DNA of 64,000 nt, taken from assembly GCF_000246985.2 (NCBI RefSeq), contig NC_022084.1, positions 1,761,224 through 1,825,223 of the forward strand, read 5' to 3'. The DNA comes from Thermococcus litoralis DSM 5473. GTDB lineage: Archaea; Methanobacteriota_B; Thermococci; Thermococcales; Thermococcaceae. The notes beneath the pieces are model-generated. The model saw only the letters and a list, made by a program, of their open reading frames with translations, searched no databases and was not told the origin of the DNA. This document shows positions 1 to 64,000 of the stretch, piece by piece. Every line of letters begins with the position of its first letter. Positions within the stretch are counted from its first letter, which is position 1. A program made the translations under genes and the position numbers.

Positions 1-660
1 TAGTTCTCTAAAGTTGGAATTCACAATTAAACGAAACGTTTTCAAAAATCCCCCTCCAAACCATCCCTACAAAAAGGAACCACCAACTTTAATGAAACTT
101 TGCGAGGCAAAGTTTCAGCGCTGGCGGAATGTTAAGTGCTTTTCTAAGGATTTACACTAAATGAGCGGGGTTTCTTATTTACATGCTCTTTTATGAGGGT
201 TTCACTCAGGAAAGCGTCCTGTGGACGCTAAAATTGGATTGAAACCTAATTGAAAGTGTGTATTTGGGAAGTAAACCCCTCTAAAAGTGCTTTTGGGTAG
301 TGCACAACTGGTTTTTTGCCTGTTAGTAAGAAGGGAACTCTTTTGGTCAAACTTTTTCCAAAAGTTTGCTTGCCTGCGCGAGGTTTGATCAAGGTTTGTG
401 GTTCCTTCTAAGTTGCCCTTTTACTAGGGATTCAAGCTTTATGGAAAGCTTTTTCCGGAATAACCTTGACGCTCGGAAACATGTTTGTACGAGGTTTGGG
501 TTTGTTTGTCTGTTTCTGCAATTGTGTTAGTTTGTAGGGGATTTTTAGTCTAAAATTTGGTATTTCCAGAGATAGCGTTTGGAGAAGGGTTATAGTAAAA
601 AACACGTGTAGAAAAGAGTATCAAATGGAGAAAGATTAATAAGATGAAATGGCTAACAAA
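1..660. other. Palindrome-rich intergenic region, no gene seen
   Basis: I see no convincing coding region here. The stretch holds at least four perfect short hairpins. These are 94-116 (9-bp stem, loop CGAGG), 213-229 (7-bp stem, loop TGT), 348-368 (9-bp stem, loop TCC) and 434-451 (7-bp stem, loop ATGG). Their stems are unrelated to each other. They could be terminators of upstream genes, remnants of mobile elements, or folded parts of an RNA. The region ends just upstream of the ATPase gene at 677, so its last 100 bases probably hold that gene's promoter. No repeat-spacer periodicity is present. Confidence 0.5.
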
Positions 661-676
661 CAAGTAGGGATAAAGG

Positions 677-2041
677 ATGGAAATACTAAAAGAAATAGAA
701 ATTAAAAACTATAGAGGGCTTAAGCATGTCAAATTTACCCCAAAGTCAATTAATATAATTGTTGGTCCAAATAACACAGGTAAATCTTCTATTTTAGAGG
801 CTATTGGCCTAGCAATGACTGCTGGAAGCAAATTTAACGATTCAATTGAATTTAATCTTCTTAAGTATTTGTTCGAATTAAAAAAATATGATCCTAGGTA
901 TATCACGCATATAAATGAAAATATAGCCAGAATACAGGTTGTCTTAGAGGACAAGAAAAAAAGATATACTACTTCTTCTATTATAATAGAATATTATCCA
1001 AAAGGGCTTCCAGATGACGAGCGATATGGATTAGTTATGGAGTACTTGGAGAAATATGCAAAGCGTATAGTGGATAGAGAGCTTGGTAGAGAATATCGGT
1101 TATTGAGAGAAGCATCAGAATATTTCATTGAATCGATTAAAAAATATATAGATGAGGCAAAAGTAGAAGAATTGAAACGTGATTTTCTAAGAAAATATCT
1201 ACCACGAGAGATCAGAGGGTACACAGAGGTAGGTACTCCCGATGAGTATCAAAAACTAATTGAACAACTCACAGATGAATTATCAGCTTATATGCTGTCT
1301 TCCCCAAAAATTGTGATCACAATATATAATCCAAATAACGAAATAGCGGGGTTGTATTTGTATATACCAGAGCGAATAAGATCAAGGGTATCTATCAGAA
1401 CCTTGAGATATTATTCCCCTCCAATTTACATTGGAGGAATATACACTATTGTTCGTCCTAAACCTAAATTAGATATACCTCCCTTTAATGTTGTACTTAA
1501 TTTCCAGAAATCTGCTGTGGCATCCAATGTTGGTAATTTATACGACCTAGTCGTATCAAAAGGAAAAATTAAGAATGCACTTGAAATACTTAAAGAAAGA
1601 ATCCCATATATCGAAGATATTCGAAAAATTGAACAAGGAATGTACGTGCTTGTTTCACATCATAATGCCCCAATACCTCTTTCATCTATGGGTGATGGAT
1701 TCGTTACATTGCTTAAGTTAAGTTTTTTAATAGCTCTAGCGGAGAGTGGAATAATTATTTTGGAGGAACCTGAAGTCTCTTTGCACCCCTATTTTATGGA
1801 GATAGTAGCTGAAGATATTGTAGCTAACTCAAAAAATGTCCAGTTTTTCATCTCAACTCACAGTTTAGACTTGCTAAACTCCCTCTTGGAGAAGGCTGAA
1901 GAGGAAGATAAGCTCCATGATATTAATGTTATACGCCTCCATTATAGAGAGGATACAAAAAAGGTATATGCAGAAGTTTTTGATGGAATAGATGCGAAAA
2001 ATGAAATCGACGAAATTGGGACTGATTTAAGGTATACTTGA
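677..2041 (+). CDS. ABC-type (AAA15/AAA21, OLD-like) ATPase
   Basis: The protein has 454 residues. It has a Walker A motif (GPNNTGKS, residues 30-37) right after an N-terminal strand typical of RecF/SMC/OLD ATPases. An ABC-signature-like segment (SSMGDGF) lies near 336, a Walker B (IIILEEP, 359-365) follows, and an H-loop (STHS) lies near 393. The long middle part (about 60-330) is the variable lid or coiled region of this class. Such ATPases drive nucleic-acid sensing or nuclease control. The gene is followed after 16 bases by a TOPRIM protein, so the two together resemble a class of OLD nuclease split into two chains. The coding sequence is AT-rich (about 32% GC in the line at 901) compared with nearby genes, which suits a mobile or defence gene. 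The exact substrate is unknown. Confidence 0.8.
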   Translation: MEILKEIEIKNYRGLKHVKFTPKSINIIVGPNNTGKSSILEAIGLAMTAGSKFNDSIEFNLLKYLFELKKYDPRYITHINENIARIQVVLEDKKKRYTTSSIIIEYYPKGLPDDERYGLVMEYLEKYAKRIVDRELGREYRLLREASEYFIESIKKYIDEAKVEELKRDFLRKYLPREIRGYTEVGTPDEYQKLIEQLTDELSAYMLSSPKIVITIYNPNNEIAGLYLYIPERIRSRVSIRTLRYYSPPIYIGGIYTIVRPKPKLDIPPFNVVLNFQKSAVASNVGNLYDLVVSKGKIKNALEILKERIPYIEDIRKIEQGMYVLVSHHNAPIPLSSMGDGFVTLLKLSFLIALAESGIIILEEPEVSLHPYFMEIVAEDIVANSKNVQFFISTHSLDLLNSLLEKAEEEDKLHDINVIRLHYREDTKKVYAEVFDGIDAKNEIDEIGTDLRYT

Positions 2042-2057
2042 GGCTGGGGGTAAGCAC

Positions 2058-2774
2058 ATGAATATTTTTGTCCTAGAGGGCTTCAATGATTTGGTTTTTG
2101 TTAAAGCCCTATTGGAGTTCCATTTTGATAAAGAGCGTGTCCCTACTGCCCATGATACACATTTTCAAAGAGGAATAGCCAGCTTAATGAAAATGTTACG
2201 CAATCCTAGAGAATATAGGTATATCAAAACATCTTTTGGCGTTATTGTATACGGAGATAATGGTAAACAAAATGTAATCTCCAAGGTATTACCAAGACTA
2301 GTTCGGGATTTATTAGGTAAAATCCCTGAGGAAATAAGACTTCTAACAATCCTTGATGAAGACGGTGTTCCTTTGTCTCAAACTCTCAGAAAAATATGCA
2401 AAGAAATAACCAATAGACGTATACCTGATGCCAGAATACAAAACTCTACATCAAATGAAATCCTAATTGTCTCGACTGCCAACGATAATTACAAAATTCG
2501 AATTCGTGTCTACTTAATTCCTCAAAGTCTGGAAAAGCAAATAGTATCCCAAAGTGTTCACTTTACTGAGGTTCACCAAAAATATGGGACATTACTAGAG
2601 GATGATCCTCATGATGCACTAGAAAATATTGCTGGTATAATTGGTATTACTAAAGATGAACTAATCGGAAAAAGTGTGAAAGAAGAGTGGTTTAGGGAGG
2701 AATTATGGTATACTAATCTCTTGAAAGAGATTGAAGATTTCTTTTGTTTTGAAAGAAGAGAAAAAAATGAATAA
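2058..2774 (+). CDS. TOPRIM-fold protein (DUF3226/DUF4435-like), partner of the ATPase
   Basis: This protein has 238 residues. It begins with a TOPRIM-like motif in which a strand ends in E7-G8 followed by D11. A second strand ends in LDEDG (D100, D102), giving the E...DxD metal site of TOPRIM nucleases, topoisomerases and primases. It is likely the effector nuclease, or a nucleotide- or nucleic-acid-binding partner, for the upstream ATPase. The start has a purine-rich site (GGGGG) and lies 16 bases after the ATPase stop, which indicates co-transcription. GC is about 35% in a sampled line. The pair matches the logic of OLD and PARIS (AAA15 plus TOPRIM) anti-phage systems. Which TOPRIM family it belongs to is inferred from motifs only. 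Confidence 0.65.
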   Translation: MNIFVLEGFNDLVFVKALLEFHFDKERVPTAHDTHFQRGIASLMKMLRNPREYRYIKTSFGVIVYGDNGKQNVISKVLPRLVRDLLGKIPEEIRLLTILDEDGVPLSQTLRKICKEITNRRIPDARIQNSTSNEILIVSTANDNYKIRIRVYLIPQSLEKQIVSQSVHFTEVHQKYGTLLEDDPHDALENIAGIIGITKDELIGKSVKEEWFREELWYTNLLKEIEDFFCFERREKNE

Positions 2775-2875
2775 TCTTTCCAACAACCTTCTTCCAATTG
2801 AATGAGTTTAAAACATGCAATAAAAATCCTTGATTTTTACTTATACAACTAACTTTTCTTGATAAAGCATATTGC

Positions 2876-4029
2876 TCAAGTCGCCCTCTTCTCTTCCTCG
2901 GGAAACCTCCACTTCTTGCTTATCTTCGTCACCTGTTTAACGAGCTCCCTTTCCTCTTTGCCCTTTTCGAGGAGCTTCTCAAGAAATGATATCAAGTCGT
3001 CATAAGTCCCTCTTTCAACGGGGAAGGGTACTTTATCCTTCCCACCGACAGCATAGGCGAACTTGAATGGATCAGCGGGTGAGTTACCGGATCTTTCCAT
3101 GATGGGTGGACATCATAGATAAGCTCAAGAACAAGAGACAGTGCCCTTAAGGTGCTCGGCCCTAAGCCTTTAATCAGTAAAAGTTCATCATAATTCTTCA
3201 CACTCAGCTCTCTTGCCAGCTCCAATGCCCTCTTGTTGAGCTCAAGCTTTCCAAGGCTCTGGTACCTCTCCACCAGGGGCAGAATCTTTCTTTTTTCATA
3301 GGGCTTGTAAAACGGTACGTATCCCCTTGTTATGGCTTCCACGCTTTTGACTTCTCTTTCAATCTTTGCTGGACTTTCACCTATTAGGTCGAGTAGAGTT
3401 TTCTGATATTCTTTTGCCTCTTTAGCTATTGTGTTCAGAGCATATTCACTTTTTATCCCGCTTATGCCCTTGTGAGGCTCAAGGGTAAAGGACTCCACCT
3501 TCTCGGAAAACCAGTGATATCTTCTCGCGAGTTTGACCGAAGGGTTCATTCCCTGTTGCACAACTGCCCATCTCCCTTCTTCATCAACAAAGAAAACGTG
3601 ATGGTAGAGCTGGTAGCCGTTTTGCAGGGCAACGGTGTCAACCTTCGCAACGAACTTGGAGGTCTTTATGTAATCGTTGGGGTTTAGCTCGTAGATCTCG
3701 CTTATTTTCTTCAGCTCTTCTGGGGTTTGTCTGCTCTTTGCTCCTTTTCCACCAGCGGCTTTTATTCCGAGCTCTTCTCTCGAGAGAACTTCTTTTATAA
3801 TTCCAGCTGTCACGGTTGTTGAGCCCGATGAATCCCAATCCATGCCGATTAGATTGTTAAGCGCTTGAAACCACACCGGATCTGCCAGCCTTTCGAGAAC
3901 CCCTTGAGTGCCGTATTCATCGACTAGAAGCTTTAAGACAAGCTCTGCTAACCTCTTCATTCTCAAAGCCAACCATCTCGGCACATGTCCGCCGTGAAGT
4001 GGGAGCTCCGCAATTCCTCTTCTCATCAT
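2876..4029 (-). CDS. DUF763 family protein (frameshifted as written)
   Basis: The N-terminal part (start codon at 4029) matches DUF763 proteins, beginning MMRRGIAELPLHGGHVP and continuing with conserved blocks such as GGKGAKSRQTP. In this frame the sequence degenerates after the residues SWKDP at about 3090. The family continues in another frame with DPFKFAYAVGGKDKVPFPV and runs to a stop at 2876. One missing base at about 3080-3092 would join both parts into a protein of about 384 residues. The function of DUF763 is not established. The gene stands alone, divergent from rnp2. It is either a recent pseudogene or a sequencing error; the second seems more likely because both parts are intact. 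Confidence 0.75.
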
Positions 4030-4099
4030 AAATAACTAAGCTTCACTCATTAAAAGTTTTTGAGATAATTTAATAAATCAAAATGCGGAAGGCTCTCTC

Positions 4100-4462
4100 A
4101 TGAGGGAGAGACCGAGAACTTTGCCTCCAACGCTAAGGGATAAGCACCGCTACATAGCTTTTCAAATCATTGGGGAGAGGGAGTTCAAAAAGGATGAGAT
4201 AAAAAAAGCCATATGGGATGCATCTCTTAGAACTCTGGGCGAGCTCGGTACCGCGAGGGTAAAACCCTGGTTTATAAAATTCGATGAAAAAACCCAGACT
4301 GGGATTGTTAGATGCGATAGGAAGTATGTTGAAGAGCTCCGATTTGCTCTCACTTTGGTTACCGAGATAAACGGTTCAAAAGCAATAATAAGAACACTTG
4401 GAGTGTCGGGAACTATAAGGAGGCTCAAGCTAAAATTCTTAAGGGAGTTCGGATGGAAATAG
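4100..4462 (+). CDS. rnp2: Ribonuclease P protein component 2 (Pop5)
   Basis: The 120-residue protein matches archaeal Rnp2/Pop5. It begins with [16 protein letters not shown], followed by the alpha/beta RNP-like fold that binds the catalytic domain of RNase P RNA together with Rpp30. It takes part in 5' maturation of tRNA precursors. Its position directly upstream of the proteasome alpha gene is the usual one in archaeal RNA-processing super-operons. A TATA-like stretch (about 4064-4078) lies upstream of the start. The length is normal for the family. Confidence 0.9.
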
Positions 4463-4573
4463 AGATAGAAAAATTTAATTATCAACCCGATAACTTACAC
4501 ATCGGAGAGTATATAAAGGGAATTGAGGAATTCCTAATATAGCCAATTACGATAACTTTAGAGGTGATGAAAA

Positions 4574-5356
4574 ATGGCGTTTGTACCACCGCAAGCTGGA
4601 TATGATAGGGCGATAACGGTTTTCAGCCCTGATGGAAGACTTTTCCAGGTGCAGTATGCTAGGGAGGCAGTTAAGAGGGGAGCAACTGCCGTTGGGGTAA
4701 AGTGTAAAGACGGTGTTGTTCTGGCTGTAGAAAAGAGAGTAACGAGCAAGCTCATAGAGCCGGAAAGCTATGAGAAGATTTTCCAGATTGATGACCATAT
4801 AGCCGCAGCTTCAAGCGGAATAATAGCTGATGCAAGAGTTCTTGTTGATAGAGCACGTTTGGAGGCTCAGATTTATCGCCTTACTTATGGAGAACCCGTT
4901 CCACTCACCGTTTTAGTGAAAAAGATTTGTGACCTAAAGCAGATGCACACGCAATACGGTGGAGTTAGACCTTTTGGTGCTGCCCTTTTAATGGCGGGCG
5001 TAAACGAAAAGCCCGAACTGTTTGAAACAGACCCAAGTGGAGCTTACTTTGAATGGAAAGCCGTTGCAATAGGAAGCGGAAGAAACACGGCAATGGCAAT
5101 ATTTGAGGAAAAGTACAAGGATGACATGACACTCGAAGATGCCATAAAGCTTGCAGTGCTCGCTCTTGCAAAGACAATGGAAGAACCATCTCCAGATAGC
5201 ATTGAAGTGGCAGTAATCACAGTGAAGGAGAAGAAGTTCAAGAAGATCAGCAAAGAAGAAGTTGCCAAATGTCTTGAGGAGGCATTAAAAGAAGCTGAAG
5301 CGGAGGAGGTTCCAGAGAAGGAAGAGGACTACAGCGAGCTAGACAGCAACTACTGA
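4574..5356 (+). CDS. psmA: Proteasome alpha subunit
   Basis: This is the 260-residue non-catalytic ring subunit of the archaeal 20S proteasome, which forms the gated outer rings. The N-terminus ([20 protein letters not shown]) carries the conserved YDR gate motif, followed by GRLFQVQYA and later RPFGAALL and the DPSG region, all typical of alpha subunits. The C-terminal tail is acidic. A strong GAGGTGATG ribosome site precedes the ATG. It is followed 10 bases downstream by the SBDS gene, within the exosome super-operon. This context has long suggested co-regulation of RNA and protein turnover. Confidence 0.97.
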
Positions 5357-5366
5357 GGTGATCAGC

Positions 5367-6078
5367 ATGCCCATAAGCGTCGATAAGGCAGTGATTGCTC
5401 GATTGAAGACACATGGTGAAGTTTTTGAAATACTAGTGGATCCATATCTAGCCAGAGACTTCAAAGAGGGTAAAGATGTTCCGATTGAAGAAATCCTTGC
5501 CACTCCTTATGTTTTTAAAGACGCCCATAAGGGAGATAAAGCCAGTGAACACGAAATGCAGAAGATTTTCGGGACAAGTGATCCCTATGAAGTGGCAAAG
5601 ATAATCCTCAAGAAGGGAGAAGTACAGCTTACCGCACAGCAGAGAAGAGAAATGCTGGAAGAGAAGAAAAAGCAGATAGCAATGATAATCCACAGGCATG
5701 CTGTAGACCCGAGAACTGGCTATCCTCATCCTCCGGAGAGAATTTTGAAGGCAATGGAAGAAGTTGGGGTTAGGGTAGATATATTCAAAGATGCCGAAGC
5801 TCAAGTTCCAGATGTTATAAAGGCTTTGAGAGGAGCTCTACCGCTTAAAATAGAAACCAAGGTCATAGCAGTGAAGATACCCTCTGAATACAGTGGAAAA
5901 GCTTACGGTGAAGTTAGAAAGTTTGGAAATATAAAGAGGGAAGAGTGGGCAAGTGATGGCTCATGGATGTTTTTTAATAGAAATTCCTGGAGGAGTTGAG
6001 GAAGAATTTTATGAGAAATTAAACGCCCTCACAAAGGGCACTGCAATAACTAAACTTATAGAGAGGAAGGGACTATGA
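5367..6078 (+). CDS. Ribosome maturation protein SBDS/Sdo1 (single-base frameshift as written)
   Basis: The protein starts [18 protein letters not shown] and matches archaeal SBDS, which helps 60S/50S maturation by displacing the anti-association factor aIF6. I chose ATG 5367 over an upstream GTG at 5358 because GAGGTGAT sits at the right distance. The written frame breaks after GSWMF at the six-T run 5970-5975 and stops at 5999. Removing one T restores the conserved tail ([19 protein letters not shown]...) to a stop at 6076-6078. That stop overlaps the rrp4 ATG by four bases, as expected in this operon. The restored protein has about 236 residues. The frameshift is very probably a sequencing error. 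Confidence 0.9.
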
Positions 6079-6830
6079 AGAAGATTTTTGTAAAAAATAG
6101 GGAATTAGTGGTTCCAGGAACGCTTTTGGCCCAGGGACCGTTCAAAAATGGAAGAGGAACTTTTAAAGAGGGAAACAGAATTTACTCGACGGTAGTTGGA
6201 TTGGTTAGGATTTCAAACGACACAGTGTCAGTAGTTCCGCTAGAAGGCCCGTATATTCCGGAAGTGGGAGATAGTGTAATAGGGAAAATAGTTGACGTAA
6301 AGTTTTCAAACTGGGTTGTCGATATAGGTGCTCCCTATCAAGCCACGCTGAGGGTTCAAGATGCTGTTGAAGGAAAAATCGACATTTTAAAGACAGATTT
6401 GAGAAAACTATTTGATATAGGTGACATAATCTACGCAAAAGTAAAGGCATTTAATGAAATCAATCAAATAGACCTGATAACAAAAGGAATGCCTTTCAAT
6501 GGAGGACCTCTAAAGGGAGGACAGCTTGTAAAGATAACACCTTCTAAAGTGCCTCGCCTTATAGGCAAGGGAGGCTCAATGATAAACATGATCAAGAACC
6601 TTACAAACACGAGGATAATAGTAGGGCAGAATGGATGGGTATGGGTTAGTGGAAGAAACGAGGAACTGGAAAAGCTGGCTATAGAGGCTATTCTAAAAGT
6701 AGACAGAGAAAGCCACACTCAGGGATTAACTGACAGGGTTAGGGAGATGCTGATTAAGAGATTGCATGAGCTTAAAGAACAGGGGATTATTGAAGAAGTT
6801 CCCCAAATTGAAGAGGGTGAAAAGAAATGA
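6075..6830 (+). CDS. rrp4: Exosome RNA-binding subunit Rrp4
   Basis: The 251-residue protein has an N-terminal domain, a central S1 domain (about 65-145, with [12 protein letters not shown]) and a KH domain with the GxxG-type loop LIGKGGSM. This is the architecture of archaeal Rrp4. It forms the RNA-binding cap on the hexameric Rrp41/Rrp42 exosome core and recruits A-rich substrates. The start codon overlaps the restored stop of SBDS, and the end overlaps the rrp41 start, so translation is probably coupled. Confidence 0.95.
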
Positions 6831-7570
6831 TGGGAAGGCCTGAGGGACTCAAGCTTATTGATGAGAATGGCAAGAGGCTTGATGGAAGAAAGAAGTACGA
6901 GCTGAGACCGATTAAAATGGAAGTTGGAGTTTTGAAGAGCGCAGACGGTTCTGCATACGTAGAATGGGGGAAGAATAAAATTTTAGCGGCAGTTTATGGG
7001 CCTAGAGAGATTCATCCAAAGCACCTTCAGAAGCCTGACAGAGCGATTTTGAGAGTTAGGTACAATATGGCGCCCTTTAGCGTTGAGGAGAGGAAGAAGC
7101 CTGGACCGGACAGGAGAAGCGTAGAAATAAGCAAAGTTATTAGAGGGGCCCTTGAACCAGCTGTTATCCTTGAACTATTTCCGAGAACTTCCATAGACGT
7201 GTTCATAGAGGTGCTTCAAGCAGATGCAGGTACAAGGGTAGCTGGAATTACTGCGGCTTCCCTTGCTTTGGCAGATGCTGGGATTCCTATGAGAGACCTA
7301 GTTGCAGCATGTGCCGCTGGGAAGATAGACGGGGAGATTGTTCTTGACCTAAACAAAGAGGAGGACAACTATGGAGAAGCCGATGTTCCAGTTGCGATAA
7401 TGCCCATTAAGAACGACATAACTCTTCTTCAGATGGACGGATACCTCACCAAGGAAGAATTCCTTGAAGCAGTAAGGCTTGCAATAAAGGGAGCTAAGGC
7501 AGTGTATCAAAAACAGAGAGAGGCTTTGAAGGAGAAGTATCTCAAGATAGCGGAAGAGGTAGGTGAGTAA
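6827..7570 (+). CDS. rrp41: Exosome catalytic subunit Rrp41 (RNase PH family)
   Basis: The 247-residue RNase PH-fold protein carries the family blocks [25 protein letters not shown], a basic [14 protein letters not shown] segment and the active-site region around QADAGTR. With Rrp42 it forms the phosphorolytic 3'-5' exonuclease core. The two adjacent ATGs (6827, 6830) overlap the rrp4 stop, and either could start translation. Two bases separate the end from the rrp42 ATG. The length is normal. Confidence 0.96.
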
Positions 7571-7571
7571 A

Positions 7572-8381
7572 ATGGAAGTAATGGCATCAATAATGAGAGA
7601 CCACATCCTCAACCTTTTGAAAGAGGGTAAAAGAATCGATGGAAGAGGGCCGGAAGATTTAAGGCCTCTGACAATAGAAACAAACGTCATAGAAAAGGCT
7701 GAAGGGTCTGCTCTTGTAAAACTAGGTAACACTCAAGTTCTCGTTGGAATAAAAGTTGATTTTGGAGAGCCGTTTCCAGATTTGCCGGAAATGGGTGTCA
7801 TGACAACCAACGTCGAATTCGTCCCGTTAGCATCTCCGACCTTTGAACCGGGGCCGCCAGATGAGAGGGCAATAGAACTTGCTAGAGTTGTAGACAGAGG
7901 AATAAGAGAAAGCCAGGCTGTAGATTTGAGCAAGCTTGTAATAGTGCCTGGAAAGCTTGTAAGGGTGATCTTCATAGACGTACATATTCTCGACCACGAC
8001 GGGAATCTGTTAGATGCTTCTGGAATCGGTGCAATTGCAGCATTGTTGAGCACAAAAATACCGAAAGTTGAATACGATGAGGAAAGCGGAGAAGTAAAGC
8101 TTCTGGATGAATACGAGCCCTTGCCAGTAACAAAAGTCCCAATTCCAGTGAGCTTCGCCAAAATAGGCAACGCCTTGATAGTAGATCCAAACTTTGAAGA
8201 GGAACAGGTAATGGATGGCAAACTAACAATAACAACCGATGAAAATGGATACATCTCAGCGGTGCAGAAAAGCGAGGGAGGAAGCTTCAAGCTTGAAGAA
8301 GTCGTTTATGCCGTGGATTTAGCTTATAAAAAGGCTGAAGAGATAAGAAAAGTGGTTCTTGAAAGCATCAAGAAAGAGTGA
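7572..8381 (+). CDS. rrp42: Exosome non-catalytic subunit Rrp42
   Basis: This RNase PH-fold protein of 269 residues starts MEVMASIMRDHILNLL. I prefer ATG 7572 to the upstream GTG because it follows a GAGGTAGGTGAG site. It carries the GKRIDGRG block and the N-terminal features of Rrp42, the structural partner of Rrp41 in the exosome ring, which lacks phosphorolytic residues but is needed for RNA binding. In related genomes L37Ae normally follows directly. Here a 2-kb segment with unrelated genes lies in between. Confidence 0.95.
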   Translation: MEVMASIMRDHILNLLKEGKRIDGRGPEDLRPLTIETNVIEKAEGSALVKLGNTQVLVGIKVDFGEPFPDLPEMGVMTTNVEFVPLASPTFEPGPPDERAIELARVVDRGIRESQAVDLSKLVIVPGKLVRVIFIDVHILDHDGNLLDASGIGAIAALLSTKIPKVEYDEESGEVKLLDEYEPLPVTKVPIPVSFAKIGNALIVDPNFEEEQVMDGKLTITTDENGYISAVQKSEGGSFKLEEVVYAVDLAYKKAEEIRKVVLESIKKE

Positions 8382-8383
8382 CC

Positions 8384-8408
8384 TTTTTTGTTTTCTTCTT
8401 TTTCCTTG
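8384..8408 (+). terminator. T-rich terminator after rrp42
   Basis: Immediately after the rrp42 stop there are consecutive T-rich runs on the coding strand, without a stable stem. This is the usual form of intrinsic termination in Thermococcales. It would separate the exosome genes from the inserted segment downstream. Confidence 0.5.
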
Positions 8409-8554
8409 AAATTTGCTTGTTCCGCATTTTCATTTATAATTAGTACTGTTCTAATATGTAATAAAAAACAAACAAAAACTATAGTTGATATACTAATTAA
8501 GATGAAAAAATTTATATACTATGATGTTTGAAAATATTTTGCGGTGATGGATAC

Positions 8555-9454
8555 ATGAAGAAACTTTTTGCCCTATTAGTTGGATTATTAATGATAGGAG
8601 CAACAGCCGGAACAGCAATGGCATTTCCATTTGGAGTTAGTGAGGGGGTGTCAAGGACTGAAGTTGAGGAGGTATTCAACGAATATCATAGATTGCTCTT
8701 AAAAGGTGGATGGCATAACGAACTTCGTGCTGAGTGGTTGCTAGTTAAGTATGGGATTAAGAAAGGGAAAACTGTCACCTATACGTACAGTTTTCCAAAA
8801 AAGACTAGTAAGAGTGGAGAAATCCAACCAATGGGTGGAGAGCAGATGTACCTCACTTTGGAGGTAACTCCATACAGTTATTCGTCAATGCCCGAGTATG
8901 TATTTGTAGATTATCATTGGGAATGGAGAACACCAGATGGTTATCCAGCAACGGAAGAATGGGGCTGGAGGGGAAGTGAAGACTTGATTTATATCCCGTA
9001 TCAAAAAGGAATTTTATCCTATGATGGGCAATTAATATACACAACTTTGGGAGCAGGAGATAACAGTGGAGTAACATATGTGAAAGAAGAAGAAACACCT
9101 GGGGGAACATATATCAATGGGGTTTATACAGTACTTACTACTAGAACATACACAGTAAAAGATGAAATTGTTGAGGGATACATTACCATTATATACACAA
9201 TACATCCAAATGCTAAGGGAATTCCTGTAGAGTTTTCAATGGTATATGAGCACACTTATGGAAATTATCTCTTTTCGTTACTTGATGATCCCTGGCTTAA
9301 CTTTGCTGCTGCAACAATTAGCTTAGGATTAGCTCTTACTGCTACACCAGGATGGATTGTATATAGTGTATCAGCATACACTATATCTTCAGCTACAGAA
9401 AGTTTGTTAGATGGCTCGTGGACAGTTTCAGCTAAAGCTTTATGGACACTGTAG
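8555..9454 (+). CDS. Unrecognised exported protein with signal peptide
   Basis: From ATG 8555 the protein has 299 residues. It begins with a clear signal peptide (MKKLFALLVGLLMIGATAG, cleavage likely after TAMA). A GCGGTGAT ribosome site supports this start over an upstream TTG. The mature part is rich in Tyr, Thr and Trp and looks beta-rich. A hydrophobic stretch (about 258-287) could anchor the C-terminus in the membrane. I do not recognise the family. It is followed by two small membrane protein genes, and the three together interrupt the exosome/ribosomal gene order. It may be a surface or secreted factor made with membrane partners, which is inference. Confidence 0.65.
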   Translation: MKKLFALLVGLLMIGATAGTAMAFPFGVSEGVSRTEVEEVFNEYHRLLLKGGWHNELRAEWLLVKYGIKKGKTVTYTYSFPKKTSKSGEIQPMGGEQMYLTLEVTPYSYSSMPEYVFVDYHWEWRTPDGYPATEEWGWRGSEDLIYIPYQKGILSYDGQLIYTTLGAGDNSGVTYVKEEETPGGTYINGVYTVLTTRTYTVKDEIVEGYITIIYTIHPNAKGIPVEFSMVYEHTYGNYLFSLLDDPWLNFAAATISLGLALTATPGWIVYSVSAYTISSATESLLDGSWTVSAKALWTL

Positions 9455-9503
9455 TTTTTATCTTCCTCTTTTTTCTGATTTTATCAATGGAGGTATGATA
9501 ATA

Positions 9504-9914
9504 ATGCCATATCTTGATACAACTCCCAGTAAAATAATCAAAAGCAAAGACTTCCTATTGATTGTGCTCGGCTTTACTGTACTATGTATCTTTAGGGTTT
9601 TTCACCCTCATCCACATATAAAAGATACATCATCAAAAGCCTTTTATGAAGCACTTATTGGTTACACAGTGATTAATGCTTTTTTGATTTTCCTCTATGA
9701 ACTGCTGGTTAATGCTTTCTCCAAAGGCGATGAATTTAATAAAGCTTTGCCCTATGAAAAGTGGTTGGTAAGATTATTAGCGATAGTCTTCCTTGACTTC
9801 TGGCTTGCCCTCCCTAAGGATGATAGCTGGCTCATCTTAATTCCATGGCTCAGTGGAATTGTTTCTGCATACTACCATGCAAAACTGCGGCTTAGAAAAG
9901 TGTATCTTGCTTGA
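9504..9914 (+). CDS. Unrecognised small membrane protein
   Basis: From ATG 9504 (GGAGGT nine bases upstream; an alternative ATG is at 9495) the protein has 136 residues and about four hydrophobic segments: residues near 15-33, 53-72, 91-105 and 108-125. There is a charged loop (FSKGDEFNKALPYEKW) in the middle. No family is recognised. It lies 50 bases after the exported protein and 10 bases before the next membrane gene, which suggests one transcript. Confidence 0.5.
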   Translation: MPYLDTTPSKIIKSKDFLLIVLGFTVLCIFRVFHPHPHIKDTSSKAFYEALIGYTVINAFLIFLYELLVNAFSKGDEFNKALPYEKWLVRLLAIVFLDFWLALPKDDSWLILIPWLSGIVSAYYHAKLRLRKVYLA

Positions 9915-9923
9915 GGGAGTATT

Positions 9924-10454
9924 ATGATTCAATTATCTCCAGAGAAAAAGAGACCGCTCCTTAACCCATCATTATTTTTCTTTTTGGTTGCTTAGATTAA
10001 CCTTTTTTGCTCCTGGAGCCTGCATATCGTTTTCTGACTATCTGGGGACTTTTATACCTGCATTGCTGTTATCCATTATCGTTCTTGGATTAGTTGGCCT
10101 TTTGGCTGACATAAATTATAAAAGGACACTTCTGGGTGTTACAATCGCTGGATTTTTGCTATTCACGTTCTTTGCTCTGGTAGGATTAATGCCTACAGCA
10201 AGATTTTTCTGGTATTGACTTTAATCTTTGCATTCGTAGCTTTCCATGAAAAGAAGGCACTTTCCAAAGCTGCAAAGTTAGAGAGATGGACAATTCACCT
10301 AAGGGTTTTCTTTTTCCAGCTCTTTGGATCGCTGGCTGGGAGTGTGCAATTTACAATTATTCTATGCTTGGGGATGAGATCATCTCTCTTAGTTGGAGAA
10401 GCTTTTGTGATCTTAACATGGAAAATCTCCCATAGAGAAATTAGAAGCATTTAG
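9924..10454 (+). CDS. Unrecognised membrane protein, two compensating frameshifts as written
   Basis: An ATG at 9924 with a GAGGGA site opens a frame starting MIQLSPEKKRPLLNPS, which stops at 9995. The hydrophobic sequence continues in a second frame (about 9988-10218) and then returns to the first (10215-10454). Both switches fall in T5 runs (about 9975-9985 and 10204-10208). Correcting them gives one protein of about 176 residues with several membrane segments and a basic loop (HEKKALSKAAKLERW). The gene is either decayed or misread in the T runs. No family is recognised. Confidence 0.45.
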
Positions 10455-10507
10455 CAAGAAAGGTTTATAAACTAAATTTTGTTCTTTAAGCTAGGTTTTA
10501 GGAAAAG

Positions 10508-10520
10508 CCTTTTAAATAAA
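10508..10520 (+). promoter_or_regulatory. BRE/TATA promoter of rpl37ae-rpoP
   Basis: CCTTTTAAATAAA is a typical Thermococcales TATA region, about 50 bases upstream of the L37Ae ATG. A second TATA-like box (GGTTTATAAA, 10462-10471) lies further upstream. The ribosomal genes therefore seem to have their own promoter after the inserted segment. Confidence 0.5.
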
Positions 10521-10565
10521 ACTCTGCTATACCCATCGGCTTAAAGATCATTAGAGGTGATGATC

Positions 10566-10823
10566 ATGCCAAGAACAAAGAAAGTTGGATCCGCTGGAAG
10601 GTTTGGACCAAGATATGGTCTTAAGATCAGAAGAAGAGTTGCAGCAGTAGAGGAAAAGATGAGACAAAAGCATACTTGCCCAGTATGTGGAAGGAAAGCC
10701 GTTAAGAGAATAAGCACCGGAATATGGCAGTGCCAGAAGTGTGGCGCAACTTTTGCAGGAGGCGCTTACTTGCCCGCAACTCCAGCTGGAAGGATTGCTA
10801 AGAGGGGTGTAACAACTCAATAA
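10566..10823 (+). CDS. rpl37ae: Ribosomal protein eL43 (L37Ae)
   Basis: The 85-residue zinc-ribbon ribosomal protein of the large subunit starts [18 protein letters not shown]. It has the zinc-binding pairs CPVC and CQKC and ends near [14 protein letters not shown] 10566 follows GAGGTGAT. In other Thermococcales it follows rrp42 directly. Here about 2.2 kb intervene. It is followed after 29 bases by rpoP. Confidence 0.96.
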
Positions 10824-10852
10824 ACCCCTTAAAACATTTTTTGGTGATCGTT

Positions 10853-11002
10853 ATGGTAGAGGCATTGTATAAATGTGCAAAATGTGGAAAAGAGTTTAAA
10901 ATGGATCTTGCTATTACGAGAGAAATACGCTGTCCATACTGTGGAGCAAAGATAATCTACAAGCCTAGGCCCAAAGTTGCCAGAAGGATTAAGGCAATTT
11001 GA
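10853..11002 (+). CDS. rpoP: RNA polymerase subunit P (Rpb12-like)
   Basis: This is a short 49-residue gene. The protein starts MVEALYKCAKCGKEF and has two zinc-binding pairs (CAKC and CPYC), then a basic tail (PKVARRIKAI). This matches archaeal RpoP, a small zinc-ribbon subunit that helps hold the polymerase clamp and open promoters. TTGGTGATCG precedes the ATG. Its place after L37Ae is the usual one. Confidence 0.93.
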   Translation: MVEALYKCAKCGKEFKMDLAITREIRCPYCGAKIIYKPRPKVARRIKAI

Positions 11003-11023
11003 GCCCTATCTCTTCTCTATTGA

Positions 11024-11034
11024 AAAGATTTATA
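11024..11034 (+). promoter_or_regulatory. TATA promoter upstream of the Imp4-like gene
   Basis: AAAGATTTATA lies about 35-45 bases before the ATG at 11068, at a distance fitting a short 5' leader. Confidence 0.45.
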
Positions 11035-11067
11035 ACCCCCTTCTCTAAAATCCCCAAGTGATCAGAG

Positions 11068-11697
11068 ATGATGCTGATAACAACATCCCACAGACCCACA
11101 AGGAGGACTAGAAGCTTTGGACATGACCTAGAGAGGGTTTTTCCTAACTCGACTTATTTAACTAGGGGAAAGAAAACCATTCAAGACCTTCTTATGGAGG
11201 CTTACGATAGAGGTTACGAGAGGCTTCTGATAATCAATGTGTGGAAGGGGAATCCACTCAAGATGACTTTCATAAAGGTTTCTCCAGAGGATTGGGGGTA
11301 TATGGGTTATCTTTACCTTCATGGAATCAAGCTTCAGAGAGAAATGGGGTTTAGAAACCTTCGCCCGATTAGGGAGGAAATGCCATTTATAGTTACAACC
11401 GCTAAAAGGGTTGGACTTGATCACATCGTTTTTGGTCAGGTTTTTGCTGAGCTCACCAATGGGAAATTCGTCCCGAGAGGAGAAAAGAGCCTTCAGTACA
11501 TAGCGGATAAATACAACACGGACGTTTTGGGCGTAATTGAACGCCACCCAAGGGGAATGGCCGTAAACTTCTACCGCTTTGATGTCTCACGGGAGAAGCC
11601 GGTGGGGCCTTTGATAAGCGTTAAAATATGGATAATGGAAGACGGAAGAAGATGGGACTATAAAGAAAAGCTCGGCATCAAAAGGGATGAAAAATGA
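11068..11697 (+). CDS. Brix-domain (Imp4-like) ribosomal biogenesis protein
   Basis: The 209-residue protein has the Brix/Imp4 fold of archaeal rRNA-processing factors. It begins MMLITTSHRPTRRTRSFG and carries the conserved block RGYERLLIINVWKGNP. In eukaryotes relatives assemble with U3 snoRNP and pre-rRNA. In archaea a role in rRNA folding or processing is assumed. Two ATGs (11068, 11071) are possible starts. The end overlaps the pcc1 start by four bases. Confidence 0.9.
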   Translation: MMLITTSHRPTRRTRSFGHDLERVFPNSTYLTRGKKTIQDLLMEAYDRGYERLLIINVWKGNPLKMTFIKVSPEDWGYMGYLYLHGIKLQREMGFRNLRPIREEMPFIVTTAKRVGLDHIVFGQVFAELTNGKFVPRGEKSLQYIADKYNTDVLGVIERHPRGMAVNFYRFDVSREKPVGPLISVKIWIMEDGRRWDYKEKLGIKRDEK

Positions 11698-11930
11698 TAA
11701 GAGGCACAATCGAGATTGAATTCCCCAACAATGAGACAGCAAGAGTTGTTTACGAGAGTGTTCTTTTTGAGCATAAAACAGTTCCCTACCGGAGAAGCAG
11801 GATGAACTTTTCTCTAAAGGAAAACAAGGTCATAATGGAGTTCATTGCAAAGGACAACTCCGCCTTAAGAGGAACCCTTAATTCTTACCTTCGATGGATT
11901 AAAGTTGCATTCGATGTAGTCGAGCTTTAG
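11694..11930 (+). CDS. KEOPS complex subunit Pcc1
   Basis: The 78-residue alpha/beta protein matches Pcc1, the dimerisation subunit of KEOPS, which together with Kae1 makes the t6A37 tRNA modification. Diagnostic features are the initial strand MIRGTIEIEFPNNETARVVYESV, a basic YRRSRMNF segment and the C-terminal helix NSYLRWIKVAFDVVEL. It overlaps the Imp4-like gene. A second KEOPS gene, Cgi121, is also in this window at 25012. Confidence 0.88.
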   Translation: MIRGTIEIEFPNNETARVVYESVLFEHKTVPYRRSRMNFSLKENKVIMEFIAKDNSALRGTLNSYLRWIKVAFDVVEL

Positions 11931-11935
11931 TTAAC

Positions 11936-11944
11936 TATTTAAAT
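11936..11944 (+). promoter_or_regulatory. TATA box of the prefoldin beta gene
   Basis: TATTTAAAT lies about 45 bases before the pfdB ATG, just after the pcc1 stop, so prefoldin beta probably has its own promoter in addition to read-through. Confidence 0.45.
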
Positions 11945-11986
11945 CTTCTCTGAGAGTATAGCCTCGGACTAAAGGGAGGTGTTGTC

Positions 11987-12337
11987 ATGCAGAACATTCC
12001 ACCTCAGGTGCAGGCTTTGTTGGGACAGCTCGAGAACTATCAACAGCAGCTTCAGCTTGTAATCCAGCAGAAACAGAGAATTCAGGTAGAGCTCAACGAT
12101 GCTAAAAAGGCCCTGGAAGAGATTGAAAAAGTTGAAGAGGACACTCCAATATACAAGACAGTTGGCACTCTAATAATCAAAGCTACAAAGGCAAAGGCAT
12201 TAGAGGAGCTTAAAGAGAAAGTAGAAACTCTAGAGGTTCGTCTAAGGGCATTAGAGAGGCAGGAACAGAAGCTCAACGAAAAAATTAAAGAGCTCACACA
12301 ACAAATACAGAGCTCTCTGAGAGGAGTAGCCGGGTGA
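11987..12337 (+). CDS. pfdB: Prefoldin subunit beta
   Basis: The 116-residue coiled-coil protein begins MQNIPPQVQALLGQLENYQQ, typical of archaeal prefoldin beta. It has two long helices flanking a short beta hairpin (about 50-70, with EDTPIYKTVGTLII). Four beta and two alpha subunits form the jellyfish-shaped chaperone that holds unfolded proteins for the thermosome. AGGGAGGTG precedes the ATG. Confidence 0.95.
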   Translation: MQNIPPQVQALLGQLENYQQQLQLVIQQKQRIQVELNDAKKALEEIEKVEEDTPIYKTVGTLIIKATKAKALEELKEKVETLEVRLRALERQEQKLNEKIKELTQQIQSSLRGVAG

Positions 12338-12369
12338 GTTCTTTTTTCAACATTTTATGAGGGGTGTAG

Positions 12370-12693
12370 ATGAAGAGGGTATTCCACATAGGGCTTCCAG
12401 AGCTGGGTGAAGAAGAGCTAATATCTCTCGGGGAGTTAGCCCAGGAGGAGATTATAGAGTATATCTTTGAGCACTTAACGAGAAGTGAAGTGAAAGACAT
12501 AGAAGTGACAACGAGGATAAACCGGGAGGATACCTTGGATTTGGAGATAGAGGTCTATCTTGAGGTGCCAATATTCGTGAAAGTGGACGTGGAAAAGCTG
12601 ATTGATGAGGCGCTTGAGAAGGCTTATGAAAAAGTTGAAAAAAGGTTGAGGAAAATTGCGGGGCAAAATAAAGCTCAAGAACTTCCTGAATAA
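12370..12693 (+). CDS. DUF3194 family protein
   Basis: This 107-residue acidic protein matches the archaeal DUF3194 family, which commonly follows prefoldin beta. It contains a strand-rich middle (DIEVTTRINREDTLDLEIEV) and a basic C-terminal helix. Its function is not known. Its 3' end overlaps the following DHH gene by 38 bases, suggesting coupled expression. Confidence 0.8.
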   Translation: MKRVFHIGLPELGEEELISLGELAQEEIIEYIFEHLTRSEVKDIEVTTRINREDTLDLEIEVYLEVPIFVKVDVEKLIDEALEKAYEKVEKRLRKIAGQNKAQELPE

Positions 12694-13636
12694 CGCAAAG
12701 GAGAGGGATTATTCTTTTTTGTTGCTGTGCCATCATAACGCCGATCCGGACTCTTTGGGTAGCGCTATAGCTTTTTCTAGATACCTTACAAGTCTAGGCT
12801 TAAAAAACCGAATAGGTGTTGCCCAAAGCGTCTCATCTTATGCAAAACGCCTTCTCAACTTCGCTCAGGTAGAAAAGAATCCAGCCGTTTTAGAGGACGT
12901 GGTTATAATTTTTGATACTTCCTCCCTTGAACAGCTGGAGCCTGTTAAAGTTCCGGATGATAAGTATGTAATCATTATCGATCATCACATCGAAAAGGAG
13001 AACCCAATAAGGGCTGACATAAAAATCGTTGACTCCTCAAGGACTTCCACTGCAGAGATTGTGTGGGAGCTTTTGGAGTACTTTGACTTCTACGATGAAG
13101 TTTCTGCAAAAGTCCTTTTAGCAGGAATAGTCACAGACACTGCCAATTTTAGATACGCAAACTCGAAAACCTTCAAAACGGTGTCCAAAATCTTGGAGAG
13201 GTTTGATATCCAGATGGGGGAGATATACAATTTAGTTGCTCCAGTGAGTGATGAGAACATAGACCAGGCAAAGAGAATGGCCATATTAAAGGCCTGCCAG
13301 AGAATGGAAATCAAAAAAGTCGGCAATTACATAATAGCTATTTCAAAGGTTTCTGCCTATGAATCTTTAGCCTGTAAGATTTTCCTTCAGCTTGGGGCTG
13401 ATGTTGCGATTGTTGGGAGCGATAAGAAGGGGGTTAGGATTTCTGCAAGGGCAAAAGAAAACCTTGTCAAGAAGGGTCTTCATTTAGGAAAGCTCATGGA
13501 AAAAGTTGGCCCAATTATAGACGGTTCTGGTGGAGGTCACTCTGGAGCGGCAGGTGCTAACGGGAAGAGAAATCTTGAGGAAGCCGTTAAGTTTTTAGTG
13601 AAAGAAATCGAAATGTTTCTAAAGAAGTTGGGGTGA
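12656..13636 (+). CDS. DHH/DHHA1 family phosphoesterase (NrnA/RecJ-like)
   Basis: The 326-residue protein has the DHH metal motifs HHNADPDS (26-33), IIFDTS (85-90) and DHH (109-111), with a GIVTDT block following. It ends with a DHHA1 substrate-binding domain marked by the GGGHSGAAG loop (about 294-302). Proteins of this size are exonucleases for short oligonucleotides or related phosphodiesterases. The likely start is a TTG at 12656, inside the end of the DUF3194 gene. No later ATG leaves the first motif intact. Context with RNA-processing genes favours an RNA substrate. Confidence 0.88.
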   Translation: MRGKIKLKNFLNNAKERDYSFLLLCHHNADPDSLGSAIAFSRYLTSLGLKNRIGVAQSVSSYAKRLLNFAQVEKNPAVLEDVVIIFDTSSLEQLEPVKVPDDKYVIIIDHHIEKENPIRADIKIVDSSRTSTAEIVWELLEYFDFYDEVSAKVLLAGIVTDTANFRYANSKTFKTVSKILERFDIQMGEIYNLVAPVSDENIDQAKRMAILKACQRMEIKKVGNYIIAISKVSAYESLACKIFLQLGADVAIVGSDKKGVRISARAKENLVKKGLHLGKLMEKVGPIIDGSGGGHSGAAGANGKRNLEEAVKFLVKEIEMFLKKLG

Positions 13637-13640
13637 TTTA

Positions 13641-13973
13641 ATGTCCAGATGCCCCATATGCGGGAAAACCATTAAATGGGAGGATTTAATAGAACAGATG
13701 CTCATCCTCGATAACTTTCAGGAGCTGCTTAAAGATAAGGGTGCATTCTTATCGGCTTTGGAGGATTTTACCTTCAAATGCCCCGAATGTGGTGAGGAAT
13801 TTTATGGGAGAAATCTGAATCTTAGGGAGGCTGAAAAAGTTTTTGAACTTATAAATGAGTTTAGTGGCTCGATAGACTACAGCAACAACAAGGTTAGGCT
13901 TAAGCTTACTAATCTTCTGGCGTTGGATTTAATGCTTGAAGAATGGGATAAGAGAGTTAAAGGGGCTCGGTGA
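13641..13973 (+). CDS. Small protein with two zinc knuckles
   Basis: The 110-residue protein has the cysteine pairs CPIC (residues 4-7) and CPEC (about 49-52), which could bind one zinc, and an alpha-helical C-terminus. I do not recognise a characterised family. It follows the DHH gene by four bases and overlaps the next gene's GTG/ATG region, so it belongs to the same transcript. A nucleic-acid or protein-binding role is plausible but not shown. Confidence 0.7.
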   Translation: MSRCPICGKTIKWEDLIEQMLILDNFQELLKDKGAFLSALEDFTFKCPECGEEFYGRNLNLREAEKVFELINEFSGSIDYSNNKVRLKLTNLLALDLMLEEWDKRVKGAR

Positions 13974-13978
13974 TATTT

Positions 13979-15049
13979 ATGATGGAAGATATTTCCGACC
14001 TTCTCCAGAGAGGAAATTTTTCAAGTGCACTGGAACTTGCCCTTCGGATTGAGGATCCCTTTTCAAGGCTTGAAGCCCTTTCATACATATATCAATACGT
14101 GGAGGAAAGTGAGTACAGGGAAGCTGTGCTGGGGAGAATGCTTGAGATCGTTGACTCATTTGAGGGACTTTTAGAAAAAGCTAGGGCATTGGCACTAATT
14201 GGGTACACTCTTACTGTCACTGGGGACAAAAAGGGCGAGTACTTCTTTAAAAAGGCCCATCAAGCTATTAAGGCAATTGACTACTCTCTTTGGAAGGCCA
14301 AGGGTTACGGCTATCTTGCATATTATATGGCACTTGCAGGAAAGTATGATGATGCCTTTTATTATTACAATATAGCATACGAAACTGCTCAAAAATCTCC
14401 TGAGCCCTATTCAAAAGTCCTGTCATTTCTGTACCGATTAGCCCAGCAGATCCTGGAAAGCGCTGAGAAGATACATTCCCCTGAAGCTAAGGAATTCTAC
14501 GAACTTGCCGCAGAGATTTATGAAGACATAAAGAGGCACTTAAGTGCACAGGAGCTGAAAAAAAAGGCATCTTTAATAGAAATGGCGCTTGAAAAGGGCA
14601 GTAGACTTGTTTCTGAGTTCCTCGAGAGGAGAGATGTAGACAACGCGGTGTTTGTTATCAAATATCTACCAGATGAAGAAAAGGTCTTGGCGCTCTTGGA
14701 AATAGCTTACTGGCTCTTCCTCCATGACAAAAAGGGCCTTGCAAAGAGTATTGTTGAAGATGCATTTAGGATGGCTGCAGAAAGAAAAATAAAGCCAAAC
14801 GACGAAAAGCTTGAGGAAATTGCATTAAAGTTCTTAAAAATAGGCCGGATTGAGGAAGCTTTGACGGTGGGAGCAATTATCTCTGACGATAAGATAGCAT
14901 CCAGAGTTTTTGAAAAAATTGCTTTAACTTATGCAAAGAGAGGTGAAAAGCTCAAGGCAATCACGGTTGCAGAGGCGATTTCCGACGAAAATATTAAGAG
15001 AGATGTTTTAAAAGCGATCGAGGGTGAGGAAAATGTGGGACACGAGTAA
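13979..15049 (+). CDS. TPR-like alpha-helical repeat protein
   Basis: The 356-residue protein is almost wholly helical, with repeated helix pairs such as [21 protein letters not shown] and [15 protein letters not shown]. The repeats recur through the C-terminus, where [20 protein letters not shown] and the [16 protein letters not shown] unit repeat a 30-35 residue period. This resembles TPR/HEAT-type scaffolds for protein partners. ATG 13979 (or 13982) is preferred to the upstream GTG. Its 3' end overlaps the tRNA-binding protein gene by 17 bases. Confidence 0.75.
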
Positions 15050-15758
15050 GGATTATCGGTTGCTGGTTGCTGAAAAGGCAGTTGAGCTGTTTTTGAAAAC
15101 CATTGAAGGGGCTAAATTCAAGGGAAAGTGGGACAAAAAGAGGGCAGTAAAATTGGCGAAAGAAATGATTCCCGAGCTCCAGGCGTTGCGCTACTCATAT
15201 CTAGAGCCGCAGGAGTTAATTGATACTCCCCAGATGAAAGAACTAAAGGAAAAAGCCTTGGGAATAATTGAAGCCTTAGGTGGTGAAGACTGGTACATCA
15301 AGTTTCTCGAGCTGGCTGATAGAAGTGAGAGGGAGAAAGTTGAAGAGAGTATCGCAAGGGTTCGCTTTTTCCTAAACACAATTCTTAACCTTGATAAGAG
15401 GCTGGCACTTGGTAAGATAAACGATCCCGTCATTGCCGTAGACATAAAGGTCGGGGAAGTCATGAGCGCTGGTAAGCATCCAAATGCAGATAAACTTCTC
15501 GTATGCAATGTCAACATAGGGGATAGGGCGGTTACTGTGGTTACAAATGATTTAACCGTGAAGGAAGGTCACAGAGTTGCTGTGGCACTTTTACCCCCCG
15601 CAAACTTCAGAGGAATAACGAGCGAAGGAATGTTCTTAGGAGCTGGAGAAGGAGTTTTAAAGGATGTAAAGGGTGATATTGGCGGCTTACCAAAAGGAAT
15701 CCCGTTAGAGGCTCTCAAGGAAACAAGAAACTTAGTTGAGGCGTTTTTGAAGGATTGA
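15033..15758 (+). CDS. tRNA-binding OB-fold (EMAP/Arc1-like) protein
   Basis: The 241-residue protein starts [17 protein letters not shown] at ATG 15033, supported by GGTGAGGA upstream. Its N-terminal half is helical. The C-terminal half (about 130-241) is a tRNA-binding OB fold with the typical [19 protein letters not shown] strand pair and a [10 protein letters not shown] segment. The same domain occurs in MetRS C-termini, CsaA and Arc1p/EMAPII, where it increases affinity for tRNA. It may deliver tRNA to a synthetase or modifying enzyme. It ends the 12.4-15.8 kb gene cluster. Confidence 0.85.
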
Positions 15759-15865
15759 ACTGGTTTTTGCTTTTTAGTTTATTTGGTTTTCTATTGCCAG
15801 TAACATTGGATAATTGGACATTTTGTGCTATCGGATTTGATATAATTCACTATCAATCGAAGAAT

Positions 15866-15897
15866 TTTTGGTCAACCTTTACAATTTTTGACCAAAA
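15866..15897. promoter_or_regulatory. Perfect 10-bp inverted repeat next to a promoter
   Basis: TTTTGGTCAA (15866-15875) and TTGACCAAAA (15888-15897) form a perfect inverted repeat with a 12-base spacer. A TATA-like AACTTTATTAAG follows at once. This is the layout of a dimeric regulator site upstream of a promoter, here for the exported-protein cluster beginning at 16009. The regulator is unknown. Confidence 0.5.
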
Positions 15898-15950
15898 CTT
15901 TATTAAGATTAAAAGTGAAATATGAAAAAGTAAAGCTGGTCTATGTCTAT

Positions 15951-15981
15951 CTCGCTTTTCTTTTCTGCGAGAAAAGCTGAG
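15951..15981 (+). promoter_or_regulatory. Hairpin in the 5' leader of the exported-protein cluster
   Basis: GCTTTTC (15954-15960) pairs with GAAAAGC (15971-15977), extended by CTC/GAG with a bulge. CTCGC (15951-15955) can alternatively pair with GCGAG (15967-15971). The two forms exclude each other. They lie about 27 bases before the ATG at 16009. Confidence 0.3.
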
Positions 15982-16008
15982 CTACGGTAAAGGTGATGTG
16001 GTGATAAG

Positions 16009-17838
16009 ATGAAGAAGAAAGTCTGGTTTATTATTCTTATAGGGCTGATGCTTCTTCAAGCACCTTCTTCGCTAGGAATGAACTTGGAAGAAGGTATCCT
16101 TACTCCAGAGGAACTAGCAGGACTAAACCTTATTGAAATACAATTTAATGGTCATTTCATGGATTCTTCATCGGCTGGCGTACCGACTGAAGTGCATTCT
16201 TGGTCTTATTCAGCTCGTTTCAATTCTCCAGAGCACCAGAGGATTTCCATAAAAATTGAAATGACTATAATTACGGATGCGGATGAGAATGCGGAGGTAT
16301 CCATCTCAAAGGGGGATTATGATTCTTTTATTAGTGATGGATATCAGTGCTATATGAGTGACGACTACAAATTATTGGAGTGTACAAAAACGGAAAATCC
16401 TACTGGAATGGATTTTCCACACTCTTCGAAATACTATGGTGCAAAAGCCGTGAAGGCTACAAGGGTTAACGTATGGGTGGAAGGTTATTTCAATAATACG
16501 AATCCAGTACCCTCCCTAGGAAAAGACGTGCTCTCAATAGTCTCTTCTAAGGTCCCTTCCATAATAAGCTCTGAAAAAAATAGTGGATCTCCCCCCCAAG
16601 TTCAGATCCTTTCACCAAAAGACGGTGAGACTTTATATTTCGAACCCGGAAAGCCTTTGACGTTTACCATTAAAGTAGCAGTCAAGGATGACGATTTGAC
16701 ATATGCGGGGGCACACTATGAGAGCGGAACACCTAAAACCATAATGGTGGGTGGGGAACTTGAGCCCAAGCTCGGTTCAAGCGGAGGAACAGGGTCTAAG
16801 GTTGTAACCCTCCAACCGGATGAGATTGCAGAGGGAGAAGGAAAAATAAAAGCTTACGCCCGAGATTCTACCGGGAATGAAGTCGAAAAAACTATAACCG
16901 TCTACCTTCGGAAGAAACCTATCTCTACGAGCTCTGCAGTCCCATCCACTAGCTCTACCACCCCTAGCGTTTCTTCCACTACAAGCACACCACCATCAAG
17001 CAGAGCTCCAATAGAGGGGAAACAGGAAGCTGGAGACCCATCGAAGTTCAATAATCCCTTCAGAGGGATAAGAGTGGAAGGGATGCTCAGCAAAGAGGCA
17101 AATGTCCGGATGGAGATAACCCTCGACAAGCTCAAGGGGATAGGGAGTACTGAGGGCCTTGAAACTGTTGAAGTAAAAACTCCTTACGGAAAGAACGTCA
17201 AGGTTCTCCAGAAAGACGAGAAAGTTGAAGCAAAAAAGGGCTCTTCCCTCTGGTTTAAGCTCAAATATTACACCGGCAAGGCGCTTGACAAGGTCATTGA
17301 TTCTGCCTCAGGTGCCCTTGACAATCTGGTGAAAAAGTTCATGCCCTCTCCGATTGGCCTTTGCAAGGACTACGTCAAGGCCTACAAGGATACTCAGCTC
17401 TTCCAGGGGGAGGAGGCAACTAAAAAGACCATGCAGGATCTGCACGTGAGCAAGGAAGGGGCTGAAAGCTACAATGAGATGAGCGGAATTGAAGATAGAC
17501 AGCTCGCATCGTCGCCCTACAAAAACCTCGTCCCATCGACTCCGCTGACCAAGCCCTTCGAGTTCACCTTTGGCGCGCTTGAGAAGGGGTTCAAGCGACA
17601 CCTAGCAAATAACTACAAATGGGAGTTCGAAAAAACAGCAAAGACGGCAATGTACTACAAAAAAGCCGGCATGAAATATGAAGATATTGTTGACTTAACG
17701 ATAAGGGACGTTGAGGAGGAGACGAGCTTTTCCCGCCAGGTTCAGACGATGAATGCCCAGTCCAAGGGGAAGTACCAGAGTCAGAGGGAGAGGCTGAAGT
17801 TCTACCTCAAAAAGCTCCGTGAGGAGGGTAAGATATGA
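16009..17838 (+). CDS. Large unrecognised exported protein with Ig-like region and Ser/Thr linker
   Basis: The 609-residue protein begins with a signal peptide (MKKKVWFIILIGLMLLQAPS). A beta-rich region follows, then a segment resembling bacterial Ig-like folds (about 197-303, with PPQVQILSPKDGETLYF and ARDSTGNEVEKTITVYL). A Ser/Thr/Pro linker (about 305-332) comes next, and then a charged, helical C-terminal half. A GGTGATGTGGTGATAAG site precedes the ATG. No family is recognised. The linker is typical of glycosylated archaeal surface proteins. The second half of the gene is more GC-rich than the first. The end overlaps the next gene by four bases (ATGA). Confidence 0.7.
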   Translation: MKKKVWFIILIGLMLLQAPSSLGMNLEEGILTPEELAGLNLIEIQFNGHFMDSSSAGVPTEVHSWSYSARFNSPEHQRISIKIEMTIITDADENAEVSISKGDYDSFISDGYQCYMSDDYKLLECTKTENPTGMDFPHSSKYYGAKAVKATRVNVWVEGYFNNTNPVPSLGKDVLSIVSSKVPSIISSEKNSGSPPQVQILSPKDGETLYFEPGKPLTFTIKVAVKDDDLTYAGAHYESGTPKTIMVGGELEPKLGSSGGTGSKVVTLQPDEIAEGEGKIKAYARDSTGNEVEKTITVYLRKKPISTSSAVPSTSSTTPSVSSTTSTPPSSRAPIEGKQEAGDPSKFNNPFRGIRVEGMLSKEANVRMEITLDKLKGIGSTEGLETVEVKTPYGKNVKVLQKDEKVEAKKGSSLWFKLKYYTGKALDKVIDSASGALDNLVKKFMPSPIGLCKDYVKAYKDTQLFQGEEATKKTMQDLHVSKEGAESYNEMSGIEDRQLASSPYKNLVPSTPLTKPFEFTFGALEKGFKRHLANNYKWEFEKTAKTAMYYKKAGMKYEDIVDLTIRDVEEETSFSRQVQTMNAQSKGKYQSQRERLKFYLKKLREEGKI

Positions 17839-19157
17839 AGGGAAAAGTCATTTTTCTATTGATCATCCTGATAGGGGGTTACCTCTACATAAGCGACTAC
17901 ATAAAGATTCCAGATAACTTAGGCCCCGACAACAACCCCTACCCCCCTGATGGAGGTTCGAATTCGGGAAGCTTCAGTACTGGAGAAGTTGCCAAGGGTC
18001 TTAGACAAACAGTGATAGATATGGGCGCTTCGGACGCTTACGTCTCCCTCTCAAGTGAGAGAACGCTCGTCCAGTTCGAGGCTCCTGCCGTGGACGAGGC
18101 CCTTATGGGTATGGCCTACGAGGTGGCAAAGAAGGCCTACGAAGCCAACCCAGCGAAAGAAGTCAGGGTGGAAGCTTATTACCTCGGCGAACCCATTTTG
18201 GGGCTCACCGTGAGCAACGGCAACTTTGATAATCTCGAATTCGAGGACATAAGGAGGCCGGAATTCAAAGTGGAGTCGGATCTATGGCTCTTCGATGTTC
18301 TCGTCCACAACGTCACGGTTACCAATGATACCGCCAGCGTTATCCTTGAGTACCTTGCCGACGAGAAGGGCTTCTGGAAGGATTACTTCGCAATGGCCTT
18401 TTTAGTTCTTGAAGATGTTCCATGGGTTAAGGAAATCTCTATAACCTATCTCGCTGACAACGGGAGCTTAACGATTTCCACCTCAAGCGACGACCTCTTG
18501 AAGCTTCATTCAGGGGAAATCACAGCAGAAGAGCTTCCCGGCATAGTCCACATAAGCGTTGGAAATATCGGGGAGAGTAGTGAATCCACATGTGCTCCAA
18601 GCAAGGAGGAAGCTTACAGGCTTTTCGTCCAGGCCTACAACAACGTCACCTCCCTTCAATCTTCGGGGGCTAGCAACGAAGAAATTCAGGAAGCTTACGC
18701 TAAATACCAGAAGGCTAGAGCCTGCTACGAGTCTTTCATAACCACCACAACTTCCGTGAGCTCCAATGTAAAAACGGGAGAAATTAAAACCGTGATCCTC
18801 GATACCGAGGGGGCCGTGGGGGTAAAGTTCTCCACGGGTGAGCTAAGGAGCTCCGACCAATCTTTGACGTGGGAGAACATCGACATTATGCTCGAACCGT
18901 GGTGTGTTGATTATCCTGCATTGCTTGGGCACTACATAGACCTCGGCGAGGGGAGTCTCGATACCTTAGACCCAAGCGAGGTGCCAACCTCTGGCTATCC
19001 AACGGAGGAAGTGAGCGGCGAGATAAAAGCGGGCCACGTCTATGTGAACCTCAACTCCGATGGAAGCCTAACCGCATTCGAGCTCGTCTCCCACGAGAAA
19101 ACTGGAGATTGCTCCCATAGGATAACGATAAGGTACGCAAACATTGGAGGGGGCTGA
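17835..19157 (+). CDS. Unrecognised membrane-anchored extracellular protein
   Basis: The 440-residue protein has one N-terminal hydrophobic segment (residues 4-20), so it is probably anchored with the bulk outside. A Gly/Pro/Asn-rich spacer follows. Then comes an alpha/beta region, a predicted helical pair with cysteines (CAPSKEEAYRLF ... YQKARACYES) and a beta-rich C-terminal domain with WCVDYP and CSHRITIRY cysteines. Paired cysteines suit disulfide bonds outside the cell. It starts inside the stop of the previous gene. GC content is high here (63% in the line at 18061), unlike the window average. No family is recognised. Confidence 0.65.
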   Translation: MKGKVIFLLIILIGGYLYISDYIKIPDNLGPDNNPYPPDGGSNSGSFSTGEVAKGLRQTVIDMGASDAYVSLSSERTLVQFEAPAVDEALMGMAYEVAKKAYEANPAKEVRVEAYYLGEPILGLTVSNGNFDNLEFEDIRRPEFKVESDLWLFDVLVHNVTVTNDTASVILEYLADEKGFWKDYFAMAFLVLEDVPWVKEISITYLADNGSLTISTSSDDLLKLHSGEITAEELPGIVHISVGNIGESSESTCAPSKEEAYRLFVQAYNNVTSLQSSGASNEEIQEAYAKYQKARACYESFITTTTSVSSNVKTGEIKTVILDTEGAVGVKFSTGELRSSDQSLTWENIDIMLEPWCVDYPALLGHYIDLGEGSLDTLDPSEVPTSGYPTEEVSGEIKAGHVYVNLNSDGSLTAFELVSHEKTGDCSHRITIRYANIGGG

Positions 19158-19170
19158 AACGAAAATACTT

Positions 19171-19281
19171 ATGGGATTTCATGTTTTTGGCCCACTGATA
19201 GGGCTTTTTCTTCTTTTGGGAATTTTAGCCCTTCTCATGTGGACTGGCTGGCGTATAATAAAGTGGTTGGTAAAAACGTAG
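19171..19281 (+). CDS. Small single-span membrane protein
   Basis: A 36-residue ORF begins MGFHVFGPLIGLFLLLGILA, crosses the membrane once and ends with a basic tail (RIIKWLVKT). It sits between the anchored protein and the next membrane-anchored gene, with 13 bases before and 22 after. A purine-rich stretch (GGAGGGGG) is present upstream but somewhat far from the ATG. It is supported by position and hydrophobicity only. Confidence 0.45.
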   Translation: MGFHVFGPLIGLFLLLGILALLMWTGWRIIKWLVKT

Positions 19282-19303
19282 AGTTTTGGAGTAGGTGGTG
19301 AAA

Positions 19304-19693
19304 ATGGGGCTTTTTAAGAAACTTATTGTAGGGTTTTTCATTCTGCTCGTGCTTGGGATAATTGGAGCATTCGGCATGCAGTACTACTACGAGACCTTCT
19401 ACGAGAAGGTTCCCGTGGAAGTGAAGAGCGATACTGTGAGTGGAGAGGTTTTTTACCTTTCACACACCCTTGAGCCTGGCACGTATAAGATCGAGGCAGG
19501 GGGAACGGGCATCGTCAAGGCCATCAAGATACTAGATCCTGACACTAAGGAAATCATTTCAACTTATGAGGATAGCACTAAACTAATCTACGGCTCAGCA
19601 AAGCCATTTGTAGTAAGAATTGATTATGCACCGCCGAATCCCGGCGAGAGTTACACTGCTACAGTTGGTATATATCTATTGGTAAAAGAATGA
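19304..19693 (+). CDS. Unrecognised membrane-anchored small protein
   Basis: From ATG 19304 (AGGTGGTGA upstream) the protein has 129 residues: a short basic N-terminus, one membrane helix (about 6-26) and an extracellular beta-sandwich-like domain. The features LEPGTYKIEAGGTGIVKAIKILD and FVVRIDYAPPNPGESYTATVGIYL resemble small carbohydrate- or protein-binding jelly-roll folds. The family is not recognised. It is part of the exported-protein cluster and precedes a lipoprotein by nine bases. Confidence 0.6.
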   Translation: MGLFKKLIVGFFILLVLGIIGAFGMQYYYETFYEKVPVEVKSDTVSGEVFYLSHTLEPGTYKIEAGGTGIVKAIKILDPDTKEIISTYEDSTKLIYGSAKPFVVRIDYAPPNPGESYTATVGIYLLVKE

Positions 19694-19702
19694 GGTGAGA
19701 AA

Positions 19703-20413
19703 ATGAAGAAAGTTCACACTCTCTCGGCTCTGCTGCTCGTGCTAGTAATGCTTGCGAGCGGTTGTGAAAGTCCGGAGGTGAATGTTGAGGCAGAAAAAAC
19801 GCTTACCTTGAACGGGATAACCGTGCACTATTCAGGTGATGTTAGTGCCTCAGAAGCAAAGGCACTTATAAATTTCATAAAGGACACTCTAAATCCCGAT
19901 GAGATGAGCGCCTATGTGAAAAGGGATAACGGTTATACTGTAGGGTTGGTGACTACTTATACCTCCCCTGAAGAGATAGAAGATTTGCTCAAATTTTATC
20001 TCCCCATGATAGCCTCGGAGATGTCACAAGAGGTCTTTGAAGGATCCCATGTGACGCTTCAACTCCTTGATGAGGAGAAAAACGTTCTCTTTTCCACGGA
20101 GAGCAAGTATCACTACGTCACATCCAACAGGATATACGTGTGGTACTCTGAAGTAGGCGAGGACAAAGCAAACACAGTCTTAAACTACGCGCTTTCTCTT
20201 GTGGGAGAAGGACCTTGGGACATCATCCTTGAAAAAAGCGGAGATACATATCATGTAAGGGCAATGAGCGGCTTCACAAGTAGGGAAGAAGTAAGTTCTG
20301 TAGAGAATGAATACAAGAAAATGCTCTCTGATCTTGAGAAAGAACTCAACGGAAATGTGGTTCTTCACGTTCTTGATTCAGAGGGAAATGAGATAGCAGT
20401 TTTTAACGGCTAA
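19703..20413 (+). CDS. Unrecognised lipoprotein
   Basis: The 236-residue protein has a signal sequence with a lipobox-like end (MLASGC, Cys 21), so it is probably lipid-anchored. The rest contains two similar alpha/beta units, for example SASEAKALINFIKDTL and VTTYTSPEEIEDLLKFYLP early, then GFTSREEVSSVENEYKKML later. This suggests an internal duplication. It closes the exported-protein cluster. GAGGTGAGAAA precedes the ATG. T-rich sequence follows its stop. Function unknown. Confidence 0.65.
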   Translation: MKKVHTLSALLLVLVMLASGCESPEVNVEAEKTLTLNGITVHYSGDVSASEAKALINFIKDTLNPDEMSAYVKRDNGYTVGLVTTYTSPEEIEDLLKFYLPMIASEMSQEVFEGSHVTLQLLDEEKNVLFSTESKYHYVTSNRIYVWYSEVGEDKANTVLNYALSLVGEGPWDIILEKSGDTYHVRAMSGFTSREEVSSVENEYKKMLSDLEKELNGNVVLHVLDSEGNEIAVFNG

Positions 20414-20493
20414 TGTGCTTTTGGTTTATTTTTCTTTTCTTCTAAGCTTTTGTAGAGATTGAACATTTGGAAGGTCTTGGAAGTAACGTCCAA

Positions 20494-20506
20494 AAACCTA
20501 TAAACC
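20494..20506 (+). promoter_or_regulatory. TATA promoter of the RNA ligase gene
   Basis: AAACCTATAAACC places the transcription start near 20525-20530. This supports ATG 20537, rather than ATG 20525, as the translation start, with a very short leader. Confidence 0.45.
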
Positions 20507-20536
20507 TCAAACCGGAAAATAATAATGGTGCTGAGG

Positions 20537-21679
20537 ATGGTGAGTTCCCATTTCAAAAGTCTTCTTCTTGAGCTTGGTATCAGTAGGGAGCGTATTGAGA
20601 TACTGGAAAGCAAAGGGGGCATAGTGGAGGATGAGTTCGAGGGAATAAGGTACCTTAGGTTTAAGGATTCTGCCGGAAGCTTAAGAAGGGGGACTGTCGT
20701 TTTTGATTCTCACAACATCATACTTGGCTTTCCCCACATAAAGAGGGTAGTTCATCTGGAAAATGGAATAAAGAGGGTATTCAAGAGAAAGCCCTTCTAC
20801 GTGGAAGAAAAGGTCGATGGGTACAATATAAGGGTTGCTCAAATTGAGGGAAGGGTTTTTGCCTTTACTAGGGGTGGTTTCGTATGTCCATTCACTACTG
20901 AGAGAATTGAAGATTTTGTTAATATGGAGTTTTTTAAAGATTATCCGAATTTGGTTCTCTGTGGAGAAATGGCAGGGCCAGAAAGCCCGTATCTTGTTGA
21001 AGGGCCACCCTATGTTAAAGAAGACATAGAATTCTTTCTTTTTGACATCCAAGAAAAGAAAACCGGGAAGTCTCTTACTGTGGAAGAGAGACTTAAAATA
21101 GCGGAAGAATACGGAATTCCAAGTGTTGAGGTTTTTGGAGTATATGACATATCAAAAATTGATGGGCTTAAGGAACTCATAGAGCGGTTAAGCAGGGAAA
21201 AAAGAGAAGGAATAGTCATGAAAAGCCCTGATATGAAGAAAATCGTAAAGTACGTCACCCCCTACGCTAATGTCAATGATATTAAAATTGGAGCAAGGAT
21301 TTTCTTTGACCTTCCACATGGATACTTTATGCAGAGAATAAAGCGACTTGCTTTTTATTTGGCCGAAAAGAGAGTGCAAGATGAAGAATTCGAAAAATAT
21401 GCAAGGGCTTTGGGGAGGGCCCTTCTGGAACCCTTTGTGGAAAGCATATGGGACGTTAGCGCTGGAGAAGAAATAGCAGAAGTTTTTACTGTGAGAGTAA
21501 AGCACATAGAAACGGCCTATAAGATGGTATCCCACTTTGAACGTTTGGGCTTAAAGATTCACATAGAGGACATAGAAGAAATGCCCCAAGGTTACTGGAG
21601 GATTACGTTTAAGAGAGTTTACCCGGATGCTACAAGGGAAATTAGGGAGCTTTGGAGCGGACATGCTTTTGTTGACTAG
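20537..21679 (+). CDS. ATP-dependent RNA ligase (archaeal Rnl3 family)
   Basis: The 380-residue protein is a nucleotidyltransferase-superfamily RNA ligase of the Pab1020/Rnl3 type. Motif I is EEKVDGYN, with the lysine to be adenylylated at about residue 92. Motifs Ia (TRGGFVCPFTTERI), III (EFFLFDIQ), IV (REGIVMKSPD) and V (IVKYVTPYAN) follow in order. The C-terminal domain contains the dimerisation and substrate region (FFDLPHGYF, RVYPDATREIRELW). It seals 5'-phosphate and 3'-OH RNA ends and can circularise RNA. I chose ATG 20537 because family members begin MVSS and the TATA box is too close for 20525. Confidence 0.93.
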   Translation: MVSSHFKSLLLELGISRERIEILESKGGIVEDEFEGIRYLRFKDSAGSLRRGTVVFDSHNIILGFPHIKRVVHLENGIKRVFKRKPFYVEEKVDGYNIRVAQIEGRVFAFTRGGFVCPFTTERIEDFVNMEFFKDYPNLVLCGEMAGPESPYLVEGPPYVKEDIEFFLFDIQEKKTGKSLTVEERLKIAEEYGIPSVEVFGVYDISKIDGLKELIERLSREKREGIVMKSPDMKKIVKYVTPYANVNDIKIGARIFFDLPHGYFMQRIKRLAFYLAEKRVQDEEFEKYARALGRALLEPFVESIWDVSAGEEIAEVFTVRVKHIETAYKMVSHFERLGLKIHIEDIEEMPQGYWRITFKRVYPDATREIRELWSGHAFVD

Positions 21680-21727
21680 CCTAAAGTTTTTATATTTTGC
21701 CATTAAATCGAAAACAGAGGTGAAAAG

Positions 21728-22327
21728 ATGGATTGGAAGCGAGGTGCATATCCGGAGTTTAAAATTGAGGATGCTATTGCTGTGCTTTTCTTATTAAAAA
21801 CACCTAAAGGGCGAAAACAGATTTCTGAAGAGTTGAATCTTGGAGAAGGGACTGTTAGAACGCTTTTAAAGAAGCTTTCCTCAATTGGGCTTGTTGAATC
21901 TCAGCAAAAGGGACATTCGCTAAGTGAGAAGGGGGTTGAAATCATCCAGGAAATTTCAAAGCTCTTCTCAGAGCCCTTGGAGGTAACTCCCCTCGAAGGT
22001 TTTGTGACATATGCACTCGTCGTGAGAAACCCTCCGGAGTTTAAGAGTATAGAACTTAGAGACGAGGCAATTCGTTTTTTCGCTAAGGGCGCCATGATTT
22101 TAACAGTACAGAACGGTGAGATAGTGTTCCCAGAAGATGGAAGGCCTCTAAGGGAAACCCTCCCTGAACTCTCCGAGGATCTTAAAAAGCTCCCTGTTGA
22201 GAATGGCGATCTTGTGATTGTTACGTGGGCTGAAAACAAAGCAGATGCTTTGAAAAGTTTAATTCATGTCGCATTGAGCTTGAAAGGGGAATTATTGCCA
22301 GAAGAAATCAAAAAGCTTGTTGAGTGA
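21728..22327 (+). CDS. DUF4443 protein with N-terminal winged HTH
   Basis: The 199-residue protein has an N-terminal winged helix-turn-helix (about 10-75, with GRKQISEELNLGEGTVRTLLKKL and a wing region). The C-terminal domain matches archaeal DUF4443. It may be a transcription regulator, its target unknown. GAGGTGAAAAG precedes the ATG, and a TATA-like stretch lies at about 21683-21698. Its stop overlaps or abuts the PUA gene, with which it is probably co-transcribed. Confidence 0.75.
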   Translation: MDWKRGAYPEFKIEDAIAVLFLLKTPKGRKQISEELNLGEGTVRTLLKKLSSIGLVESQQKGHSLSEKGVEIIQEISKLFSEPLEVTPLEGFVTYALVVRNPPEFKSIELRDEAIRFFAKGAMILTVQNGEIVFPEDGRPLRETLPELSEDLKKLPVENGDLVIVTWAENKADALKSLIHVALSLKGELLPEEIKKLVE

Positions 22328-22338
22328 GGTGTTCTGAG

Positions 22339-22851
22339 ATGAAAATAAAGCATCCATTGAGCAAAAAAGAAGTCAAGAAGATAATGGAAGAGATGGCCAG
22401 AATCTTCGGAGAAGAAGTGGCTGAGAAGTTAATATCAAAAAATGATCAAGTTCTGGTGGGTGAGTTTGATAAGACTACCCAGATTTTGTTTGTTAACGGA
22501 AAGCCTCGCTTTATACGACGGGAGAAGCTTATATTTCCGCTGGTAATAACTCTGTACGAGATTTCCGACAAGGAAGATTTAAGGAAATGGAAGCGTAGAG
22601 TTGTTGTCGATCAGGGTGCTGTTCCATACATATTGAATGGCGCCGATGTGATGGCTCCGGGTATAGTTGATGCGGATGAGGGGATAAAAGAGAGTGATTT
22701 TGTGTTTGTAGTGGAGGAGGAATACGGTAGGCCGTTGGCAATTGGGATCGCATTGATGGACGGAAAAACTATGAAAGAAAAAAAGAAGGGAAAGGCTGTG
22801 AAAGTAATACACCACGCAAAAGATAAAATTTGGGAGTTGACTGCGGTATGA
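22339..22851 (+). CDS. PUA-domain RNA-binding protein (MCT-1/Tma20-like)
   Basis: The 170-residue protein starts [20 protein letters not shown], with GAGGTG upstream of ATG 22339. An N-terminal pre-PUA domain is followed by a PUA domain (about 90-165) containing [22 protein letters not shown] and [12 protein letters not shown]. Eukaryotic relatives act in translation re-initiation and ribosome recycling. The archaeal role is unproven. The end overlaps the ribL start (ATGA). Confidence 0.85.
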
Positions 22852-23294
22852 GTGAAAAGAAAAAGATAAGAGTTGTTGTTGGAGGTGTTTTCGATATTCT
22901 CCATGTGGGACATATCCACTTTCTGAAAAAGGCGAAAGAGCTGGGAGATGAGCTTATAGTAATAGTAGCTCACGATGAAACGGTAAAAGAAAGAAAAGGC
23001 AGACCACCGATAAACTCTATGTACGAGAGGGCTGAGCTTTTAAGGGCGCTCAAGATGGTGGATGGAGTTGTAATTGGGGAACCGGAGCACATAAGCTTCG
23101 AACTTGTTAAAAAGCTTAATCCAGATGTTATTGCCTTGGGTCCAGATCAGAACTTTGACCTGTGTGCCCTAAAAGAAGAACTCAGAAAGCATGGCATCGA
23201 GGCGGAAGTTATTAGAATACCCTATGCATACAAGACGGATGTCGCTAAGACAAGCAAAATAATTCAAAAAATAGTAGAAATATTTTGCGAGTGA
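22848..23294 (+). CDS. ribL: FAD synthase (archaeal RibL, cytidylyltransferase fold)
   Basis: The 148-residue protein is a small nucleotidyltransferase with the HxGH motif (HVGH, residues 19-22) and the second signature near the C-terminus around the DVAKTSKII region. Archaeal RibL transfers AMP (or CMP) to FMN to form FAD. The sequence [26 protein letters not shown] is diagnostic for the family. ATG 22848 overlaps the preceding stop. No riboflavin gene is adjacent, so the context does not add support. Confidence 0.88.
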
Positions 23295-23345
23295 TTTTAG
23301 CAACTTCTGATTTTACCCCTTTGATGATTATAAATGGTAAGGGAT

Positions 23346-24593
23346 TCAACTTAAGTCGTAATCTACGGCTCCCTTTACAATCCTCTCAATTTCGGGGTTA
23401 ACAACTACGTTGGCCTTTTTCTTTCCTGAAACTTCGTCAAATAGGTTTTCAAGCTCTGAGTCCTTGTTTATCTTCCTGGTTATTGGATTTGAGATTATCA
23501 CGTTGTCCTCTGTTGTTAATGCATTAACATCGCTGCTGAGGATGTGAGGGGATCTTACTCCCGTCATTATTACCATTGCCCTAACAACCTTTCCAAGCTC
23601 TTTGTCAATTCTCGCTCCCCATTTTATTTCTGACTTTGCTCCGAGCTTTTCATATACAATCTGCATGGCATCGTTTATTTCTCCAAGGCTGACGTCTGGA
23701 CCAACTGTAAAGTGCACTAATGCGGCTTCCCCACTTCCAAACTCCACTTCAAGCATTTTGTTGCTCAAGGCGTTATTTACGGCATCGACGGCTCTCTTGT
23801 TTGAGTCGCTCTCGCCTATTCCAATTAACGCAGCACCACCGTTTTTCATGACGCTGTACACATCCGCAAAGTCTATGTTTACCATGGAGGGGAGCATTAT
23901 TGTTTCTGTTATACCCTTAACCATTCTCGCTATTATTTCATCGGCAAATCTAAATGCGGCTGAAATCGGAAGCTTTGGCACCAATTCAAGAAGTTTGTCG
24001 TTTTCTATTATCACAACAGTGTCTGAATACCTCAGAAGAGCCTGTATACCTGCTTTTGCTTTTTCGAGTCTCCTCGTCCCCTCGTTTTTGAAGGGGTATG
24101 TCACAACACTCACAACAAGCGGCTCTTGGATTCTTCCGGAGTTTCTTGCCTCCTCTTTTATAACTCTAGCAACAACAGGTGCCGCTCCTGTTCCTGTTCC
24201 ATTACCCATACCAGCGGTTATGAACACGAGATCAACATCTCTAACTGCCTCTGCTATCTCATCTCTACTAGCCTCTGCAGCCAAATATCCAATTCTTGGG
24301 TTTCCACCCGAGCCCTTTCCATGGGTAATGTTCTTTCCGAGGAGGATTCTTCTATGGGCCTTTGTTCTTGAAAGATGCTGTGCATCGGTGTTCATGGCTA
24401 TTAATTCTGCTCCTTCAACCCCCAGTTCATACAGTCTTGTTATTGTATTATTTCCAGAACCTCCAACGCCTATAATTGCTATCTTAATGAAAGATTTAGA
24501 AGTTTCCAGATCACTGAGAGCCTCTTGTGTTTTGTTACCGTTGTTATCCATATTCAAATCAATACCAGCTTGTTCTAGCAGTTTAAACACCAT
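23346..24593 (-). CDS. ftsZ: Cell division protein FtsZ (FtsZ2-like)
   Basis: The 415-residue tubulin-like GTPase has the T1 glycine loop (IGVGGSGNN, about 41-49) and the tubulin signature GMGNGTGTG (128-136). Further family blocks are [16 protein letters not shown] and NIDFADV. FtsZ forms the division ring. Thermococcales carry more than one paralogue. The gene lies 19 bases downstream of a short ribbon-helix-helix gene, the arrangement seen for cdrS-ftsZ2 in haloarchaea. The assignment to FtsZ2 rests on that context and the signature variant. A GGGGGAA site precedes the ATG. Confidence 0.95.
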
Positions 24594-24612
24594 CTTAATT
24601 CCCCCAATATTC

Positions 24613-24804
24613 TTATTCAGCCACGTATTCTGGAAGTTCTTTTTCTCTTGCCTCTGTTGTGTACAATTCCTTCTTTATGAGTTCCCTGATAGCTTCCCGA
24701 ATTGCTTCACTCCTGTTGGGATACACCCCTCTTTTGACTAAGACATCAAGAGCATTTATGAGTCCCTGTGGCAGCTGGACACTAATGATTCTCATCTTTG
24801 CCAT
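24613..24804 (-). CDS. Ribbon-helix-helix regulator (CdrS-like)
   Basis: From ATG 24804 the protein has 63 residues: the ribbon strand [20 protein letters not shown] and the turn-helix [20 protein letters not shown], a standard RHH DNA-binding fold. GGTGGGCAG supports this start. It is immediately upstream of ftsZ in the same direction. In Haloferax and relatives, CdrS with FtsZ2 forms a conserved pair and controls division genes. Here that role is inferred from order and fold. A TATA-like element lies at 24853-24866 on this strand. Confidence 0.88.
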
Positions 24805-24816
24805 TCTGCCCACCAT

Positions 24817-25011
24817 TACATGAGTGCATCTAACGTATATCTAGTTTTAATTAGTTAAATACTTTTTGCCTCTGCTTTAATATTAACATATTATTAATTT
24901 CAAAAATTTTTAAGAAAATTGGAAGATAATTAAAATATTTTTATCAAATACGCATTTCTGTATAAGCAAAAAATTTAATAAACAACGAAGCAATAAGCTT
25001 GGGGAGATAGA
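24817..25011. promoter_or_regulatory. AT-rich divergent promoter region
   Basis: This non-coding, very AT-rich region holds a TATA-like stretch for the RHH-ftsZ operon (minus strand, 24853-24866) and another for cgi121 (AAAAAATTTAATAAAC, about 24967-24982, plus strand). I see no operator palindrome for the RHH protein that I could support. Confidence 0.4.
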
Positions 25012-25434
25012 ATGAAGGTATTAAACCACGGCACAATTAAGATCGCAATTGCAAAGATTTTGCTCGAGGATACTGCAGATATTTTTGAAATTCTTCCAGA
25101 TAATGTCCAAATACTAAACATAAAATGTTGGGAACAAGTAGCTTTTTCTACTATATTGGCCCTAAAATCGTTTGAAAGAAAAACAAACAAAGCGAAAACA
25201 ATCAAAGGGGAGATACTTCTTAGGGCAAGTGGGACACTTCAGATCAAAGATGCCATTAAAGCAGTGGGTGCAAAAAAGGGCGAAAACTTCATGGTGGCAT
25301 TTGGAGAGAATGCAGAAAAGGATCTCCAGGAGATACTTTCAAAGATACCTGCGGAAGAGATACCATTCAACGACTGTGAAAAAGAGGAAGTAAAAAAACT
25401 CTTTGAAAAGGCTGCTTTAGTCGATGTTCTCTAA
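25012..25434 (+). CDS. KEOPS complex subunit Cgi121
   Basis: The 140-residue protein matches archaeal Cgi121 (TPRKB homologue), the KEOPS subunit that binds Bud32 and the 3' end of tRNA. The diagnostic block is ILLRASGTLQIKDAIKAVGAK followed by GENFMVAFGEN. The N-terminal half carries the FSTILALKSFERKTNKAKT segment. GGGGAGATAGA precedes the ATG. It is one of two KEOPS genes in this window and is not next to pcc1. Confidence 0.85.
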   Translation: MKVLNHGTIKIAIAKILLEDTADIFEILPDNVQILNIKCWEQVAFSTILALKSFERKTNKAKTIKGEILLRASGTLQIKDAIKAVGAKKGENFMVAFGENAEKDLQEILSKIPAEEIPFNDCEKEEVKKLFEKAALVDVL

Positions 25435-25515
25435 TACCGGCGTGTTCACTTATTTTTTGGCAAAATTTCGAAGAATTTTTATGATTTGTGCCTAGTTTTG
25501 AAACTTTTCTCTCGA

Positions 25516-25528
25516 TAAATTTATAAGA
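25516..25528 (+). promoter_or_regulatory. TATA promoter of the aminotransferase gene
   Basis: TAAATTTATAAGA lies about 45 bases before ATG 25568, which is preceded by a GGGGGG ribosome site. Confidence 0.5.
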
Positions 25529-25567
25529 ATTCGGCATCACTCATAAATGCTCTTGGGGGGATGAATC

Positions 25568-26743
25568 ATGCGTTATAAAAAGCATAAATATTTCGTTGCG
25601 GGTCGTATAAATCTTATCCAGAGATCAAAGATTAGGGAGCTTTTTGAAAGGGCATCAAAGATGCAGAACGTCATTTCCCTCGGAATAGGCGAACCAGATT
25701 TCGAAACCCCTCAAAATATAAAGGAAGCAGCAAAGAGAGCTCTAGATGAGGGGTGGACTCACTATACACCAAATGCAGGTATTCCAGAGCTTAGAGAGGC
25801 AGTTTCGGATTACTATAAGAATCACTACGGCTTGGATGTTCCAGCAGAAAGGGTAATCGTAACAGCTGGAGCTTATGAAGCCACTTACCTTGCCTTCGAA
25901 ACCCTGCTGGAAGATGGTGATGAAGTGATAATCCCCGATCCGGCTTTTGTGTGCTATGTTGAAGATGCAAAGGTTGCAGAGGCGAAGCCGGTTAGGCTGC
26001 CCCTGAAAGAAGAGAACGGCTTTCAGCCTGATCCAGATGAGCTTCTTGAACTTATTACCAAGAGAACGAGAATGATTGTGATTAACTACCCGAATAATCC
26101 CACTGGTGCAGTTTTGGATGAAGAAGTTGCAAGGGCTATAGCGGACATTGCTCAAGACTACAACATTTACATTCTTAGCGATGAACCATATGAGCACTTT
26201 CTATACGATGGGGCAAAGCATATACCAATGATAAGGTATGCCCCGGATAATACAATTCTCGCTAACTCATTCTCCAAGACTTTCGCAATGACCGGATGGC
26301 GCTTAGGATTTGCAATAGCTCCTGAAGAGATAATAAGGGACATGATAAAACTCCACGCTTACATCATTGGAAACGTTGCCTCTTTTGTCCAGGTTGCGGG
26401 AGTTGCGGCCCTTAGGGAAGAGGCAAGCTGGAAAGCTGTGGAAGAGATGCGCAGAGAGTACGCGGAAAGAAGGAAATTCGTTTTGGAGCATTTAAAAGAA
26501 ATGCCCTATATAACGGCTTTTGAGCCAAAAGGAGCATTTTATATTTTTGCCAACATAAAGGACACGGGAATGAAAAGCGAGGAGTTTGCAGAATGGTTGT
26601 TGGAAAGGGCAAAGGTAGTTGTTATTCCAGGAACGGCTTTTGGACCTAATGGCGAAGGCTACATTAGAATAAGCTATGCAACAAGTAAGGAAAAGCTCTT
26701 AGAGGCTATGGAAAGAATGAAAAAAGCTCTTGAGGAGCTTTAG
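25568..26743 (+). CDS. Class I/II aminotransferase (aspartate/aromatic type)
   Basis: The 391-residue PLP enzyme has GIGEPDFETP, the NYPNNPTGAV block, the DEPYEHFLYD region and the PLP-lysine motif NSFSKTFAMTGWRLGF. The conserved C-terminal arginine sits in GYIRISYAT. This set fits Thermococcales aspartate or aromatic aminotransferases. Substrate preference between the two is not fixed by these motifs. GGGGGG precedes the ATG, and the gene ends 30 bases before the membrane protein gene at 26773. Confidence 0.9.
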   Translation: MRYKKHKYFVAGRINLIQRSKIRELFERASKMQNVISLGIGEPDFETPQNIKEAAKRALDEGWTHYTPNAGIPELREAVSDYYKNHYGLDVPAERVIVTAGAYEATYLAFETLLEDGDEVIIPDPAFVCYVEDAKVAEAKPVRLPLKEENGFQPDPDELLELITKRTRMIVINYPNNPTGAVLDEEVARAIADIAQDYNIYILSDEPYEHFLYDGAKHIPMIRYAPDNTILANSFSKTFAMTGWRLGFAIAPEEIIRDMIKLHAYIIGNVASFVQVAGVAALREEASWKAVEEMRREYAERRKFVLEHLKEMPYITAFEPKGAFYIFANIKDTGMKSEEFAEWLLERAKVVVIPGTAFGPNGEGYIRISYATSKEKLLEAMERMKKALEEL

Positions 26744-26772
26744 TTCTTTAATATTCTTTTTGAGGTGGTAAC

Positions 26773-27036
26773 GTGAAGGAGATCCTTTATGTCTTTGTTG
26801 CAATATTCCTTGCAGAATTGGGAGACAAGACTCAGTTAGCCACAATTGCCTTTGCTTCTAAGTATGGATGGGTAAAAGCATTTTTAGGGGCAATTTTTGG
26901 CTTAGCATTGGTCAATTTGATTGGGGCAGTTTTAGGGGACAAAATAGGCGATGCATTGCCCCTTGAAGTTATTCACAAGGGGGCCGGCATTTTGTTCATT
27001 GTATTTGGAGTACTGATGCTGCTTGGAAAGCTGTGA
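26773..27036 (+). CDS. UPF0016 (GDT1/TMEM165) half-size cation transporter
   Basis: The 87-residue membrane protein has the family motif AELGDKTQ (about 14-21) followed by two further helices. Full-length members have two such domains and transport Ca2+ or Mn2+. This one holds a single domain and would have to dimerise. The start is a GTG with GAGGTGGT upstream. The start of the MFS gene follows after ten bases. Confidence 0.85.
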   Translation: MKEILYVFVAIFLAELGDKTQLATIAFASKYGWVKAFLGAIFGLALVNLIGAVLGDKIGDALPLEVIHKGAGILFIVFGVLMLLGKL

Positions 27037-27046
27037 GGTGGTAAAT

Positions 27047-28249
27047 ATGAAACGCTGGAAATCCGTTATATTGGACACGCTGGTCATGACTGCAGGATTT
27101 GGAACTTTAAGCATGATGAGTGTTGCAAAGCCAGATATAATTTCCCACTTTGGGATAAGTGCCGAGGCTTATGATCTCCAGCACGTGGCATATGTGTTTG
27201 GTCTTTTTATAGCGTTCTTGCTTGGACACACAAGGCTCTACGAAGGGAGTTTCAAAAGAAGTGTTGCCATAGCTCTCAGCTTTGCAGCGATACCCCAAGC
27301 TTTGATCCCCTATATTGGGAACTGGTATCTAGTTGTCCTTCTCAGGTTTATTCAGGGTTTTGTTGTGAGCTTGGTGCCTCTGTTCAGCACCCAGATAGCC
27401 AATTACTTTGTCGCAGAAAGGCCGTTTGCTAAAGGTATTATCCTTTCAGGTATATTTTGGGGAGGCGTTTTTGGTTCAATGAGCGCCAAATATCTGGTAA
27501 GTGCCTTTGGATGGAAGACGGCTTTCTTGATAACGGTTGCTATAATGTATGCCGTTCTTTTGATATGGTGGCTCTTTACGGAGGACTTTGAGATAATTCA
27601 CAAAAAAGAAGGTAGAGACGAGGTAAACATCTGGAAGATGAAATTTACATGGGTGCTCGGATTCACTTTCTTCCCAGCACTATGGGTTATCTTCACAATT
27701 GTTGGTTTCTCATCCTCCCTGGGATACGAAGCCGGTTGGAGCAAAGACCAAGTTGCTGCTCTAAGCACAAACCTAAACATATCAAAAGCCCTTTGGTCAA
27801 TACTTATGGGATTCGTTGGTTTCCAGCTTTCCAAGAAAAATCCAAGTCCAAGAGGCCTCTTTAAGGCCATCGTTCAGGTTATGATGCTTTCCTACGCTGT
27901 GGCGTTTATTGGATTAGGCGTTTACTCTAGGGCAATGCTTCAAGGGAATTACTCATTAGCATTAGCCTCAGTATGGCTTATTGGTGCTCTTCAAGGTACA
28001 GGGCCGGCATTCTGGACTTCTGCTCCAGCGACTTATCCAAAGAGCATTTATCCTCGGGCATCCTTTGCTTTGGGACTAATTTCTAACTCAGCAAATGCAA
28101 TTGCTCCCTCTATAACGGAAGCCCTGGCAAGGCATAGTGAAGCATTAGCACTCGCAGAGCTTGCTTTTATGCCAATACTGGGAATATTGACTTTAATAGC
28201 AGTGTCGAGAATGAAGCTGCCTGTGGAGGAACTCGGAGATGAGGCTTAA
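27047..28249 (+). CDS. Major facilitator superfamily transporter
   Basis: From ATG 27047 (GAGGTGGTAAAT upstream) the protein has 400 residues with about 12 hydrophobic helices and the MFS-type central loop near 185-200. Loop segments such as LGHTRLYEGSFKRS and FQLSKKNPSPRGLFK agree with the superfamily fold. The substrate cannot be told from the sequence. Its 3' end overlaps the next membrane gene by 11 bases, and it follows the UPF0016 gene closely. The three genes may form one unit. Confidence 0.82.
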   Translation: MKRWKSVILDTLVMTAGFGTLSMMSVAKPDIISHFGISAEAYDLQHVAYVFGLFIAFLLGHTRLYEGSFKRSVAIALSFAAIPQALIPYIGNWYLVVLLRFIQGFVVSLVPLFSTQIANYFVAERPFAKGIILSGIFWGGVFGSMSAKYLVSAFGWKTAFLITVAIMYAVLLIWWLFTEDFEIIHKKEGRDEVNIWKMKFTWVLGFTFFPALWVIFTIVGFSSSLGYEAGWSKDQVAALSTNLNISKALWSILMGFVGFQLSKKNPSPRGLFKAIVQVMMLSYAVAFIGLGVYSRAMLQGNYSLALASVWLIGALQGTGPAFWTSAPATYPKSIYPRASFALGLISNSANAIAPSITEALARHSEALALAELAFMPILGILTLIAVSRMKLPVEELGDEA

Positions 28250-28571
28250 ACCCGTTGTTTCTCTCTTCTTTTTCTTAATGGGGATATATTTTGCTGGAAT
28301 GGGGGTTTTGAGTTCAAGTGAGAGATCAACTGCGCTTGGGTTTTTTATAATCGCCCTGATTCACTTCCTTATCCTATTGGGGATTTTGCTAAGCAGGGAG
28401 ATTGTTGTCCAAATAGGGACATATATAACACTTCTGGACCTTATCTTTGGCATACTGTGGGTATTAGTAAGCTTTGAGCCCGCATCTGCTAGTTTAACTT
28501 TTCTGGCGGCAATTTGCCTTGTGCTGATAACCAGCGACGAATTTAAAAATGAAATAAAGTTTGCTTATTAG
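28239..28571 (+). CDS. Small four-helix membrane protein
   Basis: The 110-residue protein has four hydrophobic segments with few charges (approximately 5-24, 30-50, 58-77 and 80-98). It overlaps the MFS gene by 11 bases and ends just before the methyltransferase gene. I do not recognise a characterised family. A role as accessory subunit of the transporter is possible but unsupported. Confidence 0.6.
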   Translation: MRLKPVVSLFFFLMGIYFAGMGVLSSSERSTALGFFIIALIHFLILLGILLSREIVVQIGTYITLLDLIFGILWVLVSFEPASASLTFLAAICLVLITSDEFKNEIKFAY

Positions 28572-28579
28572 TGAGGGTA

Positions 28580-29824
28580 ATGAAAGGAAAGGGATACATA
28601 ACGGAGATAAGTCCAGACGGCTATGGGCTTTTAAAGCTGGAAAAAGAGGTTTATGTTCCTTACACTGTTATCGGGGATTTTGTGGAGGTTAGAAAAACAT
28701 TTAGAAGGTTTGGACGTTTAATCGCAAAAGATTTCACAGTTCTTGAGGAGTCACCTTTGAGACAAAATCCGAGATGTCCATATTTTGGAAGGTGTGGAGG
28801 CTGTTTTTGGCAGCACATAAAGTACAAAGAACAGTTGAACCTTAAGATAAAACTCTTTGAGAAGATAACTGGAATTACAGCCCCAATAAAAGGTTCTCCC
28901 AAGCTTTGGGGCTTTAGAAACATAAGCAATTTTATTGTTTCAACGGAAGGCATTGGATTCAAGCAGAGGGACTCTCAACGTATTGTGAACATTAAGCAGT
29001 GCCCCGTTTTTTCTAACCGTACTTCGAGGTTCATAAAGGCTTTAAAACAGTTCATGGAGGAAGAAAAACTTTCCCCGTGGGATCCAAAAAAGAAAAGCGG
29101 CGATGTTCACTATCTTTCCGTTAGAGAGGGGAAGTTTACCGGGGAAACTATGGTGAACCTAATTGCACACCTTGAAAAAGCCCCACAAAGCTTCCCTGAT
29201 TATTTTGACTTCGCAGATTCCATCTATTGGAGCTTTAAAGAAGACCCTAAAGACGACCCCAAAGGCATACCAAAACTTGTAAGTGGGTCTCCGTTTATAA
29301 AGGAGAAAATTGAGGGGACTATTTACTTGATACATCCAAACAGCTTTTTCCAGACAAATTCCTATGCCCTTCCCATCCTTTTGAGGGCTGTTTTAAATTT
29401 TGTTGAAGGAGAGAAAGTTCTTGACCTTTATTCTGGTGTGGGAACCTTTGGAGTGTTTTTAGCAAAGGAAGGAATTAAGGTTAAGGGAGTTGAAATAAAC
29501 CCCTTTGCAGTTGAAATGGCAAATAAAAACGCTGAAATAAACGGTGTGGAAGCAACTTTTTGGGTAGGGGATGCCGAATCTTTCCCGATAGGGGATTACA
29601 ATACAGTTATTGTCGATCCTCCACGAAAAGGTTTGAAAGATGGTGTAAAAACCCTAAAAAGAGAGAAACCAGAAAACATCGTTTATGTCTCATGCAACCC
29701 ACAAGCATTTAGCAAAGATTATTCCCACTTGAAGGAGATTTACAAGGTAGAGGATGCCATTTTAGTTGATATGTTCCCACATACTCCCCACGTGGAAGCA
29801 GTTATAAAGCTCAAGCGGCGTTGA
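28580..29824 (+). CDS. RNA m5U methyltransferase (TrmA/RlmD family, Fe-S type)
   Basis: The 414-residue enzyme has an N-terminal TRAM-like domain and a [4Fe-4S] motif (CPYFGRCGGCFWQH, about 71-84). It then has a class I methyltransferase domain with VLDLYSGVGTFGVFL, and the catalytic region DPPRKGL and SCNP. This set marks uridine-C5 methyltransferases of the RumA/TrmA family. In Pyrococcus two paralogues exist, one for tRNA U54 and one for 23S rRNA, and I cannot tell which this is. I chose ATG 28580 with GTGAGGGT upstream. The last 14 bases overlap the convergent aminotransferase gene. Confidence 0.9.
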   Translation: MKGKGYITEISPDGYGLLKLEKEVYVPYTVIGDFVEVRKTFRRFGRLIAKDFTVLEESPLRQNPRCPYFGRCGGCFWQHIKYKEQLNLKIKLFEKITGITAPIKGSPKLWGFRNISNFIVSTEGIGFKQRDSQRIVNIKQCPVFSNRTSRFIKALKQFMEEEKLSPWDPKKKSGDVHYLSVREGKFTGETMVNLIAHLEKAPQSFPDYFDFADSIYWSFKEDPKDDPKGIPKLVSGSPFIKEKIEGTIYLIHPNSFFQTNSYALPILLRAVLNFVEGEKVLDLYSGVGTFGVFLAKEGIKVKGVEINPFAVEMANKNAEINGVEATFWVGDAESFPIGDYNTVIVDPPRKGLKDGVKTLKREKPENIVYVSCNPQAFSKDYSHLKEIYKVEDAILVDMFPHTPHVEAVIKLKRR

Positions 29825-30855
29825 TTTTCTTTATAAATTCTTCTGCACTTTTGGGAATCCTTATTCGAACATAGCTGTTGTCAAGGTTCATGAATTCCTC
29901 ACCTGGTACTGTTAAAATCCCCTTGCTGAGGAAATATTGGTAAGTGTTGCCGTTTCCACCACAAAGGAATATTGGTGTTGATTTGTCAGTTCTTGCGATG
30001 TGAAAGCTTTTACCTAATGTTCTCATGAGCTTCTCCTTGTTTTTTCTTGTCTGCTCTACCGTTTTTCTTAGAAAATCTTGATCCTCTAGGGCCTTTAAAG
30101 CGGCAACAAGTGAAATCGTTGTTATCGAAAAAGGAAAGTCAACCTTGGAAATTGCCTTTTTCATCTCATCGCCTTTAACAATGCAATATCCAATCCTCAG
30201 ACCAGCCAGCCCAAATCCTTTAGAGAAAGACCTTGTAACGAGGATGTTTGGAAACTCAAGGTTTATTGCCGAATTTTTCTTGCTCATGAACTCTCCGAAA
30301 GCTTCGTCTACTATCAAGATTGCACCTTTTTTCTCTGCTACTTCTGCAATTTCCTCAATTTGTTTTAGCTTTAAGACCTGTCCTGTGGGGTTATGTGGAT
30401 TGTCGATATAAATGAATGAGGTCTTTTCTGTTATCTTCTCTATTATCCCCCCCAACGTCTATTGTAAAGTCGTTTTCTTTTCTAAGGGGGACATACTCGT
30501 AAACTGCCCCGTTTAATCGAGCGTCGTTGATATATGGAAGAAACTGCGGAGCATAGCCAAGGACGACTGAACCTGGTGAGAGGAGCTTGTTGATCTTCTG
30601 AAGACATCCCATGGAACCTGCCCCTAGGAAAATTTGTTCGCTTTTTACACCCCAATATGCTTTTATAGCCTCTTTGAGCTTTTCCTCTTCCCTTGGGTAG
30701 AGATAAACAGCTTGAGGGTGGATGTTTTTAATCTCCTCAATCACTCTGCTAGAGCACCCAAACGGGTTGTAAGCGAGGGCACAGTCCAAGTATTTTCCTT
30801 TTGGCAGGTTTTTCCCATAGTCTTTACCTATCTCTTCAACGTCCTGTGGAAGCAT
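29811..30855 (-). CDS. HisC/CobD-like PLP aminotransferase (single-base frameshift as written)
   Basis: The start (ATG 30855, GGTGAT upstream) gives MLPQDVEEIGKDYGKNLP, with the fold-type I motif LAYNPFGCS that follows in HisC-like enzymes. The frame breaks at a C7 run (30447-30453; G7 on the coding strand). The second frame supplies TEKTSFIYIDNPHNPTGQ, then IVDEAFGEF and the PLP-lysine motif SFSKGFGLAGLRIGY. Removing one base gives about 347 residues. Family members convert histidinol phosphate or threonine phosphate. No his or cob genes are adjacent. The shift is probably a sequencing error. Confidence 0.8.
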
Positions 30856-30877
30856 CAATATCACCAAAAATTAAAAA

Positions 30878-30976
30878 TTAAGGGGTTGAGGCCTTTGAAA
30901 GTTTGTAAAGAGCCCATATCAAAGGCCCATAGACTATGAGCACTACAAACAGGGCTATTATGTACACTGCATCCAT
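30878..30976 (-). CDS. Small single-span membrane protein downstream of the NSS transporter
   Basis: The 32-residue ORF MDAVYIIALFVVLIVYGPLI... has one membrane helix. It starts five bases after the stop of the sodium symporter gene on the same strand. Some bacterial symporters of this family, for example MetP with MetS, need a small hydrophobic subunit encoded in this position. The match here is by position, size and topology. Confidence 0.6.
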   Translation of the reverse strand: MDAVYIIALFVVLIVYGPLIWALYKLSKASTP

Positions 30977-30981
30977 TTGAA

Positions 30982-32265
30982 TCACCCCAGCAGGAATTGT
31001 GAAATATATATTACAGCTATCACTATTGGGTATAGGAACTTTACCCAGGGCTTCCAGAGTTCTGGCACATCTATTAGGGCTCCTTTTTTAAGTTCCTCAT
31101 ATGCTTTGTCTACTCCAAGCTTTATCAGTGCTAGAGCGGCTATTAAAGCTCCCAACGGCCCTATGTAAACCGTTGAGATGTTGATCAGCCAGTCAAAGTA
31201 TGATGGATTAACTGCAGAAGGTGCCCCTACTAGGAAAGTTAAGAGCCCCAAGAGGATTGAAGCGTTCCTTCTGCTTATGTTGAGCTTTGTAATAGCTGAG
31301 TCTACATAAACTTCGAGCATTGAGACCGTTGAAGAAAGCCCGGCGAATATTAGCAAGAGGAAGAACAATGCGCCAAAGAACATTCCTCCAGGCATTTTCT
31401 GAAATACCATTGGCAACGTTACGAAAACTAACCCTGGACCGGCTGTAGGCTCAAGACCAAATGAAAAAACCGCAGGAAATACTAGAAATCCAGCTGTAAC
31501 GGCTACCGCTGTATCTCCAAATGCCGTTGCTATTGCCGATAATGGGATGTCATCTTCGTCTTTTAGATAGCTTCCATAAACTACCATCGTATTTCCCAAG
31601 ACACTTAAGGAGAAGAACATCTGCGACAGGGCTATCATCCAAGTTTTTCCACTCATCACTTTGCTCCAGTCTGGGAGAAGATAGAACCTCAGACCTTCAT
31701 ACGCATTTGGCAGTGTAACGCTCCTTATCGTTAATATCAACAGGAACACAAACAGAGCAGGCATCATGACCTTGTTAGCCCTTTCAATTCCCTTTTGAAC
31801 GCCCATAGCTACTATGGATATTGTTATTGCTATCACGATGAACTGCCATAGGAGCGCTTCTTTGCTGAAGGCTATGCTATCGAAAAACGCCCCTGGATTA
31901 ACTCCTGCAAGTTCTCCCGTTAGGGAGGCTATGAAGTATCTGAGTATCCATCCGAGCACCAAGGAGTAGAAGGCGAATATCATTAGCATCGTCACGTTTA
32001 CAAGTATTCCGAGGTACTTTCCTCCGGGCAGTGTTTTGGAAAATGCCTCTATGGGCCCTCCTTTAGTTGCCCTTCCCAGAGTCCACTCAACTGTAAGGGC
32101 AACCACTCCTATCGCAAAAAGCAACACTAAGTACGGAAGCAGGAATGCTGCCCCACCGTATAAGCCTACTCTCATTGGGAACATCCAGATGTTTCCCAGC
32201 CCTACTGCACTTCCTACTGCAGCTGCAACAAATCCTACTCTACTTCCCCAGGTTTCTCTTGCCAC
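30982..32265 (-). CDS. Sodium-dependent amino acid/neurotransmitter-type symporter (NSS/SNF family)
   Basis: The 427-residue protein has the SNF signature at the N-terminus: RVGFVAAAVGSAVGLGNIWMFP, with unwound helix 1 glycines. It contains about 11-12 membrane helices, and helix 6 shows FFSLSVLGNTMVVYGSY. Substrates are probably amino acids, carried with Na+. The start is a GTG preceded by GGAGGTG. A small hydrophobic ORF follows and may be its accessory subunit. Confidence 0.92.
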   Translation of the reverse strand: MARETWGSRVGFVAAAVGSAVGLGNIWMFPMRVGLYGGAAFLLPYLVLLFAIGVVALTVEWTLGRATKGGPIEAFSKTLPGGKYLGILVNVTMLMIFAFYSLVLGWILRYFIASLTGELAGVNPGAFFDSIAFSKEALLWQFIVIAITISIVAMGVQKGIERANKVMMPALFVFLLILTIRSVTLPNAYEGLRFYLLPDWSKVMSGKTWMIALSQMFFSLSVLGNTMVVYGSYLKDEDDIPLSAIATAFGDTAVAVTAGFLVFPAVFSFGLEPTAGPGLVFVTLPMVFQKMPGGMFFGALFFLLLIFAGLSSTVSMLEVYVDSAITKLNISRRNASILLGLLTFLVGAPSAVNPSYFDWLINISTVYIGPLGALIAALALIKLGVDKAYEELKKGALIDVPELWKPWVKFLYPIVIAVIYISQFLLG

Positions 32266-32482
32266 AAACTACACCTCCAAAAGGTTTTATTGGATCAGCG
32301 CCAAAAACAATCCCTACCTTGAATTAACAATAGAAGAGGTTCACCAACTATACTTCCAAAAACACTCACTCCTGAATGTCATAGGGCATCAACGCATTAG
32401 AGTATTCTTTCCCTATAAAAATATTTTCCAGTTTTGTTTGTCATTATGTCAAAAAAAGCCGAAGCTGAATAAGGGTTTTTGG

Positions 32483-33052
32483 TTATTTGTAAAGAATTAT
32501 GCACTCAGGAGGAACAAATTTGACTATACGAACATTCTTCCCAGCTTTGTAAATTCTGTAGCCTTTTTTCCTCAGACATTCAGCATCTACCAAGATAACC
32601 ACAACATCTTTTCCATACCTACGCCCTGTTTCGTAGGCCTCTTCTTTGCTTGTTGTTAGATGAACAAACTTTCTTTTCATCGATTTTATGCCTTCTTTTA
32701 GTATCTTTTCAAGGTTTCTTCGAGGAGTTCCATGGTAGAGAACCTTAACTTCAACATCTTCCTCATGATCCAAAGAAACATCAAAAGTGTGTCCGTATCT
32801 TGCTCTTATTTTGTTTCCTCTAATCTCAAACCTGTCCTTTGGGTCGTTCTCGATTATCCAGAGGAGGTACTCTTTTTCTACCCATGGATAGGACTTTTTA
32901 ACAGCCCTGACAACCTTTTCAATATTGGCGAAACCTTCTTCATCTACCTCAACGTCAAATTCCCAGGGAGCGTGCCTTAAGATGTAGCTCATTAGTTTGC
33001 TAATTTTAATCCTTTTTCTGCTCCTTAAGAACTCGTCTTTGCCCCTCATCAT
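32483..33052 (-). CDS. kptA: RNA 2'-phosphotransferase (KptA/Tpt1)
   Basis: The 189-residue enzyme has the two KptA domains. The N-terminal one contains [25 protein letters not shown]. The C-terminal NAD-binding one has [22 protein letters not shown] and [11 protein letters not shown]. It removes a 2'-phosphate from RNA with NAD+ to form ADP-ribose 1''-2''-cyclic phosphate. In archaea without 2'-phosphate-producing ligase its in vivo task is uncertain. It ends 20 bases before the next gene on the same strand. Confidence 0.93.
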
Positions 33053-33071
33053 TTAAAAAATAGAAAAAGGA

Positions 33072-34391
33072 TCATTTAAACTTTCTCAATGCCATTTCAG
33101 CTGCGACTGTAATCGGGTCTATTGTGGGGCTTATTGGAGGAGCGTAGGCAGTTTCTCCATAGGCTATATCCTCCACCGTTGCCCCCTTCTGAGCGGCAAA
33201 GCTAAGAGCCATTATTCTGCCCCATACCCTCTCTCCACCAACTATCTGAGCTCCTATTACCCTCCTGTCTTCCTTTCTAAAGATCAGCTTCACAATTATT
33301 GGCTTTCCTCCGGGGTAATATTCTGGCTTTGTTGAGCCCTTGAATTTGCCCACAACGACGTCAATACCTTCTTTACTTGCTCTCTCCTGAGTTATACCAA
33401 ACGTCCCAATTTCTAAGTCAAAGAGCTCGGTTATGGCAGTGTTAAAAACGGGTCTGAATTTTACGCCTTTTCCAAAGACATTTTCCGCCGCTACCTTTGC
33501 CATTCTTACTGCCGTAGTGCCGAGTTGGCTTAGCGTTCTTTTTCCCGTAACCGCATCGAAGACCTCAGCACAGTCTCCAATGGCATAGATGTCGGGATCG
33601 CTTGTTCTAAGGTATTCATCAACAACAATGCCTCTGTTAACTTCCAATCCGGCTTTTTGGGCAAGATCGACGTTAGCCCTTACACCAGTTGCCACAAGAA
33701 CAAGATCTGCTTCAATCTCTTCTTCTCCTATCTTAACAGCTCTCACAGGGTTTCCAAGAATCTCACTTACTGCAACGCCGAATTTAAACTCTATTCCCCT
33801 TTCCTCAAGATGGGACTGGACTATTGAGGCAATATCCTTGTCTAGCATTGTTGGGAGCAAATGCTCGAGCAGTTCGACAACAAGAACTTCCAGTCCGAGC
33901 TCCCTAAATGCCACCGCCCCTTCTAATCCTATCAAGCCCGCTCCGATCACAACGGCTTTTCTTGGTTTTCTTTTCTCCAGATATGCTTGGATTTTCTTTA
34001 CGTCCTCCATTGTCTTTAGGGTAAAGACCCCCTCACTTTCCACGCCCTTTATTGGAGGAACAAACGCTTTAGAGCCTGTGGCAAGGATGAGCTTATCATA
34101 AGGGACTTCACCTTTGTCTGTAATTACGACCTTCCTTTCTCTGTCTATTTCCTTTGCCTCAGTGTCCAACATCATCTGAATCTTCTGTTTTTCGTAGAAT
34201 TCGTTTGGAAATACTATGATGTTTTCCAGCTTTGGTATCTTCCCGCTTAAAACAAAGGGCAACGCACATGGAGAATACTGCATTGTTTTTTCTTTTCCTA
34301 TCACGATGATTTCCGCTTTTCTATCAAGCTTCCTTGCAAAGAGGGCAAAATTACTTCCTGCTGTTCCGGAACCGATAACCACTATTCTCAT
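33072..34391 (-). CDS. NADH oxidase / CoA-disulfide reductase-type flavoprotein
   Basis: The 439-residue flavoprotein starts MRIVVIGSGTAGSNFA (FAD-binding GxGxxG) with GGTGAT upstream of ATG 34391. The active-site cysteine motif SPCALP is about 40 residues in, the NAD(P)H-binding VVIGAGLIGLEGA near 150, and a second FAD block YAIGDCAE near 280. The C-terminal dimerisation domain has GGERVWGRIMA. The family includes Pyrococcus NADH oxidase and CoA-disulfide reductases. The physiological electron acceptor (O2, CoA disulfide or polysulfide) cannot be told. Confidence 0.85.
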   Translation of the reverse strand: MRIVVIGSGTAGSNFALFARKLDRKAEIIVIGKEKTMQYSPCALPFVLSGKIPKLENIIVFPNEFYEKQKIQMMLDTEAKEIDRERKVVITDKGEVPYDKLILATGSKAFVPPIKGVESEGVFTLKTMEDVKKIQAYLEKRKPRKAVVIGAGLIGLEGAVAFRELGLEVLVVELLEHLLPTMLDKDIASIVQSHLEERGIEFKFGVAVSEILGNPVRAVKIGEEEIEADLVLVATGVRANVDLAQKAGLEVNRGIVVDEYLRTSDPDIYAIGDCAEVFDAVTGKRTLSQLGTTAVRMAKVAAENVFGKGVKFRPVFNTAITELFDLEIGTFGITQERASKEGIDVVVGKFKGSTKPEYYPGGKPIIVKLIFRKEDRRVIGAQIVGGERVWGRIMALSFAAQKGATVEDIAYGETAYAPPISPTIDPITVAAEMALRKFK

Positions 34392-34441
34392 AATTATCAC
34401 CAAATAGGAGAAAAGCCAGAGAGTATAAAAAAATTGTGAAC

Positions 34442-37677
<3,236 letters not shown>

Positions 37678-37709
37678 GATATCACCCCACAAGCTTATGC
37701 AACTTTGTT

Positions 37710-37726
37710 ACTCATTCGCAGTGATA
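37710..37726 (-). promoter_or_regulatory. Degenerate TGM-like element (TrmBL1/Tgr) upstream of malP
   Basis: On the minus strand a TATCAC half-site lies just downstream of a TATA-like CTTATAATG. The second half (ATGAGT) matches GTGATA at only three positions after the standard 5-base spacer. This fits a weak Thermococcales glycolytic motif in the position used for repression, but it is imperfect. Confidence 0.3.
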
Positions 37727-37768
37727 CATTATAAGGATTTTGGAGAAAATAAAAAGCGACGAGCGAAT

Positions 37769-38557
37769 TCATATTAGAACCTTTTTGAGCTTTCTTTTTG
37801 CTTCTTCTATGCTCTTGGGTATTTCCAGTCCAAGACTTGAGAATAAATCTACCAGGGGAGGAACATCTAAATTATGCTCTCTGAGAAGATCTGCGTTTCC
37901 TAAAATCTCCTCTGGACTTCCAACTTTTATAACTTTGCCTCCATCTAAAAGGGCTATCCTGTCACAGAGTGTAAGATACTCAGCTTCGTGAGAGGATAAG
38001 ATTATAGTCTTTTCCCCTCTGAATTTCTCAATTAACTCCCTCAACATTTTCTTTCCCCGGAAATCAAGGTTAGCGAAGGGTTCATCAAACACTAAAATCT
38101 CCGGTTCCATTGCAAGTACTGTCGCTATTGCTACCCTCTTTTTCTCTCCAAAGCTAAGTTCTTTTGTTTCTCTGTTTTTATATCCCTCCATACCAACAAG
38201 CCTTAGGGCTTTTTCAACCCTCTCTTCTAATTCTCTTTCCCGCAAACCAAGATTGTAGGGACCGAAAGCAACATCGTCAAATACCTTGGGGGAAAATAGC
38301 TGGTCGTTTGGGTCTTGAAACACTATCCCAACTATTTTTCTAACTTCTTTTGGATTTTTATTGACTTCTATCCCGTTTACAATAACTTTGCCCATTTTGG
38401 GTTTCAATATGCCGTTTAAATGCATTATAAGAGTTGATTTCCCTGCTCCATTTGGGCCCAGAATTCCAAATACCTCCTCGTCGTTTATCTTAAGTGAAAT
38501 ACCCCTCAGCACTTCTCGGTTGTTATACGAGAAATGGACGTTCACGAGTTCTATCAA
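37769..38557 (-). CDS. cbiO: ECF-type cobalt/nickel transporter ATPase
   Basis: The 262-residue ABC ATPase has Walker A (GPNGAGKST, 34-42), Q-loop VFQDPNDQLF, signature LSFGEKKR, Walker B LVFDEPFANLD and the H-loop (SSHEAEYL). The QDPNDQLF segment is typical of CbiO/EcfA subunits. It energises metal uptake with the CbiQ-, CbiN- and CbiM-like products upstream in the same operon. The overlap with cbiQ is four bases. Confidence 0.9.
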   Translation of the reverse strand: MIELVNVHFSYNNREVLRGISLKINDEEVFGILGPNGAGKSTLIMHLNGILKPKMGKVIVNGIEVNKNPKEVRKIVGIVFQDPNDQLFSPKVFDDVAFGPYNLGLRERELEERVEKALRLVGMEGYKNRETKELSFGEKKRVAIATVLAMEPEILVFDEPFANLDFRGKKMLRELIEKFRGEKTIILSSHEAEYLTLCDRIALLDGGKVIKVGSPEEILGNADLLREHNLDVPPLVDLFSSLGLEIPKSIEEAKRKLKKVLI

Positions 38558-39219
38558 AGCAACGCCACCCCCAATGCGATTAGAGTTAGAGCTATGGGTT
38601 CAACTCTTCTTTCTTCCGCTACTTTAGGAAATTCTCCAAAGCCCCTCGAAAGCATTGCCCAGTGTATCCTCACACTTCTCATGTATGCTCTGGCAAATAT
38701 CTCGCCTATAAGCATTCCTAGCTTTTTGTAGTACTCTATCTTCCCAATGTTAAATGCTCTAGAATCAAGTGCCCTTTTCATCCTAAGGGCTTCTTCTTCA
38801 AAAAGTTCAAGATATCGATAGGTGAATGCAAGAGTTAGCACCAGTATTCGCGGAAAGTGAAGAGTTTCCATCTCGGCTAATATGTAAGGGAATCCCAAAG
38901 AATTCGAAACTACAACAACAGCAGAAGATGAGAGAAAGGCCTTTCCAAGTAGAAGAGAGAATCTTTGAATGCCTTCGTAGGTTATTACTCCAAGGGGAGT
39001 CGTTACTACGGGCTTTCCTGGTGTAAACAATGCCAGAATAAAGAGTAGCCCCTCAAAGCCCAAAAGAAATCCCAAATGTTTAAAAAGCGCTCTTTTTGGT
39101 TTGAGTAATAATATCAAAGCCATCAGCACTGGGAGAAAATAAAACAGCTCAACTAAGCTTGTTCTTGTAACGATCAGCAGTGCGTAAATAAAAATAAAAA
39201 TGAGGTACAAGTCAGACAC
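38554..39219 (-). CDS. cbiQ: ECF transporter transmembrane protein (CbiQ-like)
   Basis: The 221-residue membrane protein has the family pattern of several N-terminal helices and then coupling-helix motifs with Ala-Arg-Gly: ALDSRAFN and AMLSRGFGE. These contact the CbiO ATPases. The start is a GTG at 39219. It overlaps the CbiN-like gene by eight bases and cbiO by four. It is the energy-coupling scaffold of the metal transporter. Confidence 0.88.
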   Translation of the reverse strand: MSDLYLIFIFIYALLIVTRTSLVELFYFLPVLMALILLLKPKRALFKHLGFLLGFEGLLFILALFTPGKPVVTTPLGVITYEGIQRFSLLLGKAFLSSSAVVVVSNSLGFPYILAEMETLHFPRILVLTLAFTYRYLELFEEEALRMKRALDSRAFNIGKIEYYKKLGMLIGEIFARAYMRSVRIHWAMLSRGFGEFPKVAEERRVEPIALTLIALGVALL

Positions 39220-39460
39220 CTTTTATCAGTTTTCCAAGTCCGTAAGCTATTCCAAAGACAAGTGTTATCCCAATTGCTCCCATTATAAGACTTTGTCCCC
39301 ACGTTTCGCCGTAGTCGAGAGGAGCGCTGTAAACTGGAGATTCCTCCAGATGTACTTTTTCCATTGTTGCTTCAAGCCCATCTGGGTTTTCAGATGCAAA
39401 TGGCAAGGCAATTGCGAGCAGGATAAGGATTATGAGCAATCCTTTTACGATGTTTCTCAT
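39212..39460 (-). CDS. CbiN/NikN-like small subunit (PDGLE domain)
   Basis: The 82-residue protein has an N-terminal membrane helix, the conserved extracellular motif NPDGLE and a C-terminal membrane helix. This is the PDGLE/CbiN-type small component of group I cobalt/nickel ECF transporters. It sits between cbiM and cbiQ with overlapping ends, as in cbiMNQO and nikMNQO operons. Confidence 0.88.
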   Translation of the reverse strand: MRNIVKGLLIILILLAIALPFASENPDGLEATMEKVHLEESPVYSAPLDYGETWGQSLIMGAIGITLVFGIAYGLGKLIKGV

Positions 39461-40071
39461 GCTGGAACACCCCCTATCTCGGGGAGTTTAGACTTGAGAG
39501 CGTTCACCACAAAGAGAGTTATTAACGCTTCTCCAATCCCTATCACTGCATGATAACCGACCATCAGGCCCAATACTTTTCCAAAAGGCAAGCTGTGACT
39601 TATGCCTATCTCCACCGAAGCTAAGAAGGCCCCTAAAACCACCGCTGACCAAGAGGCAAAGGCTATTCCAAATGCTTCATTAAAGTTCTTGAGCTTGGAG
39701 TATATCCAGTATCCAACAAAAGCCCCAACTATTCCCATGTTTAGTATGTTTGCACCTATGGCAGTTATTCCACCGTCTCCGAAGAGAAGGGTTTGGATCA
39801 ATAGTACTGCGGTCATTACAAGCACTGCTGCATATGGGCCCAAGAGCACCGCTACAAGCACAGCTCCAAGTAAATGTCCACTCACTCCCCCTATAATTGG
39901 GAAGTTTACCATCTGAGCAGCAAAGATGCCAGCTGCAAACAGCCCCAAAAGGGGGATTTTCTCTTCTGGGAAGTCCTTTAGCTTCCTTAATGAATACGCA
40001 AGGATTCCAATCGTCACTGCATATGTTACCACTATCACGGGAAGACTCAACAGCCCATCGGGGATGTGCAC
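39457..40071 (-). CDS. cbiM: Nickel/cobalt-binding S component CbiM/NikM
   Basis: The membrane protein of 204 residues is the substrate-binding part of the ECF metal transporter. I chose GTG 40071, which gives the mature N-terminus MHIPDGLLS. The family uses the N-terminal Met-His as metal ligand, and the sequence GAGGTGAGCTAT places a ribosome site six bases upstream. A longer frame from 40080 would add MSY in front and remove that N-terminus. Conserved helices contain GGVSGHLLGAVLVAVLLGP and GDGGITAIGANILNM. Nickel is the more likely substrate given the hydrogenases, but cobalt is not excluded. Confidence 0.9.
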   Translation of the reverse strand: MHIPDGLLSLPVIVVTYAVTIGILAYSLRKLKDFPEEKIPLLGLFAAGIFAAQMVNFPIIGGVSGHLLGAVLVAVLLGPYAAVLVMTAVLLIQTLLFGDGGITAIGANILNMGIVGAFVGYWIYSKLKNFNEAFGIAFASWSAVVLGAFLASVEIGISHSLPFGKVLGLMVGYHAVIGIGEALITLFVVNALKSKLPEIGGVPA

Positions 40072-40264
40072 ATAGCTCACCTCCTCTGATTATCTAGTAG
40101 CACTATATCTTAATAATGTGACACCAAATAAAAGCTTTTTTAAAACCTTCCTTTTCCAACTAGAGGTTGCTGTAATTAGTTCAAATAAAAAGATCTAAAA
40201 AGGGCTAATAGGTTGAGGTCAATGTTATCAGCTGATTTCGTTTTTATTTTTCAGAAACTTTTAA

Positions 40265-40915
40265 ATGGAATATCCTCGTATTGCTATTTTGGTGATTCAT
40301 ATAGATCCAAAAACAGCTCTCAATATAAGCAGATTCATTGTTTTCCTAGGATTTATAACTGCGCTCATCTATCAAAGGGTGGATCACATATACCGGACTC
40401 TTGTGGCCTTAATTGGCCTTTACATCCCGGATGTGGTTGAGAGATACTTCTCAAACCCTCATCCTAGATTGAGACAATTTTTGGCTCCAATCTACAACAA
40501 AAAGACGATGGCCCTCTTGGGAGTTTTTATAGCGGTTCATGTTTCTCTTGTAAACGTTCCCTTCACTACAATCGATCTTTTTCACAAAGAGTGGAGAAAC
40601 GCGGACATGATAAGCCACTTCATTGGAGGAATGGTTGTTTGGGCTATAATTGCTGAAGTTCTCCTTAACCTATCAGATGGAGAATATTTAAGGTTAACAA
40701 GAAGAAAATTGGTTCTTTATTCTTTTTTGGCTCTTTTCATTTTAAGTTTTGGATGGGAAGTTGCTGAAAAGCTTAGTGAAAGCGAAATTTCGTTTATTCA
40801 TGAGGATGCTGGGAATAAACTGAGGGACATTATTATGAACACATTTGGGGGATTGTTTGCTATGTACTTAGTTCTCAAAAGAAGGTACCCATTTGAAGTT
40901 GATTTGAACCATTAA
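40265..40915 (+). CDS. Unrecognised membrane protein (possible DUF2238/YjdF relative)
   Basis: The 216-residue protein has about six hydrophobic segments. It has an acidic/histidine motif set at the C-terminal side: SHFIGGMVVW, then GWEVAEKL, and NKLRDIIMNTFGGL. The pattern resembles membrane proteins of the DUF2238/YjdF type, without certainty. A TATA-like CTTTTAAATGG overlaps the ATG, so translation may in fact start a little downstream, for example at a GTG near 40292. Confidence 0.5.
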   Translation: MEYPRIAILVIHIDPKTALNISRFIVFLGFITALIYQRVDHIYRTLVALIGLYIPDVVERYFSNPHPRLRQFLAPIYNKKTMALLGVFIAVHVSLVNVPFTTIDLFHKEWRNADMISHFIGGMVVWAIIAEVLLNLSDGEYLRLTRRKLVLYSFLALFILSFGWEVAEKLSESEISFIHEDAGNKLRDIIMNTFGGLFAMYLVLKRRYPFEVDLNH

Positions 40916-41012
40916 GCAATCGAAAACTTTATTAACCTAATGTAAATAAATCTCATCTCGGAAAGGTTTAAATGGTATGAAAACCAATATAAGATTGAAG
41001 GAGGTGTCAAGA

Positions 41013-42185
41013 ATGGTCGGGATTTCTGTCCAGGAAGTTATGACAGAAAAATTTGCAAAAATCGACATAAACGCCCCCCTTTCTGAGGCGATTGGAATTT
41101 TTGAAAAAGAAGATCCGGATTTAATTGTTGTTTTTGATGGAAAGCTGTATAAGGGTGTATTGACCCAAGACTTGATAATCCGCTCCCACTTAAAGTGGGA
41201 TCCGACAAAGGCTAAGGTTAGGGATGTATACAAGCCCGCACCCGTTGTAAAACCTGATGAAGATCTAAGTTTAGCGGCTAAACTTATGATAGAGACCGAC
41301 TTACGTTCACTCCCTGTTGGGGAGGATAAGAACAATGTTATTGGTGTAATAAGCGATATTGCCCTACTTGAAAGGGTTGCCAAGGAAGAATTTGGAAGAA
41401 GACCCGTAAAAGAGTTCATGAGTAGTGACGTAATTACCCTCAAACCGTACGACACCGTGGCTAAGGCACTTGCAACAATGAGAGATCATGCTATCTCGAG
41501 AATTCCGGTTGTAAACGAAGAAGGAAAGCTCGAAGGCTTGGTAACACTGCATGACTTGATTATCAGGTTTATAAAACCCAGATTCAGAGCACAGTTTGGA
41601 GAAGTGGCTGGAGAAAAAATCCCACCGTTCTCAACTCAGCTTAGGGAAGTCATGTTTAGAGGAGTGATAACAATAAAGCCCGAAGCAAGCATTAGGGAAG
41701 CCGTAGAGTTAATAAGGGAGCACAACATCGATGGGCTTGTTGTAGTTGATAATGAAAACGTAGTTAGAGGAGTTCTTACGGTTAAGGATCTCCTGCTCCC
41801 AATATCAAGAATGGTCGAGCAGAAGGCCAGGTTCTACTTACAGCTTGGTGGAGATGCCCACTATTTAAGTGACTTTACAAGAGAGAGAATAATCTCCGAC
41901 ATAAGGAGATTTGTTGAGGGGTATGAAGACCTTCTCGGAAATGAAGGAATAATATACCTTAGGATTAGGAGATTCCCGGAGAAACTCCGCGGGGTTCACC
42001 TCTACCAAGCAAGGATGAGAATCGTGACTGACAAAGGGCAGTTTATAGCCACGGGTGAAACATGGGGAGCAATACAGGCAGTTCACGATGCCTTAAGAGC
42101 CATAGAAAGACAGATACTTCAAAAAGTGGAGCTTCAAAGGGAGACAAAGCACACCAGGAGGTTTATAGAGTATCTCGGCTTCTGA
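41013..42185 (+). CDS. Four-CBS-domain protein with a C-terminal HPF/RaiA-like domain
   Basis: The 390-residue protein starts MVGISVQEVMTEKFAK with GAGGTG upstream. CBS domains are seen at about residues 5-60, 70-125, 130-185 and 205-275, each with a VxxxMT- or VxxV-type strand pair. The last 100 residues (with LRGVHLYQARMRIVTDKGQF and WGAIQAVHDALRAIERQI) resemble the ribosome hibernation/RaiA fold. CBS pairs bind adenine nucleotides, so the protein may tie ribosome state to energy charge. A promoter TATA (GTTTAAATGG, about 40966-40975) precedes it. Confidence 0.82.
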   Translation: MVGISVQEVMTEKFAKIDINAPLSEAIGIFEKEDPDLIVVFDGKLYKGVLTQDLIIRSHLKWDPTKAKVRDVYKPAPVVKPDEDLSLAAKLMIETDLRSLPVGEDKNNVIGVISDIALLERVAKEEFGRRPVKEFMSSDVITLKPYDTVAKALATMRDHAISRIPVVNEEGKLEGLVTLHDLIIRFIKPRFRAQFGEVAGEKIPPFSTQLREVMFRGVITIKPEASIREAVELIREHNIDGLVVVDNENVVRGVLTVKDLLLPISRMVEQKARFYLQLGGDAHYLSDFTRERIISDIRRFVEGYEDLLGNEGIIYLRIRRFPEKLRGVHLYQARMRIVTDKGQFIATGETWGAIQAVHDALRAIERQILQKVELQRETKHTRRFIEYLGF

Positions 42186-42194
42186 GTTTTCTTT

Positions 42195-43304
42195 TTATAA
42201 TCTGCTAAATTCTCTTTCTAGAAGTGCTATCTGCTTCTCGGTTAGGGTTCTCGGGTCTATTATTAGAGCTATAACCTTCCCCTCGCTTACAACTCTGTCC
42301 TTCAAATCAAATAGGAACTTAACGGCACTCTCAAATCCATTTTCTATTATTAAATACTCAAATCCGTCCATGTAGACTGCATTGTAACCGCTTTCAAGGT
42401 TCTTGGTCAGGAGATGGATCAAGATATCAATTCTTGTTGGCGAGATCGGATAGATTTTCCCGTCCGCTTTGATGCTACTCTCTTCCATTTTTGTGAGCCA
42501 GTAAACTAAAGTATTTTCGGGAACTCCTTCTTTTGGCGGATTTCTTGTTATCATGATAACGTTTTGGTCAAAGAAATTCGGGATTAGTTTTTTCAGTTCT
42601 TCTTTGCTTTTTAAGATAAATGCTCCCTTAACTTCTGGAGGCTTTTGCTGTTTTGGCTTTTCAAATACTGCCATTTTTGAAGGATATATTGCAAATTTCA
42701 ATGCTCCAACTGCAGCCATTAGCCGAAAAACTGCTGCCAGCAGAAATGCCACTGGTGCAATTGACTCAATGTTTCTTATAAACGGGTATGTTAGGTTTAT
42801 TGCCCCCAAAAGAATTAGTCCCCACGGAAAGAGCTCCTCAAGTGTGTTCTTGGAGATAACATAGTTCCTCAACACGTATCCAACATACATTAAGGAGGCT
42901 CCAAAGGCAAAGCCTGGAAATGATGACTTGATCGCAAATGAGTGTTCAAACCTGTCAAAAAACTCCGTTGCAAGTAGAAAGAGCCAGATGTATGCTGCAA
43001 TGGCGAATGTCCCTAAAGTTACAACATCTCTAAACTCGCTCCGCTCTTTTCTTAGCTGAATTCCTCCCCAAGTTAGCAGGGTAGTTATTAGGAAACTTTG
43101 TGCACTCAATAAAACGTCATATGCCTCTGGCTTAATAGAAACACCAAGAGGAGTTAGGATATAACTTTCCACATCAAGGGCGTTTATGAATAATGCAACG
43201 GTTATTAATCCCCACCTTTTTTCCCTAGTTTTTGCGGCTTTATAAAACACAGCAAGGAAAAGCAACCATCTTGAAAGGAAATTAAGGTAGGGAATGAAAG
43301 CCAT
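42195..43304 (-). CDS. Membrane protein with C-terminal DUF835 domain
   Basis: The 369-residue protein has about seven N-terminal membrane helices (to about residue 215). A soluble DUF835-type domain follows (about 230-369, with FILKSKEELKKLIP and NVIMITRNPP, then VYMDGFEYLIIENGF). DUF835 domains are widespread in Thermococcales and of unknown function. It lies 6 bases downstream of the nucleotidyltransferase gene on the same strand. Confidence 0.78.
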   Translation of the reverse strand: MAFIPYLNFLSRWLLFLAVFYKAAKTREKRWGLITVALFINALDVESYILTPLGVSIKPEAYDVLLSAQSFLITTLLTWGGIQLRKERSEFRDVVTLGTFAIAAYIWLFLLATEFFDRFEHSFAIKSSFPGFAFGASLMYVGYVLRNYVISKNTLEELFPWGLILLGAINLTYPFIRNIESIAPVAFLLAAVFRLMAAVGALKFAIYPSKMAVFEKPKQQKPPEVKGAFILKSKEELKKLIPNFFDQNVIMITRNPPKEGVPENTLVYWLTKMEESSIKADGKIYPISPTRIDILIHLLTKNLESGYNAVYMDGFEYLIIENGFESAVKFLFDLKDRVVSEGKVIALIIDPRTLTEKQIALLEREFSRL

Positions 43305-43310
43305 TCCCCC

Positions 43311-44570
43311 TCACCTTTTGATAATCTCTCTTTCCTGTTTAGCGACAACCAGCACGTTGGGAGGAATGTTCTTATCAACTATCACACCTGGGCCAATAAA
43401 AGAGTTGCTTCCTATTTTTCTTCCCGGATATATCGTTACGTTAATTCCTGTTTTCACGTTGTGCCCTATTATCGCTCCCAGTTTCCTTCTTCCGCTATCC
43501 TCAAATTTGCCTTTTATTTCCACCTTTATAGTTTTGTTGTCGTGTCTTAAGTTAGCCGTTATTGTTCCAGCCCCTAGGTTGGTGTTTTCTCCAACAATTG
43601 AATCCCCTACATAATTTAAATGAGGAGCGTTGCTGTGATCCATTATTATTGAGTTTTTGATTTCAACGGCATTTCCTATGTGGCACTTGTCTCCAATGCT
43701 TGTGTAGGGTCTTATAAAGCAATTAGGCCCTATTTTGGAGTTTTTCCCGATTTTCACTGGCCCTATGATGTATGATCCGCTTCTAACAACCGTCCCCTCC
43801 TCGATTTCCACTGGGGGGAGAATTGTTGCTCCTTCCTCCACAATACCCTTTATACTGTGCTGGAGATGGTTTTTGAGGATGTACTCGTTTAGCTCTAAGA
43901 GGTTCCACGGTCTTCCTATATCGTTCCAGTAGCCCTCGTAGACCGCATAGGTTACCTTCTTGCCTTCTTTTATCATAAGATTTATTGTGTCCGTTATCTC
44001 GTATTCTCCGCGCTGGCTTTGTGGGGTGTTCTCTATGAACTCAAAAACTTCTGGCTTGAATAAGTAAATTCCTAAGTTTGCATATCCGGAAACAGCTCCG
44101 GGCTTTTCTCTAATGCTCTTTACGAGCTCTCCCTCTACTTCCACCATTCCGAAATGACTTAAATCCTCAAACCTCTTCACAAGCAACGCGGCATCAGCAC
44201 TACTTTTTTTGAAGGACTGTAAAAGAGTTTTTATGCCTTCCCTCTCAAAGTAGATGTCCCCGTTAACTGCCAGAAACTCCTCATTTTCGATGTATTCAAT
44301 TGCGGAATAGATAGCTTTTGCCGTCCCCTCTCCTTCTACTTGCTCCACATAGGTTATTGGCTTCCCACCGTATTCATCCCCTAAGTACTCCATGAGCTTT
44401 TCCTTTTGGTACCTCACAACTACTATGAACTCATCAACAAAGGGATATATATTTTCAAAGACATAGTCTATTATCGCTTTATTTGCAACCTTGAGCATAA
44501 CCTTTGGCCTATCATCCGTGAGTGGTCTTAGTCTTTCACCCTTTCCAGCCGCGAGCACTATACCTTTCAT
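43311..44570 (-). CDS. Bifunctional sugar-1-phosphate nucleotidylyltransferase/acyltransferase (GlmU-like)
   Basis: The 419-residue protein begins with the nucleotidyltransferase motif GIVLAAGKGERLRPLTDDRPK. It then has LAVNGDIYF and EGYWNDIGRPWNL, which are pyrophosphorylase features. The C-terminal half is a left-handed beta-helix of hexapeptide repeats (VGDSIVGENTNLGAG, IIGHNVKTGINVTIYPG). Related archaeal enzymes make UDP-GlcNAc or dTDP-glucose. The specific sugar is not evident. It overlaps uppP by four bases, both serving envelope or glycosylation precursors. Confidence 0.9.
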   Translation of the reverse strand: MKGIVLAAGKGERLRPLTDDRPKVMLKVANKAIIDYVFENIYPFVDEFIVVVRYQKEKLMEYLGDEYGGKPITYVEQVEGEGTAKAIYSAIEYIENEEFLAVNGDIYFEREGIKTLLQSFKKSSADAALLVKRFEDLSHFGMVEVEGELVKSIREKPGAVSGYANLGIYLFKPEVFEFIENTPQSQRGEYEITDTINLMIKEGKKVTYAVYEGYWNDIGRPWNLLELNEYILKNHLQHSIKGIVEEGATILPPVEIEEGTVVRSGSYIIGPVKIGKNSKIGPNCFIRPYTSIGDKCHIGNAVEIKNSIIMDHSNAPHLNYVGDSIVGENTNLGAGTITANLRHDNKTIKVEIKGKFEDSGRRKLGAIIGHNVKTGINVTIYPGRKIGSNSFIGPGVIVDKNIPPNVLVVAKQEREIIKR

Positions 44571-45385
44571 ACCAACACCTCCAAAAGAGATGCTATCAAA
44601 GCTATGAAACCAAAGAAAATGCAGAACTTGGAAAAGTCAAGCCGCTTGGCAATTTTCAGCATGACCTCAATCATAAGGAGGCTAACTACAAATGCAGTTA
44701 TAACTGCAGCTAATGGGATTGTTAGAGGCTCAGAAGTACTTGAAACCTCGGGTAGCTCTAGAAATAGCGCTCCTGTAATAGCGGGAATTGCCATTAAAAA
44801 ACTAAGCCTCACAGCTTTTTCTTGTTTTATGCCTAAGAGCAATAGACTCCCTACTGTCATCCCCGATCTTGATATTCCCGGGATTACTGCTATTCCCTGT
44901 GCCACTCCTGCAACTATTGCATCGAATATTGTAACTTCTTCTTTTTTACTTTTTAACCCTTTTTCCAGCTTTTCTAGTGGGGCTTCTTGAGCTTTCTTTA
45001 AAATTATGCCAGTAAGGATTAAGGCTATACCTATTATTCCGTTAATTGCTTCTCCATTGAATGAAGATGCAACAATCTTGAAAGTTTTGTAGATGGGCAG
45101 ACCTATTATTCCCGTGAATAGGGTGGAATAGAATAGGAACCTTTCCTCTTCTTCCCATCTAAAGAGAATTAATTTGAGCAGAATTCTGCCCAGATCGTAT
45201 CTAAACTTGAAAAATAATGCCATAAGAGTCCCTAGATGCAAAATCAAGGAATAAGAATAAGCCTGCTCTGGGGGAATCTTGAGAAGGTTTATTAAAAATA
45301 GCATTACCTGTCCAGAACTGCTTATTGGTAACCACTCCGTAACCCCTTGCAATAACCCAATAAAAATGGCTTGGTAATACTCCAT
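44567..45385 (-). CDS. uppP: Undecaprenyl-diphosphatase-type lipid phosphatase (UppP/BacA)
   Basis: The 272-residue membrane protein begins MEYYQAIFIGLLQGVTEWLPISSSG, with the E/S motif of the family, and has the second motif PGISRSGMTVG. It dephosphorylates polyprenyl diphosphates. In archaea the lipid is probably dolichyl-type. ATG 45385 and GTG 45394 are both possible starts. The TATA-like AAAGGTTTATTT (about 45415-45432) on the minus strand suggests a very short leader. Confidence 0.9.
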   Translation of the reverse strand: MEYYQAIFIGLLQGVTEWLPISSSGQVMLFLINLLKIPPEQAYSYSLILHLGTLMALFFKFRYDLGRILLKLILFRWEEEERFLFYSTLFTGIIGLPIYKTFKIVASSFNGEAINGIIGIALILTGIILKKAQEAPLEKLEKGLKSKKEEVTIFDAIVAGVAQGIAVIPGISRSGMTVGSLLLLGIKQEKAVRLSFLMAIPAITGALFLELPEVSSTSEPLTIPLAAVITAFVVSLLMIEVMLKIAKRLDFSKFCIFFGFIALIASLLEVLV

Positions 45386-45504
45386 TGCTGTCACTATGAA
45401 AAATAACTAAAGTATGATAAATAAACCTTTCGTAGCTCAAAGGTAAAAAATTAAGAGAAACGCTCAAATTTGAATCTCTGAATTAGTTTTAGAGGTAAAC
45501 AATA

Positions 45505-45720
45505 TCAGATAACTTCAGCGAAGGCGAATTTTCTCTTCACACTGTTAATCACAATCTCTACTTCGTCCCCAACTTTTGTGTTTGGAACGAATACTACAAA
45601 CCCTTTGATTCTGGCAATTCCATCTCCGCCTTGTCCAATACTCTCTATCTTTACCTTATACCTTTCTCCGACCTTAACTGGAGCTTCAAATCTTCTTCCA
45701 CCAAATCTATCTCCATACAT
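45505..45720 (-). CDS. TRAM-domain RNA-binding protein
   Basis: From ATG 45720 the protein has 71 residues and consists essentially of one TRAM domain ([20 protein letters not shown] and [18 protein letters not shown]). Free-standing TRAM proteins of archaea bind RNA and are described as cold-responsive chaperones. GGAG precedes the ATG. A TATA-like AAACCTTTATAAACC lies at about 45784-45797 on the minus strand. It lies divergently from the first hydrogenase operon. Confidence 0.88.
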
Positions 45721-46061
45721 TTCCAACAATCTCCTTTCAAATTTTCAGCACCCTAGAAGAGCGCTGAATTTAGTTCTTTTGAAGGTTTATAAAGGTTTGC
45801 ATTTTGTTCTGACTATGTACAATAGTAATAGTTGGGGTAATTAAGAGTTGCTTGGTGCATATTATTGTACTATATAGTCTGTAAATTGGCAGGAAAAAAC
45901 GCTTTTCTACATAACCTTTGGTTAAAAACAAGGTTTTTTGTACCTTTATTGTTAATTTAGACTTTTACAAAAGCCTTTTAAAAGAAATTGTTGAAATCCA
46001 TATCGACAAAAGTAAAAACTGGTGAGAATTAGAGCCTAAATTGAAATTCGAGGTGGGAAAA
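45721..46061. promoter_or_regulatory. Divergent control region of the TRAM gene and mbh operon 1
   Basis: This 341-base non-coding stretch holds the TRAM promoter at its left side and the hydrogenase promoter (TATA CCTTTTAAAAG, 45974-45984) at its right side. Between them are the palindrome ACTATATAGT (45869-45878), an inverted TACAATA/TATTGTA pair and a SurR-type site at 45921-45929. The first mbh gene starts at ATG 46062 after GAGGTGGG. Confidence 0.55.
45921..45929 (+). promoter_or_regulatory. SurR-type site GTTn3AAC upstream of mbh operon 1
   Basis: GTTAAAAAC matches the GTTn3AAC core recognised by SurR, the sulfur-responsive redox regulator of Pyrococcus that activates hydrogenase genes when sulfur is absent. 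It is about 45 bases before the TATA box, an upstream activator position. The added third half-site GTT after five bases is not perfect here (TTT). Confidence 0.55.
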
Positions 46062-46562
46062 ATGAGTTTCATTGTTGCATTTATATGGTCGTTCGTGCTC
46101 TGGCTTGTACTTACAGTAGGTACTAAGGGAATGCTCTGGAGCGCAGAAGAGGTGATAGCAGGGATTATATTCGCTATGATAATTGGGTTTTCAACAAGAA
46201 ACATTATAGGAGAAAAGACACGGAGATTTCTAAATCCAGTAAAATGGCTTGGGTTCATAGTTTATGCCATTGGCCCCCTCTTCTGGGGAATGGCAAAAGC
46301 AAATTTAGACGTTGCTTATAGAGTAATTACCGGAAAAATAAAACCTGGAATCGTTAGAATACCCGTTGATCTTGAAAATGAGGCTCAATATACTATACTG
46401 AGCAATTCAATTACCCTCACTCCCGGAACTCTGACTGTAGATGCCTGCCCAGAAGAAAACGCCCTCTACGTTCATTGGATTTATGTAAAAGAAGAAGAGC
46501 CAGAAAGCTCTGAGCCTGTCGCAGGTTCTTTTGAAAAATGGGCAAGGAGGTTGGGGAGATGA
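46062..46562 (+). CDS. mbhA: Membrane-bound hydrogenase subunit MbhA (MrpE-like)
   Basis: The 166-residue membrane protein has the MnhE/MrpE family pattern and the conserved cytoplasmic segment MAKANLDVAYRVITGKI and NSITLTPGT. It is the first subunit of the Na+/H+-antiporter module of the Mbh complex. I chose ATG 46062 with GAGGTGGG upstream. Its stop overlaps the mbhB start. The fourteen genes 46062-54349 follow without gaps in the order found in the Pyrococcus mbh operon. Confidence 0.92.
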   Translation: MSFIVAFIWSFVLWLVLTVGTKGMLWSAEEVIAGIIFAMIIGFSTRNIIGEKTRRFLNPVKWLGFIVYAIGPLFWGMAKANLDVAYRVITGKIKPGIVRIPVDLENEAQYTILSNSITLTPGTLTVDACPEENALYVHWIYVKEEEPESSEPVAGSFEKWARRLGR

Positions 46563-46822
46563 TTTTTGCTGAATTTTTCTATGGAGCGATGGCAATTGCC
46601 CTTGGAGCATTTATAACTTTGATTCGCATCATGCTGGGCCCCAGTGTTCCCGATAGAGTTGTTGGCGTTGACACATTGAATACCCTTGTTGTAGCTGGAA
46701 TGATTCTCCTAGGAGCGGCCTATGATAGGGTGATCTACATCGATATAGCTATAGTTTATGCTCTGCTCAGTTATATTGGGACTTTGGTAATTGCCAAGTA
46801 TCTTCAGGGGGGATTAGAATGA
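46559..46822 (+). CDS. mbhB: Hydrogenase subunit MbhB (MrpF-like)
   Basis: The 87-residue membrane protein has three helices and the MnhF motif GPSVPDRVVGVDTLN, and later IYIDIAIVYALLSY. It belongs to the small helical subunits of the Mrp-type antiporter module. The ATG overlaps the previous stop (ATGA), and it ends overlapping mbhC. Confidence 0.92.
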   Translation: MIFAEFFYGAMAIALGAFITLIRIMLGPSVPDRVVGVDTLNTLVVAGMILLGAAYDRVIYIDIAIVYALLSYIGTLVIAKYLQGGLE

Positions 46823-47184
46823 TTAAAAGCATAATCTACGTTTTTCTAGCAATCAGTATTACTTTCAACTTGCTTGGGAGTTTTTCACTTCACAGATTCC
46901 CTGACGTTTATACCCGATTACACGGAGCCACAAAGTGCACAACCTTTGGGACAATATTCGCTGTTTTGGCCGTAATTGTTCATGCGATTTGGCAGATAAA
47001 AGAAATAGGTGATCCAAAGTACCTCCAAATGGCATTGCACAGCTTGGTTGCTCTGATAGCTTTGATGCTTACAAATCCAACAGGAGCTCATGCGATAGCG
47101 AAAGCTGCACATTTGAGCGGTTATAAACCAGCAAAAGCTGTGATCGATGCATATGAGAGGAAGTTGAGAGGTGAAGAAGCATGA
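46819..47184 (+). CDS. mbhC: Hydrogenase subunit MbhC (MrpG-like)
   Basis: The 121-residue membrane protein has the MnhG pattern: RFPDVYTRLHGATKCTTFGT and then LTNPTGAHAIAKAA near the C-terminus. It packs with MbhB in the Na+-translocating module. Both ends overlap neighbouring genes by four bases. Confidence 0.92.
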   Translation: MIKSIIYVFLAISITFNLLGSFSLHRFPDVYTRLHGATKCTTFGTIFAVLAVIVHAIWQIKEIGDPKYLQMALHSLVALIALMLTNPTGAHAIAKAAHLSGYKPAKAVIDAYERKLRGEEA

Positions 47185-47447
47185 ACGTATTAACCGTTGA
47201 TATGGCGATTCAGGCGGGACTGCTTATTGGGATACTCCTTTCCTCATACTGGATGATAACTACAAGGGATTTGCTTTCAGCGGCTTTGGCCTCTGCAGCC
47301 ATGAGTCTCCTTCTTAGTTTGGAATTCTATATGCTCCATGCACCAGATGTTGCCATAGCGGAAGCGGCGGTTGGTGCGGGCGTTGTTACTGCAATAGTTG
47401 TTTATGGAATTTCAAAAACAGAGAGATGGGAGCGTGAGGGTCCATGA
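47181..47447 (+). CDS. mbhD: Hydrogenase subunit MbhD (MrpA C-terminal-like)
   Basis: The 88-residue membrane protein of three helices has the motif [19 protein letters not shown], which corresponds to a part of MrpA in Mrp antiporters and lines the proposed sodium path. It overlaps both neighbours. Confidence 0.9.
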   Translation: MNVLTVDMAIQAGLLIGILLSSYWMITTRDLLSAALASAAMSLLLSLEFYMLHAPDVAIAEAAVGAGVVTAIVVYGISKTERWEREGP

Positions 47448-47743
47448 GGAGGACTTTCGGAGCATTATCCTTGCTCTTCATATTTGGGATATTACTCCTA
47501 ATTGCTAATCCAAATTATGGCTTAAAATTTGGTTTGGGTGGAGAAGACTGGCAAAAATATCGCTACACCGACCAGTATTACATAGATCATGGGGTTGAAG
47601 AAGTGGGAGGAACTAACGTTGTTACTGACATAGTCTTTGATTACAGAGGATACGATACCCTTGGAGAGGCTACTGTTCTTTTCACTTCAATAGCGGGAGC
47701 TGTTGCGTTGCTTAGAAAATGGAGGGATGAAAATGGGGAGTGA
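47444..47743 (+). CDS. mbhE: Hydrogenase subunit MbhE
   Basis: The 99-residue protein has one N-terminal helix, a polar extracellular loop (DQYYIDHGVEEVGGTNVVT) and the conserved [17 protein letters not shown] segment leading into a second helix. It corresponds to the C-terminal part of MrpA/MrpB-type fusions. Its end overlaps the mbhF start. Confidence 0.9.
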   Translation: MRRTFGALSLLFIFGILLLIANPNYGLKFGLGGEDWQKYRYTDQYYIDHGVEEVGGTNVVTDIVFDYRGYDTLGEATVLFTSIAGAVALLRKWRDENGE

Positions 47744-48179
47744 CATGGGGCTTATAGTTAAAACAATGGCGAGGGCTACGATACCTCTCATTGGGATCTT
47801 TGGAGCTTACGTGATCTCTCATGGTCACCTTACCCCCGGAGGAGGCTTTCAGGGAGGAGCAACAATTGCTGGAGCAGGGATATTGTTCCTTATAGCATTT
47901 GGTATCAATGAGGCCAAGGAAAAGATAAACAAAAGCTTATATTCTGCCCTTGAGGGGTTAGGAGGGCTAGTTTTTCTAGCAGCAGGCATGCTTGGTCTTA
48001 GTGTGGCGTTCTTTTATAATACACTATGGCACAACGGCCCAATTTTCAATGGAGAACCAGGTACACTTCTCTCAGCGGGTTACCTCCCAATAATGAACTT
48101 AGCTGTGGGCTTAAAGGTTTATACTGGACTAGTAAGTGCTGTTTTTGCAATGGCCCTTTTTAGGAGGTGGAGAAAGTGA
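47733..48179 (+). CDS. mbhF: Hydrogenase subunit MbhF (MrpB-like)
   Basis: From ATG 47733 (GGAGGG upstream) the protein has 148 residues with four helices and the MnhB motif [20 protein letters not shown]. It is part of the sodium-translocating module. The end overlaps the GTG start of mbhG. Confidence 0.92.
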   Translation: MGSDMGLIVKTMARATIPLIGIFGAYVISHGHLTPGGGFQGGATIAGAGILFLIAFGINEAKEKINKSLYSALEGLGGLVFLAAGMLGLSVAFFYNTLWHNGPIFNGEPGTLLSAGYLPIMNLAVGLKVYTGLVSAVFAMALFRRWRK

Positions 48180-48538
48180 TACCTCTCCAATTTGTTACAG
48201 CATTTTTAATGATTTTCATGGGCATTTATGCGTTCTTGTACAAAAGGAATCTCATCAAGCTAATCTTGGCTCTCAATTTAATTGATGCAGGCATACACCT
48301 CTTGCTGATAAGTCTGGGATACAGATTGGAAAACGGAGTTTTACCCACAGCACCAATTTACACCGGGTATGAAACATTAAAGGGCACTCCAATGGTTGGT
48401 CCAATACCGCAGGCTTTGGTGCTCACAAGCATAGTCATTGGAGTTTGTGTGCTTTCATTGGCAATGGCACTGACAATAAACGCCTACAGACACTACGGAA
48501 CACTTGATGTTAACAAGTTAAGGAGGTTGAGAGGATGA
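48176..48538 (+). CDS. mbhG: Hydrogenase subunit MbhG (MrpC-like)
   Basis: The 120-residue membrane protein starts at a GTG (48176) after AGGAGGTGG. It has three helices and the MnhC/NuoK pattern GIYAFLYKRNLIKLILALNLIDAG and PQALVLTSIVIGV. The tail YRHYGTLDVNKLRRLRG is typical. It overlaps mbhH by four bases. Confidence 0.92.
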   Translation: MIPLQFVTAFLMIFMGIYAFLYKRNLIKLILALNLIDAGIHLLLISLGYRLENGVLPTAPIYTGYETLKGTPMVGPIPQALVLTSIVIGVCVLSLAMALTINAYRHYGTLDVNKLRRLRG

Positions 48539-50160
48539 CGCTCCCGTTTCTGGTTATACTTCCACTATTTGGGGCATTTTCAATGCCAATAGTTAGCTTA
48601 CTTGGGAAGAAACTCAAGGAGTATTGGGCGGTTATCATCAGCGGCGCTACATTTGCAGTTGCCGCTAAAGTATTTTACACAGTATGGAGAAACAATGAAA
48701 TCCTTCTCTATACCCTTGGAAGCGATAATCCAATTGGTCGGGGAGTGAATTTCCCGATCAGGATCGTGTGGGAAGTGGACTTATTTGGGGCACTCTTAGC
48801 CTTAACAATAACTTTTGTAGGCTTTTTGGCGATAGTTTATTCTCTCGGATATATGAAGCATGACACTGGCCTAGAGAAGTACTACACGCTAGTGCTTGTT
48901 TTAGAGCTAGGAATGCTGGGAATTGTTATTACCGGGGATATTTTCAACTTCTACGTATTTTTGGAGATAATGAGCATTGCAAGCTATGCTTTAGTTGCCT
49001 TCAGAAACGACACATGGGAAGGAATTGAAGCAGGTATTAAGTATATGTTCGTTGGTTCATTGGCAAGTTCCTTTATTCTCTTGGGCATCGCCTTGCTTTA
49101 TGGTCAGTATGGAACGCTTACAATGAGCTATCTCGCCATAAAAATAGCCGAAAATCCAACACTTGTGGCAAAAGTGGCTTTGGCTTTCCTTATTGGTGGG
49201 CTGCTCTTTAAGAGTGGTGCAGTTCCGGTTCACATGTGGCTAGCTGATGCACACCCGGCAGCTCCGAGTTCAATCTCTGCAATGCTTGATGCACACCCGG
49301 CAGCTCCGAGTTCAATCTCTGCAATGCTTTCGGGATTAGTCATCAAAGCTGGTGGAGTTTACGCTATAGCAAGGATAATATTCAGCATTTTCAATCCCGG
49401 ATTGCACACATACTTGAGAACATTCAATGCTCCCGCAATCAATATGGACGTAATTGGCTGGGTTATAGTGTTCTTTGCTTGCTTAACACTTCTTGTGGGA
49501 AATGCCATGGCGGTAGTGCAGACTGACATGAAGAGGCTTTTTGCCTTCTCAAGTGTAGGTCAAATAGGATATATTTTGCTTGGAATTGGAATCGGAGTCC
49601 TCGCTTATGGCACTAGAGCAGGGGAATTAGCGCTGGCTGGAGCGATATATCACATAGTGAACCACGCATTGATAAAAGCCCTCCTCTTCCTTGTGGCGGG
49701 AGTTGTTATCCATGAAGCTGGCACAAAGAACCTTAATGAATTGAGTGGACTGGCAAAAAGAATGCCGTTGACGACGTTCTTCTTTATAATTGGAGCAGCT
49801 GCGATAATAGGTCTCCCACCGCTAAATGGGTTTGCGAGCAAGTGGATCATTTATGAAAGCTCCGCCATGTATAATCCGATCTTGGCTGCTATTGCCGTTG
49901 TTGGCACGGTGTTCTCTCTTGCAGCATATACTAAAGTGCTCTTCACGTTCTTGGGCAAAGAGAGTGAGAGAGTAAGGGGCTCAAAGGAACCAGAAAAGAG
50001 TATGTTACTTCCAATGCTGATCCTAGTGGTAGCAATAATCGTGATGGGGTTGTTTCCATGGCAAATAAGCGACAAAATAATGATACCGGCTGCGAAAATG
50101 CTTGAACAACTCAATGGTGAGTACATACTTGCTCTCTTAAAATTCATTGGAGGTGCATGA
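48535..50160 (+). CDS. mbhH: Hydrogenase antiporter-like subunit MbhH (MrpD-like), with a 14-residue tandem duplication
   Basis: The protein is 541 residues long, inflated by 14 by an exact in-frame duplication. It is the large antiporter-like subunit related to MrpD and NuoM/N. The blocks DIFNFYVFLEIMSIASYALV and MWLADAHPAAPSSISAML mark it, as do the lysine-bearing SGLVIKAGGVYA and MKRLFAFSSVGQIGY. The segment DAHPAAPSSISAML occurs twice in a row. This region is the conserved loop and helix around the key His/Lys of the proton channel, so the duplication could harm pumping. Otherwise the gene is intact. Confidence 0.9.
   Translation: MTLPFLVILPLFGAFSMPIVSLLGKKLKEYWAVIISGATFAVAAKVFYTVWRNNEILLYTLGSDNPIGRGVNFPIRIVWEVDLFGALLALTITFVGFLAIVYSLGYMKHDTGLEKYYTLVLVLELGMLGIVITGDIFNFYVFLEIMSIASYALVAFRNDTWEGIEAGIKYMFVGSLASSFILLGIALLYGQYGTLTMSYLAIKIAENPTLVAKVALAFLIGGLLFKSGAVPVHMWLADAHPAAPSSISAMLDAHPAAPSSISAMLSGLVIKAGGVYAIARIIFSIFNPGLHTYLRTFNAPAINMDVIGWVIVFFACLTLLVGNAMAVVQTDMKRLFAFSSVGQIGYILLGIGIGVLAYGTRAGELALAGAIYHIVNHALIKALLFLVAGVVIHEAGTKNLNELSGLAKRMPLTTFFFIIGAAAIIGLPPLNGFASKWIIYESSAMYNPILAAIAVVGTVFSLAAYTKVLFTFLGKESERVRGSKEPEKSMLLPMLILVVAIIVMGLFPWQISDKIMIPAAKMLEQLNGEYILALLKFIGGA
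49246..49329 (+). repeat. Exact 42-bp tandem duplication inside mbhH
   Basis: Two identical copies (49246-49287 and 49288-49329) of GATGCACACCCGGCAGCTCC followed by the same 22 further bases occur head to tail, with no mismatch. The reading frame is kept. Related antiporter subunits have one copy. It is either a recent slippage or replication duplication or an assembly artefact. Confidence 0.9.
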
Positions 50161-50161
50161 A

Positions 50162-50509
50162 ATGTTCGGTTATTGGGATGCTCTCTATTTCATTTATGCT
50201 TTCTTAATTGGCCTGGTGATTAGCTACTTACTCATGAAATGGGCGGAAAAAGTTAGCACTGGCACTAGGAGAGCAGGAGATGGGACGAAGATATACATCA
50301 GTGGTGAGGATCAGGACAAGGTTATCCCTCATTTTGAGCACCTTAGAGGTCATTTTACAGGGAGACATGTAATGTGGGGTTTGATAAGAGGAACCCACAG
50401 AATGTTTTTGGTGTTTAGAAGGGAGCACACTGGTCTTCTTACAGATTATGTTGCATACCTATTGCTCACTGTAGCAATAGTGCTTGGAGCGCTCGTCATT
50501 GGGGGGTGA
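50162..50509 (+). CDS. mbhI: Hydrogenase subunit MbhI
   Basis: From ATG 50162 (GGAGGTG upstream) the protein has 115 residues with an N-terminal helix, a polar middle (DGTKIYISGEDQDKVIPHFE) and a C-terminal helix. This is the MbhI subunit that links the antiporter module with the hydrogenase module in the Mbh structure. It is specific to the Mbh/Mbx-type complexes. Confidence 0.85.
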   Translation: MFGYWDALYFIYAFLIGLVISYLLMKWAEKVSTGTRRAGDGTKIYISGEDQDKVIPHFEHLRGHFTGRHVMWGLIRGTHRMFLVFRREHTGLLTDYVAYLLLTVAIVLGALVIGG

Positions 50510-50513
50510 AGCT

Positions 50514-50984
50514 ATGAGTGAGAGAGAAATGCTTGAGAAAAAAATTTCAAAACTCTGTAAGTATCTTGGGAGATCGCCGTGGGTGTTTCACGTTAACAGC
50601 GGTTCATGCAATGGATGTGACATTGAGATAATAGCCGCTCTCACACCTAGATACGATGCGGAGAGGTTTGGGGTAAAACTTGTTGGAACACCGAGACATG
50701 CGGATATCCTATTGGTAACCGGTCCAGTTACAGATCAAAGCCTTGAAAGGGTTAAATTGATATACGAACAAACTCCTGATCCAAAAGTTGTTGTTGCTAT
50801 AGGAGCATGCCCAACTGGTGGCAGCGTGTTTTTTGAGAGTCCCTTTACAAACGCCCCCCTAGACAAACATATCCCTGTGGACGTTTTTGTTCCGGGATGT
50901 CCACCCAGACCAGAGGCAATACTTTATGGTGTGGTTTTAGGATTAGAAAAGCTCATAAAAAAGATAGAAGGTGAGAAAGAATGA
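50514..50984 (+). CDS. mbhJ: [NiFe]-hydrogenase small subunit MbhJ
   Basis: The 156-residue group 4 small subunit resembles NuoB and carries the ligands of the proximal [4Fe-4S] cluster: GSCNGCD (C32, C35), GACPTGG (C99) and PGCPPRPEA (C129). It passes electrons to the [NiFe] site. It starts four bases after mbhI's stop with a GGGGGGTGAA site. It overlaps mbhK at the end. Confidence 0.95.
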   Translation: MSEREMLEKKISKLCKYLGRSPWVFHVNSGSCNGCDIEIIAALTPRYDAERFGVKLVGTPRHADILLVTGPVTDQSLERVKLIYEQTPDPKVVVAIGACPTGGSVFFESPFTNAPLDKHIPVDVFVPGCPPRPEAILYGVVLGLEKLIKKIEGEKE

Positions 50985-51502
50985 CTCCTGAAGAGTTCTT
51001 AGAGATAATTTTAACAAAATTCCCTAATGCTGAGGGAGAAGTTCGTGAAAACAAACTTCCCCATCCAAGAAAGAGGGTTTGGATAAACGTCGGAAGAGAG
51101 AACTTTAAAGGCCTTATGAAGCTTATCAAGGAAATTGATCCTAAAGCACAGTTTTCCATAATAATAGCTAGGGATGGAGGAGATTACTTAGAGGCTAAAT
51201 ATCATCTCGAACTATTTTACGAGCAGACTCCTAGTATTTCTCTTATAGTTGGAACTAAATGCCCCAAAGATGACCCAAAACTTCCCACTGTTACAGATGT
51301 GTTTCCAAGTGCACTTCCCTATGAAAGAGAAGTTCAAGAGTTTTTGGGATTGTTCTTTGAGGGGATACCCGATCCAAGAAAGCTGTTTTTACCAGAAGAC
51401 TTTCCAGAGGGCGTTTATCCTTTAAGAAAAGATGAGAAAGGTATCAGCAGTGAAATGATAAAGAACGCAGGTCATCCTTACAAAATGAAAAAGGAGGGTT
51501 AA
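50981..51502 (+). CDS. mbhK: Hydrogenase subunit MbhK (NuoC-like)
   Basis: The 173-residue protein belongs to the 30-kDa subunit family. The conserved C-terminal block contains PYEREVQEFLGLFFEGIPDPR and LPEDFPEGVYPLRKD. The N-terminus is the alpha/beta NuoC fold. It docks the large and small subunits. The end lies two bases before mbhL. Confidence 0.92.
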   Translation: MTPEEFLEIILTKFPNAEGEVRENKLPHPRKRVWINVGRENFKGLMKLIKEIDPKAQFSIIIARDGGDYLEAKYHLELFYEQTPSISLIVGTKCPKDDPKLPTVTDVFPSALPYEREVQEFLGLFFEGIPDPRKLFLPEDFPEGVYPLRKDEKGISSEMIKNAGHPYKMKKEG

Positions 51503-51504
51503 AA

Positions 51505-52797
51505 ATGGAGAATAGAGTTGAATATTGGGTTAAAATCCCAATTGGTCCCATTCACCCAGCACTTGAAGAACCTGAAAAGTTCATCATTACCCTTGATGGA
51601 GAGAGAATAGTAAATGTTGATGTAAGACTGGGATATAACTTGAGAGGACTAGAATGGATTGGCATGAGAAGGAATTACATCCAGATACTTTACCTTGCTG
51701 AAAGAATGTGTGGGATATGTTCCTTTTCTCACAACTATACGTATTCTAGGGCAGTCGAAGAAATGGCGGGGATAGAGGTACCAGAGAGAGCCGAATACAT
51801 AAGGGTGATAATAGGAGAATTGGAAAGAATCCACTCTCATTTGCTCAATCTTGGAGTTGTAGGGCATGCTATAGGTTATGACACTGTCCTTCACCTAAGC
51901 TGGCTTGCCAGGGAGAAGGTTATGGATCTCCTAGAGGCAATAGGGGGGAACAGGGTAAACTATTCTATGAACACAATTGGAGGCGTGAGGAGGGATATAG
52001 AGGATAAGCACAAAAGGGCGATTCTGGAGATGATAAAATACTACCGCGAAGAAGTCATGCCAAAGATTGAGGAGATATTCCTCTATGATCCAACTGTTGA
52101 AGCTAGACTTAGGGATGCTGGAGTTATACCAAAGAGAATAGCCATTGAGTACAGCGCTCAAGGTCCAACAGCAAGGGGAAGTGGCGTTGAAAAGGACGTT
52201 AGGTACAATGAGCAGCTGGGAGTTTATCCAGACTTGGGAGTTAAACCAATAACTCCAAAGGAATTCACGGGAGTTGTCAAGGGGGACGTGTTTGATAGGA
52301 TGGTCGTCAGAATTGGAGAACTGTGGCAGAGTATGGAGCTCATAGAGAGGGCTTTGGATCAAATGCCAGAGGGAAAAATAAAGGCATTTCCGAAGGATAA
52401 CGTAGCTTTGATCCGGCTTAAAAAAGCGGAAGGAGAGGGCATCGGTAGGTATGAGGCTCCAAGAGGGGAGCTCATCCACTATGTGATGGCCAACCCTGGA
52501 AGTGAGATTCCAGAAAGGTGGAAAATGAGAGAACCCACTTTTCCAAACCTCTTTGCGGTTGCGAGAGCACTAGTAGGAGAACAGCTTGCTGATGTGCCGG
52601 TTGCAATAGCGTCAATAGATCCCTGCTTGAGCTGTACAGATAGAGTAGCCGTTATAGATGCCAAAACCGGCAAGAAAAAAGTTCTTACAGAAAAAGATCT
52701 TCTCAAGGCTTCAATTGAGAAAACAAGAGAAATAAATCCCAACATAAAGGCAAAACCAGAACCTGTTGGGGGTTCTTGTGGGGGTGTTAGGCTATGA
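51505..52797 (+). CDS. mbhL: [NiFe]-hydrogenase large subunit MbhL
   Basis: The 430-residue catalytic subunit binds the Ni-Fe centre through two CxxC motifs, RMCGICSFSH (C69, C72) and DPCLSCTDR (C374, C377). Both are complete, so it should be an active hydrogenase rather than the sulfane reductase MbxL or a NuoD. The Mbh type is supported by MENRVEYWVKIPIGPIHPAL and ELERIHSHLLNLGVVGHAIG. Electrons from ferredoxin reduce protons here. Confidence 0.96.
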   Translation: MENRVEYWVKIPIGPIHPALEEPEKFIITLDGERIVNVDVRLGYNLRGLEWIGMRRNYIQILYLAERMCGICSFSHNYTYSRAVEEMAGIEVPERAEYIRVIIGELERIHSHLLNLGVVGHAIGYDTVLHLSWLAREKVMDLLEAIGGNRVNYSMNTIGGVRRDIEDKHKRAILEMIKYYREEVMPKIEEIFLYDPTVEARLRDAGVIPKRIAIEYSAQGPTARGSGVEKDVRYNEQLGVYPDLGVKPITPKEFTGVVKGDVFDRMVVRIGELWQSMELIERALDQMPEGKIKAFPKDNVALIRLKKAEGEGIGRYEAPRGELIHYVMANPGSEIPERWKMREPTFPNLFAVARALVGEQLADVPVAIASIDPCLSCTDRVAVIDAKTGKKKVLTEKDLLKASIEKTREINPNIKAKPEPVGGSCGGVRL

Positions 52798-53783
52798 ATA
52801 TCGTTTATTCAACTATAGGGTTAATAGCGATTTACCTTTACGTCTCCGCCGCTTCTCTCCTTTGGGAAGGAATGGATAGAAAGCTCGTTGCTAGAATGCA
52901 GAGAAGAATGGGTCCTCCTATACTCCAACCGTTCTATGACTTCCTAAAGCTGGTAAGTAAAGAGTCAATAATCCCAAGAGACGCCAACAAACTCTTTGAA
53001 ATCGCTCCGGTATTAGCTTTAGCATCTTCAATAGCTCTATTGGCTTACACTCCTCTTGGATTTGAGCCACTCTTAGCAACGAAGGGTGACGTGATAGTCT
53101 TCATTTATCTACTTGGTCTCATAGCTTTCATAAGAGTAATCGGTGCCGTTAGCTCAGGTTCCCCATATGCACAAATAGGGGCTCAGAGAGAGATAATTAT
53201 GCTTGCTTCCAGGGAAGTGCCTATGATGTTAGGGCTCTTTGCAATACTCTGGCGCTTAAGCAAACTCGGAGTTGAAAAACCCTTTAGCCTGGGAACATTT
53301 TATCAGTACAACATCTGGGAAATTGGTACTCCTTTGGCAGTTGTTGGCACATTTGTTCTCCTTCTAGTGTTCCTGCTCTGGCTTGCAAGTGAGATTGAAG
53401 TTGGTTACTTCAACATTCCGGAGGCAGAAACGGAAGTAGCAGAAGGCCCCATGGCGGAATACAGCGGAAGACATTTGGCATTATTCAAGCTAAGCAATGC
53501 TCTAAAAGAATTCGCGAGTGCCAGTTTGGTTGTGGCTATCTTTTTCCCATGGGGTATAAGCGGATACATCGGTTTAACCGGTATTGCAGCAATGGTTCTT
53601 GACTTAGTATTCCATACGCTTAAAGTCTTTGCAGTGCTTTTTGTTAGTATGAGCGTATTTAGAGCTATAACCGGAAGACTCAGGATTACCCAGGCAGTTG
53701 GCATGTTTTGGAGCAGGATACTTCCAATGAGTCTAATAGGCGTATTGCTGTTGGTCATAGACGTTCTGGGGGTGATTGCATGA
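52794..53783 (+). CDS. mbhM: Hydrogenase membrane anchor MbhM (NuoH-like)
   Basis: The 329-residue membrane protein is a NuoH/HyfC homologue with about eight helices. Conserved loops include RRMGPPILQPFYDFLKL, GAQREIIMLASREVPM and NIPEAETEVAEGPMAEYSG. It anchors the hydrogenase module and couples redox to ion translocation. The start overlaps mbhL, and the stop overlaps the mbhN ATG. Confidence 0.94.
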   Translation: MNIVYSTIGLIAIYLYVSAASLLWEGMDRKLVARMQRRMGPPILQPFYDFLKLVSKESIIPRDANKLFEIAPVLALASSIALLAYTPLGFEPLLATKGDVIVFIYLLGLIAFIRVIGAVSSGSPYAQIGAQREIIMLASREVPMMLGLFAILWRLSKLGVEKPFSLGTFYQYNIWEIGTPLAVVGTFVLLLVFLLWLASEIEVGYFNIPEAETEVAEGPMAEYSGRHLALFKLSNALKEFASASLVVAIFFPWGISGYIGLTGIAAMVLDLVFHTLKVFAVLFVSMSVFRAITGRLRITQAVGMFWSRILPMSLIGVLLLVIDVLGVIA

Positions 53784-54349
53784 AGATTCCCCCAACTCTC
53801 TCCGTAGTTTTAAGCAACCTCTTCAAAAAGCCTGCAACAAACCCATTTCCTCAGAGTGATCCAGTTCCAACTCCAGAGGGATTTAGGGGGAAACTAATTT
53901 ATCACGTGGATAAGTGTATAGGCTGTAAGCTCTGTATCACCGTTTGCCCAGCAGGAGTGTTTGAATATGTGCCGGAACTCAAAAAGGTGACCCTCTGGCT
54001 GGGAAGATGTGTCTTTTGCCAGCAGTGTGTCGACGTCTGTCCGGTAAATGCACTAGAGATGAGCAATGAGTTTCTCTTGGCTACTTACGATAAATACGAC
54101 GATAACCTCAGATGGCTCAAAAATGAGGAAATTGAAGAAATGCTTGCCAAACAGGGAGGAAAAACAAAGAAGTATCGCATAATTGCGGAGAAATGTAAGG
54201 GATGTACACTATGTGCCAGAAACTGTCCTCAAAATGCTATTGAAGGGTCTCCCGGGAAAGTGCATAAAATCGACCCCAACAAGTGTGTTGGATGCGGGAT
54301 ATGTGCAACGGTATGTCGCTTTGGTGCAATAGAAGAATACGAAGAGTGA
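53780..54349 (+). CDS. mbhN: Hydrogenase ferredoxin-like subunit MbhN with an extra C-terminal 2x[4Fe-4S] domain
   Basis: The 189-residue protein starts at ATG 53780 (MKIPPTLSVVLSNLFKKPAT). The first 125 residues match MbhN (NuoI-like), with two [4Fe-4S] motifs (C46-C49-C52-C56 and C77-C80-C83-C87). A second bacterial-ferredoxin domain is attached (C139-C142-C145-C149 and C169-C172-C175-C179; KYRIIAEKCKGCTLCARNCP). The extension resembles the C-termini of NuoF/HydB-type proteins. Standard MbhN is shorter and lacks it, so this subunit may carry four clusters. A T-rich terminator follows. Confidence 0.88.
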   Translation: MKIPPTLSVVLSNLFKKPATNPFPQSDPVPTPEGFRGKLIYHVDKCIGCKLCITVCPAGVFEYVPELKKVTLWLGRCVFCQQCVDVCPVNALEMSNEFLLATYDKYDDNLRWLKNEEIEEMLAKQGGKTKKYRIIAEKCKGCTLCARNCPQNAIEGSPGKVHKIDPNKCVGCGICATVCRFGAIEEYEE

Positions 54350-54351
54350 AC

Positions 54352-54378
54352 GTTATCTCTTTTTTCTGTTACTTTTAT
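54352..54378 (+). terminator. T-rich terminator after mbh operon 1
   Basis: Just after the mbhN stop the coding strand has TCTTTTTTCTG and further T-rich runs. No strong hairpin is seen, in line with archaeal termination. The next operon has its own promoter. Confidence 0.45.
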
Positions 54379-54517
54379 GGTTTTTAGCTGAAAATTATGT
54401 CCATTTATTGCCATAACTCTCAGATTTTTAACATCACTGAACTTTTTTGAACATTTTTGTATTTTCATGTTCTATTTTATGTAAAGCTTTGTTACCTTTA
54501 TATTTGTCAAATTACAT

Positions 54518-54534
54518 GTTTTTAACCTTTTGTT
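54518..54534 (+). promoter_or_regulatory. Perfect extended SurR site (GTTn3AACn5GTT) upstream of mbh operon 2
   Basis: GTTTTTAACCTTTTGTT fits the extended SurR consensus GTTn3AACn5GTT exactly. It is directly followed by a TATA-like AAACGTATTTAATGG (54538-54552). SurR is known from Pyrococcus furiosus as activator of hydrogenases and repressor of sulfur genes. The operon would therefore be sulfur-responsive. Confidence 0.7.
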
Positions 54535-54630
54535 AAAGAAACGTATTTAATGGATTTTGGACAAGCAGATAATGGAGATAGTTTGAAATATGCTCTTAAA
54601 AGGTTTAAAACCTAAAGTTGAGGTGGGAGA

Positions 54631-55134
54631 ATGCCCTTTACGACATCTTTCCTATGGTCGTTGATTGTGTACCTGATCTTAACAGCAGGTTCCGGTAGTG
54701 TTTTACTATGGAGTCCGGCAGAGCTAGTGGCGGGAATTGTAATAGCGGCTCTCATAGGCTACGCAACGAGAAACATAATGGACGAAAGACTTGATTATTT
54801 CTTTAATCCAAAACGATGGGTACTTTTTCTGATTTATGCAGTAGGACCGTTCTTTTATGCCATGGCAAAGGCAAACCTTGACGTTGCTTACAGAGTTATA
54901 ACAGGAAAGATAAGGCCAGGAATAGTGAAAATATCCCCGGGATTAACTAAAGATGAAAGCAGGACTCTTCTTGCAAATTCAATAACCCTCACTCCTGGAA
55001 CGTTTACTTTGGAAATTGACGATGAAGGGAACCTATACGTGCACTGGATTAACGTTCCGCCTGGAAAAGAAAAGCCAACTCCCGAAGAACTTTGTGGATA
55101 CTTACCAAAATGGGCAAGGAGGATTGCGGAATGA
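54631..55134 (+). CDS. Second hydrogenase, MbhA-like subunit (MrpE)
   Basis: The 167-residue membrane protein is a paralogue of the product at 46062. It shares KANLDVAYRVITGKIRPGIV and NSITLTPGTFTLE. It starts the second 14-gene operon after GAGGTGGGAG. The gene order 54631-62651 repeats that of operon 1 exactly. Confidence 0.92.
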   Translation: MPFTTSFLWSLIVYLILTAGSGSVLLWSPAELVAGIVIAALIGYATRNIMDERLDYFFNPKRWVLFLIYAVGPFFYAMAKANLDVAYRVITGKIRPGIVKISPGLTKDESRTLLANSITLTPGTFTLEIDDEGNLYVHWINVPPGKEKPTPEELCGYLPKWARRIAE

Positions 55135-55406
55135 CGCCTGAAAGTTTGTTTATGGGGGCAATGATACTGCTCTTCCTTTCAGCCACATTAACGATGATAA
55201 GAATGCTACTTGGCCCAACAATTCCTGACAGGGTTGTGGCGTTGGATGCCTTAACAACCACGACTGCCGGTGCTATGGTTCTATATGGGGTAATTACGGA
55301 GCAAGCGGTGATTATCGATGTTGCACTTGTTTATGCTGTTCTTAGCTATATCGCAACTCTGTATATAGCGAGGTACTTAGTAAAGAGAAGGGTGGGATTG
55401 GCATGA
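55131..55406 (+). CDS. Second hydrogenase, MbhB-like subunit (MrpF)
   Basis: The 91-residue membrane protein has the MnhF pattern GPTIPDRVVALDALTT and IIDVALVYAVLSYIATLY. ATG 55131 overlaps the previous stop; an in-frame ATG upstream at 55092 would only extend into the previous gene. It is paralogous to 46559-46822. Confidence 0.92.
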   Translation: MTPESLFMGAMILLFLSATLTMIRMLLGPTIPDRVVALDALTTTTAGAMVLYGVITEQAVIIDVALVYAVLSYIATLYIARYLVKRRVGLA

Positions 55407-55759
55407 TAGAAGGAGTTTTGGCGATACTCCTTGCAATTGGAGTTGGATTTAATCTATTGGCCAGCGTTGGAATATTGAGGTTTCCAGACGTTTACACAAG
55501 GATCCACGCTTCGACAAAATGCACTACCTTTGGAACGATTTTTATAGTCCTAGCAACGATAGTGTACTCAATTTACAGGTGGCTTCCAAACCATGACGCA
55601 AGGTGGATTACAATAGGAATCCACTCAGCACTTGTGGTGATCTTCTTAGTACTAACAAACCCAGTTGGAGCCCATGCAATTGGTAGAGCAGCTAGAAAAT
55701 CTGGGATAAGACCTTATGGTGCCGTAATAGATGAACTGGAGGGATACTATGAACTTTGA
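55403..55759 (+). CDS. Second hydrogenase, MbhC-like subunit (MrpG)
   Basis: The 118-residue membrane protein shows the MnhG motifs RFPDVYTRIHASTKCTTFGT and LTNPVGAHAIGRAA. It is paralogous to 46819-47184. It overlaps both neighbours. Confidence 0.92.
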   Translation: MIEGVLAILLAIGVGFNLLASVGILRFPDVYTRIHASTKCTTFGTIFIVLATIVYSIYRWLPNHDARWITIGIHSALVVIFLVLTNPVGAHAIGRAARKSGIRPYGAVIDELEGYYEL

Positions 55760-56012
55760 AAACTTTTTCTGGATTCTGCAAATCTTCATTGCAATCGGCT
55801 TAATAGGAAGCTCAATAGCTGCCATTAGGTTCAAGAACTTAATTGCTGCTGTAATAGCAATGGCAGTCTTTAGCCTAGCTCTTTCCGTGGAGTTCTACGT
55901 TCTACAGGCTCCAGATGTTGCTATAGCAGAAGCAGGTGTTGGAGCCGGACTTACAACAGCAATGTACCTTCTCGCTATCAGGAACACCACCGATGAGGAG
56001 GTGGTAGAATGA
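55749..56012 (+). CDS. Second hydrogenase, MbhD-like subunit
   Basis: From ATG 55749 the protein has 87 residues with three helices and [20 protein letters not shown], the MbhD signature. The start lies within the last codons of the MbhC-like gene (GGAGGGATACT upstream). It forms part of the sodium module. Confidence 0.9.
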
Positions 56013-56284
56013 GAAGAGCACTCGGATTATTTGCCTTCTTATCGTTCGTAATCTTCCTTCTGGCTGCAGCTATAAGCTTGAGACCTTTTGGAGAACCTCC
56101 TCATGCGGAGATGGACACTTACTTCATAGAGCATGCCCAAGAAGAAGCCTCTGCAAACAACGTTGTTACGAGTGTTGTATTTGACTACAGAGGTTTTGAT
56201 ACTCTGGGAGAGGCAACAGTCCTTTTCACCGCAGTTTCTGGCGTTCTAATGGCATTAAGACACTACGGAGGGAAGGAGAAATGA
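56009..56284 (+). CDS. Second hydrogenase, MbhE-like subunit
   Basis: The 91-residue protein has an N-terminal helix, a polar loop ([16 protein letters not shown]) and [18 protein letters not shown], as in MbhE. The ends overlap the flanking genes by four bases. Confidence 0.9.
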
Positions 56285-56748
56285 CCACCGCAATCATAAG
56301 AACAACAACAAAAATTTTAGCACCTTTAATATTGGTATTTGGTTCGTATATCATTCTACATGGTCATCTAACACCTGGTGGAGGTTTTCAAGGCGGGGCG
56401 GTATTTGCAAGCGGCTTAGCTCTGCTGATAGTGGCAAACAACAAAGAAAAGGTCAAGGAACTCTTCGATAAGGTTCCTCTAAGTCAGTTAGAAAGCCTTG
56501 GAGCTTTGGGATTCTTGGGAATTGGTGCATTAGGCCTTATGGGATATACGTTCTTGAAAAACGTAATTGCAGACAGCGGATTCCTCTTTGGAGCACCAAC
56601 ACCTAAAGGAATCAATCCGGGTTATCTCAACACCGGTGGAACGCTTTCATACCTAAACATCTTTGTAGGAACAAAGGTATTAGCCGGTCTTACAAGTATA
56701 GTTCTGATATTCTTCCTTATACTGAGGAGGGAGAGAGATGAATGGTAG
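56281..56748 (+). CDS. Second hydrogenase, MbhF-like subunit (MrpB)
   Basis: The 155-residue membrane protein has [21 protein letters not shown], the MnhB signature, and four helices. Its end overlaps the next gene by 11 bases. Confidence 0.92.
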
Positions 56749-57103
56749 CGTCTTTGTGAACTTCCCGTTTATCGTAGTTGCAGTGCTGCTTGCCCTCGGC
56801 TTTTACACAATCGGATTCAAGCGGAACCTCATAAAGGTCGTAATTGGCGTTGAAATCCTTGAAGGAGCAGTAAATATGTTCATTGTTGCGTTAGGTTATG
56901 TAAAAGGTGGCTACGCTCCAATCTATACTCAGGCACCGCCTGAAGCTGCAGGAAAAATGGTTTTACCAACGCCACAGGCACTAACGCTTACGAGCATAGT
57001 TATCGGTGTTGCTGTAACCGCTCTAATGCTGGCTTTTGCCGTTAACATCTACAAACACTATGGAACTCTCGACGTTACCAAGATAAGGAGGTTGAGAGGA
57101 TGA
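56738..57103 (+). CDS. Second hydrogenase, MbhG-like subunit (MrpC)
   Basis: The 121-residue MnhC/NuoK-like protein has three helices and GFYTIGFKRNLIKVVIGVEI, PQALTLTSIVIGVAV and the tail YKHYGTLDVTKIRRLRG. The tail is nearly the same as in operon 1. Confidence 0.92.
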   Translation: MNGSVFVNFPFIVVAVLLALGFYTIGFKRNLIKVVIGVEILEGAVNMFIVALGYVKGGYAPIYTQAPPEAAGKMVLPTPQALTLTSIVIGVAVTALMLAFAVNIYKHYGTLDVTKIRRLRG

Positions 57104-58653
57104 TTGAGCACTTACCTGCCTTAATGATTGCCGTTCCATTATTTGGAGCATTTACAGCACCCCTATTTAAGAAACACTACAAGGAAGTCTCAATATGGGC
57201 AATTATAATAACCGGCATAACTGTAATACTCTCCCTCCTGCTTGCCAAGGAAGTGGTTACCGGGGGAATAATGGTCTACGTCTTTGGAGCAGACAAGCCA
57301 ACCCTCGTGTTGCCTTCTGGTTACTCTGTTCCAATAAGGATCATGTTTGAAGTAGACGCTATGAGTGCCTTTATGGCAATATCCGCAACGCTGATGAGTT
57401 TTATAGGGGCTCTCTACTCCTACAGCCATGTAGAGAGAGAAACAGGTCTTGAAAAATACTACACCCTGTTAATGCTCCTTGAGGTGGGAATCCTTGGCAT
57501 GGTGCTTACGGGAGATCTCTTCAACCTCTTCGTGTTCCTAGAAATAGCCGGTATAGCGGGATCTGCATTAGTAGGATTTAGGAACTATCGCGGTGAAGCA
57601 AGCGAAGCAGGAATAAAATACCTTATTGTTAGTGCTGTAGCTTCTCTAATGGTGCTCTTTGCAATAGGTATACTCTATGGACAGTACGGAAACTTAAACC
57701 TCGCATACATAGCCAAGAACGTGTCCTTTAACATGGTTGATATGATTGCGCTTGGATTGCTCTTTACGTCCTTTGCAATGAAATGTGGTGCTGTCCCAAT
57801 GCACTACTGGGTGCCGGATGCATATACAGAAGTTCCTGCAGGAATAAACCCACCCCTCCTGGTAGCGACTTACGCAAGCCTTTATGCCCTCTTTAGGGTG
57901 AGCTTCACGCTCTTTGCAAACGTTGTAGTAGATCTGGCAAGAGTAGGATGGATCATGTCTATCCTAGGAGTGCTTACAATGTTCATAGGCGTTACAATGG
58001 CTCTGGTGCAGAAGGACATTAAGAGGTTAATGAGCTACCACGCTATATCTCAGACCGGCTATATGCTTCTTGGTGTCGGTGTTGGTTTGACAGTCTTACA
58101 TGATCCTTCAAAGCTCGCTGAGTTCGGAAGAGATGCCATGGCTGGTGGAGTGTTCCACATAATAAACCACATAATCTACAAAAGCTTACTCCTAATGACC
58201 GCTGGAGCTCTGTTCTACGTTACGGGAACGAGGAACCTTAATGAGATGGGAGGCTTGGCTAGGAAGATGCCTATAACCGCAATAAGCTTCATGGTAGGAG
58301 CCGCTGCAATATCTGGCTTGCCGCCGTTTAACGGATTTGCAAGCAAACTTCTCATATATGAGACATCATACCGGCTTAATCCACTCTTAACAGTGTTTGC
58401 AATGGTTACCAGTGTTTTAACTCTAGCTTCGTTCGTCAAGGTGTTTGCATCAGCCTTCCTTGGTCCTCCGCTTGAAAAGTTCGAGAGTACAAGAGAAGTT
58501 CCTAAGCCAATGGTAATTGCAATGATAATCCTAGCAGCGCTCTGTATAATCTTCGGTCTCTTCCCGAACTTGGTACTTGACAAGCTTGTCTATCCGGCTG
58601 TTGATGCGTTAATTAACTTTGCTCAATACCATAGCTGGGGTGGTCTGGCATGA
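57100..58653 (+). CDS. Second hydrogenase, MbhH-like antiporter subunit (MrpD)
   Basis: The 517-residue antiporter-like protein has GDLFNLFVFLEIAGIAGSALV and QKDIKRLMSYHAISQTGYMLL. The channel region differs from its partner in operon 1: WVPDAYTEVPAGINPPLLVA replaces the AHPAAPSSISAML-type segment. It has no internal duplication. That divergence suggests a different ion-handling detail or an older split of the two complexes. Confidence 0.9.
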   Translation: MIEHLPALMIAVPLFGAFTAPLFKKHYKEVSIWAIIITGITVILSLLLAKEVVTGGIMVYVFGADKPTLVLPSGYSVPIRIMFEVDAMSAFMAISATLMSFIGALYSYSHVERETGLEKYYTLLMLLEVGILGMVLTGDLFNLFVFLEIAGIAGSALVGFRNYRGEASEAGIKYLIVSAVASLMVLFAIGILYGQYGNLNLAYIAKNVSFNMVDMIALGLLFTSFAMKCGAVPMHYWVPDAYTEVPAGINPPLLVATYASLYALFRVSFTLFANVVVDLARVGWIMSILGVLTMFIGVTMALVQKDIKRLMSYHAISQTGYMLLGVGVGLTVLHDPSKLAEFGRDAMAGGVFHIINHIIYKSLLLMTAGALFYVTGTRNLNEMGGLARKMPITAISFMVGAAAISGLPPFNGFASKLLIYETSYRLNPLLTVFAMVTSVLTLASFVKVFASAFLGPPLEKFESTREVPKPMVIAMIILAALCIIFGLFPNLVLDKLVYPAVDALINFAQYHSWGGLA

Positions 58654-58991
58654 GCTTTACACTTACTACCCCTTCGGGATTTTGGAATCCACTCCTATGG
58701 CTGCTATTCCTAGCCCTCTTTGGCATAATAGCCTATCTGATATACTCTAGAGGCAACCCCTCGTATAAGAAGAATACCGAACAGGCAAAGCCCTATTTGA
58801 GCGGTAATCCAGAGCCTACAAAGGAAAAGGTTCAGGTAAAGGCTGGAGACATCTATTGGGGATTCATTGAGGCTTTGAAAGGCTATTATAAAGTACTCCA
58901 AGCAATCCACACAGGAGACATGAGGGATTACATTTTGTGGTATCTTGGCATTGGGGCTATAATAACATTCATACTAATTGGAGGGGTGTAA
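58650..58991 (+). CDS. Second hydrogenase, MbhI-like subunit
   Basis: The 113-residue protein has an N-terminal and a C-terminal helix around a polar loop (NPSYKKNTEQAKPYLSGN). It matches MbhI in position and topology more than in sequence. It starts within the previous stop. Confidence 0.82.
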   Translation: MSFTLTTPSGFWNPLLWLLFLALFGIIAYLIYSRGNPSYKKNTEQAKPYLSGNPEPTKEKVQVKAGDIYWGFIEALKGYYKVLQAIHTGDMRDYILWYLGIGAIITFILIGGV

Positions 58992-58992
58992 T

Positions 58993-59439
58993 ATGGGCAA
59001 GCTGACCAATTTTAAGCGCTCTCTTTGGGTCTTCCATGCTTCGGGGGGTTCATGTAACGCATGTGATATTGAAATAGTGGCTGTGCTTACTCCGAGATAT
59101 GACGCAGAGAGGTTTGGAATAAAACTCGTTGGTTCTCCGAGACATGCAGATGTTTTACTTGTCACGGGGGCTATTCCAAGAGACTTTGCTGATAAGCTTA
59201 GGCGTATTTACGAACAGATGCCCGACCCAAAGGCCGTTGTTGTAATAGGAAACTGCGGAACCACGGGAGGGGTCTTTTACGACTCTTACAACATAGCTGG
59301 ACCAATAGACGAGGTAATACCCGTAGACGTCTATGTTCCGGGGTGTCCTCCCAGGCCAGAGGCAATAATAGACGGAATTGTAAAAGCATGGCTCAAGATT
59401 GAGAAGCTTGAAAAGGAGCTGGAGGGGAAGGAGAAATGA
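58993..59439 (+). CDS. Second hydrogenase, [NiFe] small subunit (MbhJ-like)
   Basis: From ATG 58993 (GAGGGGTG upstream) the protein has 148 residues with the proximal-cluster cysteines in GSCNACD (C21, C24), GNCGTTGG (C88) and PGCPPRPEA (C118). It is paralogous to the product at 50514 but lacks that protein's longer N-terminus. Confidence 0.95.
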   Translation: MGKLTNFKRSLWVFHASGGSCNACDIEIVAVLTPRYDAERFGIKLVGSPRHADVLLVTGAIPRDFADKLRRIYEQMPDPKAVVVIGNCGTTGGVFYDSYNIAGPIDEVIPVDVYVPGCPPRPEAIIDGIVKAWLKIEKLEKELEGKEK

Positions 59440-59996
59440 CACTAACCGCTGAAGAAATCCTTGAGAGGTTAAAGGAAAAACTTGGAGATGCGATATTAAA
59501 CTATGAGATAAAGGAATACAAAATGGGTGTTAAAAGGCCTAGAACTTATCAGGAAATCTGGATGGAGGTTAACAAAGATGCTTTCAGGAAGGCAGTTGAG
59601 GCAATATTCGAAATAGACTATCCCCATTTGCACTTTATAGCCGGAGAAGACGTTGGCGAGGTAATCAAGATGATATACTCCTTTGGGGTCTTCCACTCCC
59701 ACCCATGGGGTGAAGTGAGCATAGTAATGAAGCTTGACCTCCCGAAGAGCAACCTTGTTCTCCCCACGATAACGGATCTCATGATCGGTGCAGAGACTAA
59801 CGAAAGAGAAATCAGAGAGATGCTTGGTATTGAGTTTGAGGGGCTTAAGAACAAGAGACACCTCTTCTTACCTGATGACTGGCCTGAAGGAAAGTATCCA
59901 TGGAGAAGAGATGAGTATGGGGTTGAAGACATGATCAAACACACGCATAAAAGTGTAAAAGAAATTAGAAAGCAGAGGGGTGAGCAGAATGGCTAA
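59436..59996 (+). CDS. Second hydrogenase, MbhK-like subunit (NuoC)
   Basis: The 186-residue NuoC-type protein has TNEREIREMLGIEFEGLKNKRH and LPDDWPEGKYPWRRDEYG. It is the linker of the hydrogenase module and overlaps both mbhJ- and mbhL-like genes. Confidence 0.92.
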   Translation: MTLTAEEILERLKEKLGDAILNYEIKEYKMGVKRPRTYQEIWMEVNKDAFRKAVEAIFEIDYPHLHFIAGEDVGEVIKMIYSFGVFHSHPWGEVSIVMKLDLPKSNLVLPTITDLMIGAETNEREIREMLGIEFEGLKNKRHLFLPDDWPEGKYPWRRDEYGVEDMIKHTHKSVKEIRKQRGEQNG

Positions 59997-61227
59997 AACA
60001 ACTTACTACGTTCCCATTGGTCCAATTCATCCGGCATTAAAAGAACCAATAAGAGTAGAGGCGGAGGTTGAGGGAGAGAAGATAGTGAAGGTTAACGTTA
60101 AGAGGGGCTTTGCCCACAGGGGAATTGAGTACATGGGAATGAAAAGGAATGCAATACAAACTTTGTACCTCTCGGAAAGAATATGTGGAATATGCTCGAT
60201 ATCTCACCCTTATGCATTCGTCATTGGCAGCGAAAAGGCTTTAGGCATTGAGGCTCCCCCAAGGGCTCAGTACATAAGGACAATAATAGCCGAGCTTGAG
60301 AGAATTCACTCTCACATCCTCTGGCTTGGAGTTATAGCACACGAGATAGGCTTTGATCCGCTCCTCTTTTGGACATGGAAGGGAAGGGAAAAAGTCCTTG
60401 ATGTTCTTGAAGCCATTACGGGCAACAGGATAAACTACTCCATGTATATGATTGGAGGAGTCAGGAGAGATTTGAAAGAGAGCCACATAAAAGCCTTGAG
60501 AGACATGATAACCTATTACTGGGAGTTCACAGAGCACATGAAGGAAGTCTTCTTGTCTGATCCAGTTTATAAGGCAAGGACAAGGGGAGTTGCACAGCTT
60601 TCAAAGGAGATGGCATTAAAGCTCAACGTAGTCGGGCCAACAGCCAGAGCAGCTGGCTTAAGGATGGACATTAGGCAGGATATTCCATACGATGCTTATG
60701 CGGATATGGACATTAAGGCGGTTGTTCCTCAAGACATAGTTGGAGAAGCAGGGGGAGATGCCTACGATATTACAATGGTGAGGCTTTACGAGATTGAGCA
60801 GAGTTTGGATATAATAGAATTCTGTCTTGACAACCTTCCAGAAGGAAAGATACTTGCAATTCCAAACTACGTAGCATTGCTTAACAAGATCAAAAAGACC
60901 GAGGGAGAGGCAATTGGAGCACATGAAGCTCCAAGAGGAGAAGTTATCCACTACTTCAAGTATGATGGAAAAAGGGATGGTCCAGCGGTTTGGAAGGTCA
61001 TAGCGCCGAGCTACAACAACATAAATTCATGGGCCCCATTGTTGCTTGGAGCAGAAGTGGCAGATATTCCGGTGGTTGTGGCTTACATAGACCCGTGTAT
61101 GTGCTGTAACGATAGGGTGGCCGTCGTGAAGGATTCGAGCGGAAGAATTCTTGACTACTCCTACTTACACAAGAAAGCTGTAGAAAAAACTAGGAAACTC
61201 GAAAAGGAGCTGGGGGTGAGAAAATGA
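59989..61227 (+). CDS. Second hydrogenase, [NiFe] large subunit (MbhL-like)
   Basis: From ATG 59989 (GGGGTGAG upstream) the protein has 412 residues. Nickel ligands are complete: RICGICSISH (C66, C69) and DPCMCCNDR (C370, C373). It is a full group 4 hydrogenase large subunit, not MbxL-like, because the C-terminal CxxC is present. No formate dehydrogenase or CO dehydrogenase gene is linked, so ferredoxin is the most likely donor. The difference from the first MbhL is substantial, so the split is old. Confidence 0.95.
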   Translation: MAKTTYYVPIGPIHPALKEPIRVEAEVEGEKIVKVNVKRGFAHRGIEYMGMKRNAIQTLYLSERICGICSISHPYAFVIGSEKALGIEAPPRAQYIRTIIAELERIHSHILWLGVIAHEIGFDPLLFWTWKGREKVLDVLEAITGNRINYSMYMIGGVRRDLKESHIKALRDMITYYWEFTEHMKEVFLSDPVYKARTRGVAQLSKEMALKLNVVGPTARAAGLRMDIRQDIPYDAYADMDIKAVVPQDIVGEAGGDAYDITMVRLYEIEQSLDIIEFCLDNLPEGKILAIPNYVALLNKIKKTEGEAIGAHEAPRGEVIHYFKYDGKRDGPAVWKVIAPSYNNINSWAPLLLGAEVADIPVVVAYIDPCMCCNDRVAVVKDSSGRILDYSYLHKKAVEKTRKLEKELGVRK

Positions 61228-62192
61228 CCCCCGAAACTCTCTTTTATGCTATAGGAATGCCAATAATAGGAGTATTCCTTGGGTTGGTGTACAAAGGTAT
61301 TGACAGGAGAGTATCTGCAAGAATGACATCGAGAATAGGGCCTCCAATAAGACAGCCCTTCTGGGACGTTGGAAAGCTTCTCCTTAAAGAAACCGTTGTA
61401 CCGGAAAACGCAGTAAGATGGATTTTCAACGCAATGCCTATCTTGGCATTTGCTTCATCAATGACTCTCCTCCTTTATATCCCATTCGGCATCTTAAAGG
61501 CGCCTTTAGAAGGATACGGTGATCTGGTAGTCATCTTGTACCTCCTAACTCTCCAGGCGCTTGCAATGGCTATTGGAGGATTTGCCTCAGGCAGCCCGTT
61601 TTCTTCAGTGGGAGCACAGAGAGAAATGGTTCTAATGATGAGCTACGAAATGCCCTTTGCAATAGTTATAACGGGCTTTGCTCTAATTTACAAAAGCTTT
61701 TCGTTGAGCACAATAGCCTCTACCCCCGTATGGAGCATTGTAGGTCCTTTGGGAGGATTGGGAGTTCTATTGCTCTTGATAGCATTCCTATGGGTAACTC
61801 CAGCAGAGCTTGCAAAGCTTCCGTTCGATATAGCAGAGGCTGAAACAGAAATAGCAGAAGGTATGCTTGCAGAGTACAGCGGGAGAAATCTTGCCTTGTT
61901 CTACCTTTCAGATGCAGTTAGGGGCTTTGCTATGATAGCAATAGAGGTGGTCTTGTTCTTCCCCTTCACATTAAGCTACCTCTTTGGCTTGAATCTCTCG
62001 GGAGTTGCGCTCTATATAGCTGAAGGTCTGTGGTTCCTCTTCAAAGTGCTGGTGCTTTATGTTCTAGCAGTAACGCTGGTCAGGACATCCTTCGCGAGGT
62101 TCAGGATAGAGCAGGCATCGAGGATCTTTTGGGTATATGTGAACATAATAGCCCTGCTTGGACTTTTACTGATATGGGCGGAGGTGATGTGA
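61224..62192 (+). CDS. Second hydrogenase, MbhM-like membrane anchor (NuoH)
   Basis: The 322-residue NuoH-type protein has RIGPPIRQPFWDVGKLLLKE, GAQREMVLMMSYEMPFA and DIAEAETEIAEGMLAEYSG. It anchors the hydrogenase module in the membrane. The start overlaps the large-subunit stop by four bases. One base separates its stop from the next ATG. Confidence 0.94.
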   Translation: MTPETLFYAIGMPIIGVFLGLVYKGIDRRVSARMTSRIGPPIRQPFWDVGKLLLKETVVPENAVRWIFNAMPILAFASSMTLLLYIPFGILKAPLEGYGDLVVILYLLTLQALAMAIGGFASGSPFSSVGAQREMVLMMSYEMPFAIVITGFALIYKSFSLSTIASTPVWSIVGPLGGLGVLLLLIAFLWVTPAELAKLPFDIAEAETEIAEGMLAEYSGRNLALFYLSDAVRGFAMIAIEVVLFFPFTLSYLFGLNLSGVALYIAEGLWFLFKVLVLYVLAVTLVRTSFARFRIEQASRIFWVYVNIIALLGLLLIWAEVM

Positions 62193-62193
62193 A

Positions 62194-62651
62194 ATGCCAA
62201 CAAAAGCAATGTTCCTAATGATAAAACAGATGCTTCAGAGGCCGTTCACAAACCCATTTCCAGTAAAGCACGCTCCAAAAGACGTAACATCGCTCATTAA
62301 AAAGATCCAAAAAGGGGAAGTAAAAATATATCCCCCCGTCCCTGTTCCAGAAGGATTTAGAGGGAAGCTGCACTACGATCCCGAGAGATGCATTGGGTGC
62401 AGGCTGTGTATAATGGTGTGCCCTGCAAACGCCATGGAATGGATCCCGGAGCTTAGGAAAATAAGGCACTATGTTTCCCGCTGTATGTTCTGTGCTCTCT
62501 GTGTAGACGTCTGTCCAGGTAAAAAGTTCCCAGGAGAAGAAAAGCTGTAAAGGCACTATCCATGAGCGATGAATTCCTCATTGCTGATTACGACAAGTAC
62601 AGTGACAACCTTATAGAAGAACCTCCCGAAGCTAGGGAAAAAGGTATTTAA
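62194..62651 (+). CDS. Second hydrogenase, MbhN-like ferredoxin subunit (single-base frameshift as written)
   Basis: The protein begins MPTKAMFLMIKQMLQRPFTN and carries two [4Fe-4S] motifs (C66-C69-C72-C76 and C97-C100-C103-C107). It has an N-terminal insertion relative to operon 1 (about 24-50). The frame runs into a stop at 62550 after PGKKFPGEEKL. Adding one A to the run at 62540-62543 yields KAVKALSMSDEFLIADYDKY, the conserved MbhN tail, up to the stop at 62651 (about 152 residues). It lacks the extra ferredoxin domain of operon 1. The shift is probably a sequencing error, but a real loss would spare both Fe-S clusters. Confidence 0.85.
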
Positions 62652-62674
62652 TTACCTTTTCTTTATTCTTTACC

Positions 62675-63393
62675 ATGATACTCGTCGGAACATGTGGTTT
62701 TTGTGAGGCCAAGAAGAGATATTTTGAAGACTTCAGCACTGTGGAAGTTCAGCAAACTTTTTACAAGATCTTACAGGAAAAGACCCTCCAAAAATGGGGA
62801 AAAGAGGCCCCGGAAGATTTTGTGTTTTCTATTAAGGGATTTCAGGGTATAACACATCCTCCAAACAGTCCCATTTGGAGACGGAGTAATGTAAAGCTGT
62901 CTGGGAATGTAGGATTGCTAAGACCAACAGAGGAGGTTTTTAAATACTGGGAGCTTACACTTAAAGAAGCTGAGGTGTTAGGAGCAAGGTTTATCCTGAT
63001 TCAGCTTCCCAAAAGCTTTAAAGAAAGTGAAGAGAGCTTTGCTAATGCAGAGAAATTCTTTGAGCAGATAGAGAGAAAAGAGTTTGAAATTGCAGTTGAA
63101 CTTAGAGGCTGGAGTGAAAGGGGATAAAGAAATTCGTTAGGGAGTTTGATCTCATCGATGTCGCAGACCCTACAATATGGGAACCCACTCATGGGGGAGT
63201 GATCAATTACTACCGCCTTCACGGAGCTTATCAGGAAGGAAGGATAATATACAAACACAAATACAGTGAAGAAGAGTTAAGGGCGATAGCCAAAAAAGTC
63301 AAAGAGTGGAACGAGGCAGAGAGCTACGTTTACTTCAACAACGTCTATATGTGCGACGATGCCAAGCGTTTTATCCAAATCCTGGCTTTCTAA
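62675..63393 (+). CDS. DUF72 family protein (single-base frameshift as written)
   Basis: The start gives MILVGTCGFCEAKKRYFEDF, then HPPNSPIWRR and RFILIQLPKSFKESEES, as in DUF72 (TIM-barrel-like) proteins of Thermococcales. The frame stops at 63127 in a G4 run (63119-63124 region). With one more G it continues as IKKFVREFDLIDVADPTIWE, then GVINYYRLHGAY and YVYFNNVYMCDDAK, which are the strongest family motifs. The restored protein has about 239 residues. Function unknown. It has no close partner. The promoter may overlap the end of the hydrogenase operon (GTATTTAATTAC). Confidence 0.82.
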
Positions 63394-63529
63394 TTTTTAC
63401 TTTTTTCTTTTGAAAGCCTCGCCCTTTATGGCGGGGGATGAAGTAATCGAAAGACCAGCCTCGGGGCGGAAAGCACTACACCAAAACACTTAAATACTAA
63501 ACCATACTACTAAATACTGGGGGAGTTAC
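63394..63529. other. Non-coding region with a GC hairpin, possible element end
   Basis: A T-rich terminator follows the DUF72 stop. Near 63419-63433 is a short hairpin (CGCC, loop CTTTAT, GGCG) extended by further G residues. The form is familiar from ends of IS200/IS605-type elements and their RNA scaffolds, but this is only a resemblance. Two TATA-like AT-rich segments (about 63488-63500 and 63508-63516) precede the following ORF. Confidence 0.35.
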
Positions 63530-63685
63530 GTGGGAGTAATAACCATCTCCGTTGATGATGAAGTCGAGAAGAAATTCAGAGAACTCGTGGAGAAAAAATA
63601 CGGGAAAATCAGAGGGGCTTTAGGTGTTGCGGTAACCGAAGCAATGAAACTCTGGATTAAAAAAGTCGAAAGCGAGGAAAAATGA
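63530..63685 (+). CDS. Small ribbon-helix-helix-like protein
   Basis: A GTG at 63530 with GGGGGAG upstream opens a 51-residue ORF (MGVITISVDDEVEKKFRELV, then YGKIRGALGVAVTEAMKLWI). This is the strand-helix-helix pattern of an RHH or CopG-like fold, with an added short tail. Such small proteins often lie next to TnpB-type transposable elements in Thermococcales, which is recollection, not proof. Its stop overlaps a 12-codon ORF beginning ATGAAACGAGC (63682-63719). Confidence 0.55.
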   Translation: MGVITISVDDEVEKKFRELVEKKYGKIRGALGVAVTEAMKLWIKKVESEEK

Positions 63686-63699
63686 AACGAGCAGTAACC

Positions 63700-63985
63700 C
63701 TGACCTCCTCCCCGCCGTGAACGGTGAGGGTTCCAACGAGCTAACCCCTTGCCAGTGGCAGGGAAGTTTACGGGCGACTCATTCCCTACTCGGCGTTACC
63801 GCCTTTCGGTTCAGCCCGAGGGCACGGTCTTGTGCCCGTTACCCCTACCGCAAGCAGTTCGGGGTTATGGTTTCAGAGGCTAAACCTTCAATCTTTGACA
63901 GCTCTAAAGGGCAGTTCTTCAAGGACGCCTGTCGGTGTCTAAACCACTCCAAGCGGAGTGGTAACGCGAAACCCCTCATCTCATC
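63700..63985 (+). ncRNA. GC-rich structured region, candidate non-coding RNA (possible element-associated RNA)
   Basis: The stretch is about 60% GC in the lines at 63721 and 63781, far above the window. It holds several stems: CCGT/ACGG (63715-63724), GGGCAC/GTGCCC (63820-63837), GGTTT/AAACC (63869-63886) and an 8-bp ACCACTCC/GGAGTGGT (63943-63962). High GC in AT-rich hyperthermophiles is a known mark of structured RNA. A frame from 63717 stays open to 63995 on this strand, but its translation has no recognisable protein character. The strand is uncertain. It could be the scaffold RNA (omega RNA-like) of an IS605/TnpB-type element whose protein gene is deleted or lies outside the window. Confidence 0.4.
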
Positions 63986-64000
63986 GGGTTATTAAATTTG

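Follow-up and report, generated by a model that had tools for sequence, protein, structure and literature searches.

To our knowledge, self/non-self recognition and surface variation are almost uncharacterised in archaea. Polymorphic toxins have a conserved N-terminus and a variable C-terminus. The only hypervariable Thermococcales module returned by our literature search is VARTIG (VARiable Thermococcales IG; Makarova et al., 2021; PMC8416519). VARTIG loci encode a large first protein, mostly longer than 500 amino acids and with about five Ig domains, whose N-terminus is conserved and whose C-terminal Ig domain is hypervariable; it includes a CARDB-type Ig domain and carries the motif D[ND]NxxxG[GD] within its last 15 residues (PMC8416519). 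At least some of these loci adjoin an RNase III homologue (arCOG05836) (PMC8416519).

The locus described here encodes five exported or anchored proteins, A to E. A search of the literature, with most subscription journals outside its reach, found no description of it. We put at about even the chance that the locus represents one allele of a mosaic Thermococcaceae module that is exchanged horizontally and serves surface recognition, a function that we infer. A second module, unrelated to VARTIG and with partner-matched domains, offers a direct test of surface protein contacts. Its leader hairpin is a handle for finding copies in any genome and for probing expression of the locus, and genetically tractable Thermococcus strains make both the surface contacts and the role of the leader testable.

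Gene layout, insertion site and distribution

The window, a 64,000-nucleotide stretch of the Thermococcus litoralis DSM 5473 genome, contains the module as about 4.7 kb flanked by genes for a tRNA-binding protein and an RNA ligase (Table 1); the flanks were confirmed as tRNA_bind and RNA_ligase. BLASTN found the same site empty in seven other genomes of the genus, with the tRNA-binding-protein gene, a short gap and the RNA ligase gene. In the sister genome, G075, the module occupies the same site as in the window. A close relative, G080, retains short remnants of both A and E there, and the module was therefore gained and then lost in this genome. The scar (locus L085, oriented positions ~10760-10830) has a short gene A remnant next to the 3' end of gene E, the mark of an internal deletion that removed the rest.

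Table 1. Coordinates of features in the window and locus identifiers of optional cargo in other genomes.
Feature	Position or loci	Strand	Basis or remark
Whole inserted module, approximate ends	15758..20490	+	BLASTN against seven empty-site congeners and the scarred G080 site
Conserved leader element	15936..15986	+	Fuzzy scan, alignment, covariation counts, model R1 (46.5 bits)
Core hairpin TCTCGC-TTTTCTTTTCT-GCGAGA	15950-15972	+	36 bp upstream of gene A
Gene A, secreted protein, 609 aa	16009..17838	+	ORF, hydropathy, homologues, structure model
Hypervariable stretch of gene A	16100..16500	+	DNA identity to G075 49-54%
Gene B, N-terminally anchored protein, 440 aa	17835..19157	+	4 bp overlap with A
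Gene C, tiny single-pass membrane protein	19144..19281	+	TTG start, 45 aa, overlaps end of B
Gene D, anchored small beta-rich protein	19304..19693	+	ATG start; ORF list starts at GTG 19295
Gene E, lipoprotein	19703..20413	+	Signal and lipobox LASGC
Beta-propeller/CGP-CTERM cargo, cluster 31	L054, L055, L056, L067, L128, L130		
Beta-propeller/CGP-CTERM cargo, cluster 76	L059, L072		Leader hairpin also upstream of cluster 76 gene
bPH_3-like small proteins, cluster 11	L041, L043, L044, L061-L063, L065-L070		Upstream cluster 9

The original prediction, made from the sequence of 16009-20413, described five exported or anchored proteins, and all five ORFs are indeed present on the + strand, each with an export or membrane signal. 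In a hydropathy scan, C has one hydrophobic segment, and A, B, D and E each have a single one at the N-terminus. Gene C would be 36 aa long if started at ATG 19171, and its relatives carry the motif LTGFHVxGPLLG.

None of these products had been recognised in the original prediction, and database searches bear this out. None of the five passes the cut-off in Pfam or NCBIfam. For A, B, D and E, PADLOC gave no match and PHROG none that is meaningful. Five domain alignments were also compared as profiles with the PDB, without a convincing hit. A match of the A C-domain to MJ0577 in the PDB profile search (E 0.0017 over 43 residues) was taken as chance. Clear homology to unrelated known families, the finding that would have spoken against one system, was looked for and did not appear.

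At least one module gene is present in 58 of the 94 Thermococcaceae genomes surveyed, a distribution survey that the original prediction had proposed. Clear homologues of A, B, D and E occur in 31, 48, 55 and 32 genomes, respectively, which makes D the most widespread member; the nine genomes of group g3 have no module gene. In many loci the gene order is also preserved, and with omega well below 1 between sister genomes this shows that the ORFs are not a product of chance. In most genomes btpA and glmM flank the module; its recurrent neighbours are BtpA and GlmM, or others. Gene content is highly variable, with 28 arrangements among 39 loci compared. Some loci hold a single module gene (D in L129, E in L131 and, on a short contig, C beside the leader in L127), and several are decayed. 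A search of 115 genomes of the class for the C-terminal domain of B (BC) gave matches confined to Thermococcaceae. The genes are co-distributed, have a leader in common and encode A and B domains that are matched and interchangeable, which supports their belonging to one system; they form one operon-like, mosaic module. The btpA site of the window genome is itself without the module, and its btpA region (L093, 3741-9574) holds other genes, including a tyrosine recombinase-like gene and two for large proteins with membrane or signal segments.

The module resembles VARTIG in its restriction to Thermococcales, its hypervariable surface locus, its patchy distribution and its recombination between species, and in an operon of small membrane proteins that opens with a secreted Ig-domain protein. 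Several features separate the two. Whereas the first VARTIG protein has about five Ig domains, A is a 609-aa protein with one Ig-like region. No ORF of 100 aa or more in any module locus has the VARTIG motif D[ND]NxxxG[GD]. The polarity of variation is reversed, in that the N-terminus of A diverges and its helical C-terminus is conserved. No CARDB match was found for A at E<=1 or for variant A proteins at E<=0.1. Finally, unlike VARTIG, the module has a leader hairpin; it sits at btpA-glmM or elsewhere. Membership in VARTIG is rejected on the tested features (architecture, C-terminal motif, polarity of variation and CARDB domain); set apart by these features of A, VARTIG is an analogy for the module and not its family, although some minor genes may be common to both.

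Matched domain types in A and B

Protein A consists of an N-terminal signal-peptide-like segment, a beta-rich N-domain (~24-190), an Ig-like domain (~193-305), a Ser/Thr-rich linker (~306-330) and a helical C-domain (360-609) that ends in ...REEGKI. The C-domain, of type I in the window, is conserved, and the secreted N-part is hypervariable. B has one N-terminal anchor, a type I N-domain (1-245) and the BC domain (246-440). The Ig-like region is called from the structure model and Foldseek matches in the window A, and from position and sequence pattern only in type II loci.

Across loci, the A C-domain occurs in two types, I and II, and the B N-domain is likewise of type I or II, often followed by BC. 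Homology between the two A C-domain types was rejected (hhalign probability 0.4%). Type I A C-domains are paired with type I B N-domains in 21 of 21 cases and type II with type II in 15 of 15, counts that cover loci related by descent and are not independent events. A similar match links the Ig-like domain of A to BC of B: both are present in 21 loci and both absent from 13, G032 is the one exception, and a contig end truncates one further locus.

A comparison of genomes G042 and G028 shows how these domains move. The two loci have in common the leader, the A N-part (67% identity), BC (72%), D (88%), E (64%) and F (84%), and they differ in a non-homologous A C-domain (23%) and B N-domain (30%), an exchanged core that spans the gene boundary. 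Because they are jointly swapped across this boundary, the A C-domain and B N-domain are likely to be in contact; judged from these sequence comparisons, domains moving together in this way most likely touch each other. The structure prediction that had originally been suggested as a check gave a poor model of A (mean pLDDT 47) and a mediocre one of B (61), too weak a basis for docking A onto B, but it did support the Ig-like region of A.

In Foldseek searches, the tandem alpha/beta units of B weakly resemble the CamS / staph-cAM373 lipoprotein fold (PDB 3n2q, E 1.7e-4, and 2qx2) and the dual-BON protein DolP (7a2d). TM-scores against 3n2q, 2qx2 and 7a2d are 0.12-0.29 with no sequence similarity, and we treat the likeness as a lead only. 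By eye, E has an order of elements similar to the CamS / staph-cAM373 / DolP fold; a profile comparison did not support homology between the B N-domain and E.

Of the functions first proposed for the cluster, a surface appendage finds no support, as no pilin, secretion or sortase genes and no assembly ATPase occur among the module and flanking genes examined. The other proposal, a binding system or interaction device, was the better half of that guess, yet we only infer it. In the arrangement that we favour, A would be exported, and its helical C-domain and Ig-like domain would dock it onto membrane-anchored B. Facing outward, the hypervariable N-domain of A would bind a variable partner, and C, D and the lipoprotein E would be accessory parts on the membrane side. 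The most likely role is recognition at the cell surface (of kin or mates, in adhesion, or in virus evasion or capture), and such recognition would drive allele turnover. Against this reading, two C-domain types offer little diversity for an arms race.

The same organisation recalls polymorphic toxin and contact-dependent inhibition systems, in which a secreted variable protein is followed by a matched partner and domains are exchanged between loci. A would then be a secreted effector that acts on neighbouring cells through its C-domain, and B its membrane-bound immunity protein. The strict matching of A C-domain and B N-domain types, the patchy distribution with frequent loss and decay, and a general organisation as discussed for VARTIG are consistent with this idea. 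A cognate partner matched to C-domain type, a feature of polymorphic toxins, is present, although such a match does not show immunity. However, the variable end of A is its N-terminus, the reverse of polymorphic toxins, and there are only two C-domain types. No toxin or nuclease was recognised, and the C-terminus of A has no toxin-domain match above cut-off in Pfam, NCBIfam or PADLOC. Moreover, B also matches the Ig-like domain of A through its second domain, again unlike polymorphic toxins. We therefore regard an effector/immunity function as unlikely, while placing it ahead of the other two alternatives considered below.

A leader hairpin upstream of the module

A previously unnoted leader hairpin precedes the module. 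This hairpin, the hypervariability of the locus and its insertion carry most of the information, and all three are absent from the original prediction. The leader has a single perfect match in the window genome, and its consensus, TCYCGC-TTTTCTTTTCY-GCGAGA, lies near the first gene of almost every locus. With a covariance model we identified 67 copies in 57 of the 94 genomes, with one to three per genome. Nearly all (63 of 67) have a module gene on the same strand within the next 3.3 kb downstream, and 56 genomes are common to the leader set (57) and the module set (58). In most btpA-linked loci, the leader begins 67-99 bp downstream of btpA, whatever cargo comes next.

The case for an RNA element comes from conservation and covariation in relatives, where GCAAAACC pairs with GGTTTTGC as an outer stem. 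Standard pairs fill 83.7% of the outer-stem pair cells, against at most 49% when the strands are slid. Two-sided changes number 37 against 18.8 in shuffled alignments, with one slid control (+3) reaching a similar 34; counted by pair, the contrast is smaller, with 8 pairs showing two-sided changes against 6.1. At one inner position, most copies have a C-A mismatch. Only the inner stem is retained in the window copy, and folding of this single sequence alone gives an unremarkable result (z -0.4). Rfam has no match to the leader.

Inspection by eye places a TATA-like box some 40-60 bp upstream of the hairpin core, a position from which the hairpin would sit at the 5' end of the mRNA. Scans for sigma-70 promoters and terminators, methods unsuited to archaea, gave results near chance. 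A hairpin so placed would set expression of the downstream cargo. Most loci also have a second pyrimidine-core motif, TCGAATTTTCTTTTCCGAAAG, beside the TATA-like box and ~60-75 bp upstream of the hairpin. It resembles the hairpin core and is possibly a duplicated regulatory site.

More tentatively than the recognition module itself, we suggest a surface-diversity platform, in which a fixed promoter-leader with its structured RNA would serve interchangeable, partner-matched complexes acquired from other species for self/non-self recognition. We know of no described platform that is defined by its leader RNA and not by any one gene.

Divergence of the A N-part and candidate roles

The window and its sister genome (G075) are 96-100% identical in the flanks and 93-99% identical in D and E, and they fall to 49-54% in the A N-domain stretch. 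Their dS is ~0.4 for A and B, several times that of the flanks (~0.1), and the A-B alleles have therefore been replaced by recombination. The window A N-part is 86% identical to that of G016, a genome of another genus, against 67% to the sister genome; the RNA-ligase control between the window and G016 genera is 76%. Exchange of the matched domain pairs spans the gene boundary and also takes place between genera.

In nine of ten close pairs, the A N-part has a higher omega (0.17-0.54) than the C-part (0.07-0.18), for example 0.53 against 0.15 between the window and its sister; the exception is the window/G016 pair (0.14 against 0.16). The A C-part is 85-96% identical in close pairs. Module gene omega is well below 1 between sister genomes, and since no pair tested exceeds 1, positive selection is not demonstrated. 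Relaxed constraint on the A N-part is possible. The A N-parts sort into three sequence families, which indicates rapid divergence and replacement within families; a view in which every A N-domain was freely chosen and had no relation to the others was dropped for this reason.

A nutrient- or polymer-binding surface system, capturing solutes, polysaccharides or proteins with an N-domain that tracks local substrates, seems to us improbable, somewhat more so than an effector. It would account for the lipoprotein and the anchored beta-rich proteins, for the beta-propeller CGP-CTERM proteins added in some loci, and for the location of some loci near CGTase/maltose-type genes (named from sequence reading only). 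Those sugar genes are, however, flanks and not module members, the module is without a transporter, permease, ATPase or hydrolase, and a substrate-binding role would not usually go with turnover inside a gene when the flanks of the sister genomes are 96-100% identical.

Least probable is a decoy, receptor variant or exclusion factor against Thermococcales viruses or plasmids, for although rapid N-domain replacement through recombination and horizontal transfer, and frequent decay, are consistent with it, there is no match in the defence library, no known defence gene was seen in the flanks, and no collection searched gave a direct link to a virus. Origin of the module from a virus or plasmid was rejected separately: viral-contig scans and searches of phage and plasmid proteins gave no module match.

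The optional cargo of the module includes large beta-propeller-like proteins with a CGP-CTERM sorting tail. Small cytoplasmic proteins with a weak, below-cut-off likeness to bPH_3 (bacterial PH domain) occur inside and beside the module (Table 1). The sister genome keeps one bPH_3-like small protein, and the window has lost it.
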